DNA of 64,000 bases from an uncultured Alcanivorax sp. (GTDB taxonomy: Bacteria; Pseudomonadota; Gammaproteobacteria; Pseudomonadales; Alcanivoracaceae), in contig NZ_CAMYIV010000010.1 of NCBI RefSeq assembly GCF_947258575.1, positions 62,001 to 126,000 of the forward strand, read 5' to 3'. Within the stretch, counting starts at the first letter, position 1. Each line of letters begins with the position of its first letter. The position numbers were made by a program, and so were the translations under genes. This document shows positions 1 through 64,000 of this stretch, one piece after another. The notes under the pieces are model-generated. The model was not told the DNA's origin. It worked only from the letters and a program-made list of their open reading frames with translations, and did no database searches.

Positions 1-200
1 TCGTATCCATAAATCGCAGGGCCTCGAACGTGTTTGAAGGCTTCCCGTACACGATAAACAGCTCTAAGAGTATCTTTGGCTATCTGATATTCAGATCTCC
101 CCTTGAGCTCTGCTCTCCAGGTACTGATACCTTTGAAGGCAAAAAAGGCTGTGAACGCAGCAGAGAGCCCTACGGCGATGTCCTTGATTTCTGACAGCAT
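1..200 (-). CDS. Hypothetical membrane-associated protein, N-terminal part only
   Basis: The reading frame starts at an ATG whose first base is 200 and runs off the left edge, giving 66 residues. It is preceded by a good ribosome binding site (AGGAGAAAGG). The N-terminus (MLSEIKDIAVGLSAAFTAFF) has a short hydrophobic stretch at about residues 8-22, consistent with a single N-terminal membrane anchor. A charged, probably helical region follows (STWRAELKGRSEYQIAKDTL). This resembles anchored hypothetical proteins with a cytoplasmic coiled coil, but I cannot assign a family. The frame is open because the stop lies outside the window. Confidence 0.6.
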   Translation of the reverse strand, partial: MLSEIKDIAVGLSAAFTAFFAFKGISTWRAELKGRSEYQIAKDTLRAVYRVREAFKHVRGPAIYGY

Positions 201-651
201 CCTTTCTCCTGACGTGGATCTCCAATGAGCTAACAGATATTAGGAAGCCGGCCCGAATATCCAATGAACGTGCCGGCTTCATATCACAAACTACAAATTT
301 GCATATCGAAAGATAAAAGCAGAAAAGTCAGTCAGTTACAAACCGGCCTGTTTGCACATGATTCAATATGTTGGCCTCTTCTTTTCCCTGACCCAATAAC
401 ACTGACCATAAAGACAGAATTATTGAGAATCGTATCCAGCCCATGCACAAGGAGCACGCAGGCCGCCCATAGAGGCAAGCAACCATCGGTTATCAACGCC
501 TGCGTTTGAAAGATGTATTGGGAAAAGGGCGATAACCCTGCGTCTTCATCACAGAGGGCACAGAGCACACCGAGAAAAGAGGGTTTTCCTCCGTGTGCTC
601 TGTGCCCTCTGTGGTGAAACCGTTTTTTTGCAGTGGTAGTTGGAAGGACAG
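201..651. other. Intergenic region with two inverted repeats
   Basis: I see no convincing gene in these 451 bases. They hold a 9-bp hairpin at 244-280 (GAAGCCGGC / GCCGGCTTC) without a clear T-run, and a long palindromic repeat at 550-613. The open frames here lack ribosome binding sites and recognisable protein character. Confidence 0.6.
550..613. repeat. Palindromic intergenic repeat, CACAGAGGGCACAGAG family
   Basis: Two perfect 21-bp arms (550-570 and 593-613) beginning CACAGAGGGCACAGAG face each other across a 22-base spacer. Related copies lie at 7993-8020 (one arm) and 55117-55214 (two arms), so this is a dispersed family. The copy lies just downstream of the TetR gene that ends at 652 and could act as a transcript-end structure. 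Confidence 0.8.
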
Positions 652-1353
652 CTATTCGCTGCCGGTACGCTGCATTCCCGGCACATGGCCCAGCAGCAGC
701 GCCGAGGTGGTGTCCGCGGCCCGGTAGCGGGCCTTCATTTCTTCCAGGTGCTCGCGGGTCTCGCCGCGCAGGAAGGGTTCTTCCAGACAGATGATCTGGT
801 AGATGCCGTGGCGCATCAGGGATTCGTCCAGGGCTTCATCCGCCGCCGCGTCCGGGCGCAGGCCATGGACCAGCGATGCCCAGGAGGACATCAGCACCCA
901 GGTGTTCACCATCAGTCCCTGTAGCTGCTCATCATCCACATCGATAATGCCGCTGCTGCGCAGTTCGCCGTAAATCACCAGTCCCCGTTCCAGCACCACC
1001 TCCACAAAGGCCTGGTAGCGCGCTGCCAGCGCCTGGTCGGCATGAAGAAAGTGGGTCAGGTCGCGGTGGAAAAACCGGTACTGCCACATGGACGCCAGCA
1101 ACCCCTCGAAATAATGGGTCTTGATGGTCCAGGTCAGCGGCCCCTGAGGCGCCTGCAACAGGGCCAGCAGGTGCTCGCTGTAGCGCTCGAACAACGCCGC
1201 CACGATGACGCCCTTGTTGCGAAAGTGGTAGTAGAGGTTCCCCGGGCTGATCCCCAGCGCGTCGGCAATATGATTGGTGGTCACATTGCGTTCCCCCTGC
1301 CGATTAAAGAGCGTGAGGCTGGTGTTGAGGATGCGTTCCTTGGTGCTGGTCAT
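652..1353 (-). CDS. TetR/AcrR family transcriptional regulator
   Basis: This 233-residue protein has the TetR layout. The N-terminal helix-turn-helix (about residues 24-50) includes TTNHIADALGISPGNLYYHF, the usual pattern of a recognition helix followed by YYHF. The C-terminal half is a helical ligand-binding domain of unassigned specificity. It is divergent from the aldehyde dehydrogenase starting at 1667, and a perfect 16-bp palindrome sits 43 bases before its start. I infer that it controls itself and the aldehyde dehydrogenase/GMC cluster, perhaps in response to an alcohol, aldehyde or fatty-acid-type ligand. Confidence 0.9.
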   Translation of the reverse strand: MTSTKERILNTSLTLFNRQGERNVTTNHIADALGISPGNLYYHFRNKGVIVAALFERYSEHLLALLQAPQGPLTWTIKTHYFEGLLASMWQYRFFHRDLTHFLHADQALAARYQAFVEVVLERGLVIYGELRSSGIIDVDDEQLQGLMVNTWVLMSSWASLVHGLRPDAAADEALDESLMRHGIYQIICLEEPFLRGETREHLEEMKARYRAADTTSALLLGHVPGMQRTGSE

Positions 1354-1395
1354 TGTAGGCCAAATGTTGTGATTTCATTACTGCAGGTTGACTCC

Positions 1396-1411
1396 TAGAG
1401 TAATTACTCTA
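1396..1411. promoter_or_regulatory. Candidate TetR operator palindrome
   Basis: TAGAGTAATTACTCTA is a perfect 16-bp palindrome in the divergent region between the TetR gene and the aldehyde dehydrogenase. Position and symmetry suit a TetR dimer, but binding is inferred. Confidence 0.55.
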
Positions 1412-1666
1412 AAAATCAGACTCAAGGTTAATTTTTGATCGGCAATCAGCACTGCCGGTCTTGTCATCATACATAATCCTGAAGCCGCGATTTCAGCGTG
1501 GATGGATGGCGTAAGAATTTGCTGTCACAGGGGATTTTCTGAAGAAGCGTCGCATCAGGGAATGCGATCGACTGAAGAAAATTTTCTGTGGCGGCAAAGG
1601 CTTGCGTCAGACGCCGCGATGAAGTCGCGGACTCAGGATAAAAAAAGCCTCGGGAGGCAAGTGACC

Positions 1667-3109
1667 ATGGTCGCCGAAGTGAAAGATCTCCACAGCAACA
1701 ATGCCGACATCGAACGCATGCAGCAGATTTTCGCTGCCCAGAAAGCGGCCTACCGCCAGCACCCTTACCCCAGCGCGGAACAACGCATTGAGCTGATCAA
1801 CCGCATCAAACCGATGCTGCTGGACAACCTGGATGCCTGGATCGAGGCCCTCAACAACGATTTCACCACCCGGGCGGCCGACGAAACCAAGCTGGCCGAG
1901 ATGCTGATCACTCTGGAAGGGCTCAAGTACACCACCAAGAAGCTGCGCAAGTGGATGAAGCCCCAGAAGCGTAGCGTCAGCGCACTGAGCTGGCCGGGCA
2001 AGACCTGGGTGGAATATCAGCCCGTGGGCGTGGTGGGCATCATCGTTCCCTGGAACTACCCGATCCAGCTGGCCGTGGTGCCACTGATCACTGCCCTGGC
2101 CGCCGGCAACCGGGTGATGATCAAGATGAGTGAAGCTACCCCACGCACCGGTGCCTTGCTGGAGAAACTGATCGCGGACACCTTCCCGGAAGAACAGGTA
2201 GCAGTGATCAATGGCGAGGTGGATGTGGCCCAGGCGTTCTCCAGCCTGCCGTTCGACCACCTGCTGTTCACCGGCTCTACCACCGTGGGCCGCCACATCA
2301 TGCGCGCCGCTGCCGCCAACCTGACCCCGGTGACCCTGGAGCTGGGTGGCAAGAGCCCCTGCATCATCGGCCAGGACTTCCCCATGAAGGATGCCGCCGA
2401 GCGTATCGCCTTCGGCAAGTGCCTGAACTCCGGCCAGACCTGTGTGGCCCCGGACTACATCCTCTGCCCTGAAAACCGGGTGCAGGAATTCGTGGACGCC
2501 TGGAAAGCCCAAGTGGCCCAGTCTTACCCGACCATGGTCAACAACCCGGACTTCACTGCCATCATCAACCAGCGCCAGTTCAGCCGGCTGCAGGGCTACC
2601 TGAAGGATGCCAGCGAGAAGGGCGCCGATGTCATCGAGATCAACCCGGCCAACGAAGATTTCACCGGCAGCCAGAAGATCCCTCATACCCTGGTGCTGAA
2701 CGTGACCGACGACATGCAGATCGCCCAGGATGAAATCTTCGGCCCGCTGATGATCGTGGTGCCCTACAAGAATCTGGATGACGCCATCGAGTACGTGAAC
2801 GAGCGTCCCCGCCCGCTGGCCCTGTACTACTTCGACTGGAACCAGGGCAACTGTGACCGGGTGCTGAAGAACACCCATTCCGGCGGCGTCTGCCTGAACG
2901 ACACCATCTCCCATGTGGGTGTCGACGACATTCCGTTCGGTGGGTCAGGCGAGTCCGGCATGGGCGCCTACCACGGCCCGGAAGGTTTCCTGACCTTCTC
3001 CCAGGCCAAGGGCATCTACAAGAAGGGCAAGTTCAACGCCACCAAGTTCATCCTGCCCCCCTATGGCCGCGGCATGCACAAGATGATCGACAAGTACTTT
3101 TTGAAATAG
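1667..3109 (+). CDS. Coniferyl aldehyde dehydrogenase-type NAD(P)-dependent aldehyde dehydrogenase
   Basis: The protein has 480 residues from the ATG at 1667, which follows a GGGAGG ribosome binding site. The frame extends upstream to 1502, but those 55 codons lack family character and would exceed the usual length. It belongs to the ALDH superfamily: the general base is Glu225 in LELGGKSP and the catalytic nucleophile is Cys259 in NSGQTCVAP. The sequence is closest to the coniferyl aldehyde dehydrogenase (CalB) branch, which in marine hydrocarbon degraders often acts on aliphatic or aromatic aldehydes. The GMC oxidoreductase downstream could supply its aldehyde substrate. Confidence 0.88.
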   Translation: MVAEVKDLHSNNADIERMQQIFAAQKAAYRQHPYPSAEQRIELINRIKPMLLDNLDAWIEALNNDFTTRAADETKLAEMLITLEGLKYTTKKLRKWMKPQKRSVSALSWPGKTWVEYQPVGVVGIIVPWNYPIQLAVVPLITALAAGNRVMIKMSEATPRTGALLEKLIADTFPEEQVAVINGEVDVAQAFSSLPFDHLLFTGSTTVGRHIMRAAAANLTPVTLELGGKSPCIIGQDFPMKDAAERIAFGKCLNSGQTCVAPDYILCPENRVQEFVDAWKAQVAQSYPTMVNNPDFTAIINQRQFSRLQGYLKDASEKGADVIEINPANEDFTGSQKIPHTLVLNVTDDMQIAQDEIFGPLMIVVPYKNLDDAIEYVNERPRPLALYYFDWNQGNCDRVLKNTHSGGVCLNDTISHVGVDDIPFGGSGESGMGAYHGPEGFLTFSQAKGIYKKGKFNATKFILPPYGRGMHKMIDKYFLK

Positions 3110-3141
3110 GAACAGCGGTTATAGATTTACCGTTACCTTGC

Positions 3142-3294
3142 TGTAGGAGCGGCGCTCGAGCCGCGAACAGCCTCACGCAGTAACGAGGCACGAGAAGCGA
3201 GTTACGAAAGACGAAGAGCGGGTTTGGGGTTTTCGAAACTCGCTTCTCGCAACTCGTACCTTGTTGGTTCGCGGCTCAAGCGCCGCTCCTACAA
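3142..3294. repeat. REPIN (paired REP elements, GTAGGAGCGGCG class)
   Basis: Two inverted 27-bp arms (3142-3168 and 3268-3294) match with one mismatch and begin TGTAGGAGCGGCGCT. Between them is a second nested inverted repeat (GAGAAGCGAGTT versus AACTCGCTTCTC). This is the layout of a REP doublet. It fills the gap between the aldehyde dehydrogenase and the Tat-lipoprotein gene. The inner sequence at 3247-3265 recurs near 35746-35764. Confidence 0.85.
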
Positions 3295-3324
3295 ATAACC
3301 ACTAACAAGAATATAGAGTGCGCT

Positions 3325-3858
3325 ATGGATCAGGGACTCAATCGCCGCAGCTTTCTCAAGCTGGGCGCCGCCGGTAGTGCCTTGCTGGCCACCGGCTCCA
3401 GCCTCACCCTGCTTACCGGCTGTTCCAGCAATGACGGCCCGGCGGCAGGTTATCGCCATTTTCGCCAACAGGATGTAGACCTGCTCACCCCGCTGGTCGG
3501 CGCCGTGCTGGGCAAGGCACTCACGGATGTGGGCGCCAGTGCCGAAGACGGCATGAAGGCTTACGACGATCTTCTGGATGGGGCCATGCCCGGCACCCGG
3601 GCCACCCTGTTTCAGATTCTTGATCTGATGCAGCTGGGCGCTGCCCGCTGGTTTATCACCGGCACCTGGGCCAGCTTTGCCGAGCAGAGCGAAGACGAGC
3701 TGCAACAAACCCTGGCCCACTGGTCCTCCAGTGATCGCGGCCTGTCGCAGATGGCATTCAAAGGCCTCACCCAGCCCATGTTCATGGCCTGGTACGTGAA
3801 GCCCGAGGCGGCGCGCAGCACCGGTTACCCGGGCCCGCCGCAAAAAATCGTCGCCTGA
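3325..3858 (+). CDS. Tat-signal lipoprotein, probable small subunit of the adjacent GMC dehydrogenase
   Basis: The 177-residue protein starts with a twin-arginine signal (NRRSFLKLGAAGSALL), followed by a lipobox-like LTGC, so it is probably exported folded and lipidated. The mature part has no enzyme motif that I recognise. Small Tat-exported partners preceding GMC flavoproteins are known from membrane-bound gluconate/sorbitol dehydrogenases (subunit III type). The gene lies 51 bases before the GMC oxidoreductase. I infer that it chaperones, anchors or co-exports the flavoprotein, which has no signal peptide of its own. Confidence 0.75.
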   Translation: MDQGLNRRSFLKLGAAGSALLATGSSLTLLTGCSSNDGPAAGYRHFRQQDVDLLTPLVGAVLGKALTDVGASAEDGMKAYDDLLDGAMPGTRATLFQILDLMQLGAARWFITGTWASFAEQSEDELQQTLAHWSSSDRGLSQMAFKGLTQPMFMAWYVKPEAARSTGYPGPPQKIVA

Positions 3859-3909
3859 ACAGCGGCCTTTCTTCTGCACCAGCCAGTCAAAAAATAAAAG
3901 GACAACGCC

Positions 3910-5526
3910 ATGCAGGACCTGTCTTCCCTGCCCATCAAGGGCATCAATGACCCGTGGAAAACCGGTATCAAGAACGGCTGGGATGTCATTGACGGCCGTA
4001 CCGTTTCCGCTGACCGCACTCTGGAAGCGGATGTGGTGATCATCGGCACCGGTGCCGGCGGCGGCGTCAGCGCAGAAATTCTCACCCAGCGCGGGCTCAA
4101 GGTGATTCTTATCGAAGCCGGCAAGCTGATGAGCTCTGACGACTTCACCCTGAACGAAGGCCAGGCCTACCGGGACCTGTATCAGGAGGGCGCCATGCGC
4201 GCCACCAAGGATGCCGGCATCACCATCCTGCAGGGCCGCACTGTGGGCGGCACCACCGTGGTCAACTGGACCAGCTCCTTCCGCACCCCCAGTGAAACCC
4301 TGCAGTACTGGCAGGACACCTTCGGCGCGGAAAATCTGCTGCGTGATGATCTGGACCCCTGGTTCCAGAAGATGGAAGAGCGGCTCAAGATCAGCCAGTG
4401 GATCATGCCCCCCAACGCCAACAACGACGTGCTGAAAAAAGGCTGCGACGCCCTGGGCTGGGAATGGGCCGTGATCCCGCGCAACGTGGAAGGCTGCTGG
4501 AATATCGGTTACTGCGGCATGGGCTGCCCGACCAATGCCAAGCAATCCATGCTGGTAACCACGCTGCCCACGGCCATGAACAACGGCGCCACCCTCATTC
4601 ACAGCGCCCAGGCCCATCGTCTGATCATCGACGGCGACACCGTCACCGGGGTGGAAGTGCACCCGCTCAACAATGACAAAGTCGCCATCGGCGCCACGGT
4701 CACCGTCAAGGCGAAAACCGTGATTGCCTCCGGCGGCGGCATCCAGACTCCCGCCCTGCTGATGCGTTCCGAGGCACCGGACCCCCAGGGCAGGGTAGGC
4801 AAGCGCACCTTCCTGCACCCCACTACCTTTACCTTCGGCATCTACGACAAGGAAGTGGCGCCGTATTACGGCGCGCCGCAATCCCTGTATTCCGACGAGT
4901 TCGTGTTCAAGCATGGCGTGGACGGCCCGGCGGGCTACAAGCTGGAAATGATGCCCATGCACCCGGGCCTCACCGGTGCCCTGATGGGCGGCTACGGTGG
5001 CGATGCCCGCAGCGAAATCGAGCGGCTGCCAAACCTGGCAGCCTCCATCGCCCTGATCCGGGATGGTTTCCACGCCGACAACCCCGGCGGCAATGTGGAA
5101 CTTCGCGACAATGGCGAGCCGGTCATCGACTATCCCGTTGACCCCTATCTGCTGGAAGGCGCCAAGCGCACCCACCTGACCATGGCGGAAATGCACTTCG
5201 CCGCCGGGGCCAAAGAGATCCGCCCCAGCCACGGCCATGCCGGTTATTACAAAAGCTGGAAAGAGGCCAGGGATGCCATCAACAACCTGGCCTACGACCC
5301 GGTGATCACCGGCCTTGGCAGTGCCCACGTGATGGGGGGCTGCGCCATGGGCCAGGATGAGTCCCAGTGTGTGGTCAACAGCGACGGCAGCTACAAGTAT
5401 CTGAACGGCCTGTACATTATCGACGGTTCGGTATTCCCCACCAGCCTGGGGGTGAACCCGCAGCTCACCATCTATGGCATGAGCGCCCGCAACGCCACCG
5501 CCCTGGCGGACAAGCTGCAAGCCTGA
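3910..5526 (+). CDS. GMC family FAD-dependent oxidoreductase, probable alcohol dehydrogenase
   Basis: The 538-residue flavoprotein has an N-terminal Rossmann FAD site (VVIIGTGAGGG, residues 43-52) ending in an acidic ribose-binding residue (LIEAG). The GMC C-terminus contains GSAHVMGGCAMG and NPQLTIYGMSARNA. The N-terminus lacks a signal peptide. The substrate cannot be read from sequence; long-chain or cyclic alcohols are plausible given the aldehyde dehydrogenase upstream. The Tat-lipoprotein before it suggests a membrane-bound dehydrogenase complex passing electrons to the respiratory chain. A strong hairpin follows the stop. Confidence 0.88.
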   Translation: MQDLSSLPIKGINDPWKTGIKNGWDVIDGRTVSADRTLEADVVIIGTGAGGGVSAEILTQRGLKVILIEAGKLMSSDDFTLNEGQAYRDLYQEGAMRATKDAGITILQGRTVGGTTVVNWTSSFRTPSETLQYWQDTFGAENLLRDDLDPWFQKMEERLKISQWIMPPNANNDVLKKGCDALGWEWAVIPRNVEGCWNIGYCGMGCPTNAKQSMLVTTLPTAMNNGATLIHSAQAHRLIIDGDTVTGVEVHPLNNDKVAIGATVTVKAKTVIASGGGIQTPALLMRSEAPDPQGRVGKRTFLHPTTFTFGIYDKEVAPYYGAPQSLYSDEFVFKHGVDGPAGYKLEMMPMHPGLTGALMGGYGGDARSEIERLPNLAASIALIRDGFHADNPGGNVELRDNGEPVIDYPVDPYLLEGAKRTHLTMAEMHFAAGAKEIRPSHGHAGYYKSWKEARDAINNLAYDPVITGLGSAHVMGGCAMGQDESQCVVNSDGSYKYLNGLYIIDGSVFPTSLGVNPQLTIYGMSARNATALADKLQA

Positions 5527-5538
5527 CCCGCCTCTGAA

Positions 5539-5583
5539 TAACGCCCTGCGACGGTTACCTGTACGGCGCAGGGCGTTACTTTT
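5539..5583 (+). terminator. Intrinsic terminator after the GMC oxidoreductase
   Basis: A perfect 12-bp stem (TAACGCCCTGCG at 5539-5550 with its complement at 5567-5578) is followed by CTTTT. Confidence 0.7.
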
Positions 5584-5675
5584 ACCGCCCCACCTCATCG
5601 CCCCCAGCGCCGATTCCGACAGGAAAACCACAGGAAGCAGGCGAAGCCGGACGCCAAATAAGGTATAAGTGCGGC

Positions 5676-6539
5676 ATGAAAACCCCGCAACGATTACAAC
5701 CCCTGGTCGATGACGGCCTCATCGACGAGGTCATCAGCCGTCTTATGAGCGGCAAGGAAGCCGATATCTTCGTGGTCCGCTGTGGCGAGGAGATCCGCTG
5801 CGCGAAAGTCTACAAGGAAGCCGCCAAGCGAAACTTCAAGAAAGCCGCCCAGTACCGGGAAGGCCGCAAGGTCCGCAACAGCCGCCGCAGCCGGGCCATG
5901 GAAAAAGGCTCCAAGTTCGGTCGTGAGCAGCAGGAAAAGATCTGGCAGAGCGCCGAAGTGGACGCCCTGCGTCTGCTGGCCGAGGCCGGCGTGCGCGTGC
6001 CCAAGCCCTACGACATGCTCGAAGGGGTGCTGCTGATGGAACTGGTCACCGACGATGAAGGCGACGTGGCCCCGCGCCTCAGCGAGGTGGTGATGTCCGC
6101 CGAGCAGGCGGAAGAAGACCACGCGCTGATGATGCAGTACGTGGTGCGCATGCTGTGTGCCGGGATCATCCACGGCGACCTGTCCGAGTTCAATGTGCTG
6201 GTGGATGACTACGGCCCGGTGATCATCGACCTGCCCCAGGCCGTGGATGCCGCCGCCAACAACAGCGCCGAAGCCATGCTCTACCGGGACGTGGACAACA
6301 TGACCCGCTATTACGGCCAGTATGCCCCGTCACTGCGCGGTAGCCGCTATGGTCAGGAAATCTGGGCCCTGTATGAAAGCGGCGAGCTGACCCCGGACAG
6401 CGAACTCACCGGCCAGGTGGAAGACGACGGCCACATCGCCGACGTGGAAGACGTGCTGGCAGAAATCAAGGCCGCCTTCGAGGAAGAACAGGAACGCCGC
6501 GAACGCCTCAGTGGCGACGCCGAGGACAGCGGTTATTGA
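5676..6539 (+). CDS. RIO1-family atypical serine/threonine protein kinase
   Basis: This 287-residue protein carries the RIO kinase signature. It has a glycine-poor nucleotide loop near the start (SGKEADIFVVR), the catalytic loop HGDLSEFNVLV (about residues 165-176) and the metal-binding IIDLPQA motif. A basic stretch at about residues 48-85 (KRNFKKAAQYREGRKVRN) suggests RNA or ribosome contact, as in archaeal and eukaryotic RIO1 proteins. The C-terminus is acidic and probably helical. It has its own start 150 bases after the GMC gene and is convergent with the next gene. Confidence 0.88.
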   Translation: MKTPQRLQPLVDDGLIDEVISRLMSGKEADIFVVRCGEEIRCAKVYKEAAKRNFKKAAQYREGRKVRNSRRSRAMEKGSKFGREQQEKIWQSAEVDALRLLAEAGVRVPKPYDMLEGVLLMELVTDDEGDVAPRLSEVVMSAEQAEEDHALMMQYVVRMLCAGIIHGDLSEFNVLVDDYGPVIIDLPQAVDAAANNSAEAMLYRDVDNMTRYYGQYAPSLRGSRYGQEIWALYESGELTPDSELTGQVEDDGHIADVEDVLAEIKAAFEEEQERRERLSGDAEDSGY

Positions 6540-6548
6540 CCCCATCAG

Positions 6549-6628
6549 GTAGGGTGCACTGAGCCCAAGCGAACTGCACCAATTCGGCGTTTGGATGGTG
6601 CAGTTCGCTTGGGCTCAGTGCACCCTAC
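6549..6628. repeat. Perfect 32-bp inverted repeat between convergent genes
   Basis: Arms 6549-6580 and 6597-6628 are exact reverse complements around a 16-base loop; the arms begin GTAGGGTGCACTGAGCC. The right arm contains the TAG stop codon (6625-6627) of the minus-strand membrane protein. There is no T-run. It may be a mobile palindromic repeat that supplied the stop codon and now acts as a bidirectional transcript end. Confidence 0.9.
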
Positions 6629-7104
6629 GCATCTTGAAGCGCCTGGCCCAGACACCGGCCAACGTCCGGCGACAGCGTGTCGATCATGGCATCCGCCCAG
6701 AAAAATCCCTGCACCGATACCCCACACAAGAACACTACCAGCAGGAAAAAGATCAGCGGCTTGATACGCGCCCGGTGGCCGTACGCATAGCGGGTAGGGC
6801 GTAGCACTTTTTCGTCGGGCAGGGGCGACTGGCCCAGTCGTAACACACGAAAGCTGTGCCACCCTTCAATGGCCAGCACCACCAATGCCAGCCCCAGCGG
6901 CAAGCCGATAAAAAGGCTATAGATCACCCACTCCAGACCATTAAGAGACCCATAGTTGTGACAGTGGGCCGTTTCCACGTAGTGCTCGAACCAGGGGAAA
7001 AAGAAAAACTCGGTCAGCAGGAAAAGCGGCACAGCCCAGGCGGCATGAAACAAAAGCAGGCGGATACGTTCAGCCTTGCTGTATTGCGGTGCCCACTCGG
7101 CCAT
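6625..7104 (-). CDS. Hypothetical integral membrane protein
   Basis: The 159-residue protein has three hydrophobic segments, at about residues 17-37, 60-83 and 115-135. A short aromatic-rich loop (FFFFPWFEHYVETAHCHNYG) lies between the first two and the C-terminus carries charged ends. The start follows a strong GGGGGAG site. I do not recognise a family. The last codons and the stop lie inside the 32-bp inverted repeat, so the C-terminus may have been replaced by repeat insertion. The neighbouring DUF4334 gene is on the same strand but separated by 88 bases. Confidence 0.65.
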   Translation of the reverse strand: MAEWAPQYSKAERIRLLLFHAAWAVPLFLLTEFFFFPWFEHYVETAHCHNYGSLNGLEWVIYSLFIGLPLGLALVVLAIEGWHSFRVLRLGQSPLPDEKVLRPTRYAYGHRARIKPLIFFLLVVFLCGVSVQGFFWADAMIDTLSPDVGRCLGQALQDA

Positions 7105-7192
7105 GATGACTCCCCCGAATCGATCTTCATTGTGGAAGACTCCGCTCCCACAGGCATTACGAATTATTCAGGGGATATTCTGGCAGAAAGAC

Positions 7193-7771
7193 TCAGCGAT
7201 CGTCGCGACGCAGCACAAAGAAAAACGGCTGCTTCATGCCTTTCAGATCCATGATGCCGAGCACGGTGTTGTCATCCACCTTGCGGAACACATCATTGAT
7301 GGGCAGGTTGTCGTAGGACATGGTGGCCGAGGTTTTTCCCCGGTAGTTAACCATCCGCAGGCGGGCGGCGGACTGGCGCCCGGACAGCAGTGGCAGCATC
7401 CACTGGAACAACTTGCCGACCCGTTCTGACTTCAGGAACGGCAACCGATCGAGCAGGCCCAGCCCCGGCATCACCAGCAACGGTTTCACCGTAGTGAGCT
7501 CGCCGGACGCCTTGCGAAACACCAGCGGGTGCACATGCTCAGCGCTGTCAAAACGCTTGCCATGCCAGTGACAACGCTCCAGCACCCCATCCAGCGGATG
7601 ACCGGTTTCGAAGCCTTCGCCTTTCCAGGCACCGATCATGAAATCCGTCTCAATCGGCTCCAGCGCATCATAAATGGCCAGCGCATCTTCACAGGAGACC
7701 TTCCCGACCTGCTGTGCTGTCGCAAAACTGATTTCTTTCACGCCGTTCTGTTCTGCCTGTGACGCACCCAT
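7193..7771 (-). CDS. GXWXG/DUF4334 domain protein
   Basis: This 192-residue protein has an N-terminal GXWXG motif (MIGAWKGEGFETGHP, about residues 45-59) and a C-terminal DUF4334-type region (RMVNYRGKTSATMSYDNLPI). Proteins of this architecture are widespread in actinobacteria and proteobacteria, and their biochemical role is not established; a lipocalin-like ligand-binding fold has been suggested. There is no signal peptide or membrane segment, so it is probably cytoplasmic. Nothing in the neighbourhood points to a pathway. Confidence 0.8.
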   Translation of the reverse strand: MGASQAEQNGVKEISFATAQQVGKVSCEDALAIYDALEPIETDFMIGAWKGEGFETGHPLDGVLERCHWHGKRFDSAEHVHPLVFRKASGELTTVKPLLVMPGLGLLDRLPFLKSERVGKLFQWMLPLLSGRQSAARLRMVNYRGKTSATMSYDNLPINDVFRKVDDNTVLGIMDLKGMKQPFFFVLRRDDR

Positions 7772-7992
7772 GATCTACTCCCTGAAGCCGCACGAAGAAT
7801 GGACCCATACGCTAAGCAGAGCCCGGCGAAATCGCCAGCGTTTGTACGCCATTGTCAGGCAAGGGTGTTCGCCAAAAACACCATTCATTGACCAAAACGT
7901 TCTTTTGATAAAAAACGGAGAGCAGAAAGAGAAAAATCACGCGACATTGTTTACTGCACACCCCGCAGCATCCACATCTTCAGCCTGCTTTT

Positions 7993-8020
7993 CCTCAGTG
8001 AACTCTGTGCCCTCTGTGGT
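7993..8020. repeat. Single arm of the CACAGAGGGCACAGAG repeat family
   Basis: This 28-base stretch reads CTCTGTGCCCTCTGTGGT at its right end and matches one arm of the repeats at 550-613 and 55117-55214. It stands alone, just after the MerR gene on the minus strand. Confidence 0.7.
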
Positions 8021-8025
8021 AAAAA

Positions 8026-8409
8026 TCATCCCTTGCAACGTCCTTCTTCGCGCAATGCCGCCGCGCTCTCTTCCAGCCGTTGCTGCTCCCGGCCCAGCAG
8101 GGCACTGACCTGTTTCAGCTCGCGAATCTTGTCGTCCACCGCCGCCTTCTTTTCCGCCATCAGCACTGCGCCCTGTTCGCAATCAATGCTGTCGCTCCGC
8201 AAGGCATCGAGCACCTCTCGAATCTCACGCAGGGAAAACCCCAGCGCCTTGAGCTGGCGCACCATATCCACCCGCTCCACCGCCTTTTCCGGGTAGTCCC
8301 GATAATTGTTACCGCGCCGCTCCACTTCCTGAAGCAGGCCGGCCTTTTCGTAATAGCGCAGGGTGTGACGGTTTACCCCGGTACGCTGTTCCAGTTCTGC
8401 AATCTGCAT
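8026..8409 (-). CDS. MerR family transcriptional regulator
   Basis: The 127-residue protein has the MerR layout: an N-terminal winged helix (MQIAELEQRTGVNRHTLRYYEKAGLL), a second basic segment with NNYRDYP and LKALGFSLREIREVL, then a long coiled-coil dimerisation helix (about residues 75-120). The C-terminus is short and has no cysteine cluster, so metal sensing is unlikely. It is divergent from an NAD-dependent epimerase gene. The shared promoter region has the long spacer and dyad expected of a MerR-activated promoter. Confidence 0.9.
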   Translation of the reverse strand: MQIAELEQRTGVNRHTLRYYEKAGLLQEVERRGNNYRDYPEKAVERVDMVRQLKALGFSLREIREVLDALRSDSIDCEQGAVLMAEKKAAVDDKIRELKQVSALLGREQQRLEESAAALREEGRCKG

Positions 8410-8427
8410 GGCCGCCTCAATTCACTG

Positions 8428-8458
8428 TTGACCTTAGAGCATACTCTACCCTTTAGGG
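8428..8458 (+). promoter_or_regulatory. MerR-type promoter driving the epimerase gene
   Basis: TTGACC at 8428-8433 is followed by a stretched spacer of 18-19 bases holding the dyad TAGAGCATACTCTA (8435-8448), and then a weak -10 (TTTAGG region, 8452-8458). Such over-long spacers are typical of promoters remodelled by MerR proteins. It points to the gene at 8489. Confidence 0.55.
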
Positions 8459-8488
8459 TGGTGGCATACCTCATCACGGAGACCTGCC

Positions 8489-9553
8489 ATGACCCTGCTC
8501 ATCACCGGCGCCACCGGCTTTATCGGCCGCCATGTCTGCGCTCAGTTAACCCAACACCACGATATCCTGGCGGTATTGCGCCAGCCTGGCAGCCAGCTTC
8601 CCGTCCTGCGCCAACAGGTCAATGCCCTGGGCGGGCAGGGCGAGCGCCTGCAGGCGGTGCAAGGAGACCTGGATTTACCCGGCCTGGGCCTGCCGGAGGA
8701 TCTCGCTGCCCCTCAGGCCATCATTCATCTGGGCGCACGCTTCGCCTGGCAACTGGATCGCGAGACCGCCCAGCGCACCAATGTGGCCGGCAGCCTGGCG
8801 GTGGCCGAGCTGGCCCGCCGCCATGGCAGCCGCCTGGTGTTTATCAGTGGCTTCATGCTGGAGAACCGGGAGCATCTGCAACGACTGGGTATCACCAGCG
8901 ACGCCCCGGATCAGGTGGACTGGCAGCACGTCTACCGCCGGGCCGGCGGTTATGAAGCCAGCAAACTGGAAGCGGCAATCCGGGTACGGGCGCTGGCGGC
9001 AACCGATGCGCTGGATCTGGTCGAAGTGCAACCCGCTACCGTCGCCGGCCACAGCCATAGCGGCGCCCTGGATAGTACCCAGCCGCTATTTGCGCTGCTC
9101 GACAACCTGGCTCGGGGGCGAATGGCCATGGTCCCGGGCAGCCCGGATCACTGGCTACCGCTGGTGGCCGTGGATCATCTGGCGGCACTGATTGCCGTGG
9201 CCGCCACCGCTGACAGCGCCCCACCGCGGCTACTGGCCCTGGACCCGACCACGCCCAACCTGCAGGGCCTGCTGGCCATCGCCGCCAAGATACTGGGCCG
9301 GCGGGCACCGCAGCGACACTTGCCGATACCGGTACTGGCGGCATTACTGCGTCTGCCGGGGATGCCAAGGCTGATGAACACCTGGCCGGAGGCGTTGCAC
9401 TTTATCCAGCCCACCCGTTTTGACACCACCGACACCGACCATTTTCTGGACCAGCAGGGCCTGGCACGCCCTGCCATGGAGGCGGTTATTGCCCACAGCG
9501 CCCGCTGGTACCAGCAATACCGTCGCAATCTGCCCGATGCACAACCGGCCTGA
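8489..9553 (+). CDS. NAD-dependent epimerase/dehydratase family protein (extended SDR)
   Basis: The 354-residue protein opens with the nucleotide-binding TGATGFIGRHV motif (residues 6-16) and has the SDR catalytic pair in YEASK (about residue 153). It belongs to the extended or atypical SDR group that acts on nucleotide sugars, flavonoid-like ketones or steroid-type substrates; the substrate is not readable here. It is divergent from the MerR regulator and probably activated by it. The next gene, coaD, starts 96 bases downstream and appears to have its own leader. Confidence 0.85.
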   Translation: MTLLITGATGFIGRHVCAQLTQHHDILAVLRQPGSQLPVLRQQVNALGGQGERLQAVQGDLDLPGLGLPEDLAAPQAIIHLGARFAWQLDRETAQRTNVAGSLAVAELARRHGSRLVFISGFMLENREHLQRLGITSDAPDQVDWQHVYRRAGGYEASKLEAAIRVRALAATDALDLVEVQPATVAGHSHSGALDSTQPLFALLDNLARGRMAMVPGSPDHWLPLVAVDHLAALIAVAATADSAPPRLLALDPTTPNLQGLLAIAAKILGRRAPQRHLPIPVLAALLRLPGMPRLMNTWPEALHFIQPTRFDTTDTDHFLDQQGLARPAMEAVIAHSARWYQQYRRNLPDAQPA

Positions 9554-10144
<591 letters not shown>

Positions 10145-10292
10145 AGGCAGCCGACAACGCCAGTCAGCCCCTGCGTGACAGCCAGGCCAAGCCCGCGAAC
10201 CGGAACCAGTCGCGGGTAGCGACTTTTCAGAAGCGGTAGCCTTGGATCGCGTTGTCAGGATAGCCACTCAATAACAATAACGCTGACAGCCC

Positions 10293-10375
10293 CTGTAGGA
10301 GCGGCGCTTGAGGCGCGAAGCGTACCCGGGAAACCTTCCACGAACAGATTCGCGCCTCAAGCGGCGCTCCTACAG
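10293..10375. repeat. REPIN, GTAGGAGCGGCG class
   Basis: Inverted 27-bp arms (10293-10319 and 10349-10375) agree except for one position and are closely related to the pair at 3142-3294. The element ends 18 bases before the ggt ribosome binding site, so it lies in the ggt leader. Confidence 0.85.
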
Positions 10376-10403
10376 AAAATATCCGCATCCACGGAGGAAC
10401 CCC

Positions 10404-12077
10404 ATGCGCATTTTGCTCTCCTTGCTACTGCTGATCACCGTCAGCGCCCAGGCCGCCGGGCCGGGCAAGAACGCGGTAGCGAGTGCTCACCCACTGGCCA
10501 CCGAAGCCGGCATGGAGATCCTCGAGAAAGGCGGCAATGCCTACGATGCGGCCATCGCCGTGGCGGCGGCTCTGGCCGTGGTGGAACCTTACTCGGCGGG
10601 CATGGGCGGCGGCGGTTTCTGGCTACTGCACCGGGAAGGTGACGGTCTGCAGACCTTCGTGGATGCCCGGGAAACCGCCCCGGACGCCGCCATCCCCACC
10701 ATGTACCAGGATCGCGATGGCAAGGTCGTACGCGACTGGGCACTGAACGGCCCCAGCGCCGCCGGCATCCCCGGCCAGGCTGCCGCCTTTGTGCACCTGG
10801 CGGACAACTACGGCAAGCTGCCCCTGAAGACCTCCCTGGCCCCTGCCATCCGGCTGGCCAAAGACGGCTTCGAGGTGGAAGCGCATTACCGCAAACTGGC
10901 CGGTTACCGGGAGGATGTGCTCAACCGCTTCCCCGAAGCCGCCGCCATCTTCCTGCACAACGGCAAGGTGCCCCCCGCGGGCCATGTGATCAAGCAACCG
11001 GATCTGGCGCGGGTACTGACCCTGCTGGCCGAGAAGGGCAAGGCCGGCTTCTATCAGGGCGAGGTGGCCCAACAACTGGTGGAGGGCGTGGAGCAGGCCG
11101 GGGGTATCTGGACCCTGGACGACCTGGCCAACTACGACGTGATTGAGCGCTCACCCACCGTTAGCACCTTCAAAAATGCCCGTATCGTGTCTGCACCACC
11201 GCCCTCCGCCGGCGGCATCGTGATGGGCCAGGCCCTCAATATCCTCAGCCAGTTCGATGGCGAACCGGACACCCACCTGATCGTGGAAGCCATGCGCCGG
11301 GCCTACCAGGATCGGGCCCGCTACCTGGGTGATCCGGACTTTGTGGATATCCCTGTGGATAAGCTGTTGAGCAGCGATTATGCCAAGCAGCGGGCCAGCA
11401 CCATCAACCCGGACGAGGCCACTCCCAGCCACACTCTGGGCGAGCCGCTCACCGTGGAAGAGGGTTTCCACACCACCCACCTGTCGGTACTGGACAAGGC
11501 CGGTAACCGGGTCGCCGCTACCCTGAGCATCAACCTGCCCTTCGGCAGCGGCTTCGTGGCCCCGGGCACCGGTGTGTTGCTTAACAACGAAATGGACGAC
11601 TTCTCCGCCAAACCCGGCGTCCCCAACGCCTATGGTCTGGTGGGTAGCGAGGCCAACGCCATTGCCCCCGGCAAGCGCCCTCTGTCGTCCATGAGTCCCA
11701 CCTTCGTGGAATTCGACGACCGCGTGGCCATCCTCGGCACCCCCGGCGGCAGCCGTATCATCACCATGGTCATGCTCGGCGTGCTGGAAGCGGCCAACAA
11801 CCAGCCGGTGGACGCCTGGGTCAACCGGGTGCGCTTCCACCACCAGTACCTGCCCGATGAAGTGCAGGCGGAGCCGGAGTTTGTCGGCAGCGAAGCGGCC
11901 AAGGAATTGATGCTGCGCGGCCACCATGTGGTCTCCACCGGCCGCGACTATGGCAACATGCAGGCGATCCTGTGGCGCAAAGGCAGCAATGAGGTCAGCG
12001 CCGCCAGCGACCCGCGCGGGATTGGCAGCGCCCAGGTAAGCGGGCAGGCCGTGCTGAAGAAAACCGGCACGGATTAA
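10404..12077 (+). CDS. ggt: Gamma-glutamyltransferase precursor
   Basis: The 557-residue enzyme cleaves and transfers gamma-glutamyl groups from glutathione in the periplasm. The N-terminus (MRILLSLLLLITVSAQAAGPG) is a signal peptide. The family is made as a proenzyme that self-cleaves before a threonine. Here the site is Thr357 in TTHLSVLDKAGN, aligning with the E. coli small-subunit start TTHYSVVD. The glycine-rich PLSSMSPT and GTPGGSRI motifs are also present. The start at 10404 follows a GGAGG site; the upstream frame only covers the REPIN. Confidence 0.93.
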   Translation: MRILLSLLLLITVSAQAAGPGKNAVASAHPLATEAGMEILEKGGNAYDAAIAVAAALAVVEPYSAGMGGGGFWLLHREGDGLQTFVDARETAPDAAIPTMYQDRDGKVVRDWALNGPSAAGIPGQAAAFVHLADNYGKLPLKTSLAPAIRLAKDGFEVEAHYRKLAGYREDVLNRFPEAAAIFLHNGKVPPAGHVIKQPDLARVLTLLAEKGKAGFYQGEVAQQLVEGVEQAGGIWTLDDLANYDVIERSPTVSTFKNARIVSAPPPSAGGIVMGQALNILSQFDGEPDTHLIVEAMRRAYQDRARYLGDPDFVDIPVDKLLSSDYAKQRASTINPDEATPSHTLGEPLTVEEGFHTTHLSVLDKAGNRVAATLSINLPFGSGFVAPGTGVLLNNEMDDFSAKPGVPNAYGLVGSEANAIAPGKRPLSSMSPTFVEFDDRVAILGTPGGSRIITMVMLGVLEAANNQPVDAWVNRVRFHHQYLPDEVQAEPEFVGSEAAKELMLRGHHVVSTGRDYGNMQAILWRKGSNEVSAASDPRGIGSAQVSGQAVLKKTGTD

Positions 12078-12098
12078 GGCTGACCAGGAGCTGATGCT

Positions 12099-12296
12099 GT
12101 GAAAGGAATCTTGCTGTTTACCGCCGCCATACTGCTTTGCGCCTGCAGCGAGAAAGCGGTCTATGACAACATCCAGCTCAACAACCGCCTCCAGTGCGAC
12201 AAGGTGCCACTGTCGGAATACGACGACTGCATGTCCCGCGCCGGCAAGCCCTATGAGGACTATGAGCGGGAGCGCCAGGAAGCCGCTGGCTCCTGA
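12099..12296 (+). CDS. Small lipoprotein of unknown function
   Basis: This 65-residue protein starts at a GTG eight bases after a CCAGGAG site. It has a short signal peptide with a lipobox-like LLCAC ending at about residue 16, and a charged mature part with two further cysteines (LQCDKVPLSEYDDCMSRAGK). These could form a disulfide. It lies 21 bases after ggt and is probably cotranscribed. Similar small Cys-containing lipoproteins occur in marine gammaproteobacteria, but I know of no function. Confidence 0.65.
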   Translation: MKGILLFTAAILLCACSEKAVYDNIQLNNRLQCDKVPLSEYDDCMSRAGKPYEDYERERQEAAGS

Positions 12297-12386
12297 TGGC
12301 TGCGCCCATGGGGTGCTCGCAAACGGTAGCGACACCCCCGTTTTCCGGTTAGCGTTGTGCTTTTGGTGACGGCACCCGGAGCCCCT

Positions 12387-13421
12387 ATGACGCCCCTCTT
12401 TGATACCGCGTTTCCGCTGATCCAGGCGCCCATGGCCGGCGTCCAGGACTGGCGCCTGGCAGCGGCGGTGTGTGAGGCCGGCGGTCTTGGATCAGTGCCG
12501 GCGGGGATGCTCAATATCCAGGGGCTGGAAGAACAACTGACGCAACTGTCCGCGGCCACCGCCAAACCCTGGAATGTGAATTTTTTCTGTCACAGGCCAC
12601 CCACGCCGGATCCGCTCGGCGAGCAACGCTGGGTGGAAACCCTGCAGCCGTTCTATGAAGAGTTCGCAGCGGATGCCGCCGCCATTCCCCATGGCCCTTC
12701 CCGCCAGCCCTTCGACCAGGATTGCGCCACAGTGCTGGAGCGATTTCGCCCGGCGGTGGTGAGCTTCCATTACGGCTTGCCGGAAGCCGCCTTGCTGGAC
12801 CGGGTCAAGGCCACCGGTGCCAAAGTGTTGTCCAGCGCCACCACGGTGGAAGAAGCCCTCTGGCTGGCAGACAACGGCGCCGATGGGGTGATTGCCCAGG
12901 GGCTGGAAGCCGGCGGCCATCGTGGCCATTTCCTCAATGACGACCTCAGCCTGCAGCAGGGAACCGTCAGCTTGCTGCCGCAGATTCGCGATGCCATTTC
13001 CCTGCCGGTGATCGCCGCCGGCGGCATTGCCACACCGGCAGGGGTCAAGGCCGCCCGTGCGCTGGGCGCCTCAGCTGTTCAAGTAGGCACGGCCTATCTG
13101 CTGTGCCCGCAGGCCACCACCAAAGGGGTGCATCGGCAGTGGCTGCAGAGTGACCGTGCCCGTCATACGGCTCTGACCACGGTATTTTCCGGGCGCCCGG
13201 CCCGGGGAATAATCAACCGGTTGATGGCAACAGTAGGCACGATGCCGGAGACAGCCCCGGCCTTCCCGCTGGCGGGCAACGCCATTGGCCCGTTGCGAGC
13301 CGCTGCGGAAGCCCAGGGCAGCGGTGACTGCTCACCGTTGTGGGCAGGGCAGTTTGCCAGTGCTTGCCGGGATGTATCGGCAGTAGAAGTGACCCGGTGG
13401 CTGGCCGAAGGCTGGAGTTAG
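12387..13421 (+). CDS. Nitronate monooxygenase-type FMN oxidoreductase
   Basis: The 344-residue protein shows the 2-nitropropane dioxygenase/NMO fold: an N-terminal FPLIQAPMAGV strand, AGGLGSVPAGML, and the FMN phosphate-binding region VIAAGGIATPAGVKAARALGA with QVGTAYLLC. A catalytic-type histidine occurs in AGGHRG. Family members oxidise alkyl nitronates such as propionate-3-nitronate, although some are other NAD(P)H:quinone or enoyl reductases. The start at 12387 (MTPLFDTAF) places the FMN strand at the usual distance. It lies 90 bases after the small lipoprotein. Confidence 0.85.
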   Translation: MTPLFDTAFPLIQAPMAGVQDWRLAAAVCEAGGLGSVPAGMLNIQGLEEQLTQLSAATAKPWNVNFFCHRPPTPDPLGEQRWVETLQPFYEEFAADAAAIPHGPSRQPFDQDCATVLERFRPAVVSFHYGLPEAALLDRVKATGAKVLSSATTVEEALWLADNGADGVIAQGLEAGGHRGHFLNDDLSLQQGTVSLLPQIRDAISLPVIAAGGIATPAGVKAARALGASAVQVGTAYLLCPQATTKGVHRQWLQSDRARHTALTTVFSGRPARGIINRLMATVGTMPETAPAFPLAGNAIGPLRAAAEAQGSGDCSPLWAGQFASACRDVSAVEVTRWLAEGWS

Positions 13422-13428
13422 TTTTTAC

Positions 13429-13492
13429 GTAGGAGCTATGCTTGCATGGCGAAGAATTCAGAACCTGTTCGCCATGCAAGCATCGCTCCTAC
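13429..13492. repeat. REPIN, GTAGGAGCTATGCTTGCATG class
   Basis: Inverted 25-bp arms (13429-13453 and 13468-13492) differ at one position and surround a 14-base loop. The same class appears at 20345-20370, 32456-32521 and 49041-49065. This copy follows the NMO gene closely and could protect its transcript end. Confidence 0.85.
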
Positions 13493-13637
13493 AGAAAACC
13501 CGGCAGGGCCGCTTCTCCTATGGCCCGATTTAACCTTGCAGGTTGTGGGGCAGCGGTCAGAATCGACATCCTGTTTACCGGCCAGGCCGGTGTGAGATTT
13601 GCCCGGCCCGTTGCCGGGCCCTAGCGGAGTGCTTTTC

Positions 13638-14057
13638 ATGCAGCGTATCGAGATTACCAAGACCTTCCCGTTTTCCGTGGACAAGCTGTTCGACTTTCTC
13701 AGTGACCACGAGAACCTGGAAGTGATTTTCGCCCCAGCCAAGATCAAGCGGGTTAAGCCCGGCATCGACAGCCCCAACGGCGTGGGCTCCACCCGCCGTA
13801 TGCGCATCCTGATCGCGCCGCCGTTCGAAGAAACGGTCACCAAGGTGGTCCCCAACGAGCTGATCGAATACAAGATCAGCAAGGGCAGCCCGCTGAAGAA
13901 CCACAAGGGCACCATGCGCTTTTCCGAAAACGGCAATGGCGGCAGCCAGCTTCATTACGTAATTGAGTTCGAAGGCAAACTGCCACTGCTTGGCCCGGTG
14001 GTAAAAGCCGGTCTGGGTCAGGCCATCAGCCGCGGCCTGAACAAGCTGAAGCTGTAA
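13638..14057 (+). CDS. SRPBCC family (START/polyketide-cyclase-like) protein
   Basis: The 139-residue protein has the small SRPBCC layout: an N-terminal strand and helix (RIEITKTFPFSVDKLFDFLSD) and a central strand set ending in a long C-terminal helix (GPVVKAGLGQAISRGLNKLK). Such proteins bind hydrophobic ligands in an internal cavity. The ligand is not known. The ATG at 13638 is preceded by CGGAG. It stands alone between two REP elements. Confidence 0.8.
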   Translation: MQRIEITKTFPFSVDKLFDFLSDHENLEVIFAPAKIKRVKPGIDSPNGVGSTRRMRILIAPPFEETVTKVVPNELIEYKISKGSPLKNHKGTMRFSENGNGGSQLHYVIEFEGKLPLLGPVVKAGLGQAISRGLNKLKL

Positions 14058-14068
14058 GGCAGCACTCT

Positions 14069-14115
14069 GTAGGAGCCATGCTCGCATGGCGAACCCTCTT
14101 AGCATGGCTCCTACA
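14069..14115. repeat. Shortened REP pair
   Basis: TGTAGGAGCCATGCT (14069-14083) pairs exactly with AGCATGGCTCCTACA (14101-14115). This looks like the GTAGGAGCTATGC class with part of one arm lost. It directly follows the SRPBCC gene. Confidence 0.75.
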
Positions 14116-14130
14116 CGGGCTTTCAGACAT

Positions 14131-14171
14131 AAAAAAACGCCGACACCCTTGCTTGCACAGATGTCGGCGTT
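14131..14171 (-). terminator. Intrinsic terminator of the TonB receptor gene
   Basis: On the minus strand AACGCCGACA pairs with TGTCGGCGTT (14136-14145 and 14162-14171), followed by a run of T (complement of the A-run at 14131-14137). Confidence 0.85.
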
Positions 14172-14197
14172 AAACGGTTGCTACAGTGATTAAGTAG

Positions 14198-16318
14198 CTA
14201 GAACGTATAGTTCAGGCTCAGGTTTGCGTTGGTCGGTGGGCCGTAATAGCTCTGACCAAAGTAACGCAGACTGCTCAGATATTTTTCGTCGGTCACATTG
14301 TTAACCCGCAATTTGGCATTGAAGTGGTCAGTAAAGTCATACCCGGCCATCAGGTTAACCAATGCATAACTCTCCTGTTTCGTTTCGTTGCCACCGCTAG
14401 TGTTGGTCACACGGCTCTGCCAGTTAACGGTCATTCCCACTTTCAGCTTCTTCAGTCCGACCGGGCGATACGTAGTAGCCACTGTAAAGGTTTCTTCAGG
14501 AATGTAGGTTCTCAGCGCATTCCCTTTATCATCGTCCTCGATATCCAGGTAGGAATAGCCGGCAGTGATATTCCAGTCATTCAGAATCTCGCCGGACACT
14601 TCCGCTTCATAGCCGCCGCTGTCGAAGTCCTCTCCACGGAATTCCGCTTGTGGTTGGTTGCTGGGGATTTGCTCAGCCACATTTTTTTGTTCCGTTTCAA
14701 ATGCTACCAAAGAGGTGTTCAGTCGACCCTGGAACCATTCGCTCTTCAGCCCATATTCAATATTTACACCCTCAACCGGATCCAGACGGTCACCATTCGG
14801 CGTCAGTTCCGTTTGCGGATTGAAGATAGTGGTATAGCTGGTATACAGAGAGTGCTGTTCAGTAAGATCCAGGATCACGCCGGCATAGGGAACCAGTTCG
14901 GATGCACTGCTGGTGCGTGAAGCGCCGTAGGCTTCGCCCTCGCTTTCCACGTCCTGATAACGGGCACCAAGCACCGCTGTCAGCGGATCAGCCAGATTCA
15001 GGCGGGTGGCCAGATAACCCCCCAGGTACCGATCGACCCAGTCACTGCCTTCTTGCTCCCCGTCAAAGGCTGGCTCAGGGAAGTCCCCGGTGAATACTTG
15101 CTCCGAGTCAATCGGTGTAAAGCGCGAACCGCCGAAATCAGCAAAGAAGGACATTTCTTTCGGCCGGACTTTGCCACGGTTAAAGCCGATGACCATTTCA
15201 TGCACACGGCCACCGACCTCATAGGGGCCCCGGGCAGACAGATCAACGGTTTCCTGGCGTTCATAACTCTGGAACTTGCTGGGGTAGGCAAACATGCCAT
15301 CCAGATCACGGGTGGGATTACCGAAGAGATAAAGCAACTTCGAGTCACCTTCCCATTTACGGTACTGGTAGACCGCTTTCCCTTCCCAGCCATTATCAAA
15401 TTGCTGGGCCAGCTCGACAAAGGCATCTTCCTTGACCGTATCCCAGAAGGCCCAATCCGCCCCGGTACTGGTAGAGGTGCTAAAGTCAGTGGGGGTGCCA
15501 TCTGCGTAGAACAGCGGCAAGGAGCCCCACATATTCTGGTCCGCTTTGTCTTCCTGACGAGAATAGCCAACGGTGAACAAGGTGTTATCGGTCAGATCCG
15601 CTTCAACAACACCATAGAGGACGCCACGCTCTTTTTCATAACGGTCCAGATAGGAATTGCCATCCCGGTACGCGGTCACCACACGAGCCCGGACATTATC
15701 AGTCAGGCTGCCAGACACATCGCCATCGGCGCGGTAGGTATCCCAGGACCCTCCGGTCAAGCCCACAGACGCCTGACTATCACGGGTGGGGCGCTTGCGG
15801 ACAAAATTCACCACCGCGGAAGGCTCACCCGCCCCGGTCATCAGACCATTGGCACCACGAATCACTTCCACGCGTTCAAATAGCGCGGTATCCAGCTCAC
15901 CTCGCACGCCGGGCCGGCCCGATGGTGAACCCACACCATCATATTTGAACGTATCAATATCAAAACCGCGGGCATTGTATTCAGCCCGGTCGGTTTCATA
16001 TTTCTGCACGGTAATACCGGTGGTGTTGGCCAACACATCATTAATGGTGTTTTGACCAAAATCATCCATCTCCGTACGCGTGGTGACCGACACGGACTGC
16101 GGGGTTTCCCGCAGGCTCATCGACAGCCCTGTCGCACTGGAGACGGCTCTTTTGGGAGCATAGCTCTCGGTATCATCGGACACCGTTCCCGGTGCGGAGG
16201 CACCGACAGAAATTTCACCCAGTTCATGGGCTGACGTATTCGCCTCATCAGCCAGAAGGCTGGGCGAGAGGATTAACAGCGAAGCATTGACAGCCCCGAT
16301 CAGAATTCGCTTTCCCAT
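14198..16318 (-). CDS. TonB-dependent siderophore receptor
   Basis: The 706-residue outer-membrane protein has a signal peptide (MGKRILIGAVNASLLILSPSLLADE), a plug domain at about residues 60-180 (LRETPQSVSVTTRTEMDDF, RGANGLMTGAGEPSAVVNF) and a beta barrel ending in the terminal phenylalanine (LSLNYTF). Plug motifs are like those of FhuE/FpvA-type ferric hydroxamate or mixed siderophore receptors; no N-terminal signalling domain is present. A strong promoter overlapped by a Fur-like box precedes it. No siderophore biosynthesis genes lie nearby, so it probably imports xenosiderophores. Confidence 0.92.
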   Translation of the reverse strand: MGKRILIGAVNASLLILSPSLLADEANTSAHELGEISVGASAPGTVSDDTESYAPKRAVSSATGLSMSLRETPQSVSVTTRTEMDDFGQNTINDVLANTTGITVQKYETDRAEYNARGFDIDTFKYDGVGSPSGRPGVRGELDTALFERVEVIRGANGLMTGAGEPSAVVNFVRKRPTRDSQASVGLTGGSWDTYRADGDVSGSLTDNVRARVVTAYRDGNSYLDRYEKERGVLYGVVEADLTDNTLFTVGYSRQEDKADQNMWGSLPLFYADGTPTDFSTSTSTGADWAFWDTVKEDAFVELAQQFDNGWEGKAVYQYRKWEGDSKLLYLFGNPTRDLDGMFAYPSKFQSYERQETVDLSARGPYEVGGRVHEMVIGFNRGKVRPKEMSFFADFGGSRFTPIDSEQVFTGDFPEPAFDGEQEGSDWVDRYLGGYLATRLNLADPLTAVLGARYQDVESEGEAYGASRTSSASELVPYAGVILDLTEQHSLYTSYTTIFNPQTELTPNGDRLDPVEGVNIEYGLKSEWFQGRLNTSLVAFETEQKNVAEQIPSNQPQAEFRGEDFDSGGYEAEVSGEILNDWNITAGYSYLDIEDDDKGNALRTYIPEETFTVATTYRPVGLKKLKVGMTVNWQSRVTNTSGGNETKQESYALVNLMAGYDFTDHFNAKLRVNNVTDEKYLSSLRYFGQSYYGPPTNANLSLNYTF

Positions 16319-16407
16319 TGAAGACCCCAGTCAGTTCAAACACATATCGGCCCCGCAGGCAGAAAGGTCGCTGCCCCCACAACACCGTGAGCCGAAACTG
16401 ACGAAGG

Positions 16408-16436
16408 ATCATAATGATTTTGATAACCGTTCTCAA
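16408..16436 (-). promoter_or_regulatory. Promoter with Fur box for the TonB receptor
   Basis: On the minus strand TTGAGA (16436-16431) and TATGAT (16413-16408) are separated by exactly 17 bases. A Fur-like 7-1-7 dyad, TGAGAACGGTTATCA, covers 16421-16435 between and across these elements. Repression by iron-loaded Fur is inferred. Confidence 0.75.
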
Positions 16437-16441
16437 TAGCG

Positions 16442-18214
16442 TTATCGACTATTGCCGTCATCCTGGGAAAGCAGAGACTGCAGTTCCGCACGCCCACGCT
16501 GGTTGGCCTCAACCAACTTTTCACCATCGTCCTGGTGTTCCACCTGCTCACGCAGCAGGTTTTCGTCCAGGTCGCGGAAACTGCGCACCAGATCGATGGC
16601 AGTGGATTCCGGCACGCCCAGTTGCATCAACGTCAGCCGGGTACTGAGCAGGGCGGACTCGAAGGTTTCGCGGATCACCTGCTCCACCCCCAGCGCATGA
16701 AGTTTGTAGGCGTGGAACCGGTCCCGGGCCCGCGCCACGATAGTCACGTCAGGGAAATGATGGCGTACCAGCTCCGCCGCTTTCAGCGACGCATCCACGT
16801 CGTCCACAGCCAGCACCATGACTTTGGCGTGTTCCAGGCCAGCGTTGCGCAACAGGTCCAGGCGAGTCACATCGCCGAAGTACACTTCGTTGCCGTAGCG
16901 GCGCAGCATGTCAATTTCGTCCGGGTCGGAATCCAGCGCGGTGAAGGGAATTTTGCGTGCCACCAGAATACGCGCGGTGATCTGGCCGAAACGGCCCAGC
17001 CCGGCAATCACCACCCGCGGGTGGTGGTCGGGCATATCTTCCGCTTCCAGATCCGGCCGGGAGCTGCTGGTGCGGCGCTCCGGCCACAGCAGGGTCACCA
17101 GTTTTAACAGCAGCGGGGTGGCTGCCATGGACAGGGCCACCACCAGATTGAGCTGACCCACCAGAGTGTTGTCGAGCAGATTCAGCGCCTGGGCCTGGGT
17201 AAACAGCACAAAGGCAAATTCACCACCCTGGCAGAGCAGGATGCCGAACAGGGCGGTATTGCGCCATTCCACCCCGCGTACCCGGCTGATCACCGCCAGG
17301 ACCAGCGCCTTCACGCCCAGCAGTACCAGTAGATACAGCGCAATGTCGCCGGGGTTGTCGACCAGCAGACGCAGATCCATGGTCATGCCGATGGCCAGGA
17401 AGAACAGGCCCAACAGCAGGCTCTTGAAGGGCTGGATATCGGTTTCCAGTTGCTCCCGGTAGGGCGAGTTGGCCAGCAGCACCCCGGCCACAAAGGCCCC
17501 CAGGCCCATGGACAGGCCCAGGTGCTCCATCAGTGCTGCGGCACCCAGCACCAGCATCAACGCACTGGCGATCATCAGTTCCCGGTTGCGCAGTTTGGCC
17601 AGCCACCCCAGCCACGGATTCAGCGCGTATTTACCCGCCAGCACCATGCCCGCCAGCGCCGCCAGCCCCGCCAGCAACTGCGGGCTGTCATCCCCCGCCT
17701 GCGCTCCGGCCAGCAGCGGCAACAGCAGCAGGATCGGGATCACCGCCAGGTCCTGGAACAACAGAATGGAAAACGCCGAACGGCCCTGGGGCGTGCCCAG
17801 CTGGTTGTTCTCCACCAGCATCTGCACCACAAAGGCCGTGGATGACAGCGCCAGGGTAAAGCCGATGGCCAGGCTAACGTTGGTCTCGAAACCCAGCAGC
17901 AGGAAGGCACCGGCCAGCAGCAGGGCACTGAGAATCACCTGGCTGGCACCCAGCCCCACCAGCCGTTGGCGTTGCGCCCACAGCTGTTGCGGCGCCAGTT
18001 CCAGCCCCACCAGAAACAGCATCAGCACCACCCCCAGCTCGGCGAAGTGCAGCACATCGGTGCCGCCGCTGACCAGCGCCAGCCCAAGAGGCCCCACTAC
18101 AATCCCGGCGGCGAGATAGCCAAGAATGCTGCCCAGACCCAATCGCTGGAACAGCGGCAATAACAACAGCGTAGCCGCCAGCAGAACCAGCGCCTGAGAG
18201 AAAAAGCCTTCCAC
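16442..18214 (-). CDS. CPA2 family monovalent cation:proton antiporter (KefB/KefC-like)
   Basis: The 590-residue protein has about twelve membrane segments in residues 1-380, including the family motifs LGYLAAGIVVGP and LFLVGLELAP. A cytoplasmic RCK/TrkA-N domain (RVVIAGLGRFGQITARIL, about residues 400-520) follows, with a charged C-terminal tail. This is the layout of K+ efflux antiporters gated by glutathione or nucleotides. No KefF/KefG-type ancillary oxidoreductase is adjacent. The start is a GTG with an AAGGAG site. It is divergent from the HPP gene. Confidence 0.9.
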   Translation of the reverse strand: MEGFFSQALVLLAATLLLLPLFQRLGLGSILGYLAAGIVVGPLGLALVSGGTDVLHFAELGVVLMLFLVGLELAPQQLWAQRQRLVGLGASQVILSALLLAGAFLLLGFETNVSLAIGFTLALSSTAFVVQMLVENNQLGTPQGRSAFSILLFQDLAVIPILLLLPLLAGAQAGDDSPQLLAGLAALAGMVLAGKYALNPWLGWLAKLRNRELMIASALMLVLGAAALMEHLGLSMGLGAFVAGVLLANSPYREQLETDIQPFKSLLLGLFFLAIGMTMDLRLLVDNPGDIALYLLVLLGVKALVLAVISRVRGVEWRNTALFGILLCQGGEFAFVLFTQAQALNLLDNTLVGQLNLVVALSMAATPLLLKLVTLLWPERRTSSSRPDLEAEDMPDHHPRVVIAGLGRFGQITARILVARKIPFTALDSDPDEIDMLRRYGNEVYFGDVTRLDLLRNAGLEHAKVMVLAVDDVDASLKAAELVRHHFPDVTIVARARDRFHAYKLHALGVEQVIRETFESALLSTRLTLMQLGVPESTAIDLVRSFRDLDENLLREQVEHQDDGEKLVEANQRGRAELQSLLSQDDGNSR

Positions 18215-18367
18215 GGTGATCTCCTTTTTCTGATCCGCTCATGCTAGCGGATTTGCCCATTAGCCGTTGTTAAAAAGCGCTATCGGCCTGGCGTGCACCA
18301 AAATTGCTCAACCATTACCAAAGCCTTACCATGCGCGCTCTTTATTCGCCCCGGAATAGTGCACGAG

Positions 18368-18970
18368 ATGAGTGAACAGAATGACCGGCTGCGCCAGCAG
18401 CTGGTCGGCGGCCTGCTGCGGCAACTGCATCTGGATGTGATGAGCCAGCGGTTCAACCCCCGCCTGGTGCTGGCGCTGTTCAATCTGGTCAACGGCGGGC
18501 TGAGCATTGCCCTGATCGCCATCGTCGCGCTGATCACCCAGCAGTCGTTTATCTTTCCGTCCCTGGGCGCCACTGCTTTTTTGTTATTCCACCTGCCCCT
18601 GGCGGAAGCGGCCTCACCGCGCAATGTACTCAGCGGCCACGTGATTGGCGCCCTCTGTGGTTGGGCCGCCCTGTGGGTATGCGGGCTGCACGATGCCCCC
18701 GCCGCCTTCCTGACCGGGGTGGAATGGCCACGGGTGGTGGCCGCCGGCCTGTCGCTGGGCTTTACCAGCGCGCTGATGATCCTGTTCCGGGTCGCCCATC
18801 CGCCGGCCGGCGCCACATCGCTGATTGTTTCCCTGGGCCTGATGCACGAACTGCAGCAACTGCCGGTACTGATCAGCGCCGTGGCCCTGCTGGTCGCCCA
18901 GGCCTTCATCATCAACCGGGTAGCCGGGATTCCCTATCCTCTGTGGCGCAGTCGCAAGCAACAGGACTGA
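18368..18970 (+). CDS. HPP family integral membrane protein
   Basis: The 200-residue protein has four to five membrane segments and the family signatures FPSLGATAFLLFHLP and VAHPPAGATSL, the latter being the HPP-type motif. HPP proteins have been linked to nitrite transport across chloroplast and cyanobacterial membranes, but bacterial members are mostly uncharacterised. The ATG at 18368 (MSEQNDRLRQQL) is chosen over 18293 because the upstream part lacks a ribosome binding site. Confidence 0.8.
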   Translation: MSEQNDRLRQQLVGGLLRQLHLDVMSQRFNPRLVLALFNLVNGGLSIALIAIVALITQQSFIFPSLGATAFLLFHLPLAEAASPRNVLSGHVIGALCGWAALWVCGLHDAPAAFLTGVEWPRVVAAGLSLGFTSALMILFRVAHPPAGATSLIVSLGLMHELQQLPVLISAVALLVAQAFIINRVAGIPYPLWRSRKQQD

Positions 18971-18981
18971 GCTACCTTCGT

Positions 18982-19011
18982 AATGAGAATTACTTTTATT
19001 CCTGTTAGACT
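18982..19011 (+). promoter_or_regulatory. Fur-like box and promoter for the PepSY gene
   Basis: AATGAGAATTACTTTTATT (18982-19000) matches the classical Fur palindrome at 16 of 19 positions as I align it. It overlaps a weak -35 (ATGAGA), and TAGACT (19006-19011) follows 17 bases later. The regulated gene starts at 19044. Confidence 0.6.
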
Positions 19012-19043
19012 CCCGCGCTCAGTCTGATCGTGACAGGTGCATC

Positions 19044-20300
19044 ATGCGCGCAATTCTGGTGGTTCTTCATCGCTGGTTCGGCCTCTTTATCGCCGGCTTT
19101 CTGATTATTGCCGGCCTCACCGGGGCACTGATTTCCTGGGATCACGAGCTGGACGAGTGGCTCAACCCGCACCTGTTTGAAAGCCAGAGCCAGGGTGAGC
19201 CCCTGCCCATGCTGGAACTGGTGCGTCGGGTGGAAGAGGCCGACCCCCGGGTGCGCGCCAGCTTCTTCAGCCTGGGCGCCGAACCCGGCCACAACGCTGA
19301 GATCTGGGTAGATGCCCGGGAGAATCCGGAAACCGGACAGCGCTATGATCTCGACTACGACCACGCCTTCGTGGATCCGGTCACCGGCGAGATCGTCGGC
19401 AAACGCCTGTGGGGCAAGATTTCCCTGCACCCGGAACACCTGATGTCGTTCCTCTACAAGCTGCACTTCACCCTGCACCTGCCGGAGTGGAACGGCATCA
19501 ACCGCTGGGGTATCTGGCTGATGGGCGCCGCCGCCATGGTCTGGCTGTTCGATACCTTTATCGCCATGGCGCTGACCCTGCCGCGTAAGCGCCGTACCCA
19601 AAAGCCCGCTGGCAAGAGCTGGCTGCAACGCTGGAAACCTGCCTGGATGATTCGTCGAGGCGCCGGTGCCTACAAACTGAATTTTGACCTGCATACGGCA
19701 GTAGGGCTGTGGGTGTTCGGCCTGCTACTGATTCTGGCTTTTACCTCTTTCTCCCTGAACCTGTACCGGGAGGTCTTCTACCCGGTCATGTCCATGGTGT
19801 CCGAGACCACACCCGGGCCTTTCGAAACCCGCACCCCCACCGCCCTGCATGACCCGGTGGAGCCCCGGGTCAGCTGGCCGACCCTGTTTGACAAGGCCCG
19901 TACCGAAGCGGACAACCGCAATTGGCAAGAACCCATCGGCGATACCTTCTACAGCGACAACTTCGCCGTTTTCGGGGTGCGCTTCTACTATCCGGGTGAA
20001 GACCACGACAGCGGCGGCATGAAAGTGAAAAGCCTCTACTACGACGGCAAGAACGGCGAACTGATCGGCGATGAAGTCCCCTGGCAAGGCACCGCCGCCG
20101 ACGTCTTCAACCAGCTGCAGTTCCCGCTTCACTCCGGGCGCATCGCCGGTATGCCGGGGCGCATCATCGTGTCGATCATGGGCATCGCCGTGGCCATGCT
20201 GTCCATCACCGGCGTGGTGATCTGGTGGAAGAAGCGCAAGGCGCGGGTGGCCAGCAAAAAGCGTAAACAGGAAATGGCGACTGCCGTAAATGCTGGCTAG
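19044..20300 (+). CDS. PepSY-associated TM helix protein, PiuB-like
   Basis: The 418-residue inner-membrane protein has four long hydrophobic segments, at about residues 8-32, 158-180, 220-245 and 370-392, with PepSY-type periplasmic regions between them. The first segment contains HRWFGLFIAGFLIIAGLTGA with the conserved HRW. Relatives (PiuB, FsqB-like) are iron-regulated and thought to reduce ferric siderophores or support their uptake. The Fur-like box upstream and the TonB receptor 2.7 kb away support a role in iron acquisition. Confidence 0.85.
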   Translation: MRAILVVLHRWFGLFIAGFLIIAGLTGALISWDHELDEWLNPHLFESQSQGEPLPMLELVRRVEEADPRVRASFFSLGAEPGHNAEIWVDARENPETGQRYDLDYDHAFVDPVTGEIVGKRLWGKISLHPEHLMSFLYKLHFTLHLPEWNGINRWGIWLMGAAAMVWLFDTFIAMALTLPRKRRTQKPAGKSWLQRWKPAWMIRRGAGAYKLNFDLHTAVGLWVFGLLLILAFTSFSLNLYREVFYPVMSMVSETTPGPFETRTPTALHDPVEPRVSWPTLFDKARTEADNRNWQEPIGDTFYSDNFAVFGVRFYYPGEDHDSGGMKVKSLYYDGKNGELIGDEVPWQGTAADVFNQLQFPLHSGRIAGMPGRIIVSIMGIAVAMLSITGVVIWWKKRKARVASKKRKQEMATAVNAG

Positions 20301-20344
20301 CATTTAGGCGCCCTGCCAGATAGCGATTAACCCGGTCAAAGACG

Positions 20345-20370
20345 GTTCGCCATGCAAGCATAGCTCCAAC
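20345..20370. repeat. Solitary REP, GTAGGAGCTATGC class
   Basis: A single inverted-orientation copy with a degenerate end (CTCCAAC for CTCCTAC) and no partner arm nearby. It lies between the convergent PepSY and DCC genes. Confidence 0.65.
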
Positions 20371-20418
20371 AGTGGTAAAAACCGGAGCCATGATCATAGA
20401 GCGAGCCTAACACCCCAA

Positions 20419-20826
20419 TCAGAAGCGATCGCGGCCGGGCTGGTTGAGGTTGTTGATGCGCGTTTTGCCCAGCAGTTTCAGCAGCAGGTTGCGGAAGAAA
20501 CGCAGTAGCGGGTAGAGCACTGTCGACACGCGCCGGGAACGGAACATCCAGTAGTTGAAGCGATTAAACACGCCAGAGCGGCTGCCGATCAGGGCCAGGG
20601 CATGGATGGCATCGGCGCCGTAGTAAAGCTGCTCGCCCATCTTCAGCACCATGCCCTGATCGATATCCAGGCCAGCGCCGGTGATCTCGCGCATCACCTC
20701 ACTGTCTTCCCGGGCATCCACGATGCGCAGCTCACCCACGCTTTCGCGAATCCGCACCACCTGGCAGTAGGCATGGCAGGCCGGGCATTCCTTGTCGTAG
20801 ACCAGCAAGATGTCGGGGCGGGACAC
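20419..20826 (-). CDS. DCC family thiol-disulfide oxidoreductase-like protein
   Basis: The 135-residue protein carries the DCC signature near its start (LLVYDKECPACHAYCQVVR), with a thioredoxin-like CPAC pair. The C-terminal half is basic and hydrophobic (FRSRRVSTVLYPLLRFFRNL), suggesting membrane association. I choose the GTG at 20826 because an upstream extension would cross the terminator of the preceding gene and encode arginine/proline-rich noise. The function of DCC proteins is not firmly known. Confidence 0.75.
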   Translation of the reverse strand: MSRPDILLVYDKECPACHAYCQVVRIRESVGELRIVDAREDSEVMREITGAGLDIDQGMVLKMGEQLYYGADAIHALALIGSRSGVFNRFNYWMFRSRRVSTVLYPLLRFFRNLLLKLLGKTRINNLNQPGRDRF

Positions 20827-20845
20827 GTTATCTCCGGCTGAGCCA

Positions 20846-20871
20846 ATAAAAAGCCCCCGGGAAGGGGGCTT
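20846..20871 (-). terminator. Terminator of the lipoprotein operon
   Basis: On the minus strand AAGCCCCC pairs with GGGGGCTT (20851-20858 and 20864-20871), followed by TTTTTATT. It ends the CsgG-like gene and separates it from the DCC gene. Confidence 0.85.
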
Positions 20872-20875
20872 GTCG

Positions 20876-22171
20876 TTACCACTGAATCGGTGCTTCCGAC
20901 GAGCCCGGGCTGGGCGGCTGCCCGGCAGGTTGAGCCGTCGAGGCGCTGGACTGGTGCGAGGTTCGCACCCGGTCTCCCGCCTGTAGAGCACTACTGGCCG
21001 GGCCTTCCAGACGGGCTACGCCATAATCCGGGCGCACGTCGGTGACCGTCAGGGTGGCCAGGGCGTTGCCCTCCAGCTTGATGGTCAGGCCGGTGTCCGG
21101 GTCTTTCATTTCCCCGGCGGGGCGGTAGACCTGCATGCTGGCATCCTGCTCCAGCCGGCCCTGACCCTGACTGAGGAAGACGGTATCGCCCTGCACCTTG
21201 ATGATCTGCACCGGGTAGAGCACGTCCGTGGCGGCACCGGCCATGGCACGGGCAATGGCCGGGTAAAGCTCATCCGCCAGCCGTTCCGGGTGGTTGCGGT
21301 CGTCGATATTGAGCTGACGGGCCACTTCACGGATGGAGGCTTCCGACTTGTTCCAGTCGAACAGATCTGCCCACAGAATTTCACTGGTGGTGGTGTCGAT
21401 CAGCCGATAACGAACACGAATACGCGGTTCGTAGCCGGAGAATTTGGCACCGTAGAATTCCCGCTGGCTGTCGCCAATGCTGAAGTCCTCGATGGTGCCT
21501 ACCAGCAGTAGATCGGCGCCCTTGCGCTGTCCCAGACGGACCAGCTCTTCCGGCGCCACACTGCCGCTGGCGACAACGGACTGCTCCTGATCAATGGCAT
21601 CCAGGTTGGCCCGGTCCAGCACCCGGAAGCGACCGGACTGGGTAAAGGCGGTAACCAGATCATCGCGCAACTGACGCTGCACCTGGCTGGCCGGCACCTG
21701 CAGATCGCCCAGATCATAGCGGGGCTGGCGGCTGTCGAAGGTGGTAATGGCAATACCGGGCAGGTGCGAGCGGTCCGCACCCAGGGTCTTGGGACGAAGC
21801 ACCTCCGCCTGCACGTTGGCCTGCCACAGGCCGTCTTCCACCTGCTTGACCGACTGCACCTGGTAACTCTTGATATTGCCCAGGGTAGGCAGCTGCGGCT
21901 CCGGCACCGAGGTCTCGGTACCGATCCAGGTGCTGACATCACCCTGCTGGCGAACCACCCACTGCAGCACATTGGTGCGGAAGTTCGGGTCCACCGCCAC
22001 GCTGACCCCGCCGGCCTGTCGCACCGCCGCCACCAGGGCATTGGTCATGGCCTGTTCCGGGTTGTCGCCGTAACCCCGGGCCGACACGGAAATGGTTTCC
22101 GTGGCTGCCTGGGCCAGTGACGCACACAGCAACAGGATGAAAAACAACGGAGCGAACAGGTGCTTGGTCAT
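20876..22171 (-). CDS. CsgG/HfaB-like periplasmic or outer-membrane assembly protein
   Basis: The 431-residue protein begins with a signal peptide (MTKHLFAPLFFILLLCASLAQA), with no convincing lipobox. The middle region (about residues 140-260) has the CsgG pattern: RLRDDLVTAFTQSG-like helix, FRVLDRANLDAIDQEQ, and GADLLLVGTIEDFSIG. The C-terminus adds a beta-rich segment and a Pro/Ser-rich tail. The start at 22171 has GGAGG just before it. It is last in a four-gene operon with LpoB, YcfL and a COG3014 lipoprotein. CsgG forms a secretion pore for curli, but no curli subunit is present here. Confidence 0.8.
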   Translation of the reverse strand: MTKHLFAPLFFILLLCASLAQAATETISVSARGYGDNPEQAMTNALVAAVRQAGGVSVAVDPNFRTNVLQWVVRQQGDVSTWIGTETSVPEPQLPTLGNIKSYQVQSVKQVEDGLWQANVQAEVLRPKTLGADRSHLPGIAITTFDSRQPRYDLGDLQVPASQVQRQLRDDLVTAFTQSGRFRVLDRANLDAIDQEQSVVASGSVAPEELVRLGQRKGADLLLVGTIEDFSIGDSQREFYGAKFSGYEPRIRVRYRLIDTTTSEILWADLFDWNKSEASIREVARQLNIDDRNHPERLADELYPAIARAMAGAATDVLYPVQIIKVQGDTVFLSQGQGRLEQDASMQVYRPAGEMKDPDTGLTIKLEGNALATLTVTDVRPDYGVARLEGPASSALQAGDRVRTSHQSSASTAQPAGQPPSPGSSEAPIQW

Positions 22172-22232
22172 AACGGCCTCCATGTCTGGTTAGCATGCAC
22201 GCCACCGGGAACACCGGTGGCGTGCAGCGTCC

Positions 22233-22826
22233 TTACAACCCGAACAGGCTCTTGCTGCGAGTCTTGCGGATTTCTTTTTCGTTGGTCCACTCGATGATGC
22301 CGGTCTGGATATTGAGCAGCTTGAGGGTGAACTTGTAGTACACGTCCTTGGTGCTGCCATCGCGTTTGACGATGGAGGAAAAGTTACCGTACATCATCAT
22401 TTCGGCGCCGATCTGGCGGCCCATGGCGGCGGCAGTGGACGGATCCACCAGGCCGGAATCGCTCTGGTAGTCCAGCTGCTGACGCACACGATCGACCACG
22501 GACATGTCCACAAAACGGAACTTGCCGGAGTTGATCAGCTTGGACTGAATAGTGTCGGTAATGGACTCGGTGTCCACATGCTCGGTGGTCTTGTTCTTGA
22601 TGCGATCCACGAATACCACCGGACGACGGTTCTGGGTCATCTGCACGATGGGCGGAAACACCATCATGTCATCCACCATCTTGGCGGCGATCATCTGCAG
22701 GTCGGTGGAGCCGAAATCCGTGTTGACGGTTTCGCGGGCCTGGGCATCACCATAATCCACCTTGGAGGCACAGCCGGACAGGGCCAGGGCGCTGCCCAGC
22801 AGCAGCATGGAAAGTACGCGTAGCAT
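22233..22826 (-). CDS. lpoB: Penicillin-binding protein activator LpoB-like lipoprotein
   Basis: The 197-residue protein has a lipoprotein signal (MLRVLSMLLLGSALALSGC). The LpoB/COG3417 core includes RRPVVFVDRIKNKTTEHVDT, SKLINSGKFRFVDMSVVDRVRQQ and GRQIGAEMMMYGNFSSI. LpoB stimulates PBP1B peptidoglycan polymerisation from the outer membrane in enterobacteria. This copy lacks the long proline-rich linker of E. coli LpoB, so it may be a paralogous member with a different partner. The start at 22826 follows AAGGAG. It lies between YcfL and the CsgG-like gene. Confidence 0.8.
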   Translation of the reverse strand: MLRVLSMLLLGSALALSGCASKVDYGDAQARETVNTDFGSTDLQMIAAKMVDDMMVFPPIVQMTQNRRPVVFVDRIKNKTTEHVDTESITDTIQSKLINSGKFRFVDMSVVDRVRQQLDYQSDSGLVDPSTAAAMGRQIGAEMMMYGNFSSIVKRDGSTKDVYYKFTLKLLNIQTGIIEWTNEKEIRKTRSKSLFGL

Positions 22827-22864
22827 TATGATTTTCTCCTTGTTCCCTTTAGAAAGGCGCACCG

Positions 22865-23263
22865 TTATTCGCGCACCCAGATTTCAAAGCGTACCGCGGA
22901 CGGGTTGGGGGCAACGGCCTGGACGCTGTTCTGGCTACGACCCGCCATCACCACCTGCCGCCAGGGCTGGCCTTCCGGCGCCTGCTCGAAACCATCCTTA
23001 TCGAACCATTTGAACTTGTATTGGAAATCCAGTTCAAATTTCCAGTCATTTTCCAAGGTGGCCTGTATATAGAGCAGGTCCCCCACGGTCTTTTGCTTCA
23101 GATCCTGCACGGAAATACGGCTGGCCAGCAGGCTGTTGCTGGAATAGACCTTGGTGATGGTCTGGCCGTCTTCATCCACTTCCATGCGACCCATATTGGT
23201 GGCCGAACAGGCCGCCAGCATCGCGGCCAGCAGCAGCGCCAGCATCGGGCGTAACAGTGTCAT
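22865..23263 (-). CDS. ycfL: YcfL family outer-membrane lipoprotein
   Basis: The 132-residue protein has a lipoprotein signal ending LLAAC (about residue 19). The mature domain matches the YcfL/DUF1425 pattern (LEFDFQYKFKWFDKDGF-like segment and a beta-rich C-terminus ending FEIWVRE). YcfL precedes lpoB in E. coli too, so the pair is conserved. Its start overlaps the stop of the upstream lipoprotein gene by four bases, indicating translational coupling. No function has been firmly assigned. Confidence 0.8.
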   Translation of the reverse strand: MTLLRPMLALLLAAMLAACSATNMGRMEVDEDGQTITKVYSSNSLLASRISVQDLKQKTVGDLLYIQATLENDWKFELDFQYKFKWFDKDGFEQAPEGQPWRQVVMAGRSQNSVQAVAPNPSAVRFEIWVRE

Positions 23264-24630
23264 AAGGGTCCCTCCTGAACGGGTAACACGCGGGTAATCA
23301 GCTGGCCGGGAACGGCCGCCACATGAATCACGGTGAGGCCACGGTTTACCACCGGTACCGTCAACGTAGCATTGCCCCCGGGGGTGCTCAATACAAGGGT
23401 ATGTTCCCCCTGGGGCAGTGAAAATCGTGTTGCCTGGGCGTAGGCAGGCAGGGTCAACCAGCTGCGCCGGTCCGCCTGCTCACTGACCAGGTTGTACAGC
23501 TGGGTGGCGAAGGCCCCCAGCGGGCCAAAATCGTCATTGGCCTTTTTCTGCAGATTGTACTTGGCGGTGGCGCGCAGGGTCTGGCGAACCAGCATGCCGG
23601 GCAACCGCTCTTTCAGATCCTTGGCGGCCAAGGCCCCCACATCCGCCAGCACCACGGTTTCCCCCAGTGGCTGGCTGGCACTGTCCAGCACCCGCAGGCT
23701 GTTGGGGCGCGGCTTGCTGGTCAGGGAATAGGTGGGGAAGGCCACCGAAAAGATGCCGTGGACGGTGGGAATGGGCAGGCTGAATTCTTCCCGGGCCTGC
23801 ACAAAGCCCTGCTCGTAAAGCACCGCCACCATGCCCTCGTCGGCAGGACGGCCTTTCATGGCATTGGACACTCGCTCAACATCTTCCTTGAGCATGTCCA
23901 GCTCCGGGTGGATCTCCAGGGCCTTCTTGTAGTCCACCAGGGCATCGTTGTATTCGCCGTGGGCTTCCCAGAACAGGGCGGACAGATAGAAGGTCCAGGC
24001 ATTCTGGAAGCTGGCTTTGACCTCCCCGGCCACCGCATTGATGCCCTGGAAATAGCCATCGAACTGGCTCAGGTCCACGTTGTTTTCTTCTGCCGCTTCC
24101 TCGGCCTTGGCAATTTCCTTGTCGCGCTTGTCGGCAGCGACCCGCTGCTCCAGGGCCGCGCCACGCAATTCCACGGCGGTGCCAGTGGGATCGTTGGCAT
24201 CCCAGTAATTCAGGGCCTGATAGGCATGGGTGAAGATGCGCTCGTAGTCCGGCGCCACATAGCCGCGGGCATTGTCGTTGGTAATCAATGAGGAGGCGGA
24301 AGCCGTCAGCGAAGACACCTGGATACGAGCACTGGCGTCTTCCTCGTCATATTTCTGAATGGCACCGGCGAAGGCTTCGCGGCTCTGTTCACGCTGGCCG
24401 GTAAGCTGGCTGACTCGACCCAGTTCCTGCAGATACAGCACGCCATCGCCGCCACTGGCCGCTTTTTCCAGCTTCTGGGTGGCCGCCGGGGTCACCGGAG
24501 CGGTGGCCAGCGAGGCCTTCCATTGCTGGGCCTGATTGGGGTAGGGCACAAACAGGGAGTTTGTGGCACAGCCGGACAATGCCAGCAGCCCTGCAACCAA
24601 CAGGCATCCTTTCCTGAGTCGTCTTATCAT
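23260..24630 (-). CDS. COG3014 family lipoprotein with TPR-like region
   Basis: The 456-residue protein has a lipoprotein signal (LVAGLLALSGC). An alpha-helical repeat-like region (about residues 50-280) includes FYLSALFWEAHGEYNDALVDYKKALEIHP-type TPR sequence. The C-terminal domain is beta-rich and probably Ig-like (RFSLPQGEHTLVLSTPGGNA). COG3014 proteins are found next to YcfL/LpoB genes in Vibrio, Shewanella and related bacteria and are uncharacterised. It is first in the four-gene operon and lies just beyond the serA terminator. Confidence 0.75.
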   Translation of the reverse strand: MIRRLRKGCLLVAGLLALSGCATNSLFVPYPNQAQQWKASLATAPVTPAATQKLEKAASGGDGVLYLQELGRVSQLTGQREQSREAFAGAIQKYDEEDASARIQVSSLTASASSLITNDNARGYVAPDYERIFTHAYQALNYWDANDPTGTAVELRGAALEQRVAADKRDKEIAKAEEAAEENNVDLSQFDGYFQGINAVAGEVKASFQNAWTFYLSALFWEAHGEYNDALVDYKKALEIHPELDMLKEDVERVSNAMKGRPADEGMVAVLYEQGFVQAREEFSLPIPTVHGIFSVAFPTYSLTSKPRPNSLRVLDSASQPLGETVVLADVGALAAKDLKERLPGMLVRQTLRATAKYNLQKKANDDFGPLGAFATQLYNLVSEQADRRSWLTLPAYAQATRFSLPQGEHTLVLSTPGGNATLTVPVVNRGLTVIHVAAVPGQLITRVLPVQEGPL

Positions 24631-24642
24631 ACGTTAGATACG

Positions 24643-24684
24643 AAAAAAGCCGGAGCAGGCAAGGTAGCCCGCCACCGGCTTTTT
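24643..24684 (-). terminator. Terminator of serA
   Basis: AAAAAGCCGG and CCGGCTTTTT pair across a 21-base loop; the flanking A and T runs could make it work in both directions. On the minus strand it follows serA and precedes the COG3014 gene. Confidence 0.75.
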
Positions 24685-24700
24685 GTCGAGTGTTTCACAG

Positions 24701-24736
24701 TTCCGCAGGAGCGCCCGAACGAACGCTCCTGCGGAA
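24701..24736. repeat. Hairpin just downstream of serA
   Basis: TTCCGCAGGAGCG (24701-24713) pairs exactly with its complement at 24724-24736. The sequence is reminiscent of REP arms (CAGGAGCG) but shorter. It lies between the serA stop and the terminator. Confidence 0.65.
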
Positions 24737-24748
24737 ACACCGGGTCGT

Positions 24749-25978
24749 CTAGAACAACACCCGGGTACGGATGGTGCCGTCGATGGTGCGCAGCTTCTCC
24801 AGCGCCAGCTGGCTGTAGCCCTTGTCCACATCGATGACCACGTAACCGATCTCTTCGTTTGTCTGCAGGTACTGACCGCAGATGTTGATGCCGTTCTCGG
24901 AGAACACGGTGTTGATCTGGGTGAGCACGCCGGGCACGTTCTTGTGAATGTGCAGCAGGCGGTGCATGTCCGGGTGAGCCGGCAGGGCCACTTCCGGGAA
25001 GTTCACCGCACCCAGGGTGGCGCCGTTGTCGGAGTAGCGGATCAGCTTCTCGGACACTTCGGTACCAATGTTCACCTGGGCTTCCTGGGTGGAGCCACCG
25101 ATATGCGGGGTCAGGATCACGTTGTCGAATTCACGCAGCGGGCTGATGAACTCGTCGTCGTTGCCCTTGGGCTCTTCCGGGAACACGTCGATGGCAGCGC
25201 CCAGCAGGTGGCCATCACGCAGGGCACCGGCCAGGGCATCAATGTCCACCACTTTGCCGCGGGCATAGTTGATCAGGTAACCCTTGGGCTTGATGGCGCG
25301 AATCTGTTCTTCCTTGATCATCCAGCGGGTGGCGGCGGTATCCGGCACGTGCAGGCTGACCACGTCGGACTGCCCCAGCAGCTCGGTGAGGCTGCTCACC
25401 TGCTCGGCATTACCCAGCGGCAACTTGGGAATCACGTCGTAGAACTTCACTTTCATGCCCATGGATTCAGCCAGCACGGACACCTGAGCGCCAATGTTGC
25501 CGTAACCCACAATCCCCAGGGTCTTGCCACGGATCTCGTAGCTGTCCTTGGCAGACTTCAGCCAGCCACCGCGATGGGCAGAGGCGTTCTTCTCGGGAAT
25601 GCCACGCATCAGGTTGATGGTGTGGGCAATCACCAGCTCGGCCACCGAGCGGGTGTTGGAATAGGGGGCATTGAATACCGGGATACCACGCTTCAGGGCG
25701 GCGTTGAGATCCACCTGGTTGGTACCGATACAGAAACAACCCACACCGATCAGTTTCTCCGCCGCCTGGAACACCTCTTCGGTGAGCTGGGTGCGCGAGC
25801 GAATGCCGACGAAATGGGCATCCTTGATCTTGTCTGCCAGATCGTTGCCGGTCAGCGCGGTGGGCAGCAGCTCCACATTGCTATAGCCGTGCGCTTTCAG
25901 GTTCTCCACGGCGTTTTCGTGGATGCCCTCGAGCAGGAGAACGCGGATCTTGTCCTTCTCAAGAGAAGTATCGGCCAT
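24749..25978 (-). CDS. serA: D-3-phosphoglycerate dehydrogenase
   Basis: SerA oxidises 3-phosphoglycerate with NAD+ to start serine synthesis. The 409-residue protein has the NAD site GKTLGIVGYGNIGAQVSVLA (about residues 151-170), the catalytic His in LTPHIGGST, and a C-terminal ACT domain (VPGVLTQINTVFSENGINICGQ) for feedback control by serine, as in E. coli SerA. The start at 25978 (MADTSLEKDK) gives the usual length. It is divergent from a D-2-hydroxyglutarate dehydrogenase-like gene, a pairing also seen in Pseudomonas. Confidence 0.95.
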   Translation of the reverse strand: MADTSLEKDKIRVLLLEGIHENAVENLKAHGYSNVELLPTALTGNDLADKIKDAHFVGIRSRTQLTEEVFQAAEKLIGVGCFCIGTNQVDLNAALKRGIPVFNAPYSNTRSVAELVIAHTINLMRGIPEKNASAHRGGWLKSAKDSYEIRGKTLGIVGYGNIGAQVSVLAESMGMKVKFYDVIPKLPLGNAEQVSSLTELLGQSDVVSLHVPDTAATRWMIKEEQIRAIKPKGYLINYARGKVVDIDALAGALRDGHLLGAAIDVFPEEPKGNDDEFISPLREFDNVILTPHIGGSTQEAQVNIGTEVSEKLIRYSDNGATLGAVNFPEVALPAHPDMHRLLHIHKNVPGVLTQINTVFSENGINICGQYLQTNEEIGYVVIDVDKGYSQLALEKLRTIDGTIRTRVLF

Positions 25979-26121
25979 GATTGAAGTCTCGGTAGCCTGT
26001 GAAATGGGCGCGTATGTTAACATAGCCCGCTCAAATTGAGAGCAGCCGCGCCGTCGGATTGCTCAAGTTGCCGTGAGAACGCCTCAACATCGTGCGTTTT
26101 ACCCCTGCAGGAGACCTGTTG

Positions 26122-27516
26122 ATGACCGCCCATGCCCATGCTGCGCTGGAGCAACTGACTGATTTGCTTGGCAATCGCCTCCTTACCGACCCGGAAAGCG
26201 CCCAGCGCTACGGGGTCGACTGGACCAAGGTATGGGCCCCGGCCCCCAGCGCGGTAGCGCTGCCGGAGACCATCGACGAGGTGCAACAGATCGTGGAAAT
26301 CGCCAACGACCATGGCCTGCACCTGGTGCCCTCCGGGGGCCGCACCGGCCTGTCCGCCGGGGCGGTGGCCGCCAACGGCGAGCTGGTGGTGGCCTTCGAT
26401 CGCATGAACAAGATCCTGGAATTCAACGAATTCGACCGCGCTGTCACCGTGCAGCCCGGCGTCATCACCCAGCAGTTGCAGGAATTCGCCGAACAGAAGG
26501 GCCTGTTCTACCCGGTGGACTTCGCCTCTGCCGGCTCCAGCCAGATCGGCGGCAACATCGGCACCAATGCCGGTGGCATCAAGGTGATCCGCTATGGCAT
26601 GACCCGCGACTGGATCACCGGCCTGAAAGTGGTCACCGGCAAGGGCGAACTGCTGGACCTGAACAAGGGCCTGATCAAGAACGCCACCGGCTACGACTTC
26701 CGTCATCTGTTCATCGGCGCCGAGGGCACGCTGGGCTTTGTGGTAGAAGCCACGGTAAAACTGGCCCGCGAACCGAAAGACCTGACCGCCCTGGTACTGG
26801 GCGCCCCCGGCTTCCGGGAAGTGATGAAGATCCTGCACGCCTTCCAGCAGGACATCGACCTGACCGCCTTCGAGTTCTTCTCCGACAAGGCCATGGCCCA
26901 TGTACTCGAACACGGCGTTGCCAAACCCTTCGACACCGAGTGCCCGTTCTACTGCCTGCTGGAATTCGAACAGCTGTCAGAGGCCACCGGCGATCAGGCC
27001 ATGGCCATCTTTGAAAAGTGTGTAGAAGAAGGCTGGGTACTGGACGGCGTCATGAGCCAGTCCCTGCAGCAGCTGGATCAGCTGTGGCAGCTGCGTGAGC
27101 GCATCTCCGAATCCATCGCCCCGCACACCCCTTACAAGAACGACATCTCGGTCACTGTCTCCAAGGTGCCGGACTTCGTGGAAGACATCGACACTGTGGT
27201 GCAGGAGGCCTACCCGGATTTCGAGATCGTCTGGTTCGGCCACATCGGCGACGGCAACATGCACCTGAACATCCTCAAGCCCGCCGACCTGGCCAAGGAA
27301 GACTTCTTCGCCCAGTGCAACAACGTGTCCAAGTGGGTGTTCGAGATCGTCGAGAAATACAACGGCTCCATCTCTGCCGAACACGGCGTGGGCATGACCA
27401 AGAAACCCTACCTGGAATATTCCCGCAGCCCGGAAGAAATCGCCTGCATGAAAGCGGTGAAACACGTCTTCGATCCCAACAACATCATGAACCCGGGGAA
27501 ACTGTTCGATGTTTGA
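26122..27516 (+). CDS. FAD-binding oxidoreductase, probable D-2-hydroxyglutarate dehydrogenase
   Basis: The 464-residue flavoprotein is of the GlcD/D-lactate dehydrogenase type, with a PCMH FAD site (VPSGGRTGLSAGAVA and GGNIGTNAGGIKVIRYG) and the C-terminal metal-binding GHIGDGNMHLN and SAEHGVGMTKK. In Pseudomonas the enzyme encoded beside serA oxidises D-2-hydroxyglutarate, which SerA makes as a side or driving reaction. The gene order here supports the same role, but glycolate or D-lactate oxidation is not excluded. The ATG at 26122 follows AGGAG. It overlaps the next gene by eight bases. Confidence 0.85.
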   Translation: MTAHAHAALEQLTDLLGNRLLTDPESAQRYGVDWTKVWAPAPSAVALPETIDEVQQIVEIANDHGLHLVPSGGRTGLSAGAVAANGELVVAFDRMNKILEFNEFDRAVTVQPGVITQQLQEFAEQKGLFYPVDFASAGSSQIGGNIGTNAGGIKVIRYGMTRDWITGLKVVTGKGELLDLNKGLIKNATGYDFRHLFIGAEGTLGFVVEATVKLAREPKDLTALVLGAPGFREVMKILHAFQQDIDLTAFEFFSDKAMAHVLEHGVAKPFDTECPFYCLLEFEQLSEATGDQAMAIFEKCVEEGWVLDGVMSQSLQQLDQLWQLRERISESIAPHTPYKNDISVTVSKVPDFVEDIDTVVQEAYPDFEIVWFGHIGDGNMHLNILKPADLAKEDFFAQCNNVSKWVFEIVEKYNGSISAEHGVGMTKKPYLEYSRSPEEIACMKAVKHVFDPNNIMNPGKLFDV

Positions 27517-28207
27517 TGAAGTGAACACCCCGGTGGATCAGGACGGCTACCAACATCGCTGGATCGACGGTGCTCCCATCGACATCCCGGTGGGCAAGGT
27601 GGTGTGTGTGGGCCGCAACTACGCCGACCATGCCAGGGAACTGGGCAATGACGTGCCGGACGCCCCCATCCTGTTCATGAAGCCGGCCACCGCTTTAGTG
27701 AGCCTGCATGAACCTCTCGAGCTGCCAAAAGGGCAGGGCGAGGTACACCACGAAGTGGAAATGGTGGTGCTGATCGGCAAGCGCATTCACAAAGAAGCTG
27801 ACCTGGACAACGTCCGCTTCAGCATCGCCGGTTACGCCGTCGGCCTGGACCTGACCCTGCGTGAGGTACAGAACACCCTGAAGGAAAAAGGCCACCCCTG
27901 GGAACGGGCAAAAGCCTTCGACGGCGCCGCCCCGGTCTCCGGCTTCATCGATGCCCGCGGCATCTCCGTGAAGCAGAAGCTCAACGTCACCCTGGAAATC
28001 AACGACGAGGTACGCCAGCACGGTCACACCGGCCAGATGCTGTTCCCCACCTTCGAGCTGCTCAGCGAAATCAGCCAGACCTTCACCCTGGAACCCGGTG
28101 ATGTGGTCTTCACCGGCACCCCCGCCGGCGTCGGCCCGCTCAACAGCGGCGACAAGTTTACCGCGCGACTGGGCAATATCATTCAGGTGTTCGGCTCCGT
28201 CGCCTGA
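27509..28207 (+). CDS. Fumarylacetoacetate hydrolase family protein
   Basis: The 232-residue protein has the FAH fold: CVGRNYADHARELG, the metal-binding EVHHEVEMVVLIGK with acidic residues, and the C-terminal VVFTGTPAGVGPL. Relatives (YcgM type) act as acylpyruvases or oxaloacetate decarboxylases/tautomerases. Its start lies inside the end of the D-2-hydroxyglutarate dehydrogenase gene, so the two are translationally coupled. A link to 2-oxoacid or oxaloacetate housekeeping is inferred. Confidence 0.88.
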   Translation: MFDEVNTPVDQDGYQHRWIDGAPIDIPVGKVVCVGRNYADHARELGNDVPDAPILFMKPATALVSLHEPLELPKGQGEVHHEVEMVVLIGKRIHKEADLDNVRFSIAGYAVGLDLTLREVQNTLKEKGHPWERAKAFDGAAPVSGFIDARGISVKQKLNVTLEINDEVRQHGHTGQMLFPTFELLSEISQTFTLEPGDVVFTGTPAGVGPLNSGDKFTARLGNIIQVFGSVA

Positions 28208-28358
28208 TACGCAGCCACCGCTCCCACTGAACAAATGTCACTGTTGGAACTCAGCGAATACGGTCAACATTGATGATATTTAGCCATTGGGTATTGAAGT
28301 GGCGTCGCTGCTTGAACGCACTTTGAGGCGGGTTCTATTTGGGCATGGAAGACACCAC

Positions 28359-29459
28359 CTACTCCTCCTCAAACGCATCCCGATGAAACTCCGCCGCTTC
28401 GAGCACCTCTCGTAATCCGCATTCCATCAGTTCTGGTACATCGCCACCGGCCAGCACCGTCAACATGGTATGCACCCCCCGGGCAAGAGAGGTCAGGTTG
28501 TAGCCGCCTTCCAGCACCAGTACCAGGCGGCCATCGCAGTGTTTGTCGGCAATGCCCTGGACGATGCTGGTGAGTACTGCGAAGCCGTCGTAGCTCAGAT
28601 TGAAGGCCATGTCGTTGTGGTGGGGGTCGGTGCCGGCGGAGACCAGCACCAGGTCGGGCTCAAAGCGGTCAGCGGCGGGGATCAGAATATCGCGGAAGGC
28701 CTTTTCCATGGCGATGTCGCCAGCAGATTCCGGCAGAGGAACGTTGACCGTATAGCCTTCACCCAGGCCGGCACCCACCTCATTCAAATTACCGGACCCC
28801 GGGTAAAACGGCGCGGCGCAGTGGGTGTCGAAAAACAGCACATCCGGGTCGGCCCAGAAGATGTCCTGGGTGCCGTTACCGTGGTGCACGTCCCAGTCAA
28901 CGATCAGGATACGCTGGCAACCCAGTTTCGCCTGGGCATGGGCAGCAGCCACGGCCACGTTATTGAACAGGCAAAACCCCCGCGCCCGCACCGGTTCCGC
29001 ATGGTGGCCGGGAGGCCTAACCAGGGCGAACGCGCTTTGCGTGTCGCCCTTCACCACGCTCTCCACGGCGGCAATGGCATTGCCCGCCGCAGAGGTGGCG
29101 GCTTCAATACTCTCCGGTGAAACGGCGGTGGTATCGCTGTCCAGCCAGGCGCGTTTGCCTGCCAGGGAAAAGATGTGATCCAGATAGGTGGTGGTGTGGA
29201 CACGGCCCAGTTGTTCGTAGGTGGCGGGCGGGCCGGACTGGAACTGTACACCGGGGATGGGCTCCTGCCTGAGCAGATCCATGATGGCGGTGAGCCGGCC
29301 GGGGTGTTCCGGGTAGTTCCATTTGAAATTCAGCCCACCGAGAATATTCCGCACCCGCTTTTCCACCCGGCTGGGGAGGAAGGGCAAATCCACTTGCGGA
29401 TCATGGCCGAGCATTACCTCGTCATAAAACACGGTTACGCTGCGCGACGCTGCCACTCG
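28359..29459 (-). CDS. Histone deacetylase family (AcuC/AphA-like) protein
   Basis: The 366-residue protein contains the zinc-hydrolase motifs of this family: PPGHHAEPVRARGFCLFNN, DWDVHHGNGTQDIF and SAGTDPHHND. Bacterial members deacetylate acetyl-lysine proteins, acetylpolyamines or other amides; the substrate here is not known. The start is uncertain. I prefer the GTG at 29459, preceded by AGGGAG and close to the first conserved strand (VTVFYDE); an alternative GTG at 29519 would add 20 residues. It stands alone, with no polyamine genes beside it. Confidence 0.83.
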   Translation of the reverse strand, partial: RVAASRSVTVFYDEVMLGHDPQVDLPFLPSRVEKRVRNILGGLNFKWNYPEHPGRLTAIMDLLRQEPIPGVQFQSGPPATYEQLGRVHTTTYLDHIFSLAGKRAWLDSDTTAVSPESIEAATSAAGNAIAAVESVVKGDTQSAFALVRPPGHHAEPVRARGFCLFNNVAVAAAHAQAKLGCQRILIVDWDVHHGNGTQDIFWADPDVLFFDTHCAAPFYPGSGNLNEVGAGLGEGYTVNVPLPESAGDIAMEKAFRDILIPAADRFEPDLVLVSAGTDPHHNDMAFNLSYDGFAVLTSIVQGIADKHCDGRLVLVLEGGYNLTSLARGVHTMLTVLAGGDVPELMECGLREVLEAAEFHRDAFEEE

Positions 29460-29582
29460 TGACTCCCTCACTTGGTGTGTGTCCTCGCTTGATTCTCCGC
29501 GCAACCCCCCGCTTAACACAACAACACAGCCTCCATGGCCGCTGATATCAGCACGCCAATAGCGCGCTAGCCGCCATGTCAG

Positions 29583-30047
29583 CTACGACACCCGGAAGTG
29601 CCTGCGCAAATTATCATTCACCCAGCCACCCAATCGCTCACGGCCAATACTGTCGATAAAGTCCCGCACCTGTTCCGTATAGTCACGATCCTCTTCAAGA
29701 ATATGGTGCAGCAGCCACTTCTCCAGCACCTGCAATAGCGGCTCTGCCACGTCGACGCCTTCTTCATGGCGACGCATCAGGGATTCGATGTGGAAGGTGA
29801 ACTTGCGATGCAGGTGATGGTGGTCATCCAGGCCTTCATAACCGGCCCGCTCCATGAGTGCTTCCTCGAAGCTGAAATGGGATTCGGTGTAGTCCACCAG
29901 ATCATAGAGGACCCGGGCCACGCCCATCTGGGCGTCGGGCTGGCCGGCCAGCCGGTCCAGATCATTGATGTAGTCGACGATACGACGGTGCTGCTGGTCG
30001 ATCAGCAATATTCCCAGTTCGTAGTCGGGGCTCCATACGATGCGCAT
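29583..30047 (-). CDS. Bacteriohemerythrin
   Basis: The 154-residue protein has the hemerythrin di-iron ligand pattern: His in LIDQQHRRIVDYIND, HFSFEE, the HHHLHRKF cluster and LLHHILEEDRDY. It begins with the usual WSPDYELGI segment. Single-domain bacteriohemerythrins bind oxygen reversibly and can deliver it to oxygenases or sense it. In an alkane degrader, oxygen supply to a monooxygenase is possible, but no such gene is nearby. It is divergent from the OsmC-YcaO gene. Confidence 0.92.
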   Translation of the reverse strand: MRIVWSPDYELGILLIDQQHRRIVDYINDLDRLAGQPDAQMGVARVLYDLVDYTESHFSFEEALMERAGYEGLDDHHHLHRKFTFHIESLMRRHEEGVDVAEPLLQVLEKWLLHHILEEDRDYTEQVRDFIDSIGRERLGGWVNDNLRRHFRVS

Positions 30048-30130
30048 GATCTGTCTCCGGTTTGTGATGGATAGTTACGCTAGCAAGGGGTAGATCAGGC
30101 GATGTAGACATAGATCAATGTTTGAACACC

Positions 30131-30172
30131 GTAGGGGAGGCCCGGATTCCAACCCTGGAAGGGCGCCCCTAC
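30131..30172. repeat. Imperfect inverted repeat with GTAGGGG ends
   Basis: GTAGGGGAGGCCC at the left faces GGGCGCCCCTAC at the right. It resembles a REP pair with a different core. A related half (GCGCCCCTA) recurs at about 30201. It lies in the divergent region before the OsmC-YcaO gene. Confidence 0.5.
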
Positions 30173-30242
30173 AGACGGTAGGGGGTAAAAGCTGGATAAT
30201 GGCGCCCCTAGCTCACCATTTCTTAACTCCGGTAGCCTCGCC

Positions 30243-32432
30243 ATGGAAATCAACGTCAACTTCCTCGATAACCTTCGACTGGAAGCCAAGTTCGACGACT
30301 TCACCGTCATCACCGACCAGCCCATTCGCTACAAGGGTGATGGTTCGGCGCCCAGCCCGTTTGACTATTTCCTGGCATCGTCGGCCATGTGCGCGGCCTA
30401 TTTCGTCAAGGTGTACTGCAAGGCGCGGGATATCCCTACGGACAATATCCGCCTGTCGCAGAACAACATCGTCGACCCGGAGAACCGCTATAACCAGATC
30501 TTCCGCATTCAGGTGGAGCTGCCGGAAGACATTTCCGACAAGGACCGGCAGGGCATTCTGCGCTCCATTGATCGCTGCACGGTGAAGAAGGTGATCCAGA
30601 CCGGGCCGGAATTCCAGATCGAGGAAGTGGACAACCTGGACGAAGATGCCCAGGCGCTGCTGATGGTGACGCCGGATGACGCGCACCGCACCTTTATCGA
30701 GGGCAAGGATCTGCCGCTGGAGCAGACCATTGCCAACATGAGCGCCATCCTCGAAGAACTGGGCATGAAGATCGAGATCGCCTCTTGGCGCAATATCGTG
30801 CCCCATGTGTGGTCGCTGCATATCCGCGATGCGGCCTCGCCCATGTGCTTTACCAATGGCAAGGGCGCCACCAAGGAAGCGGCGCTGTGCTCGGCGCTGG
30901 GCGAGTTTATCGAGCGGCTCAACTGCAACTTCTTCTACAACGACCAGTTCTTCGGCGAGGAGATCGCCAACAGCGACTTCGTCCACTATCCCGACGAGAA
31001 GTGGTTCAAACCCGGCGCCAACGATGCGCTGCCGACAGAGATCCTGGACGACTACTGCCTGGGTATCTACAACCCGGAGGGGGAGCTGGGTGGCTCCAAC
31101 CTGATTGATACCAACTCCGGTCGGGTGGACCGTGGCATCTGCTCGCTGCCCTTTGTGCGCCACTCCGATGGTGAGACGGTGTACTTCCCCTCCAACCTGA
31201 TCGAAAACCTGTTCCTCAGTAACGGCATGAGCGCGGGCAACACCCTGGCCGAAGCCCAGGTGCAGTGCCTGTCGGAAATCTTCGAGCGGGCGGTGAAGAA
31301 GCACATCATCGAGGAAGAAATCACCCTGCCTGATGTTCCTGATGCCGTGCTCGCCAAGTACCCGGCGATTGTGGAAGGTATCCAGGCCCTGGAAGAACAG
31401 GGCTTCCCGGTGCTGGTGAAGGATGCCTCCCTGGGCGGCCAGTTCCCGGTGATGTGCGTGACGCTGATGAACCCGCGCACTGGCGGGGTGTTTGCCTCCT
31501 TCGGCGCCCACCCGAGTTTTGAAGTGGCACTGGAGCGCAGCCTCACCGAGCTGCTGCAGGGCCGCAGTTTCGAGGGCCTCAACGATGTGCCGCCGCCCAC
31601 CTTCAACAGCCAGGAAGTCACCGAACCCAACAACTTCGTGGAGCACTTTATTGATTCCACCGGGGTGGTGAGCTGGCGCTTCTTCAGCGCCACGGCGGAT
31701 GAAGATTTCTGCGAGTGGGATTTTTCCGGAACCAATGACGAAGAGGCTGCGCGACTGTTTGCCATTCTCGACGATCTGGAAAAAGAGGCCTATGTGGCGG
31801 TGTACGATCAACTGGGTGCATCGGCCTGCCGGATTCTGGTGCCGGACTTTTCCGAGGTCTACCCGGTGGAAGACCTGATCTGGGACAACACCAATATGGC
31901 CCTGGATTACCGGGAAGACATTCTCAATCTGCACCGCCTCAGCGACGACCAACTCAGCCAGCTGACTGAGCGCCTGGAAGAAAGCCAGATCGACAATTAC
32001 ACCGACATCATTACCCTGATCGGTATCGAGTTCGACGAGAACACCGTGTGGGGCCAGCTCACCGTGCTGGAGCTGAAGCTGCTGATCAACCTGGCGCTAC
32101 AGCGCCATGAAGAAGCCCTGGAACTGGTGGATATGTTCCTGCAGTTCAACGACAACACGGTAGTGCGCGGGCTGTTCTACCAGGCCCTGCGCGCGGTGCT
32201 GGAGATCACTCTGGATGACGAGCTGGAGCTGGATGATTATCTGGTTAACTTCCAGCGTATGTTTGGTAAGGAGACCATGGAAGCGGTGGTGGGCTCAGTG
32301 AATGGCACGGTGCGTTTCCACGGCCTTACCCCCACCAACATGCAGCTTGAAGGACTGGAGAAGCACCAGCGTCTTATTGAAAGCTACAAGAAACTGCACG
32401 CTGCGAGGGCGGCCAAGGCGGGGCTAGCGTAA
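30243..32432 (+). CDS. OsmC-YcaO fusion protein
   Basis: The 729-residue protein joins an N-terminal OsmC-like domain (about residues 1-140, with SPFDYFLASSAMCAAYF carrying the typical Cys) to a YcaO domain (about residues 160-570). YcaO signatures include GKGATKEAALCSALGEFIERL, AEAQVQCLSEIFERAVK and HPSFEVALERSLTELLQGR. A helical C-terminal region follows. E. coli YcaO (586 residues) assists RimO-dependent methylthiolation of ribosomal protein S12 and lacks the OsmC part. Other YcaO enzymes activate amides with ATP. The OsmC domain suggests a link to peroxide or thiol chemistry. No peptide precursor gene is nearby, so a RiPP role is unlikely. Confidence 0.88.
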   Translation: MEINVNFLDNLRLEAKFDDFTVITDQPIRYKGDGSAPSPFDYFLASSAMCAAYFVKVYCKARDIPTDNIRLSQNNIVDPENRYNQIFRIQVELPEDISDKDRQGILRSIDRCTVKKVIQTGPEFQIEEVDNLDEDAQALLMVTPDDAHRTFIEGKDLPLEQTIANMSAILEELGMKIEIASWRNIVPHVWSLHIRDAASPMCFTNGKGATKEAALCSALGEFIERLNCNFFYNDQFFGEEIANSDFVHYPDEKWFKPGANDALPTEILDDYCLGIYNPEGELGGSNLIDTNSGRVDRGICSLPFVRHSDGETVYFPSNLIENLFLSNGMSAGNTLAEAQVQCLSEIFERAVKKHIIEEEITLPDVPDAVLAKYPAIVEGIQALEEQGFPVLVKDASLGGQFPVMCVTLMNPRTGGVFASFGAHPSFEVALERSLTELLQGRSFEGLNDVPPPTFNSQEVTEPNNFVEHFIDSTGVVSWRFFSATADEDFCEWDFSGTNDEEAARLFAILDDLEKEAYVAVYDQLGASACRILVPDFSEVYPVEDLIWDNTNMALDYREDILNLHRLSDDQLSQLTERLEESQIDNYTDIITLIGIEFDENTVWGQLTVLELKLLINLALQRHEEALELVDMFLQFNDNTVVRGLFYQALRAVLEITLDDELELDDYLVNFQRMFGKETMEAVVGSVNGTVRFHGLTPTNMQLEGLEKHQRLIESYKKLHAARAAKAGLA

Positions 32433-32455
32433 CCAGCCCCCCAATACCTATTACT

Positions 32456-32521
32456 GTAGGAGCTATGCTTGCATGGCGAACAAGCTTGCGGAAGGGTTCG
32501 CCATGCAAGCATAGCTCCTAC
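32456..32521. repeat. REPIN, GTAGGAGCTATGCTTGCATG class, perfect arms
   Basis: The 26-bp arms (32456-32481 and 32496-32521) are exact reverse complements around a 14-base loop. This is the best-preserved member of its class here, placed between the convergent OsmC-YcaO and alcohol dehydrogenase genes. Confidence 0.9.
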
Positions 32522-32534
32522 GGTAGATGCATCC

Positions 32535-33488
32535 TCAAGCTATTACTTCGATCACCACCTTGCCCCGACAGCGACCCGTGCGGCTGCGATCATAGGCTTT
32601 CTGGCTCTGCGCCAGAGGAAAAACGCTGTCGATGATGGGGCGCAGTTTGCCGCTTTCCACCAGCTCCGAGAGGGTGTCCAGATCCCGTGTCCAGGATTCC
32701 ACCACCACGGTGCCGCAGTGCTTTCCGAACACCCGGTAGAACGGTGTGATCAGCATGGAGCGGGTGTCACCGCCGGTGGAGATGAACCAGCCATCTTCAG
32801 CGATCAGGGCATCACAGGTGCGCGGGGATTCGTAGGAGGTCACGTCGAAGACCAGATCGAAGGAACCAGCGGTGTTCCGGTAGTCACCCTGGGTGTAATC
32901 GATGATCTCGTCGGCACCCAGTTCGCGAGCGAAGTCAGCATTGCGGCCACTACAGACCCCGGTAACGTGCAAGCCCATTGCCTTGGCAATCTGAACGGCA
33001 AAGGTACCGACCCCCCCGGAAGCGCCGATGATCAATACGCTTTTGCCGGCTTCCGCCTTGCCCTTACGCAGTCCCTGTAACGCCGTCTGTGCCGCCAACG
33101 GCATGGAGGCTGCCTGCTGGAACGTTAGCGACGGCGGCTTTTTGGCAATGCGCTTCTGGTCGATGCGCGTCAGTTCCGCCAGAGACGCGGTGCGCGGGCG
33201 CATATCCATGCCGTAAACCGCATCGCCGATCTCGAAGTCCCGCACCTTGCTGCCCTTGTCGATAATCACGCCGGCCAGATCGTCACCGAAGAAGGGCGGC
33301 AGCTTGTTAACCAGCAGGGGGGTAAACGCCACGGCCGCATGGTAGTTCAACTTCCAGTCCTTGGGGTTCACGGATGCCCCATGAACCTGCACCAGCACAT
33401 CATTGGCTCCCAGGCGGGTGGGCGCAGAGATGGTGTTCAGGACCAATTCGGCAGACAGGCCCCAGCCTGATGTGGTGATCGCTTTCAT
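32535..33488 (-). CDS. Quinone-oxidoreductase-like MDR family protein
   Basis: The 317-residue medium-chain dehydrogenase/reductase has the NADPH site VLIIGASGGVGTFAVQIAKAMG (about residues 148-169) and the N-terminal GroES-like fold (VQVHGASVNPKDWKL). It lacks the zinc-binding cysteines of classical alcohol dehydrogenases, so it belongs to the zinc-free quinone/enone reductase group. The substrate is unknown. It stands alone. Confidence 0.85.
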   Translation of the reverse strand: MKAITTSGWGLSAELVLNTISAPTRLGANDVLVQVHGASVNPKDWKLNYHAAVAFTPLLVNKLPPFFGDDLAGVIIDKGSKVRDFEIGDAVYGMDMRPRTASLAELTRIDQKRIAKKPPSLTFQQAASMPLAAQTALQGLRKGKAEAGKSVLIIGASGGVGTFAVQIAKAMGLHVTGVCSGRNADFARELGADEIIDYTQGDYRNTAGSFDLVFDVTSYESPRTCDALIAEDGWFISTGGDTRSMLITPFYRVFGKHCGTVVVESWTRDLDTLSELVESGKLRPIIDSVFPLAQSQKAYDRSRTGRCRGKVVIEVIA

Positions 33489-33666
33489 GGATACGGCTCC
33501 GTGGTGAAATCAGCGAATTCAAGCTTAACAAAGGAGGGCGTGAAGGGAGCGGTCAGATAGCGCCAAGGGAGCGGCGGTTTGTGTCAATACAACGGCAAGC
33601 CAAGCATACGCTGCAATGCCGGTAACTACTTCAGGTATGAGAATGGGCTGAGCCGCGACGCAGCTT

Positions 33667-34083
33667 TCAGCCCGGATCCACCTTGCCGCGCAGGGATTTG
33701 GTTCTGCCGCGTTTGGTTTTGCTGTCCATGCGCCGTCGCTTGCTGCCCAGGGTGGGGCGGGTGGCCTTACGGCTTTTCTGTTCCACCGTCACGCTCTTGA
33801 TCAACTGGGCCAACCGGGCCAGGGCATTTTCCTTGTTCATTTCCTGAGTGCGAAACTGCTGTGCTTTTATCACCACCACGCCATCGCTGGTGATGCGCTG
33901 ATCACTGAGGGCTAGCAGGCGTTCCTTGTAGCGTTCCGGCAGGGAGGAGGCGCGAATATCGAAGCGCAGATGAATTGCGGAGGCGACCTTGTTCACATTC
34001 TGGCCGCCGCTGCCCTGGGCGCGGATTGCCTGAAGGTCGATTTCCTGTTCCGCCAGGGACAGGTTGGGAGTGATTTGCAGCAT
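33667..34083 (-). CDS. arfB: Alternative ribosome-rescue peptidyl-tRNA hydrolase ArfB
   Basis: ArfB frees stalled ribosomes by hydrolysing peptidyl-tRNA. The 138-residue length matches the family. It has the catalytic GGQ in AQGSGGQNVNKVASAIHLRF (GGQ at about residues 25-27) and the basic C-terminal tail (RKATRPTLGSKRRRMDSKTK) that enters the empty mRNA channel. The start at 34083 (MLQITPNLSL) matches the family; the longer frame to 34134 does not. Confidence 0.93.
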   Translation of the reverse strand: MLQITPNLSLAEQEIDLQAIRAQGSGGQNVNKVASAIHLRFDIRASSLPERYKERLLALSDQRITSDGVVVIKAQQFRTQEMNKENALARLAQLIKSVTVEQKSRKATRPTLGSKRRRMDSKTKRGRTKSLRGKVDPG

Positions 34084-34175
34084 GGGGGTACTGTAGCGGC
34101 TTCGGGGAAAGAGGAGCAAGTGACGCCGCTGCATGAACAGCGTCTCAAGGTGTGAACCCGAGTGCCGATGAGGAA

Positions 34176-34207
34176 CGCCTGCAGCGTATTCGATACTGCT
34201 GCAGGCG
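34176..34207. repeat. Hairpin downstream of the SPFH gene
   Basis: CGCCTGCAG pairs with CTGCAGGCG across a 14-base loop. There is a short T-rich stretch on the plus-strand side only, so its use as a terminator for the minus-strand SPFH gene is doubtful. Confidence 0.45.
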
Positions 34208-34213
34208 TTTGCT

Positions 34214-35566
34214 TTAATTCTTCACATCACGGTCATAGTTGAGCCGCTTGGCCGCATCCAGGGTCAGCAACTGCATGAAGGCCTTGGTTTCGGAATCCGA
34301 GCCGGTAGGCGTATTACCGTCACCACCGCCAAAGACATACTGCGGCACCTTGCGCTGGGCGAAGGCTTCAGCCCAGATTTTCTGGATTTCGATTTCCGCA
34401 TCCAGCTTCTGCGCCAGGGCGTTATCCGCCTGCAGCACCGCTTTCTTCTGGTAGGCTTCTGCATCGGCCAGGGTACGACGGGTTTCCGCTTCGATGCGCG
34501 CTTTTTCCAGGTTGACCTGGGCGGTCTGTTTGTCGATTTCCGCCTGTTCCTGTTTTTTCTGCGCTTCGGTAATGGCCAGCTGTTTCTCGGTCTCCGCTTC
34601 CGTGGTGCGCTGGATCTGGTCCACCTTGGCCTTGGCCTGACGCTCCGCCACTTCCCGCTCACCCCGGGCGATGGCCAGCAACCGCTGCTCTTCTTCCTGC
34701 ACCCGTTGCTCGCGGGCAATAGCACGGTCGGCTGAGGCTTTCTGCTTGAGTTGCATACGCTCTACAAAACGCTGGTTCGGGTCCATCTGGGTGATACGGG
34801 CTTCCACTACTGAAACCCCGTAATCGATAAACCTCTGGGATTTGCGCCGCGGAATACCGGTATCATCGAGCATCTTTCGCACCACAAACACCACTTTGGA
34901 GTCGTCGCCGTAATCTTTCTGTTGGGTGCCCAAGGCGACATTGGCGCTGCCTTTGACTTCGTTGACCCGTTTTTCGCTGATCTCTTCGCGACGAACAATA
35001 TAGATGCCATTGATCATCTGGTTTTCGAACTCGGTGTTGAACTCGGTACGACCACCGGAGTAATACTCTTCAGCGCTCATCAACGACGCATTGGCCTGCA
35101 AGGTTTCCTTGAAAGCCGGAATCAGTGCCGTACGCAGCAAGTTTTCCGGGTTGCGGTATTCATGAGCCAGTTGCAGGAAGCTGTCCTTGTCGGTGGGGAT
35201 GGTAAAACGCACGGTAGCCTGTGCATCAGCGTCAACCTGATCAAGGAACATGATGTTCTGGGGTGGCAGTGCGGCTGACGTTTCAGAACTTTCTACTTCC
35301 ACATAGGCAAGATCTTCCGTGCCGCCCTTTACCGCCTGAACGGTCAGCGCGCGCTTCCAGGAATTCCAGCGACCGAAGAAAAAGAACTGGTAACCCACAT
35401 CGGACACCACCTGTTCCTGACCGGTGATGGTGCGCACGTGATATACATAGCCAGGCTCGGCATAGAAGATGGATTTGTTCGCCACAAACACCAGTACCAG
35501 CACAGCGATGACCGTGCCAACCAATCCCGGCAAGGGTAATACACCCTTGAGCTTGTCCTTGAGCAT
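34214..35566 (-). CDS. SPFH/prohibitin family membrane protein
   Basis: The 450-residue protein has one N-terminal membrane segment (PLPGLVGTVIAVLVLVFVA, about residues 10-30), then an SPFH domain (about residues 35-250). A long Glu/Arg/Gln/Ala-rich coiled coil follows at about 260-390 (AIAREQRVQEEEQRLLAIAR). This matches flotillin/HflK-like scaffold proteins that organise membrane microdomains or proteases. No partner NfeD or HflC gene is adjacent. The ATG at 35566 follows a GGGGGA site; the seven upstream codons are not needed. Confidence 0.82.
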   Translation of the reverse strand: MLKDKLKGVLPLPGLVGTVIAVLVLVFVANKSIFYAEPGYVYHVRTITGQEQVVSDVGYQFFFFGRWNSWKRALTVQAVKGGTEDLAYVEVESSETSAALPPQNIMFLDQVDADAQATVRFTIPTDKDSFLQLAHEYRNPENLLRTALIPAFKETLQANASLMSAEEYYSGGRTEFNTEFENQMINGIYIVRREEISEKRVNEVKGSANVALGTQQKDYGDDSKVVFVVRKMLDDTGIPRRKSQRFIDYGVSVVEARITQMDPNQRFVERMQLKQKASADRAIAREQRVQEEEQRLLAIARGEREVAERQAKAKVDQIQRTTEAETEKQLAITEAQKKQEQAEIDKQTAQVNLEKARIEAETRRTLADAEAYQKKAVLQADNALAQKLDAEIEIQKIWAEAFAQRKVPQYVFGGGDGNTPTGSDSETKAFMQLLTLDAAKRLNYDRDVKN

Positions 35567-35716
35567 GATTTTCCCCCAGAGAGTCAATGTGAAAGGGGAA
35601 TATTTTAGTGAGCATTCCGGGAAAGAATAGTGGGCAATGTCTTACATTTGCGATCTTGCGGATAGAAGGGGAAAGCGTGACAGGGCGGGGAACAAGAGTC
35701 TGATGAGCGAGGGATC

Positions 35717-35764
35717 AGTTGCGAAAACCCTGACGTGCCGGCTTGTCGCAACTGGTACCTCGTT
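35717..35764. repeat. Degenerate repeat related to the inner part of the REPIN at 3142-3294
   Basis: AGTTGCGA (35717-35724) faces TCGCAACT (35746-35753), and 35746-35764 (TCGCAACTGGTACCTCGTT) matches 3247-3265 at 17 of 19 positions. It lies just after the DUF445 stop. Confidence 0.5.
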
Positions 35765-35773
35765 AATCGCGAT

Positions 35774-37030
35774 TCACCCCACCGGCACCGCAAAGTGAAT
35801 CATCGCATGCACCTGCAGCTCACCAACAAGGAAGCCGAGTAACGCCCCCACGGTAATCAGAATCCATTCATCCTGCTGGAAGGCCGGCCTGAGTAATCCC
35901 TCGAATTCCTCTTCGGTAAGCTCCTGCATTTTTTCTACCATGAGGTTCTTCAGGTCCATGGCTTCTTCGGCATAGGCTTCCATGTGGGTGAGCGTTTCCG
36001 GCAGGTGCTGCATCACCTTCTCGGACACGGAGCGCTTCATTTCCTGATACCGGGTGCTGCCCACGGCGAACACCACCAGCGGCTTGGCCAGGCCGGCCTG
36101 TTCATCCATGGTGCGCTGCACCTGTTTCTGGACCAGGCCGAACAACCGGTCGGACATGGGGCCAGTCAGGATGGCGCCGATCACCGCCGCCGGAGTAACG
36201 ATCTCCGTGGCCACCAGTTCCCCATAACGCGCTGCCACCTGTTTGCGGCGGCGCAGGAACAGGCCCTGCCATTCGAACAGCCCCAGATAACGCACCGGCT
36301 GTTTCGGGTTGAAGATCATCTTCAACGCCAGCCAGTCGGTAAACCAGCCGGTGAACAGACCAAACAACGGAATCACCCAGATGTTATGGGTAAAGGCCCA
36401 GACGATGGCCTGCACAATACCGATGGCAAAACCGAAATAGATGCCGGAGTTACGAATGAACTTGAATTCCACATGACCGGCTTCCAGAAACACCCGGTTA
36501 AGCAGTTCCTTGTCGCGCACCAGCGCGCTGGTGACCAGATCCTTGAGATCGAACACCCGGGTAATGTTGCTTTTGATATCCGTCATGATCTGCTCGACCA
36601 TGTGCGGCGCTTCATTCTGGATACGCTGGATCAGCAGGTTCTTCACGGATTCCGGGGCGGACTCCCATAGCCCTGGCTGGTACTCGGCAGCGACCTCGCG
36701 GGTAATGTCTTCCACCGCGCGAATCAGCGGATCGCGAATCTCGGCAGCCACCCGCTGGGGGTCCAACTTATCGAACACATCTTCAGGTTTGAGTAAGCGC
36801 TCCATCATCAGATCGCAGGCCACGCTCGCCATGGTGGCGGCCTTGCGCGGTACGATACCCTGCCAGCCCAGAAAGGGTCGCCAGCCCACAAACTTCAGTG
36901 GTTTGAACATCATTTTGATGGCCACCACCTTGGTGTAATAACCAATGGCAGCGGCCACAAACGGCATGGCCAGATAGAGCAGCCAGTTGGCCTGAAGGTC
37001 CGCCAGAATCAGATTGGGATCGGTAATCAC
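35774..37030 (-). CDS. DUF445 family membrane protein
   Basis: The 418-residue protein has an N-terminal hydrophobic region (LLYLAMPFVAAAIGYYTKVVAIKMMF), a central membrane pair (GIYFGFAIGIVQAIVWAF, VIPLFGLFTGWFTDWLALK) and a C-terminal segment (ILITVGALLGFLVGELQVH). The repeated Y/T-K-V-A-I-K/T-D-W-L-A-L-K motif followed by MxFxP is typical of DUF445 (YheB/YjiN-like) proteins, whose function is unknown. The intervening parts are helical and charged. It lies three bases after the DUF4393-like gene and is cotranscribed with it. Confidence 0.82.
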   Translation of the reverse strand: MITDPNLILADLQANWLLYLAMPFVAAAIGYYTKVVAIKMMFKPLKFVGWRPFLGWQGIVPRKAATMASVACDLMMERLLKPEDVFDKLDPQRVAAEIRDPLIRAVEDITREVAAEYQPGLWESAPESVKNLLIQRIQNEAPHMVEQIMTDIKSNITRVFDLKDLVTSALVRDKELLNRVFLEAGHVEFKFIRNSGIYFGFAIGIVQAIVWAFTHNIWVIPLFGLFTGWFTDWLALKMIFNPKQPVRYLGLFEWQGLFLRRRKQVAARYGELVATEIVTPAAVIGAILTGPMSDRLFGLVQKQVQRTMDEQAGLAKPLVVFAVGSTRYQEMKRSVSEKVMQHLPETLTHMEAYAEEAMDLKNLMVEKMQELTEEEFEGLLRPAFQQDEWILITVGALLGFLVGELQVHAMIHFAVPVG

Positions 37031-37033
37031 AGG

Positions 37034-37693
37034 CTACTCCTCACTCACTGCGGCTTCGCTCAACAACGCCCACACCTTGCTGCCCACCGGGCTGATGTGG
37101 AGAGTTTCACGGCGTACTTTCAATTTCGGGGAGTGCGCCTTCAGCGCCGCTTCCGCCTTGCGATAATCACTGTCGCCTTCCAGCAGTTCGTAATCCGTGC
37201 GCCGCTCCTCACTGAACCCGGATGCCACCACCAGGCCACGGGCAAACAGACGGCTAAGGTAAAAGGCGATGAAATCCGTACATTGGATACCGGCAGCCCG
37301 CCCAATGTTGGAATGTCGGTGCAACACTTCCCCGCGGGACAGGCGACCACCGGTGAACAGCGTCAACATGGGAAACCCACTGCCATCGGACAGGGCGGCC
37401 AGCAAGCGGGCTTCGTCGGCCGTGGTGCCGGCCAGAACCTGGCTGATCAGCATGGCGCGAGCCTGCTCCTGGCTCTGTTCCATGGACACTTCCAGCAACT
37501 GCTGAAAACTGTCGGCCGCGCCCCCCAGACTGCCGGGCGGTTCCAACCCTTCCAGGCGATGTTTCAGCCCCTGCAGGACATCCTGTTCCACTTGATGGAG
37601 GCGTTCATCGGCACGCTGCACCGGTGGTAACTGATACAACAAATGCTGTATTCGCGCCCGCAGGGCGGCGGGCGAGAGTGGGGAATCAGACAC
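37034..37693 (-). CDS. Hypothetical protein, possibly Abi-alpha/DUF4393-like
   Basis: The 219-residue soluble protein is helix-rich. The central part (SQEQARAMLISQVLAGTTADEARLLAALSDGSGF) resembles the ILxxLSxDEAxLL pattern of DUF4393 (Abi-alpha-like) proteins. The C-terminal part looks like a winged helix ending ETLHISPVGSKVWALL. The match is by eye only. Its stop is three bases from the DUF445 start, so the two form an operon. A phage-defence role should not be assumed from the family name alone. Confidence 0.6.
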   Translation of the reverse strand: MSDSPLSPAALRARIQHLLYQLPPVQRADERLHQVEQDVLQGLKHRLEGLEPPGSLGGAADSFQQLLEVSMEQSQEQARAMLISQVLAGTTADEARLLAALSDGSGFPMLTLFTGGRLSRGEVLHRHSNIGRAAGIQCTDFIAFYLSRLFARGLVVASGFSEERRTDYELLEGDSDYRKAEAALKAHSPKLKVRRETLHISPVGSKVWALLSEAAVSEE

Positions 37694-37850
37694 GGTTGTT
37701 TCCTGTTCTTATTGTGGTTTCGGGTCTTGCTGGCTTACCGATGTTTCCCGATATCGCCGGAAATAAACAAAGACCGCTTTATTATTGAGTGTGCTCGGTT
37801 TTCATTTTAGTGCAAGTTACTGTCCGTATGTTTTACGCAACGCCATGGAT

Positions 37851-39722
37851 TCACGGCCGTTCGCGTAAACTCATGACGCGTTCGCGCAGGTCATCCGCAC
37901 GTACCTGTTCCGGTGCCACCGCGTCCCCCACCGCCAGTTTGATCCGCGACCAGAAGCGGCGCGGCAGCCGGGTGAGGGCCTTGCCTCCCTTGTGGCTGAA
38001 AAAACTGCCCCACAGACCGGACAGGGCCATGGGGATCACCGGCACTGGATAATCGGCGACAATCTTTTCAATCCCGGCGCGAAATTCGGCCACCTCGCCG
38101 TCGTCGGTGAGCTTGCCTTCCGGGAAGATGCACACCACTTCGCCTGCCTCCAGCTCCTCACGGATGCGCACGAACGCACGCTCATAAATCACCGGATTGC
38201 GGATTTTGGAATCGATGGGGATGGTCTTGCCGGTACGGAAAATATAGTTGAGCAGTGGCATGTCATAGATGGGCTTGAACATGACAAAGCGCACCGGACG
38301 ACGGATGGCCCCGGCCAAAAGCAGGGCATCCACATAGCTCACATGGTTGCACACCAGCATGCAGGGCCCTTCGTCGGGAATATGCTCCATGCCATGGTGT
38401 TTCACCCGGTACATGGTGTGGGTCAGCATCCACACCAGCAGGCGAATGAGAAATTCCGGCACCACCGTATAGATGTAGCTGGCCACCAGCACATTGGCCA
38501 GCGCCAGCGCCAGGAAGAACTGCGGCACGGTCAGTTCCAGCACACCCACCAGCACGATGCCGGCCACTGCCGACCCCACCATCAACAGGGCATTGAGAAT
38601 GTTGTTGGCGGCGATGATTCGCGACAGGTGCTTGGGATTGCTGCGGTGCTGGATAAAGGCGAACAGCGGCACAATATAAAAGCCGCCAAACACACCGATG
38701 CCAAGCAAGTCCATCAGTACCCGGTAGCCACCGGCCTGTTGCAGAAAGCCGGCGATATCTACCTGGCCATTGCCTTGCAGCCCGGCATAGGAAAAGAACA
38801 GATCCACCCCGAACACGCTCAGGCCGATGGAACCCAGCGGCACCAGCCCCAGCTCTACCCGCTTGCCGGAAAGCTTTTCACAGAGAAAAGAGCCCAGCCC
38901 GATGCCGATGGAAAAGGTGCCAAGCAGCACGGCGTAGAGACCGTCGGTACCCAGCAGGTAGTCGTCCACGTAGACCTTGAGCTGGGTGGTATAGGCGGCG
39001 CCGAGAAACCAGAACCAGGAGATCCCCAGCACGCACATCCAGACAGATTTCACCTCCCGGGCATAGCCAACGATATGCCAGGTTTCCTTCCACAGGTTCC
39101 AGTTTATTTTCAGGCCATCGTCCGCCGCCGGTGCCGAGGGAATGCCACGTGCGGCCAGGTAGCCAAGCAAGGCCAGCCCCACCACCGTGATAGCCACCAC
39201 ACCATCACCCACGCCATCCATCTTCAACAACACCCCGGAAATGGAGCCCAGCAGAATGGCCAGGAAGGTGCCCATTTCCACCAGCGCATTACCGGATACC
39301 AGTTCCTTGTCATCCAGCTGCTGGGGAATGATGGAGTATTTGATGGGCCCGAAGAAGGTGGACTGCAGGCCCATACAAAACAGGACGCCAAGCAGGAAAT
39401 ACACCGCGTCGAAAAAGAAGCCCACCGCGGCGGCGGACATGATGCAGACTTCCACGAACTTGATCTTGCGGACCAGCGACGCCTTGTCGTATTTATCCGC
39501 CACCTGACCCGCTAGCGCGGAGAACAGGAAGAAGGGCAGGATAAACAGGGCCAGAGCGACATTATTAAGGGTGTTGACGCTGACGGCGGTGACCGCCCCG
39601 GAGGCAATCAACAGTATCAGTGCCTGGCGAAACACGTTGTCGTTGAACGCTCCGAGAAACTGGGTAAAGAAGAAAGGCCCGAAGCGGCGTGACGCCAGCA
39701 GAGAGAACAACCCTTTTTTCAT
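37851..39722 (-). CDS. MFS transporter fused to a PlsC-type acyltransferase
   Basis: The 623-residue protein has about twelve membrane segments in residues 1-415, with an LplT-like lysophospholipid transporter pattern (FFTQFLGAFNDNVFRQALI). A 1-acylglycerol-3-phosphate acyltransferase domain follows, with NHVSYVD (HX4D, near residue 457) and FPEGKLTDDGEV. In enterobacteria LplT flips lysophosphatidylethanolamine inward and Aas, a separate enzyme with an acyl-ACP synthetase domain, re-acylates it. Here the transporter and acyltransferase are joined and no synthetase domain is present. Lysophospholipid recycling is the likely role. A TetR gene precedes it on the same strand. Confidence 0.87.
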   Translation of the reverse strand: MKKGLFSLLASRRFGPFFFTQFLGAFNDNVFRQALILLIASGAVTAVSVNTLNNVALALFILPFFLFSALAGQVADKYDKASLVRKIKFVEVCIMSAAAVGFFFDAVYFLLGVLFCMGLQSTFFGPIKYSIIPQQLDDKELVSGNALVEMGTFLAILLGSISGVLLKMDGVGDGVVAITVVGLALLGYLAARGIPSAPAADDGLKINWNLWKETWHIVGYAREVKSVWMCVLGISWFWFLGAAYTTQLKVYVDDYLLGTDGLYAVLLGTFSIGIGLGSFLCEKLSGKRVELGLVPLGSIGLSVFGVDLFFSYAGLQGNGQVDIAGFLQQAGGYRVLMDLLGIGVFGGFYIVPLFAFIQHRSNPKHLSRIIAANNILNALLMVGSAVAGIVLVGVLELTVPQFFLALALANVLVASYIYTVVPEFLIRLLVWMLTHTMYRVKHHGMEHIPDEGPCMLVCNHVSYVDALLLAGAIRRPVRFVMFKPIYDMPLLNYIFRTGKTIPIDSKIRNPVIYERAFVRIREELEAGEVVCIFPEGKLTDDGEVAEFRAGIEKIVADYPVPVIPMALSGLWGSFFSHKGGKALTRLPRRFWSRIKLAVGDAVAPEQVRADDLRERVMSLRERP

Positions 39723-39852
39723 TTTGTCGCCTTTTCATTCTTATTTCAGGAGAAACGGCAAGCCGCCTGAAGACTGATCGTTGCGCGCTGAAAATCCGGG
39801 CGCGGCTGTTGTGTTAACAATTACCAGTAGCTGTGATTCGCATTGTCGCTTG

Positions 39853-40449
39853 TTACTTTCCCGGCCAGCTATTCAGGTAATGCTCCAGCAATGAATCCAG
39901 CATGGCCTGTTCATCCACATCCCCGGCCACATCCAGTTTGTTTTCCGCCGCCAGTACGGCAATACCGTGGACGCTGCTCCACAGCGTCCGCGCAGCCAGG
40001 TGAATCGCCGGGCCGGATTGGCCGTCGGCCAGTCGGGCCACTTGTTGCTCCACCTGGGCAAACAACCGGGCGGTGCGCTGCAGATACCAGTCCGGTACCG
40101 GCGCCGCCTTCTGCATGCGATGCATGAAGACCATCTGCCACAGGGCTGTCTGCTCCCGGGCAAGATCCAGGTAAGCGCTGGCCATGTGGTGCAGGGCCTG
40201 CTGCGGGGAGACGGTTTTGCCGGTTTCCATATCCGCCAGCAGGGCATCCAACGTGGCCGCGTTGGCATGCAGAATCAGGTCATCAAGATTGGCGAAAACG
40301 TGATACAGCATACCCGGGGTATAACGGATGCGCTCTGCCACCTTGCGCACACTGAGTTTCGCCAGCCCCTGTTCCGCCACCAGTTCGCGCACCGCATGAA
40401 CGGCCAGCGCCTGCAGTTCCTCGCGGCTGTGTTGGTTACGACGTGCCAC
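39853..40449 (-). CDS. TetR/AcrR family transcriptional regulator
   Basis: The 198-residue protein has an N-terminal TetR helix-turn-helix (KLSVRKVAERIRYTPGMLYH, about residues 31-50) and a helical C-terminal domain with the TetR_C/WHG-type pattern (LWSSVHGIAVLAAENK). It lies 130 bases upstream of the MFS-acyltransferase fusion on the same strand. I infer that it regulates that gene and itself, possibly sensing a lipid or acyl-CoA. No clear operator palindrome was found. Confidence 0.88.
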   Translation of the reverse strand: MARRNQHSREELQALAVHAVRELVAEQGLAKLSVRKVAERIRYTPGMLYHVFANLDDLILHANAATLDALLADMETGKTVSPQQALHHMASAYLDLAREQTALWQMVFMHRMQKAAPVPDWYLQRTARLFAQVEQQVARLADGQSGPAIHLAARTLWSSVHGIAVLAAENKLDVAGDVDEQAMLDSLLEHYLNSWPGK

Positions 40450-40489
40450 CGGTATTCCTTATTGCTGATGCCATTTTCCGCATGGACCT

Positions 40490-40519
40490 TGTGGGAGCGA
40501 TCGCTCGACCGATCCCACA
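40490..40519. repeat. Short REP-like hairpin, GTGGGAGCGATCGC type
   Basis: TGTGGGAGCG (40490-40499) faces CGATCCCACA (40510-40519) with one mismatch. It resembles the GTGGGAGC REP heads of Pseudomonas and lies between the TetR and PspA genes. Confidence 0.6.
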
Positions 40520-40530
40520 GATGATCTGAT

Positions 40531-41229
40531 TCAGGACGGTTGCAACCTGGCCAGAATCACCCGCGCCCGCTCGGCCTGACTGTCACCGATGCCGGCATCG
40601 GCCATGCGCCTGTCCAGACTGTCGATCTGACCATCGCCTGTCTGCCAGTCACAGTGAATCTCACTGTGCCACAACAGACGGCATTCTTCCTGCCGTTGTT
40701 GGATTTGCTGCAGCGTCTGCTTGCTGTCGCTGAGCCGTTCGGCAAGACCGCGCCCCTGAGCATCCCGATTCTGACTCTGCCCGAACAGCGCTTCCTGGGT
40801 TCTGGCCAGGGACTGTTCGTGGCGCAGGGTTTTCAACTGGTCTGCCGCTTGCTGGATGAAACGTTGGTATTCCGCTTCCTGCTGGTTGAGGGCAATGCCC
40901 TGTTGTTCCAGGCGCGCCTGCTGCTGTTCCAGGTCCGCCAGCCGTTTACCGATATCCAGAGCCAGCGCTTCCTCGCTGGCGGCCAGAGCCTGGCGGGCAC
41001 CATCTTCGTAGTAGCCTATCTGACCAAGCAACTCGTCGCTGCGGCGGCGGTTAAGTTTTTGCTCAGCCATCAACCGCGCCAGCTGTCGGCGGGCATCACG
41101 CAGGGACTGTTCCGTTTCATAGAGCTGCTGATCGAGCAACAGCATGTCGTTGGCATTGACGATCTGTTCCATGCTGACACGGGCCTGGCCGCGCATCAGG
41201 GTTTTCAGTTTGTTCCAGGCGGTCGCCAT
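40531..41229 (-). CDS. pspA: PspA/IM30 family protein
   Basis: The 232-residue protein is almost entirely coiled coil (about residues 25-200; rich in Gln, Glu, Arg and Leu, for example YETEQSLRDARRQLARLMAE), as in PspA/IM30 proteins that bind stressed inner membrane. The N-terminal amphipathic segment MATAWNKLKTLMRGQ starts at 41229, preceded by GGAGAATC; longer frames lack a ribosome binding site. No PspF, PspB or PspC gene is adjacent. It follows a YiaA-type gene and is probably cotranscribed with it. Confidence 0.82.
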   Translation of the reverse strand: MATAWNKLKTLMRGQARVSMEQIVNANDMLLLDQQLYETEQSLRDARRQLARLMAEQKLNRRRSDELLGQIGYYEDGARQALAASEEALALDIGKRLADLEQQQARLEQQGIALNQQEAEYQRFIQQAADQLKTLRHEQSLARTQEALFGQSQNRDAQGRGLAERLSDSKQTLQQIQQRQEECRLLWHSEIHCDWQTGDGQIDSLDRRMADAGIGDSQAERARVILARLQPS

Positions 41230-41309
41230 GATGATTCTCCAGAGTTTGGTCGTTATCCAGGGGCCTGACAAAACCTTGGGGGTTGTCCCAGGCCGGCGTC
41301 AGGCGTTCT

Positions 41310-41582
41310 TCACTCCGTGTATTCCTTGAGCAGGCGCTCGGTCTTCGCCTCACTGATGCGGTTGATCAGTCGCCGGGCTTCGTGGTCGTCGCGCAGGGTC
41401 TTGGCCAGGGTGATGGTGGAGCCCACCACGAACATGATGCCCATCACCAGGTAGCCCTTGATCCACAGGTCCGTGGGCAACCAGACGATACCCAGAATCA
41501 TCAGGCCCAGGCTGATGCCGAAGGCCGCTTTCACGTAGAACAACCAGCCGCCGGAATGACGTTGAATCGCGCTCTCGTCCAT
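41310..41582 (-). CDS. YiaA/YiaB family inner-membrane protein
   Basis: The 90-residue protein contains the YiaAB two-helix domain: a first membrane segment (YVKAAFGISLGLMILGIVWL) and a second (GYLVMGIMFVVGSTITLAKT), followed by the conserved RDDHEARRLINRI. Function is unknown. It lies 80 bases upstream of pspA on the same strand and next to a long palindrome at 41613-41658, suggesting a stress-regulated pair. Confidence 0.82.
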   Translation of the reverse strand: MDESAIQRHSGGWLFYVKAAFGISLGLMILGIVWLPTDLWIKGYLVMGIMFVVGSTITLAKTLRDDHEARRLINRISEAKTERLLKEYTE

Positions 41583-41612
41583 GGGGTTTCCCTCTCGGTT
41601 TGTGTTGTTGTT

Positions 41613-41658
41613 TGTTTAACGATGTTTAATAAACAACATTGCTAAACATCGTTCAACA
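41613..41658. promoter_or_regulatory. Candidate operator upstream of the yiaA-pspA operon
   Basis: Two 16-bp arms (41613-41628, TGTTTAACGATGTTTA, and 41643-41658) match with one mismatch around a 14-base loop. It lies 31 bases before the YiaA start. The AT-rich symmetric half-sites suit a dimeric regulator; which one is unknown. Confidence 0.6.
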
Positions 41659-41713
41659 AAGAGGGTGTTACCGATTATGTGGCGGGGTGTTCAATAGGGG
41701 GAAGCGCGATAAA

Positions 41714-42328
41714 TCAGGTACCACCCGGGCGGCGGCCTACCGGGCGAGCCGGGTTGCCGGCGACAATGGTCCAGGGTTCCACGTCCCGGGTGACCACGGC
41801 CCCCATGCCGACCACCGCATGATCGCCAATGGTGACCCCATCGACGATGCCGGCCCTGGCCCCGATCCACACATCCCGACCGATGCGGATCCCCTTCGAG
41901 GTCACCGGCTGCTCGCGGACCAGTCGGTTCGCGTCCAGTCCGTGGTTAAACGCATAGAGGGTGCAGTAAGCGGCAATGCGGCTGTCGTCGCCGATCTGGA
42001 TGCCCGCGGCACCGCCATCCAGGGTCACATGATGGTTGAGGCTGACCCGTTCGCCCAGGCGGATCGGGCCATGAATGACGCAATCTGCAGCGATCTGGCA
42101 GCCATCAGCCACGATAATGTCGCGAACAGGCTCAGCCAACAGTACCGCCTGGGGCGCCACAAAACAGTCCTGCCCGAAACGAACGGTTTCCAGCGCCATC
42201 AGGCTTTGCTGGATATCCCGCTGCCAGGGCTCTGCCCAGGCACGGTGCTTCGCTTTCAGGCGACCGTACAGCCAGGGCATGTAGGCCAGGCGTTTTTTAT
42301 GTTGTTCGCGGTAGTCCGGGTGAGTCAT
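41714..42328 (-). CDS. Left-handed beta-helix (hexapeptide repeat) acyltransferase
   Basis: The 204-residue protein has the LbH repeat pattern (IIVADGCQIAADCVIHGP, IRIGRDVWIGARAGIVDGVT, IGDHAVVGMGAVVTRDV). The C-terminal WTIVAGNPARPVG is typical of the maltose/galactoside O-acetyltransferase group, and a catalytic-type histidine occurs in NHGLDANRLV. The acceptor sugar is unknown. Its length fits the family. It stands alone. Confidence 0.87.
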   Translation of the reverse strand: MTHPDYREQHKKRLAYMPWLYGRLKAKHRAWAEPWQRDIQQSLMALETVRFGQDCFVAPQAVLLAEPVRDIIVADGCQIAADCVIHGPIRLGERVSLNHHVTLDGGAAGIQIGDDSRIAAYCTLYAFNHGLDANRLVREQPVTSKGIRIGRDVWIGARAGIVDGVTIGDHAVVGMGAVVTRDVEPWTIVAGNPARPVGRRPGGT

Positions 42329-42335
42329 GGGGTTC

Positions 42336-42497
42336 AGTTACAAGTTGAAAGTTCAAAGTTTCAAGGCGCGAGAAGAGCACTAGCTAAACCCGCAAGCCGT
42401 GCCCGCGCAACACCCTCATCGTTAAGCGCGGGCCGGCCGGTTTTCATGTGGCTCATGCCGTGTTCGCGTTGCAACTTTAAACTTTCAACTTATAACT
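42336..42497. repeat. Inverted repeat of AAGTTGAAAGTT type around a GC-rich core
   Basis: About 25-base arms at 42336-42360 and 42473-42497 pair at 23 of 25 positions as I align them; each holds AAGTTGAAAGTT. The core of about 110 bases is much more GC-rich than the arms. It fills the region between the divergent acyltransferase and DUF4197 genes. Confidence 0.7.
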
Positions 42498-42559
42498 GTC
42501 CTTTAGCAGCCAGCCCGGAATGCAGTAGCATTGGCCGCACATCATAAGGAGAACACGGT

Positions 42560-43279
42560 ATGAAACAGCTTGGGGTTCTGGCGGGGTTACTGATAGTAAG
42601 CATGGTGAGCGGCTGCAAGACCATGGAAGCCGCCATGCCCTGGGTGGACATGGGCAACCAGATGGCCAAGAACGCCGGCTACGACACCGACTCGAAACTG
42701 GCCGCCGGCATCAAGGAAGCCCTGATCACCGGCACCGACCGGGCCAGCACCCAACTCTCCCAGACCGGGGCATTCAATCTGAAGCTGCCCGCGGCCGCCC
42801 AGCCAGTTGCCGATACCCTGCGCCAGTTCGGTTTCGGCAGCTATGTGGATAAGGTGGAAACGGCCATGAACCGTGGCGCGGAGCAGGCGGTGGCGGAAGC
42901 GGCACCGGTGTTCAAGCAGGCCATCACCAGCATGAGCGTCAATGATGCCCTGGGAATTATCCGTGGCGGCGATACCGCGGCCACCGCCTATTTTCGGGGT
43001 GAGACCGAAAGCAGCCTGCGCCAGCGCTACCAGCCGATTGTGGAAGACAACCTGAAAAAGACCGGCTTCTACGACCAGTATAAGAGCCTGCTTGCGGTGT
43101 ACGATAAGTTACCACTCACTAACAAGCCCAGTATGAACCTGGAAAGCTACGTCATCGACAACAGCATGGACGAACTCTACACCCGCATCGGCGAACAGGA
43201 ATCCCTGATCCGCCAGAACCCCATGCAACAGGGCAGTGCGCTGATCGGTGCGGTGTTTGGTTCAGGCCAGGGCGGGTAA
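42560..43279 (+). CDS. DUF4197 family lipoprotein
   Basis: The 239-residue protein has a lipoprotein signal (MKQLGVLAGLLIVSMVSGC, Cys19). The mature part resembles DUF4197: a helical protein with AAGIKEALITGTDRASTQLS near the start, SMSVNDALGIIRGGDTAATAYF in the middle and a final ESYVIDNSMDELYTRIGEQE. DUF4197 proteins are widespread in proteobacteria, with a function unknown to me. The start follows AAGGAG. Confidence 0.85.
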   Translation: MKQLGVLAGLLIVSMVSGCKTMEAAMPWVDMGNQMAKNAGYDTDSKLAAGIKEALITGTDRASTQLSQTGAFNLKLPAAAQPVADTLRQFGFGSYVDKVETAMNRGAEQAVAEAAPVFKQAITSMSVNDALGIIRGGDTAATAYFRGETESSLRQRYQPIVEDNLKKTGFYDQYKSLLAVYDKLPLTNKPSMNLESYVIDNSMDELYTRIGEQESLIRQNPMQQGSALIGAVFGSGQGG

Positions 43280-43293
43280 AAAAGCGGGGGGCG

Positions 43294-43323
43294 GCCGTAG
43301 GAACGTCGCTACGCTCCTACGGC
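43294..43323. repeat. Short GTAGGAAC/GTAGGAGC inverted repeat
   Basis: GCCGTAGGAACG and CGCTCCTACGGC face each other with one mismatch across a six-base loop. It lies between the convergent DUF4197 and amidotransferase genes, where it may serve as a bidirectional transcript end. Confidence 0.6.
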
Positions 43324-43332
43324 ACAGGTTGG

Positions 43333-44064
43333 TTACGCCACCTGCGCTGCCGTGAGCAGGGCAAAGCGATTCAGGATGGTGCGGGCATCATCGCATTCGC
43401 GCACTTCCGGCAGATGACTATCCACTTGTTGCTGGGTGAGCCCCTCACCACGCAAGGCCTGCAGGTAGGCGCGCATCACATCGGCGCTGAATTCCGGATG
43501 AAACTGCACCCCCCAGACCCGCTCTCCATAGCGGAAGGCCTGACAGGCATCGTGGCCGTTGCTGGCCAGGACCATGGCGCCGGGGGGCGGAGTCAGTACT
43601 GACTGACGATGCACCACTTGTGCCCACGGATGTCCGGCGATGGCGCCTAACAGGGCATCCTGTCGTCCGGCACCGGTCAACCGCAGGGCAATCGTGCCCA
43701 CTTCCAGACCCATGGGGTTATCCGCCACTTCGCCACCCAGGGCGTGAGCCAACAGCTGGTGGCCAAAACACAGCCCCAGGACCGGCACTTGCACCGCCTC
43801 GTGAACCAGGGTGTATAACCAGCGCATCAACGTCCGCATCCATGGCGCCTGATCGGTGACCATGGCGTGGGAACCGGCAATGACCACGCCCGCCAGCTCG
43901 CTCAGGGCAGGAAACGGCCCCCCCTGTTCCGCATCAATGACCATGACATCGGTGACCGACCCCAGTCCCTGGTGTATCCAGGCCTCGAAGTCACCGTAAT
44001 GGGCGCTGATCTGCGGGAAGGTGCTGCCGGTCTTGATGATGGCAATGGGTTTGATCTGATTCAT
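43333..44064 (-). CDS. Class I glutamine amidotransferase (GMP-synthase-like domain)
   Basis: The 243-residue protein has the glutaminase triad: nucleophile Cys in LGLCFGHQLLAHALGG (about residues 96-111) and His/Glu in GVQFHPEF (about residues 186-193). It has no synthetase domain, so it belongs to the stand-alone GATase1 group, whose members include gamma-glutamyl-polyamine-type hydrolases and unknowns. The start at 44064 (MNQIKPIAIIKTG) is chosen because the 58 upstream codons lie in the repeat region. Confidence 0.87.
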   Translation of the reverse strand: MNQIKPIAIIKTGSTFPQISAHYGDFEAWIHQGLGSVTDVMVIDAEQGGPFPALSELAGVVIAGSHAMVTDQAPWMRTLMRWLYTLVHEAVQVPVLGLCFGHQLLAHALGGEVADNPMGLEVGTIALRLTGAGRQDALLGAIAGHPWAQVVHRQSVLTPPPGAMVLASNGHDACQAFRYGERVWGVQFHPEFSADVMRAYLQALRGEGLTQQQVDSHLPEVRECDDARTILNRFALLTAAQVA

Positions 44065-44407
44065 GGCCTGTCCACCGTACTGTCCTTGTCTGGTTTCCTT
44101 TATACAGAGCAAGGGCTGTACCAACTTCTCAACGCGCCAAATCTTTGTGTAGGAACGGAGCGTAGCGGAGTAACGCACGTAGTTCTGTGCGGCCCGAAGG
44201 GTGAGCGTAGCGAATATACCTCTTGAGGGGCGAACCACGCGTCAGCGTGAAAATCGCCCGCAGGGCGATCAGCAATATCAGAGCTTGGCAGGCTGCATTG
44301 AGGGTTCGCCTTGCCATATTGCCTCGCTACGCTCGGTTCGCCCCTCAAGAGGAGCTCCTACAGGGGCTTCGATACAGGCTATCACGCCGCGTCACGGCTG
44401 GAGGGCG
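44065..44407. repeat. Intergenic region with nested REP-like inverted repeats
   Basis: No gene is evident in these 343 bases. GTAGGAAC at about 44150 faces GCTCCTACA at about 44354-44362. Within this pair, 44219-44236 and 44335-44352 are perfect 18-bp complements (CCTCTTGAGGGGCGAACC and its complement), and GAGCGTAGCG/CGCTACGCTC pairs lie between them. The arrangement suggests repeat insertion into an older REP pair. Confidence 0.7.
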
Positions 44408-44971
44408 CTATCGGAGATCTCGATGCCGCGGGCAGGTGGTGAGGTGATCGTTGACCATGCCGGTGGCCTGCATGAAGGCATAGACGATAGTAGGGCCGAC
44501 AAATTTGAAGCCACGTTTTTTCAGCGCCTTGCTCATGGCTTCAGCCACCGGGGTAACGGCGGGTACCTCCTTGAGGGTGTGGAAATGATTGATCTGCGGG
44601 CTACCATCGACAAAGTCCCAGAGGAAATCGCTCAAGGTCAGGCCCTCGTCACGCAGGGCCAGATAGGACCGGGCGTTGCCGATGGTGGCAGCCACTTTCA
44701 GACGGTTGCGGATAATCCCCGCATCCTGGAGCAGGGCGGCTACCTTGCGGTCGTCATAGCGAACGATCTTTTCCGCGTCGAAACCGTCGAATACCTTGCG
44801 ATAGTGCTCACGCTTGCGCAGCACGGTAATCCAGCTCAGGCCGGCCTGGGCACCTTCCAGGTTCAGGCATTCGAACAGGGCCCGATCATCGTATTCGGGA
44901 ACCCCCCATTCATGGTCGTGGTAGTGCTGGTAGAGCGGGTCATCCCCGCACCAGGGACAGCGGTCGTTCAT
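44408..44971 (-). CDS. tag: DNA-3-methyladenine glycosylase I
   Basis: Tag removes 3-methyladenine from alkylated DNA. The 187-residue length fits. The N-terminus has CPWCGDDPLYQHYHDHEWGVP, a zinc-binding and substrate motif, and LEGAQAGLSWITVLRKRE; the C-terminus has FKFVGPTIVYAFMQATGMVNDH with further zinc-ligand histidine and cysteine (CPRH). The start at 44971 overlaps the WYL regulator gene by 32 bases, so translation is likely coupled. Confidence 0.93.
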   Translation of the reverse strand: MNDRCPWCGDDPLYQHYHDHEWGVPEYDDRALFECLNLEGAQAGLSWITVLRKREHYRKVFDGFDAEKIVRYDDRKVAALLQDAGIIRNRLKVAATIGNARSYLALRDEGLTLSDFLWDFVDGSPQINHFHTLKEVPAVTPVAEAMSKALKKRGFKFVGPTIVYAFMQATGMVNDHLTTCPRHRDLR

Positions 44972-45662
44972 CTCTTTTCTCTTCCGTTGTTGCACAGTCA
45001 AAAGACGCTTGGTAATCGGCCAGGGTCTGGCCCGCACGTACCGGGTAGCTGTCTTCCAGGGTCTGCAGGATAACGATGCGATCCACCCGAAAATGGCGGA
45101 AGGCGCCGCGCAGTTCACACCAGCCCGCCAGGGTCCAGCAGTGGCCCCAGAAGTATAGTCCCAGAGGCCAAATCACTCGCCGGCTATGTTGATCCTGCAG
45201 ATCCCGGTAATGCAGGCGTACCTTCGCCCGTTCGGCGATGGCCTGCTGCAACGGATCGAGCATGGCGCCCAGCATGCGCCGCTCCGGTAGCGGCGGGGCG
45301 CTCACCGGTGGCGTCATGGCGCGCAACTGGGCCGGCACCGCCATGGCCAGCTTTTCCTGTACCGCCGCCAGGGCTTGCGCCTGGCGCCGGCCGGCCCAGC
45401 CCTGGGCCATGGCCAGACCGGTGAGCAGGGCCTGCCATTCCTCCACGCTGAACATTAACGGCGGCAGCTGATAGCCCTCCAGCAACGCATAGCCTTTACC
45501 CGCCTGGGAATAGATGGGCACGCTACTGGCAGAAAGGTGATCAATATCCCGATAGATAGTCCGTTCCGATACCGCCAATCGCTGCGCCAATGTCTGGGCG
45601 GTGGTCCACTGGCTGGCACCAATAATCTGCACGATCTGAAACAAGCGTTCCGCGCGTCGCAT
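44940..45662 (-). CDS. YafY-type HTH/WYL domain transcriptional regulator
   Basis: The 240-residue protein has an N-terminal DeoR-like helix-turn-helix (LAQRLAVSERTIYRDIDHLS, about residues 26-45) and a C-terminal WYL-type domain (VRLHYRDLQDQHSRRVIWPLGLYFWGHCW, FRHFRVDRI). WYL domains often sense nucleic-acid or nucleotide ligands. It precedes and overlaps tag, so it may adjust repair-gene expression to DNA damage. Confidence 0.88.
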   Translation of the reverse strand: MRRAERLFQIVQIIGASQWTTAQTLAQRLAVSERTIYRDIDHLSASSVPIYSQAGKGYALLEGYQLPPLMFSVEEWQALLTGLAMAQGWAGRRQAQALAAVQEKLAMAVPAQLRAMTPPVSAPPLPERRMLGAMLDPLQQAIAERAKVRLHYRDLQDQHSRRVIWPLGLYFWGHCWTLAGWCELRGAFRHFRVDRIVILQTLEDSYPVRAGQTLADYQASFDCATTEEKRDERPLSLVRG

Positions 45663-45858
45663 GCTCTTTCCCTGTTATCGCACTGGTTATGCCACTCTGG
45701 CCATCGACATTACCCGAGCCAGCCTGGTGCGTCATTCTACCGGTTCACTCCTGACACCCTGCTGTCAGTAGTCGTCCGGCCAGCGGTATCACCGGCCCGG
45801 TCGGCCCGGTATACTTGGCGCCTTTCGCGGCAATCGAACTCGAACAACAGGATTCAGC

Positions 45859-46851
45859 ATGGCGGAACAACCGCAGACGGACATCATGACATTCCAGGGC
45901 CTGATTCTGGCCCTGCAACAGTACTGGGCCGAACAGGGGTGCGTGGTCGTACAACCCCTGGATATGGAAGTGGGCGCGGGTACCTTTCACCCCTCCACCT
46001 TCCTGCGCGCCATCGGCCCGGAAAACTGGAACAGTGCCTACGTGCAGCCTTCCCGCCGGCCCACCGATGGCCGCTACGGGGAAAACCCCAACCGGCTGCA
46101 GCACTATTACCAGTTCCAGGTGGTACTGAAACCGTCTCCGGACAATATTCAGGAGCTGTATCTGGGTTCCCTGCGGATGCTGGGTTTTGATCCGCTGGTC
46201 CACGATATCCGCTTCGTGGAAGACAACTGGGAATCACCCACTCTGGGTGCCTGGGGTCTGGGTTGGGAAGTGTGGCTCAACGGTATGGAAGTCACCCAGT
46301 TCACCTACTTCCAGCAGGTGGGCGGCATCGACTGCTACCCGGTCACCGGCGAGATCACCTATGGTCTGGAACGTCTGGCCATGTATATCCAGGGCGTGGA
46401 TTCGGTCTACGACCTGGTCTGGTCCGACGGCCCGTTCGGCAAGGTCACCTACGGTGACGTGTTCCTGCAGAACGAAATCGAGATGTCCACGTTCAACTTC
46501 GAACACGCCAACGTGGATGAACTGTTCAAGCAGTTCGACCTGTTCGAGGGCGAATCCACCAAACTGATCGAGGCCGGCCTGCCGTTGCCCGCCTATGAGT
46601 ATGTGCTGAAAGCCTCCCATACCTTCAACCTGCTGGATGCCCGCAAGGCCATCTCCGTCACCGAACGTCAGCGCTTTATTCTGCGTGTGCGCACCCTGGC
46701 CCGGGCCGTCGCCCAGGCCTACTTCGACAAGCGGCGTTCGCTTGGCTTCCCCATGGCGGATGCCAGCATCCGCGAGGAAGTAGAAACGGAATTGAAAAAG
46801 CAGGATGAAAAGGCCGCAAAGCAGGCCGCCGAAAAGAAGGGGAAGCAATAA
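45859..46851 (+). CDS. glyQ: Glycine--tRNA ligase alpha subunit
   Basis: The 330-residue alpha subunit of the bacterial alpha2beta2 glycyl-tRNA synthetase holds the active site. It has [20 protein letters not shown] and [21 protein letters not shown] (motif 2 area), and [20 protein letters not shown] (motif 3). It is slightly longer than usual because of a lysine/glutamate-rich tail ([14 protein letters not shown]). Its stop overlaps the glyS start by one base (TAATG). Confidence 0.97.
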
Positions 46852-48923
46852 TGTCCCGGGATTTGCTGATTGAACTGGGCACCGAAGAACTGCCCCCCAA
46901 GGCGCTGCCCACTCTGAGTGCGGCGCTGACGGAAGAATTTGTTCGCCAACTGGATGAAGCCGGCCTCAACCACGGTGAGGTAGAAAGCTTTGCCGCCCCG
47001 CGCCGTCTGGCTGTGCTGGTGCGAGGTCTGGATGACAAGCAGGCCGATCGGGATATCGAACGCCAGGGCCCGGCCGTGCAGGCCGCCTTCGACAAGGACG
47101 GTAACCCCACCAAGGCCGCGCAAGGGTTTGCGTCCTCTCTGGGATTAACCGTGGACCAGCTGGGTCGTCAGGACACCGGCAAAGGGGAGCGCCTGGTGGC
47201 GCAGATCACCGAGAAGGGCAAACCCGCCGCTGAATTGATTCCCGACTTCTTTGCCCAGGCGGTACAGAAGCTGCCGATCCCCAAGCGCATGCGCTGGGGC
47301 AAACGCAAGGTCCAGTTCGTGCGCCCGGCGCACTGGCTGGTGGCCCTGTTCGGTGATGAGGTGGTGCCCTTCGAGCTGCTGGATCTGCACGCCGGGCGCA
47401 CCAGTTACGGCCACCGTTTCCATGCCCCCGGCGCCATCGAGCTGGCTACCGCCAGCGACTACGCCGAGCGCATGGAAAAAGACGGTCATGTGATCGCCGA
47501 CTTCGCTCGCCGCAAGGCGATGATTGAAGAACAGGCCATCGCCGCCGGCAAGGAAGCCGGTGGTACCGCGCAGATCGACCCGGATCTGCTCAATGAAGTC
47601 ACCGCCCTGGTGGAATGGCCACTGGCGCTGATGGGTAGCTTCGACGACGACTTCCTGCGCGTGCCCCAGGAAGCACTGATCAGCGCCATGGAAGAGCACC
47701 AGAAATATTTCTCGGTGCTCGATGCCAACGGCAAGCTGATGCCGCGCTTCATCACCATCAGCAATATCCAGTCCAAGGATCCCCAGCAGGTGATCCACGG
47801 CAACGAGAAGGTGATTCGCCCGCGCCTGGCGGATGCGGCCTTCTTCTACGACAACGACTGCAAGAAGACCCTGGCCCAGCACGGCAAGGGGCTGGCCAAT
47901 GTGGTATTCCAGCAACAGCTGGGCACCGTGGCTGACAAGTGCGCACGTATTGGCGCACTGGCCGCCATTATCGCCGAGCAAATCGGAGGCGATGCCGAAC
48001 AGGCCAAGCTGGCTGGTGAGCTGAGCAAGGCGGACCTGAACAGCGAAATGGTCGGTGAGTTCGACACCATGCAGGGCATCATGGGTTTCTATCTGGCGCG
48101 CCTGGAAGGCCAGCCGGAGGAAGTGGCCCAGGCCCTGTACGAGCAGTACCTGCCGCGTTTCGCCGGCGACAAGCTGCCGCAGAGCAAGACCGGTATGGCC
48201 GTGTCCCTGGCCGACAAGATCGATACCCTGGTGGGCATCTTCGGCATCGGCCAGAAGCCCAGCGGTACCAAGGACCCCTACGCCCTGCGTCGGGCTACCC
48301 TGGGTGTGCTGCGTATCATCATCGAAAACCAGCTGGATGTGGACCTTCACCATCTGCTGGAAAAAGCCGGTGATCAGCTGGAGCTGCGTATCAACCGCGC
48401 CGAGGCTGCGGAAGCCTTCGAGTTCATCAAGGGTCGCTACCGGGCCATCTACCAGGAGCAGGGCATTGCTACACCGGTGATCCTGTCGGTACTGGCCATC
48501 GACGATGCCTGTCGCAAGCCGCTGGATTTCGACCGCCGGGTGAAAGCCGTGGCCGCCTTCCAGCCTCGGGAAGAAGCCCAGGCCCTGGCCGCCGCCAACA
48601 AGCGGGTGTCCAATATCCTCGCCAAGCTGGATCAGGCACCGCCGGAGGAAATCGATGGGGCTCTGCTGGAAGACGAGGCCGAGCAGACCCTCACCGATCT
48701 GGTGGTGGCCAGCTACGAGCAGTCCGAACCGCTGCTTGAGAAAGGGGACTATCAAGGCGTGCTGGAAATGCTGGCTGAGCTGCGCGAGCCGGTGGATGCC
48801 TTCTTCGACACCGTCATGGTAATGGCGGACGACGAGGCCGTGCGCAACAACCGCCTGGCCCTGCTGGCCTTCCTGCGCGACCTGTTCCTGAATGTGGCGG
48901 ATATCAGTCTGCTGCAGGAATGA
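46851..48923 (+). CDS. glyS: Glycine--tRNA ligase beta subunit
   Basis: The 690-residue beta subunit supplies tRNA binding. The N-terminus LLIELGTEELPPKALPTL, the internal RMRWGKRKVQFVRPAHWLVA and the HD-type and anticodon-binding C-terminal regions (FFDTVMVMADDEAVRNNRLA) are typical. Translation is coupled to glyQ by a one-base overlap. A strong terminator follows. Confidence 0.97.
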   Translation: MSRDLLIELGTEELPPKALPTLSAALTEEFVRQLDEAGLNHGEVESFAAPRRLAVLVRGLDDKQADRDIERQGPAVQAAFDKDGNPTKAAQGFASSLGLTVDQLGRQDTGKGERLVAQITEKGKPAAELIPDFFAQAVQKLPIPKRMRWGKRKVQFVRPAHWLVALFGDEVVPFELLDLHAGRTSYGHRFHAPGAIELATASDYAERMEKDGHVIADFARRKAMIEEQAIAAGKEAGGTAQIDPDLLNEVTALVEWPLALMGSFDDDFLRVPQEALISAMEEHQKYFSVLDANGKLMPRFITISNIQSKDPQQVIHGNEKVIRPRLADAAFFYDNDCKKTLAQHGKGLANVVFQQQLGTVADKCARIGALAAIIAEQIGGDAEQAKLAGELSKADLNSEMVGEFDTMQGIMGFYLARLEGQPEEVAQALYEQYLPRFAGDKLPQSKTGMAVSLADKIDTLVGIFGIGQKPSGTKDPYALRRATLGVLRIIIENQLDVDLHHLLEKAGDQLELRINRAEAAEAFEFIKGRYRAIYQEQGIATPVILSVLAIDDACRKPLDFDRRVKAVAAFQPREEAQALAAANKRVSNILAKLDQAPPEEIDGALLEDEAEQTLTDLVVASYEQSEPLLEKGDYQGVLEMLAELREPVDAFFDTVMVMADDEAVRNNRLALLAFLRDLFLNVADISLLQE

Positions 48924-48954
48924 CGAACAGCTAGACGCAACACGAGAAAAAACG

Positions 48955-48980
48955 AGGCCGCTTCCAAGCGGCCTTTGTTT
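48955..48980 (+). terminator. Terminator of glyQS
   Basis: AGGCCGCTT (48955-48963) pairs with AAGCGGCCT (48966-48974) and is followed by TTGTTTA. Confidence 0.8.
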
Positions 48981-49040
48981 ATCCCGTAGGCGCGTCGCTG
49001 GCGGCACGATACCGGTTGCTTCTTGGTAATCTGTAACCCT

Positions 49041-49065
49041 CTCGCCATGCAAGCATGGCTCCTAC
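49041..49065. repeat. Solitary REP, GTAGGAGC class
   Basis: CTCGCCATGCAAGCATGGCT begins a copy that matches one arm of the REPIN at 32456-32521; a weak partner (CCCGTAGGCGCGTC) lies near 48984. It ends 30 bases before gmhB. Confidence 0.65.
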
Positions 49066-49094
49066 GAACATGATTGGTATTGGGCAAGAAAGGC

Positions 49095-49637
49095 ATGAAC
49101 AAACTCATCATCCTCGACCGAGACGGTGTCATTAACGAAGACTCCGACGCCTATATCAAAACCTTAAACGAGTGGATTCCATTACCGGGCAGCATTGACG
49201 CCATCGCCCGTCTCAGCCGGGCAGGCTATACCGTGGTGGTGGCCACCAACCAGTCCGGTATTGCCCGTGGCTACTTTGATGTGGCGACACTGGATGCCAT
49301 GCATGAACGGCTGGCAGATCTGGTTCGTGCAGCGGGCGGCGAGATCGGCAAGGTGTTTTATTGCCCCCACGGCCCGGACGATGGTTGCGACTGCCGCAAG
49401 CCCGCTCCCGGCCTGATCGACCAGATTGTTACCGAGTATGGCGATGTCACCGGCACGCCCCTGATTGGTGATAGCCTACGGGACCTGGAAGCCGGGGTAG
49501 CCCGTGGTTGCCAACCTGTACTGGTATTAACCGGAAAGGGCGCCAAGACACAGGACAAAGGCTTGCCGACTACGCTGGGCCATGTCGATATCTACGACTC
49601 CCTGGCGGATTTTACAGATCATATTTTGAAGGATTAG
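49095..49637 (+). CDS. gmhB: D-glycero-beta-D-manno-heptose 1,7-bisphosphate 7-phosphatase
   Basis: GmhB removes the 7-phosphate in ADP-heptose synthesis for the lipopolysaccharide core. The 180-residue HAD phosphatase has the DxD nucleophile motif (LDRDGVIN), the zinc-binding CPHGPDDGCDCRKP and the HAD motif IV region (IGDSLRDLEAG). The start at 49095 (MNKLIILDRDG) puts the catalytic motif at its usual place. The next gene follows two bases later. Confidence 0.93.
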   Translation: MNKLIILDRDGVINEDSDAYIKTLNEWIPLPGSIDAIARLSRAGYTVVVATNQSGIARGYFDVATLDAMHERLADLVRAAGGEIGKVFYCPHGPDDGCDCRKPAPGLIDQIVTEYGDVTGTPLIGDSLRDLEAGVARGCQPVLVLTGKGAKTQDKGLPTTLGHVDIYDSLADFTDHILKD

Positions 49638-49639
49638 GC

Positions 49640-50368
49640 ATGACCCAGCACACGCATTATTCGCTGCCCATCAAGATACGCAGCATTCTGTTTTTTGTGC
49701 TGTATAACCTGGCCGGCATTATCCACAGTGTCTTCTGCGTACTGATTGGCCCCTTCCTTCCCTACCGCCGTCGCTATAATTTCGTCAATCTGTGGACCGG
49801 CTTTGCCATGTGGCTGCTGCAGCGGCTTAACGGCGTGCGCATTCAGGTGGAAGGGCGTGAGAATCTGCCTCCAGGGGCTTTCGTAGTCTTGGCGAATCAC
49901 CAGAGCAGTTTCGAAACCTTTTATATGCAATTGCTGATCAGACCACAGGCCACCGTACTCAAGCGCGAGTTACTGTGGCTGCCTTTTTTCGGCTGGGGTC
50001 TGGCCTTGCTAAAACCGATTACCATCAATCGCAGCAATGGCAGTGCGGCACTAAAATCTGTACTGCAGCAAGGCAAGCAACGCCTGCAAGCTGGCATTCC
50101 CGTGGTGATTTACCCGGAGGGTACACGCCAGGCACCGGGCACCCTGGGTAAATTCAATCATGGTGGTTCCATGCTGGCGTGTCAGGCTGGCGTCCCGGTT
50201 GTGGCCATTACCCATAACAGCGGCAATTGCTGGCCCGCCCGTTCCTGGATGCGCCTGCCTGGGACGATTACCTTACGCATCAGCCCGCCGATTAACAGTG
50301 ACGGTAAAAAGGCTAAACAGGTTACCGAAGAAGCAGAAAACTGGATTCACCAGCATTACCCTCAATAG
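49640..50368 (+). CDS. plsC: 1-acyl-sn-glycerol-3-phosphate acyltransferase
   Basis: PlsC makes phosphatidic acid. The 242-residue protein has an N-terminal membrane anchor (SILFFVLYNLAGIIHSVFCV), the catalytic NHQSSFE (HX4E instead of the more common HX4D, about residues 84-90) and IYPEGTR. Another PlsC-like domain occurs in the MFS fusion at 37851-39722, so the genome has more than one. It starts two bases after gmhB, a common pairing near glyS in this lineage. Confidence 0.9.
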   Translation: MTQHTHYSLPIKIRSILFFVLYNLAGIIHSVFCVLIGPFLPYRRRYNFVNLWTGFAMWLLQRLNGVRIQVEGRENLPPGAFVVLANHQSSFETFYMQLLIRPQATVLKRELLWLPFFGWGLALLKPITINRSNGSAALKSVLQQGKQRLQAGIPVVIYPEGTRQAPGTLGKFNHGGSMLACQAGVPVVAITHNSGNCWPARSWMRLPGTITLRISPPINSDGKKAKQVTEEAENWIHQHYPQ

Positions 50369-50477
50369 TTTTAAAATCGTTTTTTTATTGTCCATCTATC
50401 ACGAGTTTAATTGCCTTTCCCCGCTAAAATAACTAGAGTTTGTGCCGCTGTTAATCATCGATAACAAGGGCTACTCA

Positions 50478-50837
50478 ATGAGCATTAATCTTGATGAACT
50501 TTCCGTTGATGAACTGGAAAAACTGATCAAGCAAGCGGAAACCGCACTGGACAAGAAGCGCAAGGCAGAGCTGAAAAATGCTCAGGCGGTACTTGAGAAA
50601 ATGGCCAAGGATCTGGGCGTCTCTCCGGAAGCATTGCTGAAGGATACCGCCGGCAAAAAGAAAACCACCCGCAAAAAAGCCGCCAAGAAGAAAACCGGTG
50701 TGCGTCGTCCGGCCAAGGTGAAATACCGCGATCCGAACGATAGCAGCAACACCTGGACCGGCCGCGGCAAACGTCCGTTGTGGCTGCAGGGCGCACTGGA
50801 GAAGGGCGCCAAGCTGGAAGATTTCGCGGTCGAGTAA
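50478..50837 (+). CDS. H-NS family nucleoid protein with lysine-rich linker
   Basis: The 119-residue protein has an N-terminal oligomerisation helix (SVDELEKLIKQAETALDKKR), a linker with GKKKTTRKKAAKKKTGVRR (about residues 65-84) and a C-terminal H-NS-type DNA-binding domain (YRDPNDSSNTWTGRGKRPLW). It probably silences AT-rich or foreign DNA. The lysine-rich linker is longer and more H1-like than that of enterobacterial H-NS. The start at 50478 is preferred because the upstream codons are unlike the family. A strong terminator follows. Confidence 0.87.
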   Translation: MSINLDELSVDELEKLIKQAETALDKKRKAELKNAQAVLEKMAKDLGVSPEALLKDTAGKKKTTRKKAAKKKTGVRRPAKVKYRDPNDSSNTWTGRGKRPLWLQGALEKGAKLEDFAVE

Positions 50838-50863
50838 ACAACAACGTTTACCCGATACGCGAC

Positions 50864-50898
50864 AAAAAAAGCGAACCGTAAGGGTTCGCTTTTTTTTA
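50864..50898. terminator. Bidirectional terminator between the H-NS gene and a small convergent gene
   Basis: GCGAACC and GGTTCGC form the stem, flanked by A- and T-runs, so it works on both strands. Confidence 0.9.
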
Positions 50899-50913
50899 TC
50901 TGCTTATTTCAGG

Positions 50914-51117
50914 CTAGCCCCTTAACCCCGCCGGTAACCGGTTATTCGGCAGTGTGCCTTCCTGGCCAACCGATGCCGTGAGTCCCTGACAGGCCGGAAT
51001 CAAAACCGTCACTATTGCCAATAGCAAAAGGCCAGTGAGACCCGTCAGCGGTAAATGGCTTAACAGCTTTGCCCTGCGACGCTTATCGCTACGGTAATCC
51101 TTTTCCTTTTTCACCAT
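50914..51117 (-). CDS. Small hypothetical membrane protein
   Basis: The 67-residue protein has a strongly basic N-terminus (MVKKEKDYRSDKRRRAKLL) and one hydrophobic segment (LTGLLLLAIVTVLIPACQGL). It would sit with its N-terminus in the cytoplasm. The start has a good AAAGGAG site. It is convergent with the H-NS gene and shares its terminator. I do not recognise a family. Confidence 0.6.
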   Translation of the reverse strand: MVKKEKDYRSDKRRRAKLLSHLPLTGLTGLLLLAIVTVLIPACQGLTASVGQEGTLPNNRLPAGLRG

Positions 51118-51470
51118 GCGGCTCCTTTCATCCCTGATCTGCAGAGCAGTTTTCCCGACCCTCAGATTGTCGCCCTATGACAGCGGACAGTCCGGGCATA
51201 GAGGGTCCGGAAAAGTCACGACCTCTTTACGGCCTCCAGGGGCACTGACCCTCATGAGCGCCAGCATCCGCTGATGCCGCGCTTGTTATGCTTACAAACT
51301 ACACTCACACAGTTACAAATTGAATACTGTTCAGATCAGCTTTTACGATTGCAGACGACGATCCGCACTAATGCAGGAGAGACAGGAAGAAGGGGAAGCG
51401 AGGAGGGCAAAAACAAAAAAGGGGCCAGACGGCCCCTTTTTCGTTTTCGTTACGGCAAAACGACGCTGTA
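51118..51470. other. Intergenic region between the small protein and gyrB
   Basis: I see no gene in these 353 bases. They contain the promoter region of the small minus-strand gene and, near the right end, the gyrB terminator. Confidence 0.6.
51414..51441 (-). terminator. Terminator of gyrB
   Basis: On the minus strand GGGGCC pairs with GGCCCC and is followed by a T-run, about 30 bases after the gyrB stop. The plus-strand reading also has T residues. Confidence 0.85.
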
Positions 51471-53897
<2,427 letters not shown>

Positions 53898-55007
53898 TTA
53901 TTCACTCCCGGTGAGGGGCCGAAGTTGGCCATGTTCCACGTGGAACATTTTGCTCTCGATCGCCCGTAACGCTTTATTCTGCTGCACCACAGCCTCCCAT
54001 TGGGGCTGATCCAGTGCGGTAATCAGGGTCTGGTGGCCAGTGGAAGCCAGATACCCCAGCATCTGATTACGGTGTTCTTCGTCCAGCTCAGCAGCCAGAT
54101 CATCCACCAGCAGGGTACAAACTTTCCCTGCCTGACTGATCAACGGCAACTGAGCCAGCACCAGACCATAGGCAACCAGCTTGGCCTGGCCCCGGGAAAG
54201 GCGATCTCGCGCCACCACTCCCCGGGTTTCGATACGAATATCGCTGCGGTGATACCCTGCCTGACTGAACCCACGTCGGATATCATCAGGACGGAGGCGA
54301 GCCAGGGCATCCTCATAGCTCTCGTCTTTTTGTAGTCCCGTCTGTAGATGCACCCGGATTTTCAACTCCGGTGCCAGATGAGACAACACCGTATCCAGCC
54401 CTGACTGCAGGGCTTGCAGATAGCTACGACGCAACCCTTCGATTCTATCAGAAGTCTGCGCCAGTTGCTGGTCCCAAAACCCCAGTTCACGGGGGTTCGG
54501 ACGCCCGGTGCGGAGCAGGGCGTTCCGTTGCTTCAGGGCCGCGGACGCGGTGCGCCATACCGGCATAAATTCATGTTCCACGTGGAACATTCCCCAGTCC
54601 ATAAACCGCCGGCGCAGGGCTGAGGCCCCGAACACCAGCTCCACCGACGTGGGGTGCAGGGCCAGAACAGGGAGAAGACCAGCCACCTCGCTCAACGCCC
54701 TGGGGGTTTCCCCATTTAGCTTGATGGCATCAATCCCCCCCGGGTTACGGCGCACCCCCAGCCGGTGGCTCTTTTCGCCCACCTCTACTTCGGCATACAG
54801 GGTTGCCGCGGAGGCACCGTCGCGAACCAGCCGCGACAGTCTGCCACCACGAAACGAGCGCCCCCCGCTGCCAATGAAATAGATGGCCTCCAGCAGGCTG
54901 GTCTTGCCGCTGCCGTTGTCACCAAGAATCACATTAAGGGAAGGGGAGAGGGCAATATCCAGCTGACGGTAATTGCGAAAATCTCCGAGCTGGAGACGAC
55001 TCAACAT
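53898..55007 (-). CDS. recF: DNA replication and repair protein RecF
   Basis: RecF helps load RecA at gaps. The 369-residue protein has the Walker A motif GDNGSGKTSLLEA (about residues 30-42), the ABC signature region LSRGQAKLVAYGL and Walker B CTLLVDDLAAELDE. The start at 55007 (MLSRLQLGDFRNYR) is standard. Two perfect parS-type palindromes are in its reading frame and both encode MFHVEH: one mid-gene (54573-54590) and one in a C-terminal extension (53931-53948). The extension beyond the usual end is therefore partly shaped by a DNA signal. Confidence 0.96.
   Translation of the reverse strand: MLSRLQLGDFRNYRQLDIALSPSLNVILGDNGSGKTSLLEAIYFIGSGGRSFRGGRLSRLVRDGASAATLYAEVEVGEKSHRLGVRRNPGGIDAIKLNGETPRALSEVAGLLPVLALHPTSVELVFGASALRRRFMDWGMFHVEHEFMPVWRTASAALKQRNALLRTGRPNPRELGFWDQQLAQTSDRIEGLRRSYLQALQSGLDTVLSHLAPELKIRVHLQTGLQKDESYEDALARLRPDDIRRGFSQAGYHRSDIRIETRGVVARDRLSRGQAKLVAYGLVLAQLPLISQAGKVCTLLVDDLAAELDEEHRNQMLGYLASTGHQTLITALDQPQWEAVVQQNKALRAIESKMFHVEHGQLRPLTGSE
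53931..53948. promoter_or_regulatory. parS centromere site 1 (inside recF)
   Basis: ATGTTCCACGTGGAACAT is a perfect 18-bp palindrome containing the parS consensus TGTTCCACGTGGAACA bound by ParB. It is about 4.3 kb from the oriC core, as expected for origin-proximal parS clusters. Confidence 0.92.
54573..54590. promoter_or_regulatory. parS centromere site 2 (inside recF)
   Basis: It is identical to site 1 over 18 bases and lies in the same reading frame of recF, 642 bases away. Paired parS sites allow ParB spreading near the origin. Confidence 0.92.
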
Positions 55008-55116
55008 AGAAAGGAATCCACCCACACCAACCAGGGAAGCCGCCACAGCGGCAAGAAATGACTGCACCGATTGTAGCTCAGGGAGAGGGCAGGGGCGATG
55101 ATGCTAAAACCTGTTT

Positions 55117-55214
55117 CCACCACAGAGGGCACAGCGTTCACTGAGAAAAACCCATTTTCGACCAAGAGGGTGGCGAAAGATCTTCACCTCTGTGTGCTCT
55201 GTGCCCTCTATGGT
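55117..55214. repeat. Palindromic repeat, CACAGAGGGCACAGAG family
   Basis: A left arm with CCACCACAGAGGGCACAGCG (55117-55136) and a right arm CTCTGTGCCCTCTATGGT (55197-55214) face each other around a divergent middle. It relates to the copies at 550-613 and 7993-8020. It lies between recF and the dnaN terminator. Confidence 0.75.
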
Positions 55215-55245
55215 AAGACGCTTTTACAGAAGCAGATGAGGCCGG

Positions 55246-55278
55246 GCAAAAAAATACCCGGCGCGGTGGCCGGGTATT
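55246..55278 (-). terminator. Terminator of dnaN
   Basis: AATACCCGG pairs with CCGGGTATT and on the minus strand is followed by TTTTT. It separates dnaN from recF, so the two are probably not one simple operon. Confidence 0.85.
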
Positions 55279-55301
55279 GGGGGAGGAGCAAGGGCTGTGG
55301 A

Positions 55302-56402
55302 TCACAGCCGCATGGGCATGACCACATACAGGGCCGCTTTGCTCTCCGGGTCCAGCACCAGGGCGCTGCTGTTGCTGTCACCCATTTCCAGCTCCGCCTG
55401 AGTGCCGGCCATGGTGTTGAGCACATCCAGCAGGTAGCTCACGTTGAAGCCGATCTCCAGGGGCTGACCATTGAAATCCACGGATACTTCTTCTTCCGCT
55501 TCTTCCTGCTCCGGGTTGTTGGCTACGATACGCAGGCTGCCTTCAGACAGCTGCACCCGCACACCCCGGTATTTTTCATTGGACAGGATCGCCACCCGAG
55601 CCAGAGCCTGGCGCAGGGTTTCCCGGTCGGCGATGATGGTGCGCGAGCCTTCCTTGGGAATCACCCGGTCATACTCGGGGAACTTGCCATCGACCAACTT
55701 GGAGGTGAACGTAATCGCCCCCACCACAATACGGACATGATTGCGGCCCACGGTCAGGCGGGCATTTTCGCCAGCATCACCCAGGATGCGGGACAGCTCC
55801 ATCACCCCTTTACGCGGCAGGATCACCGACGCTTCTTCCACCGGCACATCCAGCTCCGCATCGCACAGGGCAAGGCGGTGACCATCGGTAGCCACGGCGC
55901 GCAGACGGCCTGGCTTGAGCTCGAACAACATGCCGTTGAGGTAATAGCGCACGTCCTGCTGGGCCATGGAAAACGCAGTACGATCGATCAGGCTGCGCAA
56001 CACGCCTGGCTGGATATCCAGACTGGAGCCGGCAGCATCTTCTTCCAGATTGGGAAACTCGGACGCGGGCAGGGTGGAGAGGGTGAAACGGCTGCGACCG
56101 GAACGAACCAGCATGCGCTCGCCATCCACCTCGAAACGGATGTCGGCTTCCGCCGGCAGGCTCTTGGCAATGTCCACCAGCTTGCGGGCCGGCACCGTGG
56201 TTTCCCCAGCCTGATGCTCCCCCTCCAGGGGCAGGCGAGCCACCAGCTCCAGCTCCAGATCGGTGCCTGTCATGGAAAGCTGACCATCTCCCACTTCCAG
56301 CAGGACATTGGACAGCACCGGCAAGGTTTGCCGTTTTTCCACCACTGCAGCCACCTGTTGCAGGGGCTTGAGCAGTTGTTCTCTATTGATTGAGAATTTC
56401 AT
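55302..56402 (-). CDS. dnaN: DNA polymerase III beta subunit (sliding clamp)
   Basis: DnaN encircles DNA and tethers polymerase III. The 366-residue protein has the three-domain clamp layout. It starts MKFSINREQLLKPLQQVAAV, has the central VATDGHRLALCDAEL motif and ends in the conserved VVMPMRL. It lies 95 bases after dnaA. Confidence 0.98.
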   Translation of the reverse strand: MKFSINREQLLKPLQQVAAVVEKRQTLPVLSNVLLEVGDGQLSMTGTDLELELVARLPLEGEHQAGETTVPARKLVDIAKSLPAEADIRFEVDGERMLVRSGRSRFTLSTLPASEFPNLEEDAAGSSLDIQPGVLRSLIDRTAFSMAQQDVRYYLNGMLFELKPGRLRAVATDGHRLALCDAELDVPVEEASVILPRKGVMELSRILGDAGENARLTVGRNHVRIVVGAITFTSKLVDGKFPEYDRVIPKEGSRTIIADRETLRQALARVAILSNEKYRGVRVQLSEGSLRIVANNPEQEEAEEEVSVDFNGQPLEIGFNVSYLLDVLNTMAGTQAELEMGDSNSSALVLDPESKAALYVVMPMRL

Positions 56403-56497
56403 CGCGCTTTCCCGTTCTGGTTATTTGGGCCAGAGGCTCCCGGGCCCTTCCTTTACATATGGATGCTCAGAACCGGCCACCAGGCCGGGCTTCCCCG

Positions 56498-57913
56498 TCA
56501 GGACGTCAACGTCCGTAACAGGCTCTGGTAATCTTCCTCGATTTCCGGATTGGATTCCCGCAGCTGCAATACCTTACGACAGGCATGCAACACGGTGGTG
56601 TGATCACGGCCACCAAAATTTTCACCGATCTCCGGCAGGCTGTGGCTGGTCAGTTCCTTGGACAACGCCATGGCCACCTGCCGCGGTCTCGCCACCGAAC
56701 GGGTCCGACGTGGAGAGAGCAGGTCATTGATCTTGATCTTGTAGTACTCGGCCACCACACGCTGAATATTGTCGATGCTGATTTGCCGCGCCTGCAGAGC
56801 AATCAGATCCTTCAGCGCTTCCTTGATCAGGCCGATATCGATCTGGGCACCGGTGAAACGCACATGAGCGATCACCCGGCGCAGCGCCCCCTCCAGTTCC
56901 CGTACATTAGAACGGATTCGTTGCGCAATAAAGAAGGCCGCGTCATTGGGCAGATCCACCTTGGCTTCTTCCGCCTTCTTTTTCAGGATCGCGACCCGGG
57001 TTTCCAGCTCCGGCGGTTCCATGGGCTGGGACAACCCCCAGCCGAACCGACTCTTGAGCCGCTCTTCGAGACCATCCACTTCCTTGGGAAACTTGTCGCA
57101 GGTAAGGATGATCTGCTGACCATTTTCCAGAAGGGCATTGAAGGTATGAAAGAACTCTTCCTGGGACTGCTCTTTGCCTGCAAAGAATTGAATATCATCA
57201 ATCAGTAGCGCATCTACCGAACGATAGAAGCGCTTGAACTCGTTGATGGTCTTGTTGCGCAGGGCAGAGATCATGTCCGCCACAAAACGCTCACTGTGCA
57301 GATAGACCACCTTGGCATTGGGGTTGCGTCGCAGCAACTCGTTGCCCACTGCGTGCATCAAGTGGGTCTTACCCAGGCCCACGCCCCCGTACAACAGCAG
57401 GGGGTTGTAGCCATGACTGGCCGGGTTCTCCGCCACCTGTTGGGCCGCTGCCGCCGCCATGCGATTGGACTTGCCTTCGACAAAGGTAGCAAAGGTGAAC
57501 CCGGTGTTGAGGTTGCTGCGATGTTTGCGGGCGCCTCCCAGCTCCGTAGGCTGCGGTTTGCTCTCTGCCAGCTCCGGTGTGCGCATATGACCAGAAGATG
57601 GCGTAGCGGGGCTGGCAGGGGCAGGGGATGACGACTGGGCAGACGGAGTGGGCATCCGGCTGGACCCCACCTCCAACCGTAACTGGGGCAGGGCGCCACT
57701 TTGCAGCTCGCCCAGCACCTCGCCGATACGGTCCATGTACTTGTCACGAACCCAGTCAACCACAAACCGATTGGGTGCAAACAGCGTCAGCTCGGCGCCA
57801 TCCGCAGATGCAGCCACCTGTAATGGCCGTATCCACATATTGTACTGCTGTGACGGCAACTCATCCTCGAGTCGAGTCAGGCAGCGTTGCCAGAGCTCTT
57901 CAGACACGCACAC
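56498..57913 (-). CDS. dnaA: Chromosomal replication initiator protein DnaA
   Basis: DnaA opens oriC. The 471-residue protein has domain I ([21 protein letters not shown]), a variable Pro/Ser-rich domain II (about residues 90-130), an AAA+ domain with Walker [17 protein letters not shown] and Walker [10 protein letters not shown], and the domain IV DNA-binding signature [15 protein letters not shown]. The start is an ATG at the usual place. It reads away from the oriC region. Confidence 0.98.
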
Positions 57914-58107
57914 GCCTTATTATCCTGGAACGATACCGTCCTTTCCTCTTCCACTGAGACGGGAAGAGGAAGAACACAGGGCCCGACCGCGACAGAAATC
58001 ACAGTCCAGCGGCACTCTTGAGCCCTGAATCGTCTTTTATGAACTGAATGAAAATTCGGTCAATGAACCGGAATCGAGCCCGTCATTCTACCCCCTCCGA
58101 GCGATAA

Positions 58108-58116
58108 CTATCCACA
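58108..58116 (+). promoter_or_regulatory. DnaA box, one mismatch
   Basis: CTATCCACA differs from TTATCCACA at the first base. Confidence 0.65.
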
Positions 58117-58146
58117 GGGCAGTCAGGATTTTTCCGGCTTTATTTC

Positions 58147-58155
58147 TGTGGATAA
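58147..58155 (-). promoter_or_regulatory. DnaA box, perfect
   Basis: TGTGGATAA on the plus strand is the complement of the consensus TTATCCACA. Confidence 0.85.
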
Positions 58156-58327
58156 CTAGGGCCATAACCCTGTGCGGGAATGCAGGTACAACCCGGTGGA
58201 CAATTGGAGGGACAACTTATACCCACATTTAATGACAGGTCGTCCCCCGCTCGTCCCCAGTACTTACACACAATGGTACGCAAGTTATCAACGACGCAAA
58301 CTAATGATATAAATAGCCTTTTCGCGC

Positions 58328-58336
58328 TTATCCACA
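58328..58336 (+). promoter_or_regulatory. DnaA box, perfect, next to the AT-rich tract
   Basis: TTATCCACA sits 14 bases before the AT-rich tract at 58351, the position expected for a box that feeds DnaA onto the unwinding element. Confidence 0.88.
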
Positions 58337-58350
58337 AAAAGTGCCTTCCC

Positions 58351-58405
58351 CTATAATAACTACTACTACTAAAAAACATTTAAATATTTAAGTTCTATTA
58401 ACAGT
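58351..58405. other. Putative DNA-unwinding element
   Basis: This is the most AT-rich stretch in the origin region and contains three-base TAC repeats like the DnaA-trio motifs described next to bacterial DnaA boxes. Assignment as the unwinding site is inferred from position and composition. Confidence 0.65.
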
Positions 58406-58442
58406 TCTCTCCAGCAGGTCTTGAACTTGTCTGAAAAGCCGA

Positions 58443-58471
58443 TTGACAGGGGATTTCGCTTTCCCTAGACT
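58443..58471 (+). promoter_or_regulatory. rpmH: Promoter of rpmH
   Basis: A consensus -35 (TTGACA, 58443-58448) and TAGACT (58466-58471) are spaced by 17 bases, 44 bases before the rpmH start. Confidence 0.75.
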
Positions 58472-58514
58472 TGCCGGCCTTCCAATTGCTGTCTCATTCC
58501 ATGGGGAAGACACC

Positions 58515-58649
58515 ATGAAACGCACATTTCAGCCCAGCGTACTCAAGCGCAAACGTGCCCACGGTTTCCGTGCTCGCATGGCGACCAAAAACGGTCGCAA
58601 AATCCTGGCCGCTCGTCGTGCCAAGGGTCGTAAGCGGTTGGCTGCCTGA
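58515..58649 (+). CDS. rpmH: 50S ribosomal protein L34
   Basis: The 44-residue protein [20 protein letters not shown]... is the standard bacterial L34, highly basic and ending in KRLAA. The ATG at 58515 gives exactly the family length. It is first in the rpmH-rnpA-yidC cluster beside the origin. Confidence 0.98.
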
Positions 58650-58687
58650 GCCAACCGTCTTACTCTGCCCTCCTGGCTGAGGTAACA

Positions 58688-59053
58688 GTGCCAACAACCC
58701 AGGCTTTTACCCGCCAGCACAGACTTCTCACCGGACCCCAATATCAGACCGTATTCGACCACTCCAAATGGAAAGTGGGCAATGCGGCGTTTCTGTTGTT
58801 GGCTTGTCCCAACCAGCAGGCTCTGCCCCGGTTGGGATTGGTGATTGGTCGCAAGCGTGCCAAACGTGCCGTCGACCGTGGCTGCGTCAAACGCAGAGCG
58901 CGGGAACAGTTCCGATTGCGGCAGGATCAGCTGGCAGGTCTGGACATTATTTTGCTGGTTCGAGGACGTGTGGATCATCCTGACCCGGCAGAAGTCACCG
59001 ACCAGCTTGGCAAGCTATTCGACAAGCTGCTTGCTAAGTGCGGGCAAGCTTGA
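58688..59053 (+). CDS. rnpA: Ribonuclease P protein component
   Basis: RnpA assists RNase P RNA in processing tRNA 5' ends. The 121-residue protein starts at a GTG and has LTGPQYQTVF, RLGLVIGRKRAKRAVDRGC and AGLDIILLVRGRV. The RNR signature that is normally RNRxKR reads RGCVKR here, so the central Asn and second Arg are replaced. The rest of the basic helix is kept. No yidD gene separates it from yidC. Confidence 0.95.
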   Translation: MPTTQAFTRQHRLLTGPQYQTVFDHSKWKVGNAAFLLLACPNQQALPRLGLVIGRKRAKRAVDRGCVKRRAREQFRLRQDQLAGLDIILLVRGRVDHPDPAEVTDQLGKLFDKLLAKCGQA

Positions 59054-59093
59054 GAAACTGCGGCCCGTTTTTCTCGCCACAGAATAGTCTGTT

Positions 59094-60830
59094 ATGGAAA
59101 TCCAGCGCGCCCTTGTAATCACCGGCATTGCCATCGTTTCCTACCTGATGATTCAGGCCTGGCAACAGGATTATGCCAACCCGACCCAGCCAGCCCCCGT
59201 TGAGGAGGTTGCGCAGAGCGCGCAAGGCAATGGCGACGGACTCGACCTGCCTTCCCCCCAGGCAGATGATGTGGATAACGGTATTCCCTCTGCACAGTCA
59301 GAGCGGGTTGATGCCCCTTCTGCCGAATCCACTGAAACTACAGCCCGCCAGGAACGCATTCGGGTCAATACCGATGTGTTGCGCGTGGAGATCGATCCTC
59401 AGGGCGGCGATATCGTTCGTCTGGCGCTGCCTGAGTTCCCCCATCATGTGGATACCCCGGACCAGCCCTTCGTGCTGCTCGAACAGGATGCAAGCCGCAC
59501 CTATGTGGCTCAGAGTGGCCTGATTGGCAAGAACGGCACAGATTCCAGCGCTGGCCGTCCACTATGGAGTGCTGCCCAGCAGAGCTACCAACTGGATGAC
59601 GGCACCCAGGAACTGAACGTGGATCTGACCTTGCGTCAGGACAATGGCGCCGAGCTGGTCAAGCGTTTCACCTTCGAACGCGGCAGCTACCTGGTACGTG
59701 TCAGCCATATTGTTCGTAACCAGGGCAGCAGCGAGTGGTCCGGTGCCTTGTATGGCCAGATCAAGCGTGATGGCAGCGAAGATCCTGGTCTGTCCAACAG
59801 TGGCTTTATCCCCATGCCCACCTATCTGGGTGGCGCCTACTGGGACAGCGAAAAGCCTTACAACAAACTCGATTTTGAAGACATGTCAGAAAACCCGCTG
59901 GACCTGACCGTCCAAGGCGGCTGGCTGGCCATGGCGCAGCACTATTTCGTGTCAGCCTGGGTGCCTGATGCCCAGCAAAAGAACCATTACTCCAGCGTTC
60001 ACCTGGAAAAACGCGGTCAGTACCTGCTTCGCTTTGTGTCCCCCACCATCAAGGTGGCGCCGGGCGAAGAGAAGGTGCTCTACGCCGAGTTCTATGCCGG
60101 GCCCAAGCAGCAGGACAAGCTGGAGGCGATTAGCCCCGGTCTGAATATGACTGTGGATTACGGTTGGTTGTGGTTTATCTCCCAGCCGATCTTCGCCCTG
60201 CTGGTATTCCTGCAAAGTGGTGAAGTGTCCGTGTTCGGCATGGATATCGACATTGGCATGGGCGTCGGTAACTGGGGTGTTGCCATTATCCTCCTCACGC
60301 TCATTATCAAGGCGATCTTCTTCAAGCTCAGTGCCACCAGCTATCGCTCCATGGCGAAAATGCGCAAGGTGGCGCCGGAAATGCAGCGCATCAAGGAGCA
60401 GAACAAGAACGACAAGCAGAAAGCGCAAATGGAAACCATGAAGTTGTTCCAGCGCGAAAAGATCAACCCGCTGGGTGGTTGTCTGCCCATGCTGGTTCAG
60501 ATGCCAGTGTTTATCGCTCTTTACTATGTGTTGCTGGAATCCGTGGAGCTGCGTCAGGCACCGTTCTTCCTGTGGATCAACGATCTGTCAGTAATGGATC
60601 CGTACTTCGTCCTGCCAATCCTGATGGGCGCCTCCATGTTCCTGCAGACCCGCCTCAATCCCACCCCGGCCGACCCCATGCAGGCCCAGGTGATGAAGTG
60701 GATGCCGGTGGTGTTCTCCGTATTCATGCTGTGGTTCCCGGCGGGTCTGGTGCTGTACTGGCTGACCAACAACATTCTCTCCATTGCCCAGCAGTGGGTG
60801 ATCACCCGCAAGATCGAAAACGAGGGATAA
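59094..60830 (+). CDS. yidC: Membrane protein insertase YidC
   Basis: YidC inserts proteins into the inner membrane. The 578-residue protein has the N-terminal anchor (ALVITGIAIVSYLMIQAW), a large periplasmic P1 domain (about residues 60-350) and five C-terminal hydrophobic segments. The latter contain GMGVGNWGVAIILLTLIIKA and LGGCLPMLVQMPVFIALYYV. It starts 40 bases after rnpA. Confidence 0.97.
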   Translation: MEIQRALVITGIAIVSYLMIQAWQQDYANPTQPAPVEEVAQSAQGNGDGLDLPSPQADDVDNGIPSAQSERVDAPSAESTETTARQERIRVNTDVLRVEIDPQGGDIVRLALPEFPHHVDTPDQPFVLLEQDASRTYVAQSGLIGKNGTDSSAGRPLWSAAQQSYQLDDGTQELNVDLTLRQDNGAELVKRFTFERGSYLVRVSHIVRNQGSSEWSGALYGQIKRDGSEDPGLSNSGFIPMPTYLGGAYWDSEKPYNKLDFEDMSENPLDLTVQGGWLAMAQHYFVSAWVPDAQQKNHYSSVHLEKRGQYLLRFVSPTIKVAPGEEKVLYAEFYAGPKQQDKLEAISPGLNMTVDYGWLWFISQPIFALLVFLQSGEVSVFGMDIDIGMGVGNWGVAIILLTLIIKAIFFKLSATSYRSMAKMRKVAPEMQRIKEQNKNDKQKAQMETMKLFQREKINPLGGCLPMLVQMPVFIALYYVLLESVELRQAPFFLWINDLSVMDPYFVLPILMGASMFLQTRLNPTPADPMQAQVMKWMPVVFSVFMLWFPAGLVLYWLTNNILSIAQQWVITRKIENEG

Positions 60831-60854
60831 CGGGCTCGCCCCGCTGTTCTTTGC

Positions 60855-60889
60855 AAACCGGCCGGGATTTCCCGGCCGGTTTTGTTTTA
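60855..60889 (+). terminator. Terminator of yidC
   Basis: AACCGGCCGGG pairs with CCCGGCCGGTT and is followed by TTGTTTTAT. It lies between yidC and mnmE. Confidence 0.88.
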
Positions 60890-60926
60890 TGCTGATGCTC
60901 CCGTTACGGCCTTCCAGAATCACTCC

Positions 60927-62309
60927 ATGTCGAATACTGCCCAGGACACCATTGTTGCGATTGCCACTGCGCCCGGCCGGGGTGGGGTTGGCGTGGTGCG
61001 TCTGTCAGGGCCTAACGCCGAAAACATCGCAGGCAACATTGTTGGTGGTCGCACACTGACGCCGCGAATGGCGCATTTCGCCAAATTCAGGGATGGCAAG
61101 GGCGACGTTATTGATGAAGGACTGGTGATTGCCTTTCCCGCCCCTCATTCCTTTACCGGCGAAGATGTGGTGGAGCTACAGGGCCACGGCGGCCCGGTGA
61201 TCCTGGATATGCTGGTGGCTGCCTGCATTGCCGCCGGCGCCCGCCAGGCCCGGGCCGGGGAGTTTTCCCAGCGGGCATTCCTTAACGACAAGATGGATCT
61301 GACCCAGGCCGAGGCCATTGCGGACCTGATTGACGCGGGCACCAGCGCCTCTGCGCGGGCTGCTCTGCATTCCCTTCAAGGGGTATTCTCTGACCAGGTG
61401 AATCGTCTGGTGGAGGCATTGATCGGATTGCGCATCTATGTAGAAGCAGCAATCGACTTCCCGGAGGAGGAGATCGACTTTCTTTCCGATGGCAAGGTGG
61501 CTGGCGATCTGCATGACGTGCGCGAGCAGTGCCTGCGGGTGCTGGAGGAGGCCAACCAGGGCCGCCTGGTCCGGGAAGGCATGACCCTGGTGATCGCCGG
61601 CAAACCCAACGCCGGCAAGTCTTCCCTGATGAATGCCCTGGCCGGTTTCGATGCTGCCATCGTCACGGATATCGCCGGCACCACCCGGGATGTGCTGCGC
61701 GAATCTATCCAGCTCGATGGCATGCCGCTTAACCTGATCGACACCGCCGGCCTGCGTGACAGCGCTGACGTGGTGGAGCAGGAAGGGATTCGCCGCGCCT
61801 ACGCGGAAATGAGAAAAGCGGACCGTTTGCTGGTCATGGTGGATTCCCGCGAGGGTGAAGTTAATCCACAAGATATCCACAGCTTGCTGCCGCAGAGTCA
61901 GCAACAACTGGAGAATCTGGATCTGCCGGTTACCGTGGTGCTCAACAAGGCCGATTTGTCCGGCATGGCCACCGGCCCCCGTGATGACGGCAGCTTCGTG
62001 ATCTCTGCCACCACCGCTGAAGGGCTCTCTGATCTGCGCGATCACCTGAAAGACGCTGCGGGGTTTAAAGGGATGGGCCAGGGCGAAGGGCAGAGCCGCT
62101 TCTCCGCCCGCCGCCGCCACATCACTGCCCTGGAGCAGGCCCTGGCCGCCCTGGACAAGGGCGAGCAGCAATTGCACGGTCACGCTGCTGGCGAATTGCT
62201 GGCAGAAGACCTGCGCGCCGCCCAGAAAGCCCTGGAAGAAATCACCGGTGCCTTTACTGCCGATGATCTGCTGGGGCGTATTTTTTCCTCCTTCTGTATT
62301 GGTAAATAA
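60927..62309 (+). CDS. mnmE: tRNA modification GTPase MnmE
   Basis: MnmE, with MnmG, modifies the wobble uridine of certain tRNAs. The 460-residue protein has the N-terminal folate-binding domain ([21 protein letters not shown]), the G1 motif [15 protein letters not shown]3 DTAGLRD and NKAD, and ends with the catalytic FCIGK. The ATG at 60927 is chosen over 60882 because the upstream codons overlap the yidC terminator. mnmG does not follow directly. Confidence 0.96.
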
Positions 62310-62589
62310 AAGAGCGCTATCTCTGCCATGGAGTCAGGCGCAGTGCTCTCCGCCTACAATAGTTACCCACAGCCTTTCTGGTTGACCCAATATCCTCCAT
62401 TTCTGACCAAACCGCTCATCGCATAAAAAAGCGGCGAAGCCCTTTCAAATCAAAAGCCTACCTGTACGGTAAACACATTGTTTTATTTTGAGCATTGAGT
62501 TGCATATTGGTTGCGTTAGTTTCGTATGACCGAGCAGTCACAAAAATGAATGGCTGTACATAAAACAATAACAACGCAATGAGGTGAGC
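62310..62589. other. Intergenic region between mnmE and the surface-protein gene
   Basis: No gene is evident in these 280 bases. They are more AT-rich than the flanks and contain TTGTTTTAT at about 62478 and its complement ATAAAACAA at about 62562, a possible weak dyad before the next gene. Confidence 0.5.
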
Positions 62590-64000
62590 ATGCTCACCAG
62601 ACTCAATGACAGAACCTGCATCAGGTTATCCCGTGTTTTGATGGTTGTGCTCGCGGCTGCCCCGATGCCAGGGATGTCTGCACTGCAATCCCTGGATGAA
62701 GAAAGCCTGTCTCAGGTGACCGGCACCGGGCTGGCTATCGGCTTTGAGGATTTCCGCTGGCTGATCAAGCCCACCAGTTATTTCGAGCAGGTGGGGTCAG
62801 ATCCGGTAGGCAGCACCACGCTGCAACGGGGGGATCTGCGCTGGTATGGCGTGAACATTTCCGGTGCGGGTACCGGTGGATTTCACTGGGATGAAACTGG
62901 CGGCAATTTCGGCACGTCCTGTGATGCCTCAAGCCTCGGCTGCCCCAGAGGAGGGTTAATCAGTGACTTTGCACCCCATGATAACCCTTACCTGTTACGC
63001 GCATTTTCACCCAGGGGAGTCAGCTACGATGGCAACGTCCTCAACAGTGATCCCAATAACCCGGACAGCACCATCTATGAATATCTGGCGCCCAGTGCCC
63101 AGCCGGATTACACCTTTTCCTTCTGGGGAGAACTGGAAGTAGGTCGCTCCGGCAATAATGACAACCTGGCCGTGGGTACCGGGGATTTGTTGAAAACCCA
63201 GACCATCATTCGCGGTAATGCGGCCAATTCAGCCTTCCGTCTTTTCCAGTTTACCCAACCGGGTAACGAAACCTTCGCCATCCTTTACCACAGTCGCCTG
63301 CAGGGAGACTTCCGGTTTTCTGCGGCACAGCATGATGGTCCGGGCGCTAGCGATGTGGTGGGGCAACCGGTCAGGTTTGATGCCCTTGAAGGTCTGCATT
63401 TCAAAAATGTGGATGCCTATGTTCCGCTGGGACAGCTTTACTATCAGGCGCTGACCCTGGATACGGTGCCGTCCCAGGATGGGAATTTCATTCTGGAAAT
63501 TCCCCGTCTTCCCGATGTTCCTACCCATACAGCGGTTCATGATCATTTCTATTCTCTGGCAGTACCGGACAGTGCCGATGCCGGCTATATCACTGCCCGG
63601 GCAGCGTTATTGAGCAATACGCCTGGCGCAACGCCTTCTCATGCGGTGGATGATTCGTATTTTGTCACCCATGGCTATTCACGTTGGGGAGACTGGTATC
63701 CCTGTCGAGGGGTTGGATGTCCACCGATATCGACAACGGTTACTCCCAATCGCAATGCCTATAACGACACCGATGACGGCATCTTCTTTCGCAAGTGTGA
63801 AAGCTGTGATGACTTCGATGCGTTCGCTTACATGATCACGGCGGTGGATGTTCGGCCTGGACAGGATCAGTACTCCTGCCCGGGGGGAAGTAATTGTGGT
63901 GATTATGCCCCGCGTGGAGGCACCGGAAGTGTTGCGGATCGCTACTATCGTCAGGCGGTTAATTGTACCGCCAATAACGGGAGTGATTACCAGTGTGGCT
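62590..64000 (+). CDS. Large secreted or surface protein of unknown function, 5' part
   Basis: An uninterrupted frame of 470 codons runs from the ATG at 62590, with GAGGTGAG as ribosome binding site, to the window edge. The N-terminus has a signal peptide (LMVVLAAAPMPGMSA), followed by LQSLDEESLSQVTGTGLAIG, a pattern also seen at the start of secreted proteins in Acinetobacter and Pseudomonas. The visible mature part is rich in Gly, Asp, Asn and aromatic residues with several Cys pairs (for example CRGVGCPP), suggesting an extracellular beta-rich protein. It is not mnmG, which often follows mnmE. The stop is outside the window. Confidence 0.75.
   Translation, partial: MLTRLNDRTCIRLSRVLMVVLAAAPMPGMSALQSLDEESLSQVTGTGLAIGFEDFRWLIKPTSYFEQVGSDPVGSTTLQRGDLRWYGVNISGAGTGGFHWDETGGNFGTSCDASSLGCPRGGLISDFAPHDNPYLLRAFSPRGVSYDGNVLNSDPNNPDSTIYEYLAPSAQPDYTFSFWGELEVGRSGNNDNLAVGTGDLLKTQTIIRGNAANSAFRLFQFTQPGNETFAILYHSRLQGDFRFSAAQHDGPGASDVVGQPVRFDALEGLHFKNVDAYVPLGQLYYQALTLDTVPSQDGNFILEIPRLPDVPTHTAVHDHFYSLAVPDSADAGYITARAALLSNTPGATPSHAVDDSYFVTHGYSRWGDWYPCRGVGCPPISTTVTPNRNAYNDTDDGIFFRKCESCDDFDAFAYMITAVDVRPGQDQYSCPGGSNCGDYAPRGGTGSVADRYYRQAVNCTANNGSDYQCG

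Follow-up and report, generated by a model that had tools for sequence, protein, structure and literature searches.

In P. aeruginosa, the parS1 and parS2 sites lie inside recF (PMC3909081, PMC5521831), and ParB ChIP-seq detected binding of the protein at parS1-4 (PMC5098823). There, parS is described as needed for segregation and bound by ParB in vivo (PMC5098823, PMC4368675). Nine of the ten putative parS sites of this bacterium are reported to lie in coding sequence, and coding-sequence sites were mutated there without any change in the protein (PMC4368675); parS3 is called intergenic in another report (PMC5521831). Genes around parS1-4 are expressed less under an excess of ParB; in the case of the dnaA-dnaN-recF-gyrB operon, this was ascribed to parS1 and parS2 within recF (PMC5521831). 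Since parS1 and parS2 of P. aeruginosa are in recF, the arrangement that we describe here is of a known type. In the literature searched, we found no report of its conservation across the class, of the recF pair as the sole exact pair of a genome, or of evidence for dual coding; the comparative parS survey by Livny and colleagues (2007) may already list recF sites from further species.

The window that we analysed is a stretch of 64,000 nucleotides from an uncultured Alcanivorax sp. Its recF gene contains two identical copies of ATGTTCCACGTGGAACAT, each a perfect 18-bp palindrome, which are in frame and separated by 642 bp, i.e. 214 codons. The first-pass annotation had claimed both this arrangement and the reading of each copy as MFHVEH; we observed an exact match at both positions (Table 1) and the same hexapeptide twice in the translation. 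When the window was scanned for ATGTTCCACGTGGAACAT with up to 3 mismatches, these two sites alone were found. In dinucleotide shuffles of the window (n=100), the mean number of matches was 0.04 and two matches never occurred (0/100); on these grounds we rejected a chance origin of the pair. In addition, each site has 0 mismatches to the 16-bp palindrome TGTTYCACGTGRAACA. The assembly comprises 3.5 Mb in 13 contigs and is 97% complete; in it, the relaxed parS pattern TNTTNCACGTGNAANA matches the recF pair and nothing elsewhere, away from the origin, and the reversed control gives 0 matches. A scan of the assembly with TGTTCCACGTGGAACA and up to 2 mismatches listed the same two places, but the reversed control also gave 2 at this loose setting, so that the weight lies on the exactness of the match.

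Table 1. Position of the two palindromes and of the surrounding genes in the window
Feature	Coordinates	Strand	Description
gyrB	51471..53888	-	PRK14939 / TIGR01059; downstream neighbour of recF, 9-bp gap
recF	53898..55007	-	369 aa; TIGR00611 E=1.3e-95; carries both sites
parS site 2	53931..53948	.	identical palindrome; recF codons 354-359 = MFHVEH, 10 residues before end
parS site 1	54573..54590	.	perfect 18-bp palindrome; recF codons 140-145 = MFHVEH, after DWG
dnaN	55302..56402	-	named by position and order; dnaA-dnaN-recF-gyrB order same in E. coli
dnaA	56498..57913	-	TIGR00362 E=6.4e-183
probable oriC interval	57914..58600	.	inferred: upstream of dnaA, DnaA boxes matched exactly at 58147 and 58328

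As in P. aeruginosa, the pair is in recF at about 4 kb from the origin, here a probable oriC deduced from DnaA boxes and dnaA, and the sites parS1 (TGTTCCACGTGGAACC) and parS2 (TGTTCCACGTGGAACA) of that bacterium are of the same type as ours. The window has six exact DnaA-box matches, four of which are outside the probable oriC interval. RecF itself is 98% identical to that of Alcanivorax jadensis, which places the window in Alcanivorax or close to this genus. Unlike P. aeruginosa, which has the additional ParB-bound sites parS3 and parS4 near oriC and further putative ones, the source genome has the recF pair only. Other intragenic parS sites of ParABS systems are likewise 16-bp palindromes read by the CTPase ParB; here, in contrast, two sites lie in one gene and are conserved in frame across most families of the class that we examined.

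The source genome encodes a single ParB (C10:154439), which exceeds the curated cut-off of TIGR00180 (E=1.9e-60) and carries GERRWRA. Ahead of parB we read by eye a rsmG-like frame and a ParA-like frame with the motif KGGVGKTT (L003). The sequence of the palindromes, their location and the presence of ParB thus support the identification as parS made in the first-pass annotation. We conclude that the two palindromes are very probably the chromosomal parS centromere of the source bacterium. Some 34 kb separate parB from the probable oriC, on the opposite side of which the pair is located, whereas parAB of P. aeruginosa is at about 7 kb from it (PMC3909081). This distance results from some 26 kb of other genes between mnmE and mnmG-rsmG-parAB, among them an AMP-binding enzyme, an AcrB-type transporter, a wax ester synthase and a Na/H exchanger; these genes span 62309-64000 of the window and continues to about 154 kb of C10 (L281). 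Elsewhere in the window, we noted two long frames that are most likely by-products of codon composition: one of 711 aa at 51732-53867 (+), antisense to gyrB, and one of 635 aa at 47145-49052 (-), antisense to a gene which we take to be glyS-like.

We then compared recF genes from two sets of genomes, the source genome being in both. RecF was matched in 34 of 37 relatives and in 197 of 229 genomes sampled across the class. Among the relatives, 33 genes were examined (own included) and one broken match (G036) was left out; in the class sample, the 149 examined are the stronger RecF matches among the 197, which may introduce a bias, and kinship is handled by even sampling only. Both sites are within 2 mismatches of TGTTYCACGTGRAACA in 33/33 near relatives and in 118 of the 149 class genomes (own included), representing 94 of 117 families; at least one recF site is present in 110 of the 117. 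As the pair recurs in most of the related families checked, the same DNA is probably gene and centromere at once. Over 198 distinct gammaproteobacterial recF genes, the mismatch counts are bimodal, with 0-2 or mostly at least 5 and few between. Of the 161 recF genes having both sites, 160 have them 202-220 codons apart, as expected from the length of RecF. Two presumed Pseudomonas genomes, G315 and G319 (L066, L064), have sites at the same two positions, with the DWG motif and the C-terminal strand; the source recF has this Pseudomonas-type layout, its two in-frame sites following DWG and occupying the C-terminal strand, respectively. Sites limited to the genus of the window were considered and rejected, the pair being common across the class. 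Outside the class but within the phylum, recF was fetched from 28 of 90 genomes; none of these genes has a parS-like site, the best match anywhere in them having 4-7 mismatches.

The exact core GTTYCACGTGRAAC was also counted over the 229 class genomes: it is present in 196, of which 142 contain exactly two copies, for a total of 412 matches vs 9 with the reversed control. In the 149 genomes whose recF was examined, 245 of 302 matches are at the two recF positions, and 94 genomes have exactly two exact cores, both in recF. Twelve further matches are close by: 2 are inside recF but out of frame, and 10 are at most 240 bases beyond the end of the gene. Some genomes have lost the recF copies and carry the motif elsewhere, three times each in G089, G094 and G104 and twice each in G228 and G185. 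As recF is near a contig end in G130 (L048), G074 (L202), G069 (L163) and G098 (L149), a site may seem missing there for technical reasons; the second core of G130 is on another contig.

These numbers leave little room for the idea that both copies are non-functional relics or a chance duplication, which we consider hardly credible. A single parS is sufficient in P. aeruginosa (PMC4368675, PMC5098823), and a second copy could therefore be dispensable; both copies are nevertheless retained in 94/117 families, and shuffled sequence yields no pair. There are strong grounds for regarding the parS pair as functional.

Conservation of the palindromes could also come from the protein: the peptide MFHVEH would be selected in RecF and the DNA palindrome would be a by-product of two functional copies of this peptide. 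The codons speak against this. At site 1 and site 2, His is encoded by CAC in 131/136 and 126/130 cases (the same genes would predict about 57 and 55), Val by GTG in 127/130 and 126/131 (about 41 and 42 expected) and Glu by GAA in 115/118 and 105/106. The synonymous codons CAT and GTA/GTC/GTT are nearly absent at both sites. In addition, the silent third position of the Phe codon falls on base 5 of the palindrome, and the Glu (GAA) or Lys (AAA) codon starts at base 12; the two bases vary together. At site 1, the Glu:Lys ratio is 77:0 with TTC vs 36:18 with TTT (Fisher p=1.6e-8; kinship not removed), and at site 2 it is 63:8 vs 38:19 (Fisher p=0.004; kinship not removed); Lys is thus paired with TTT in 18/18 and 19/27 cases, respectively.

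The pattern of loss points in the same direction. In the 17 genomes whose site 1 is lost (at least 4 mismatches), HisVal is never kept (0/17) but Phe is kept in 16, and FHV[EK] is kept in 0/21 genomes that have lost site 2. The palindrome also occurs without the peptide: G077, G218 and G181 have no FHV at the C-terminus of RecF, but a perfect palindrome begins within about 30 bases past the recF stop, and G166, a genome without a ParB hit, carries the palindrome out of frame within recF. An additional copy at or just past the stop is present in seven genomes whose site 2 is intact. The proposal that MFHVEH occurs only with the palindrome consequently holds for the HisVal core at site 1 and for FHV[EK] at site 2, but not strictly: FHV[EK] is retained at ten sites although their core is one base off, and FHVE is found near the C-terminus in 2/28 RecF proteins from outside the class (L229, L231), which have no parS.

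Other observations also speak for a contribution of the protein. The RecF proteins of the other classes read DWxxF at site 1 in 12 of 28 cases and DRLxx in most others, and near the C-terminus 14/28 have F-x-V-x-x-G, again without parS. An intact site 2 is directly followed by Gly in 121/128 genomes, and the tail beyond it has a median length of 7 residues. Site 2 is therefore the usual last strand of RecF, and not a C-terminal extension as the first-pass annotation had stated. Moreover, TTC-with-Lys is rarer than TTT-with-Glu (8 vs 74, both sites summed); the protein thus carries some constraint, since a strand-symmetric DNA site alone would show no such difference. These features, together with the persistence of Phe after the loss of site 1 and the ten sites that retain FHV[EK], speak in favour of a peptide-driven conservation. 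Given the nearly fixed codons, the loss of HisVal with the palindrome and the displaced palindromes, we rejected it as the main cause and consider it very unlikely. The nearly fixed codons, the coupled Phe codon, the loss of HisVal and the displacement indicate, at the level of sequence, that selection acts on the DNA and not mainly on the peptide.

In the parS reading, selection for ParB binding would fix CAC GTG and the symmetric flanks in the DNA, and HisVal and Glu/Lys would thereby be dictated in RecF. RecF probably tolerates the palindromes because the overlaid positions are compatible with the protein, i.e. Phe after DWG at site 1 and F-x-V-x-x-G at site 2. The codon and loss data bear out the earlier proposal that this double duty constrains both the codons and the protein. 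In a structure model of RecF, of fair quality (mean pLDDT 70; block means of 55 and 49 around site 2), helix 141-166 begins at site 1 and strand 354-358 falls within site 2, which is suggestive of the same hexapeptide serving in two folds, a helix and a strand. The alignments to the solved RecF structures 8a8j, 5zwu, 5z67 and 2o5v end at residue 331-336, before site 2.

By analogy with P. aeruginosa and with general work on ParB, we infer that binding, clamp loading and segregation also take place in the source organism. ParB would load at both palindromes as a CTP-dependent clamp and slide across the dnaA-dnaN-recF-gyrB region, and ParA would then move the new origins apart.

We also compared the retention of the palindromes with the presence of ParB. 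No exact core was found genome-wide in 7/11 class genomes without a ParB hit vs 26/218 with a hit (p=1.5e-4), the seven including two very small genomes (0.3-0.4 Mb). The other four genomes without a hit (G166, G167, G251 and G253) keep two cores, and ParB is perhaps missing from their incomplete assemblies (77-96% complete). Among genomes whose recF was examined, the link to ParB is thin: both cores are lacking in 2/4 ParB-less vs 12/144 ParB-positive genomes of the class sample (p=0.045). The addition of selected extra genomes and of E. coli K-12 gives 6/8 vs 14/157 (p=4e-5), but this figure is inflated, since the site loss of three of the ParB-less additions had been seen before they were picked. 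From both recF-based comparisons we excluded G074, which has a weak ParB match and both sites intact, and G296 was counted as ParB-less, having only ParB matches under the cut-off. The ParB model also matches the E. coli control genome, and E. coli is therefore ParB-less by literature only: its chromosome is described as being without ParABS (PMC3909081, PMC7022226). Within one genus, G063 has a ParB hit and both sites, and G209 has no ParB hit and both sites mutated. On these small numbers, ParB-less genomes have thus mostly lost the sites. The ParB-positive genomes without an exact core at either recF site (12/144) or anywhere (26/218) show that neither the recF position nor the exact core is obligatory.

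The association with ParB also bears on whether another factor reads the palindromes, either a different CACGTG-binding regulator or an mRNA hairpin that would tune recF/gyrB. Both sites are within a transcribed operon, sites with T5/G12 would still be paired in RNA via wobble, and two cores persist in the four genomes without a ParB hit mentioned above; the lowered expression around parS1-4 of P. aeruginosa under ParB excess (PMC5521831) would fit a role in expression as well. Against this, the core is lacking more often when ParB is not detected, several genomes without the recF copies carry the motif elsewhere, and in P. aeruginosa the motif is bound by ParB itself (PMC5098823). We therefore consider such a factor very unlikely indeed, and keep ParB as the reader.

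E. coli RecF has GCFHNEPG and KMFTVEKG at the homologous positions, with SKMFTVEKGKITD in the C-terminal strand, but no palindromes, the mismatches being 6 at site 1 and 3 at site 2. We lean slightly towards the idea that the recF pair is the ancestral gammaproteobacterial centromere, that ParB-parS has dictated part of RecF since before the families split, and that FHNEP and MFTVEKG in E. coli-type RecF are the fossil remains of a centromere that disappeared together with ParABS. If the recF pair acts as parS, the whole recognisable centromere of many bacteria would sit in one conserved gene, and the evolution of a DNA-repair protein would be coupled to the DNA preference of ParB. The HisVal motif, which could be mistaken for functional residues of RecF, would be explained. 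The locus would also offer a clean natural case of dual coding, testable by synonymous recoding, and a rule for new gammaproteobacterial genomes, in which the centromere should be sought in recF first. The arrangement is documented in one well-studied species, and it is broader than the first-pass annotation had supposed.

Some genomes have variant cores. Both recF sites share the same departure in G060 (CACATG on the recF strand, L176), G216 (CATGTG, L205) and G202 (CACGTA, L153), and these three genomes have no other match to a pattern admitting the variants. It is as if the pair had drifted together in each of them; such alike changes are expected in the ancestral-centromere reading if the pair and ParB drift together. 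We compared by eye the DNA-reading region of ParB in ten genomes whose cores are canonical, lost or variant, and saw no one common substitution that would explain the variants. More generally, the two sites within a genome share their half-site type more often than expected (118 genomes; chi-square p=1.3e-6; kinship not removed). G042 (L208) has a CATGTG site in recF, a second one 3.5 kb away and a third match, of CATATG type, on another contig. We also noted that two parS cores are only 29-47 bp apart in G118, G192, G062, G179 and G104; the recF copies are lost in G104, and the other four are not among the recF genes examined. Finally, G153 has 12 exact parS cores vs the usual two.
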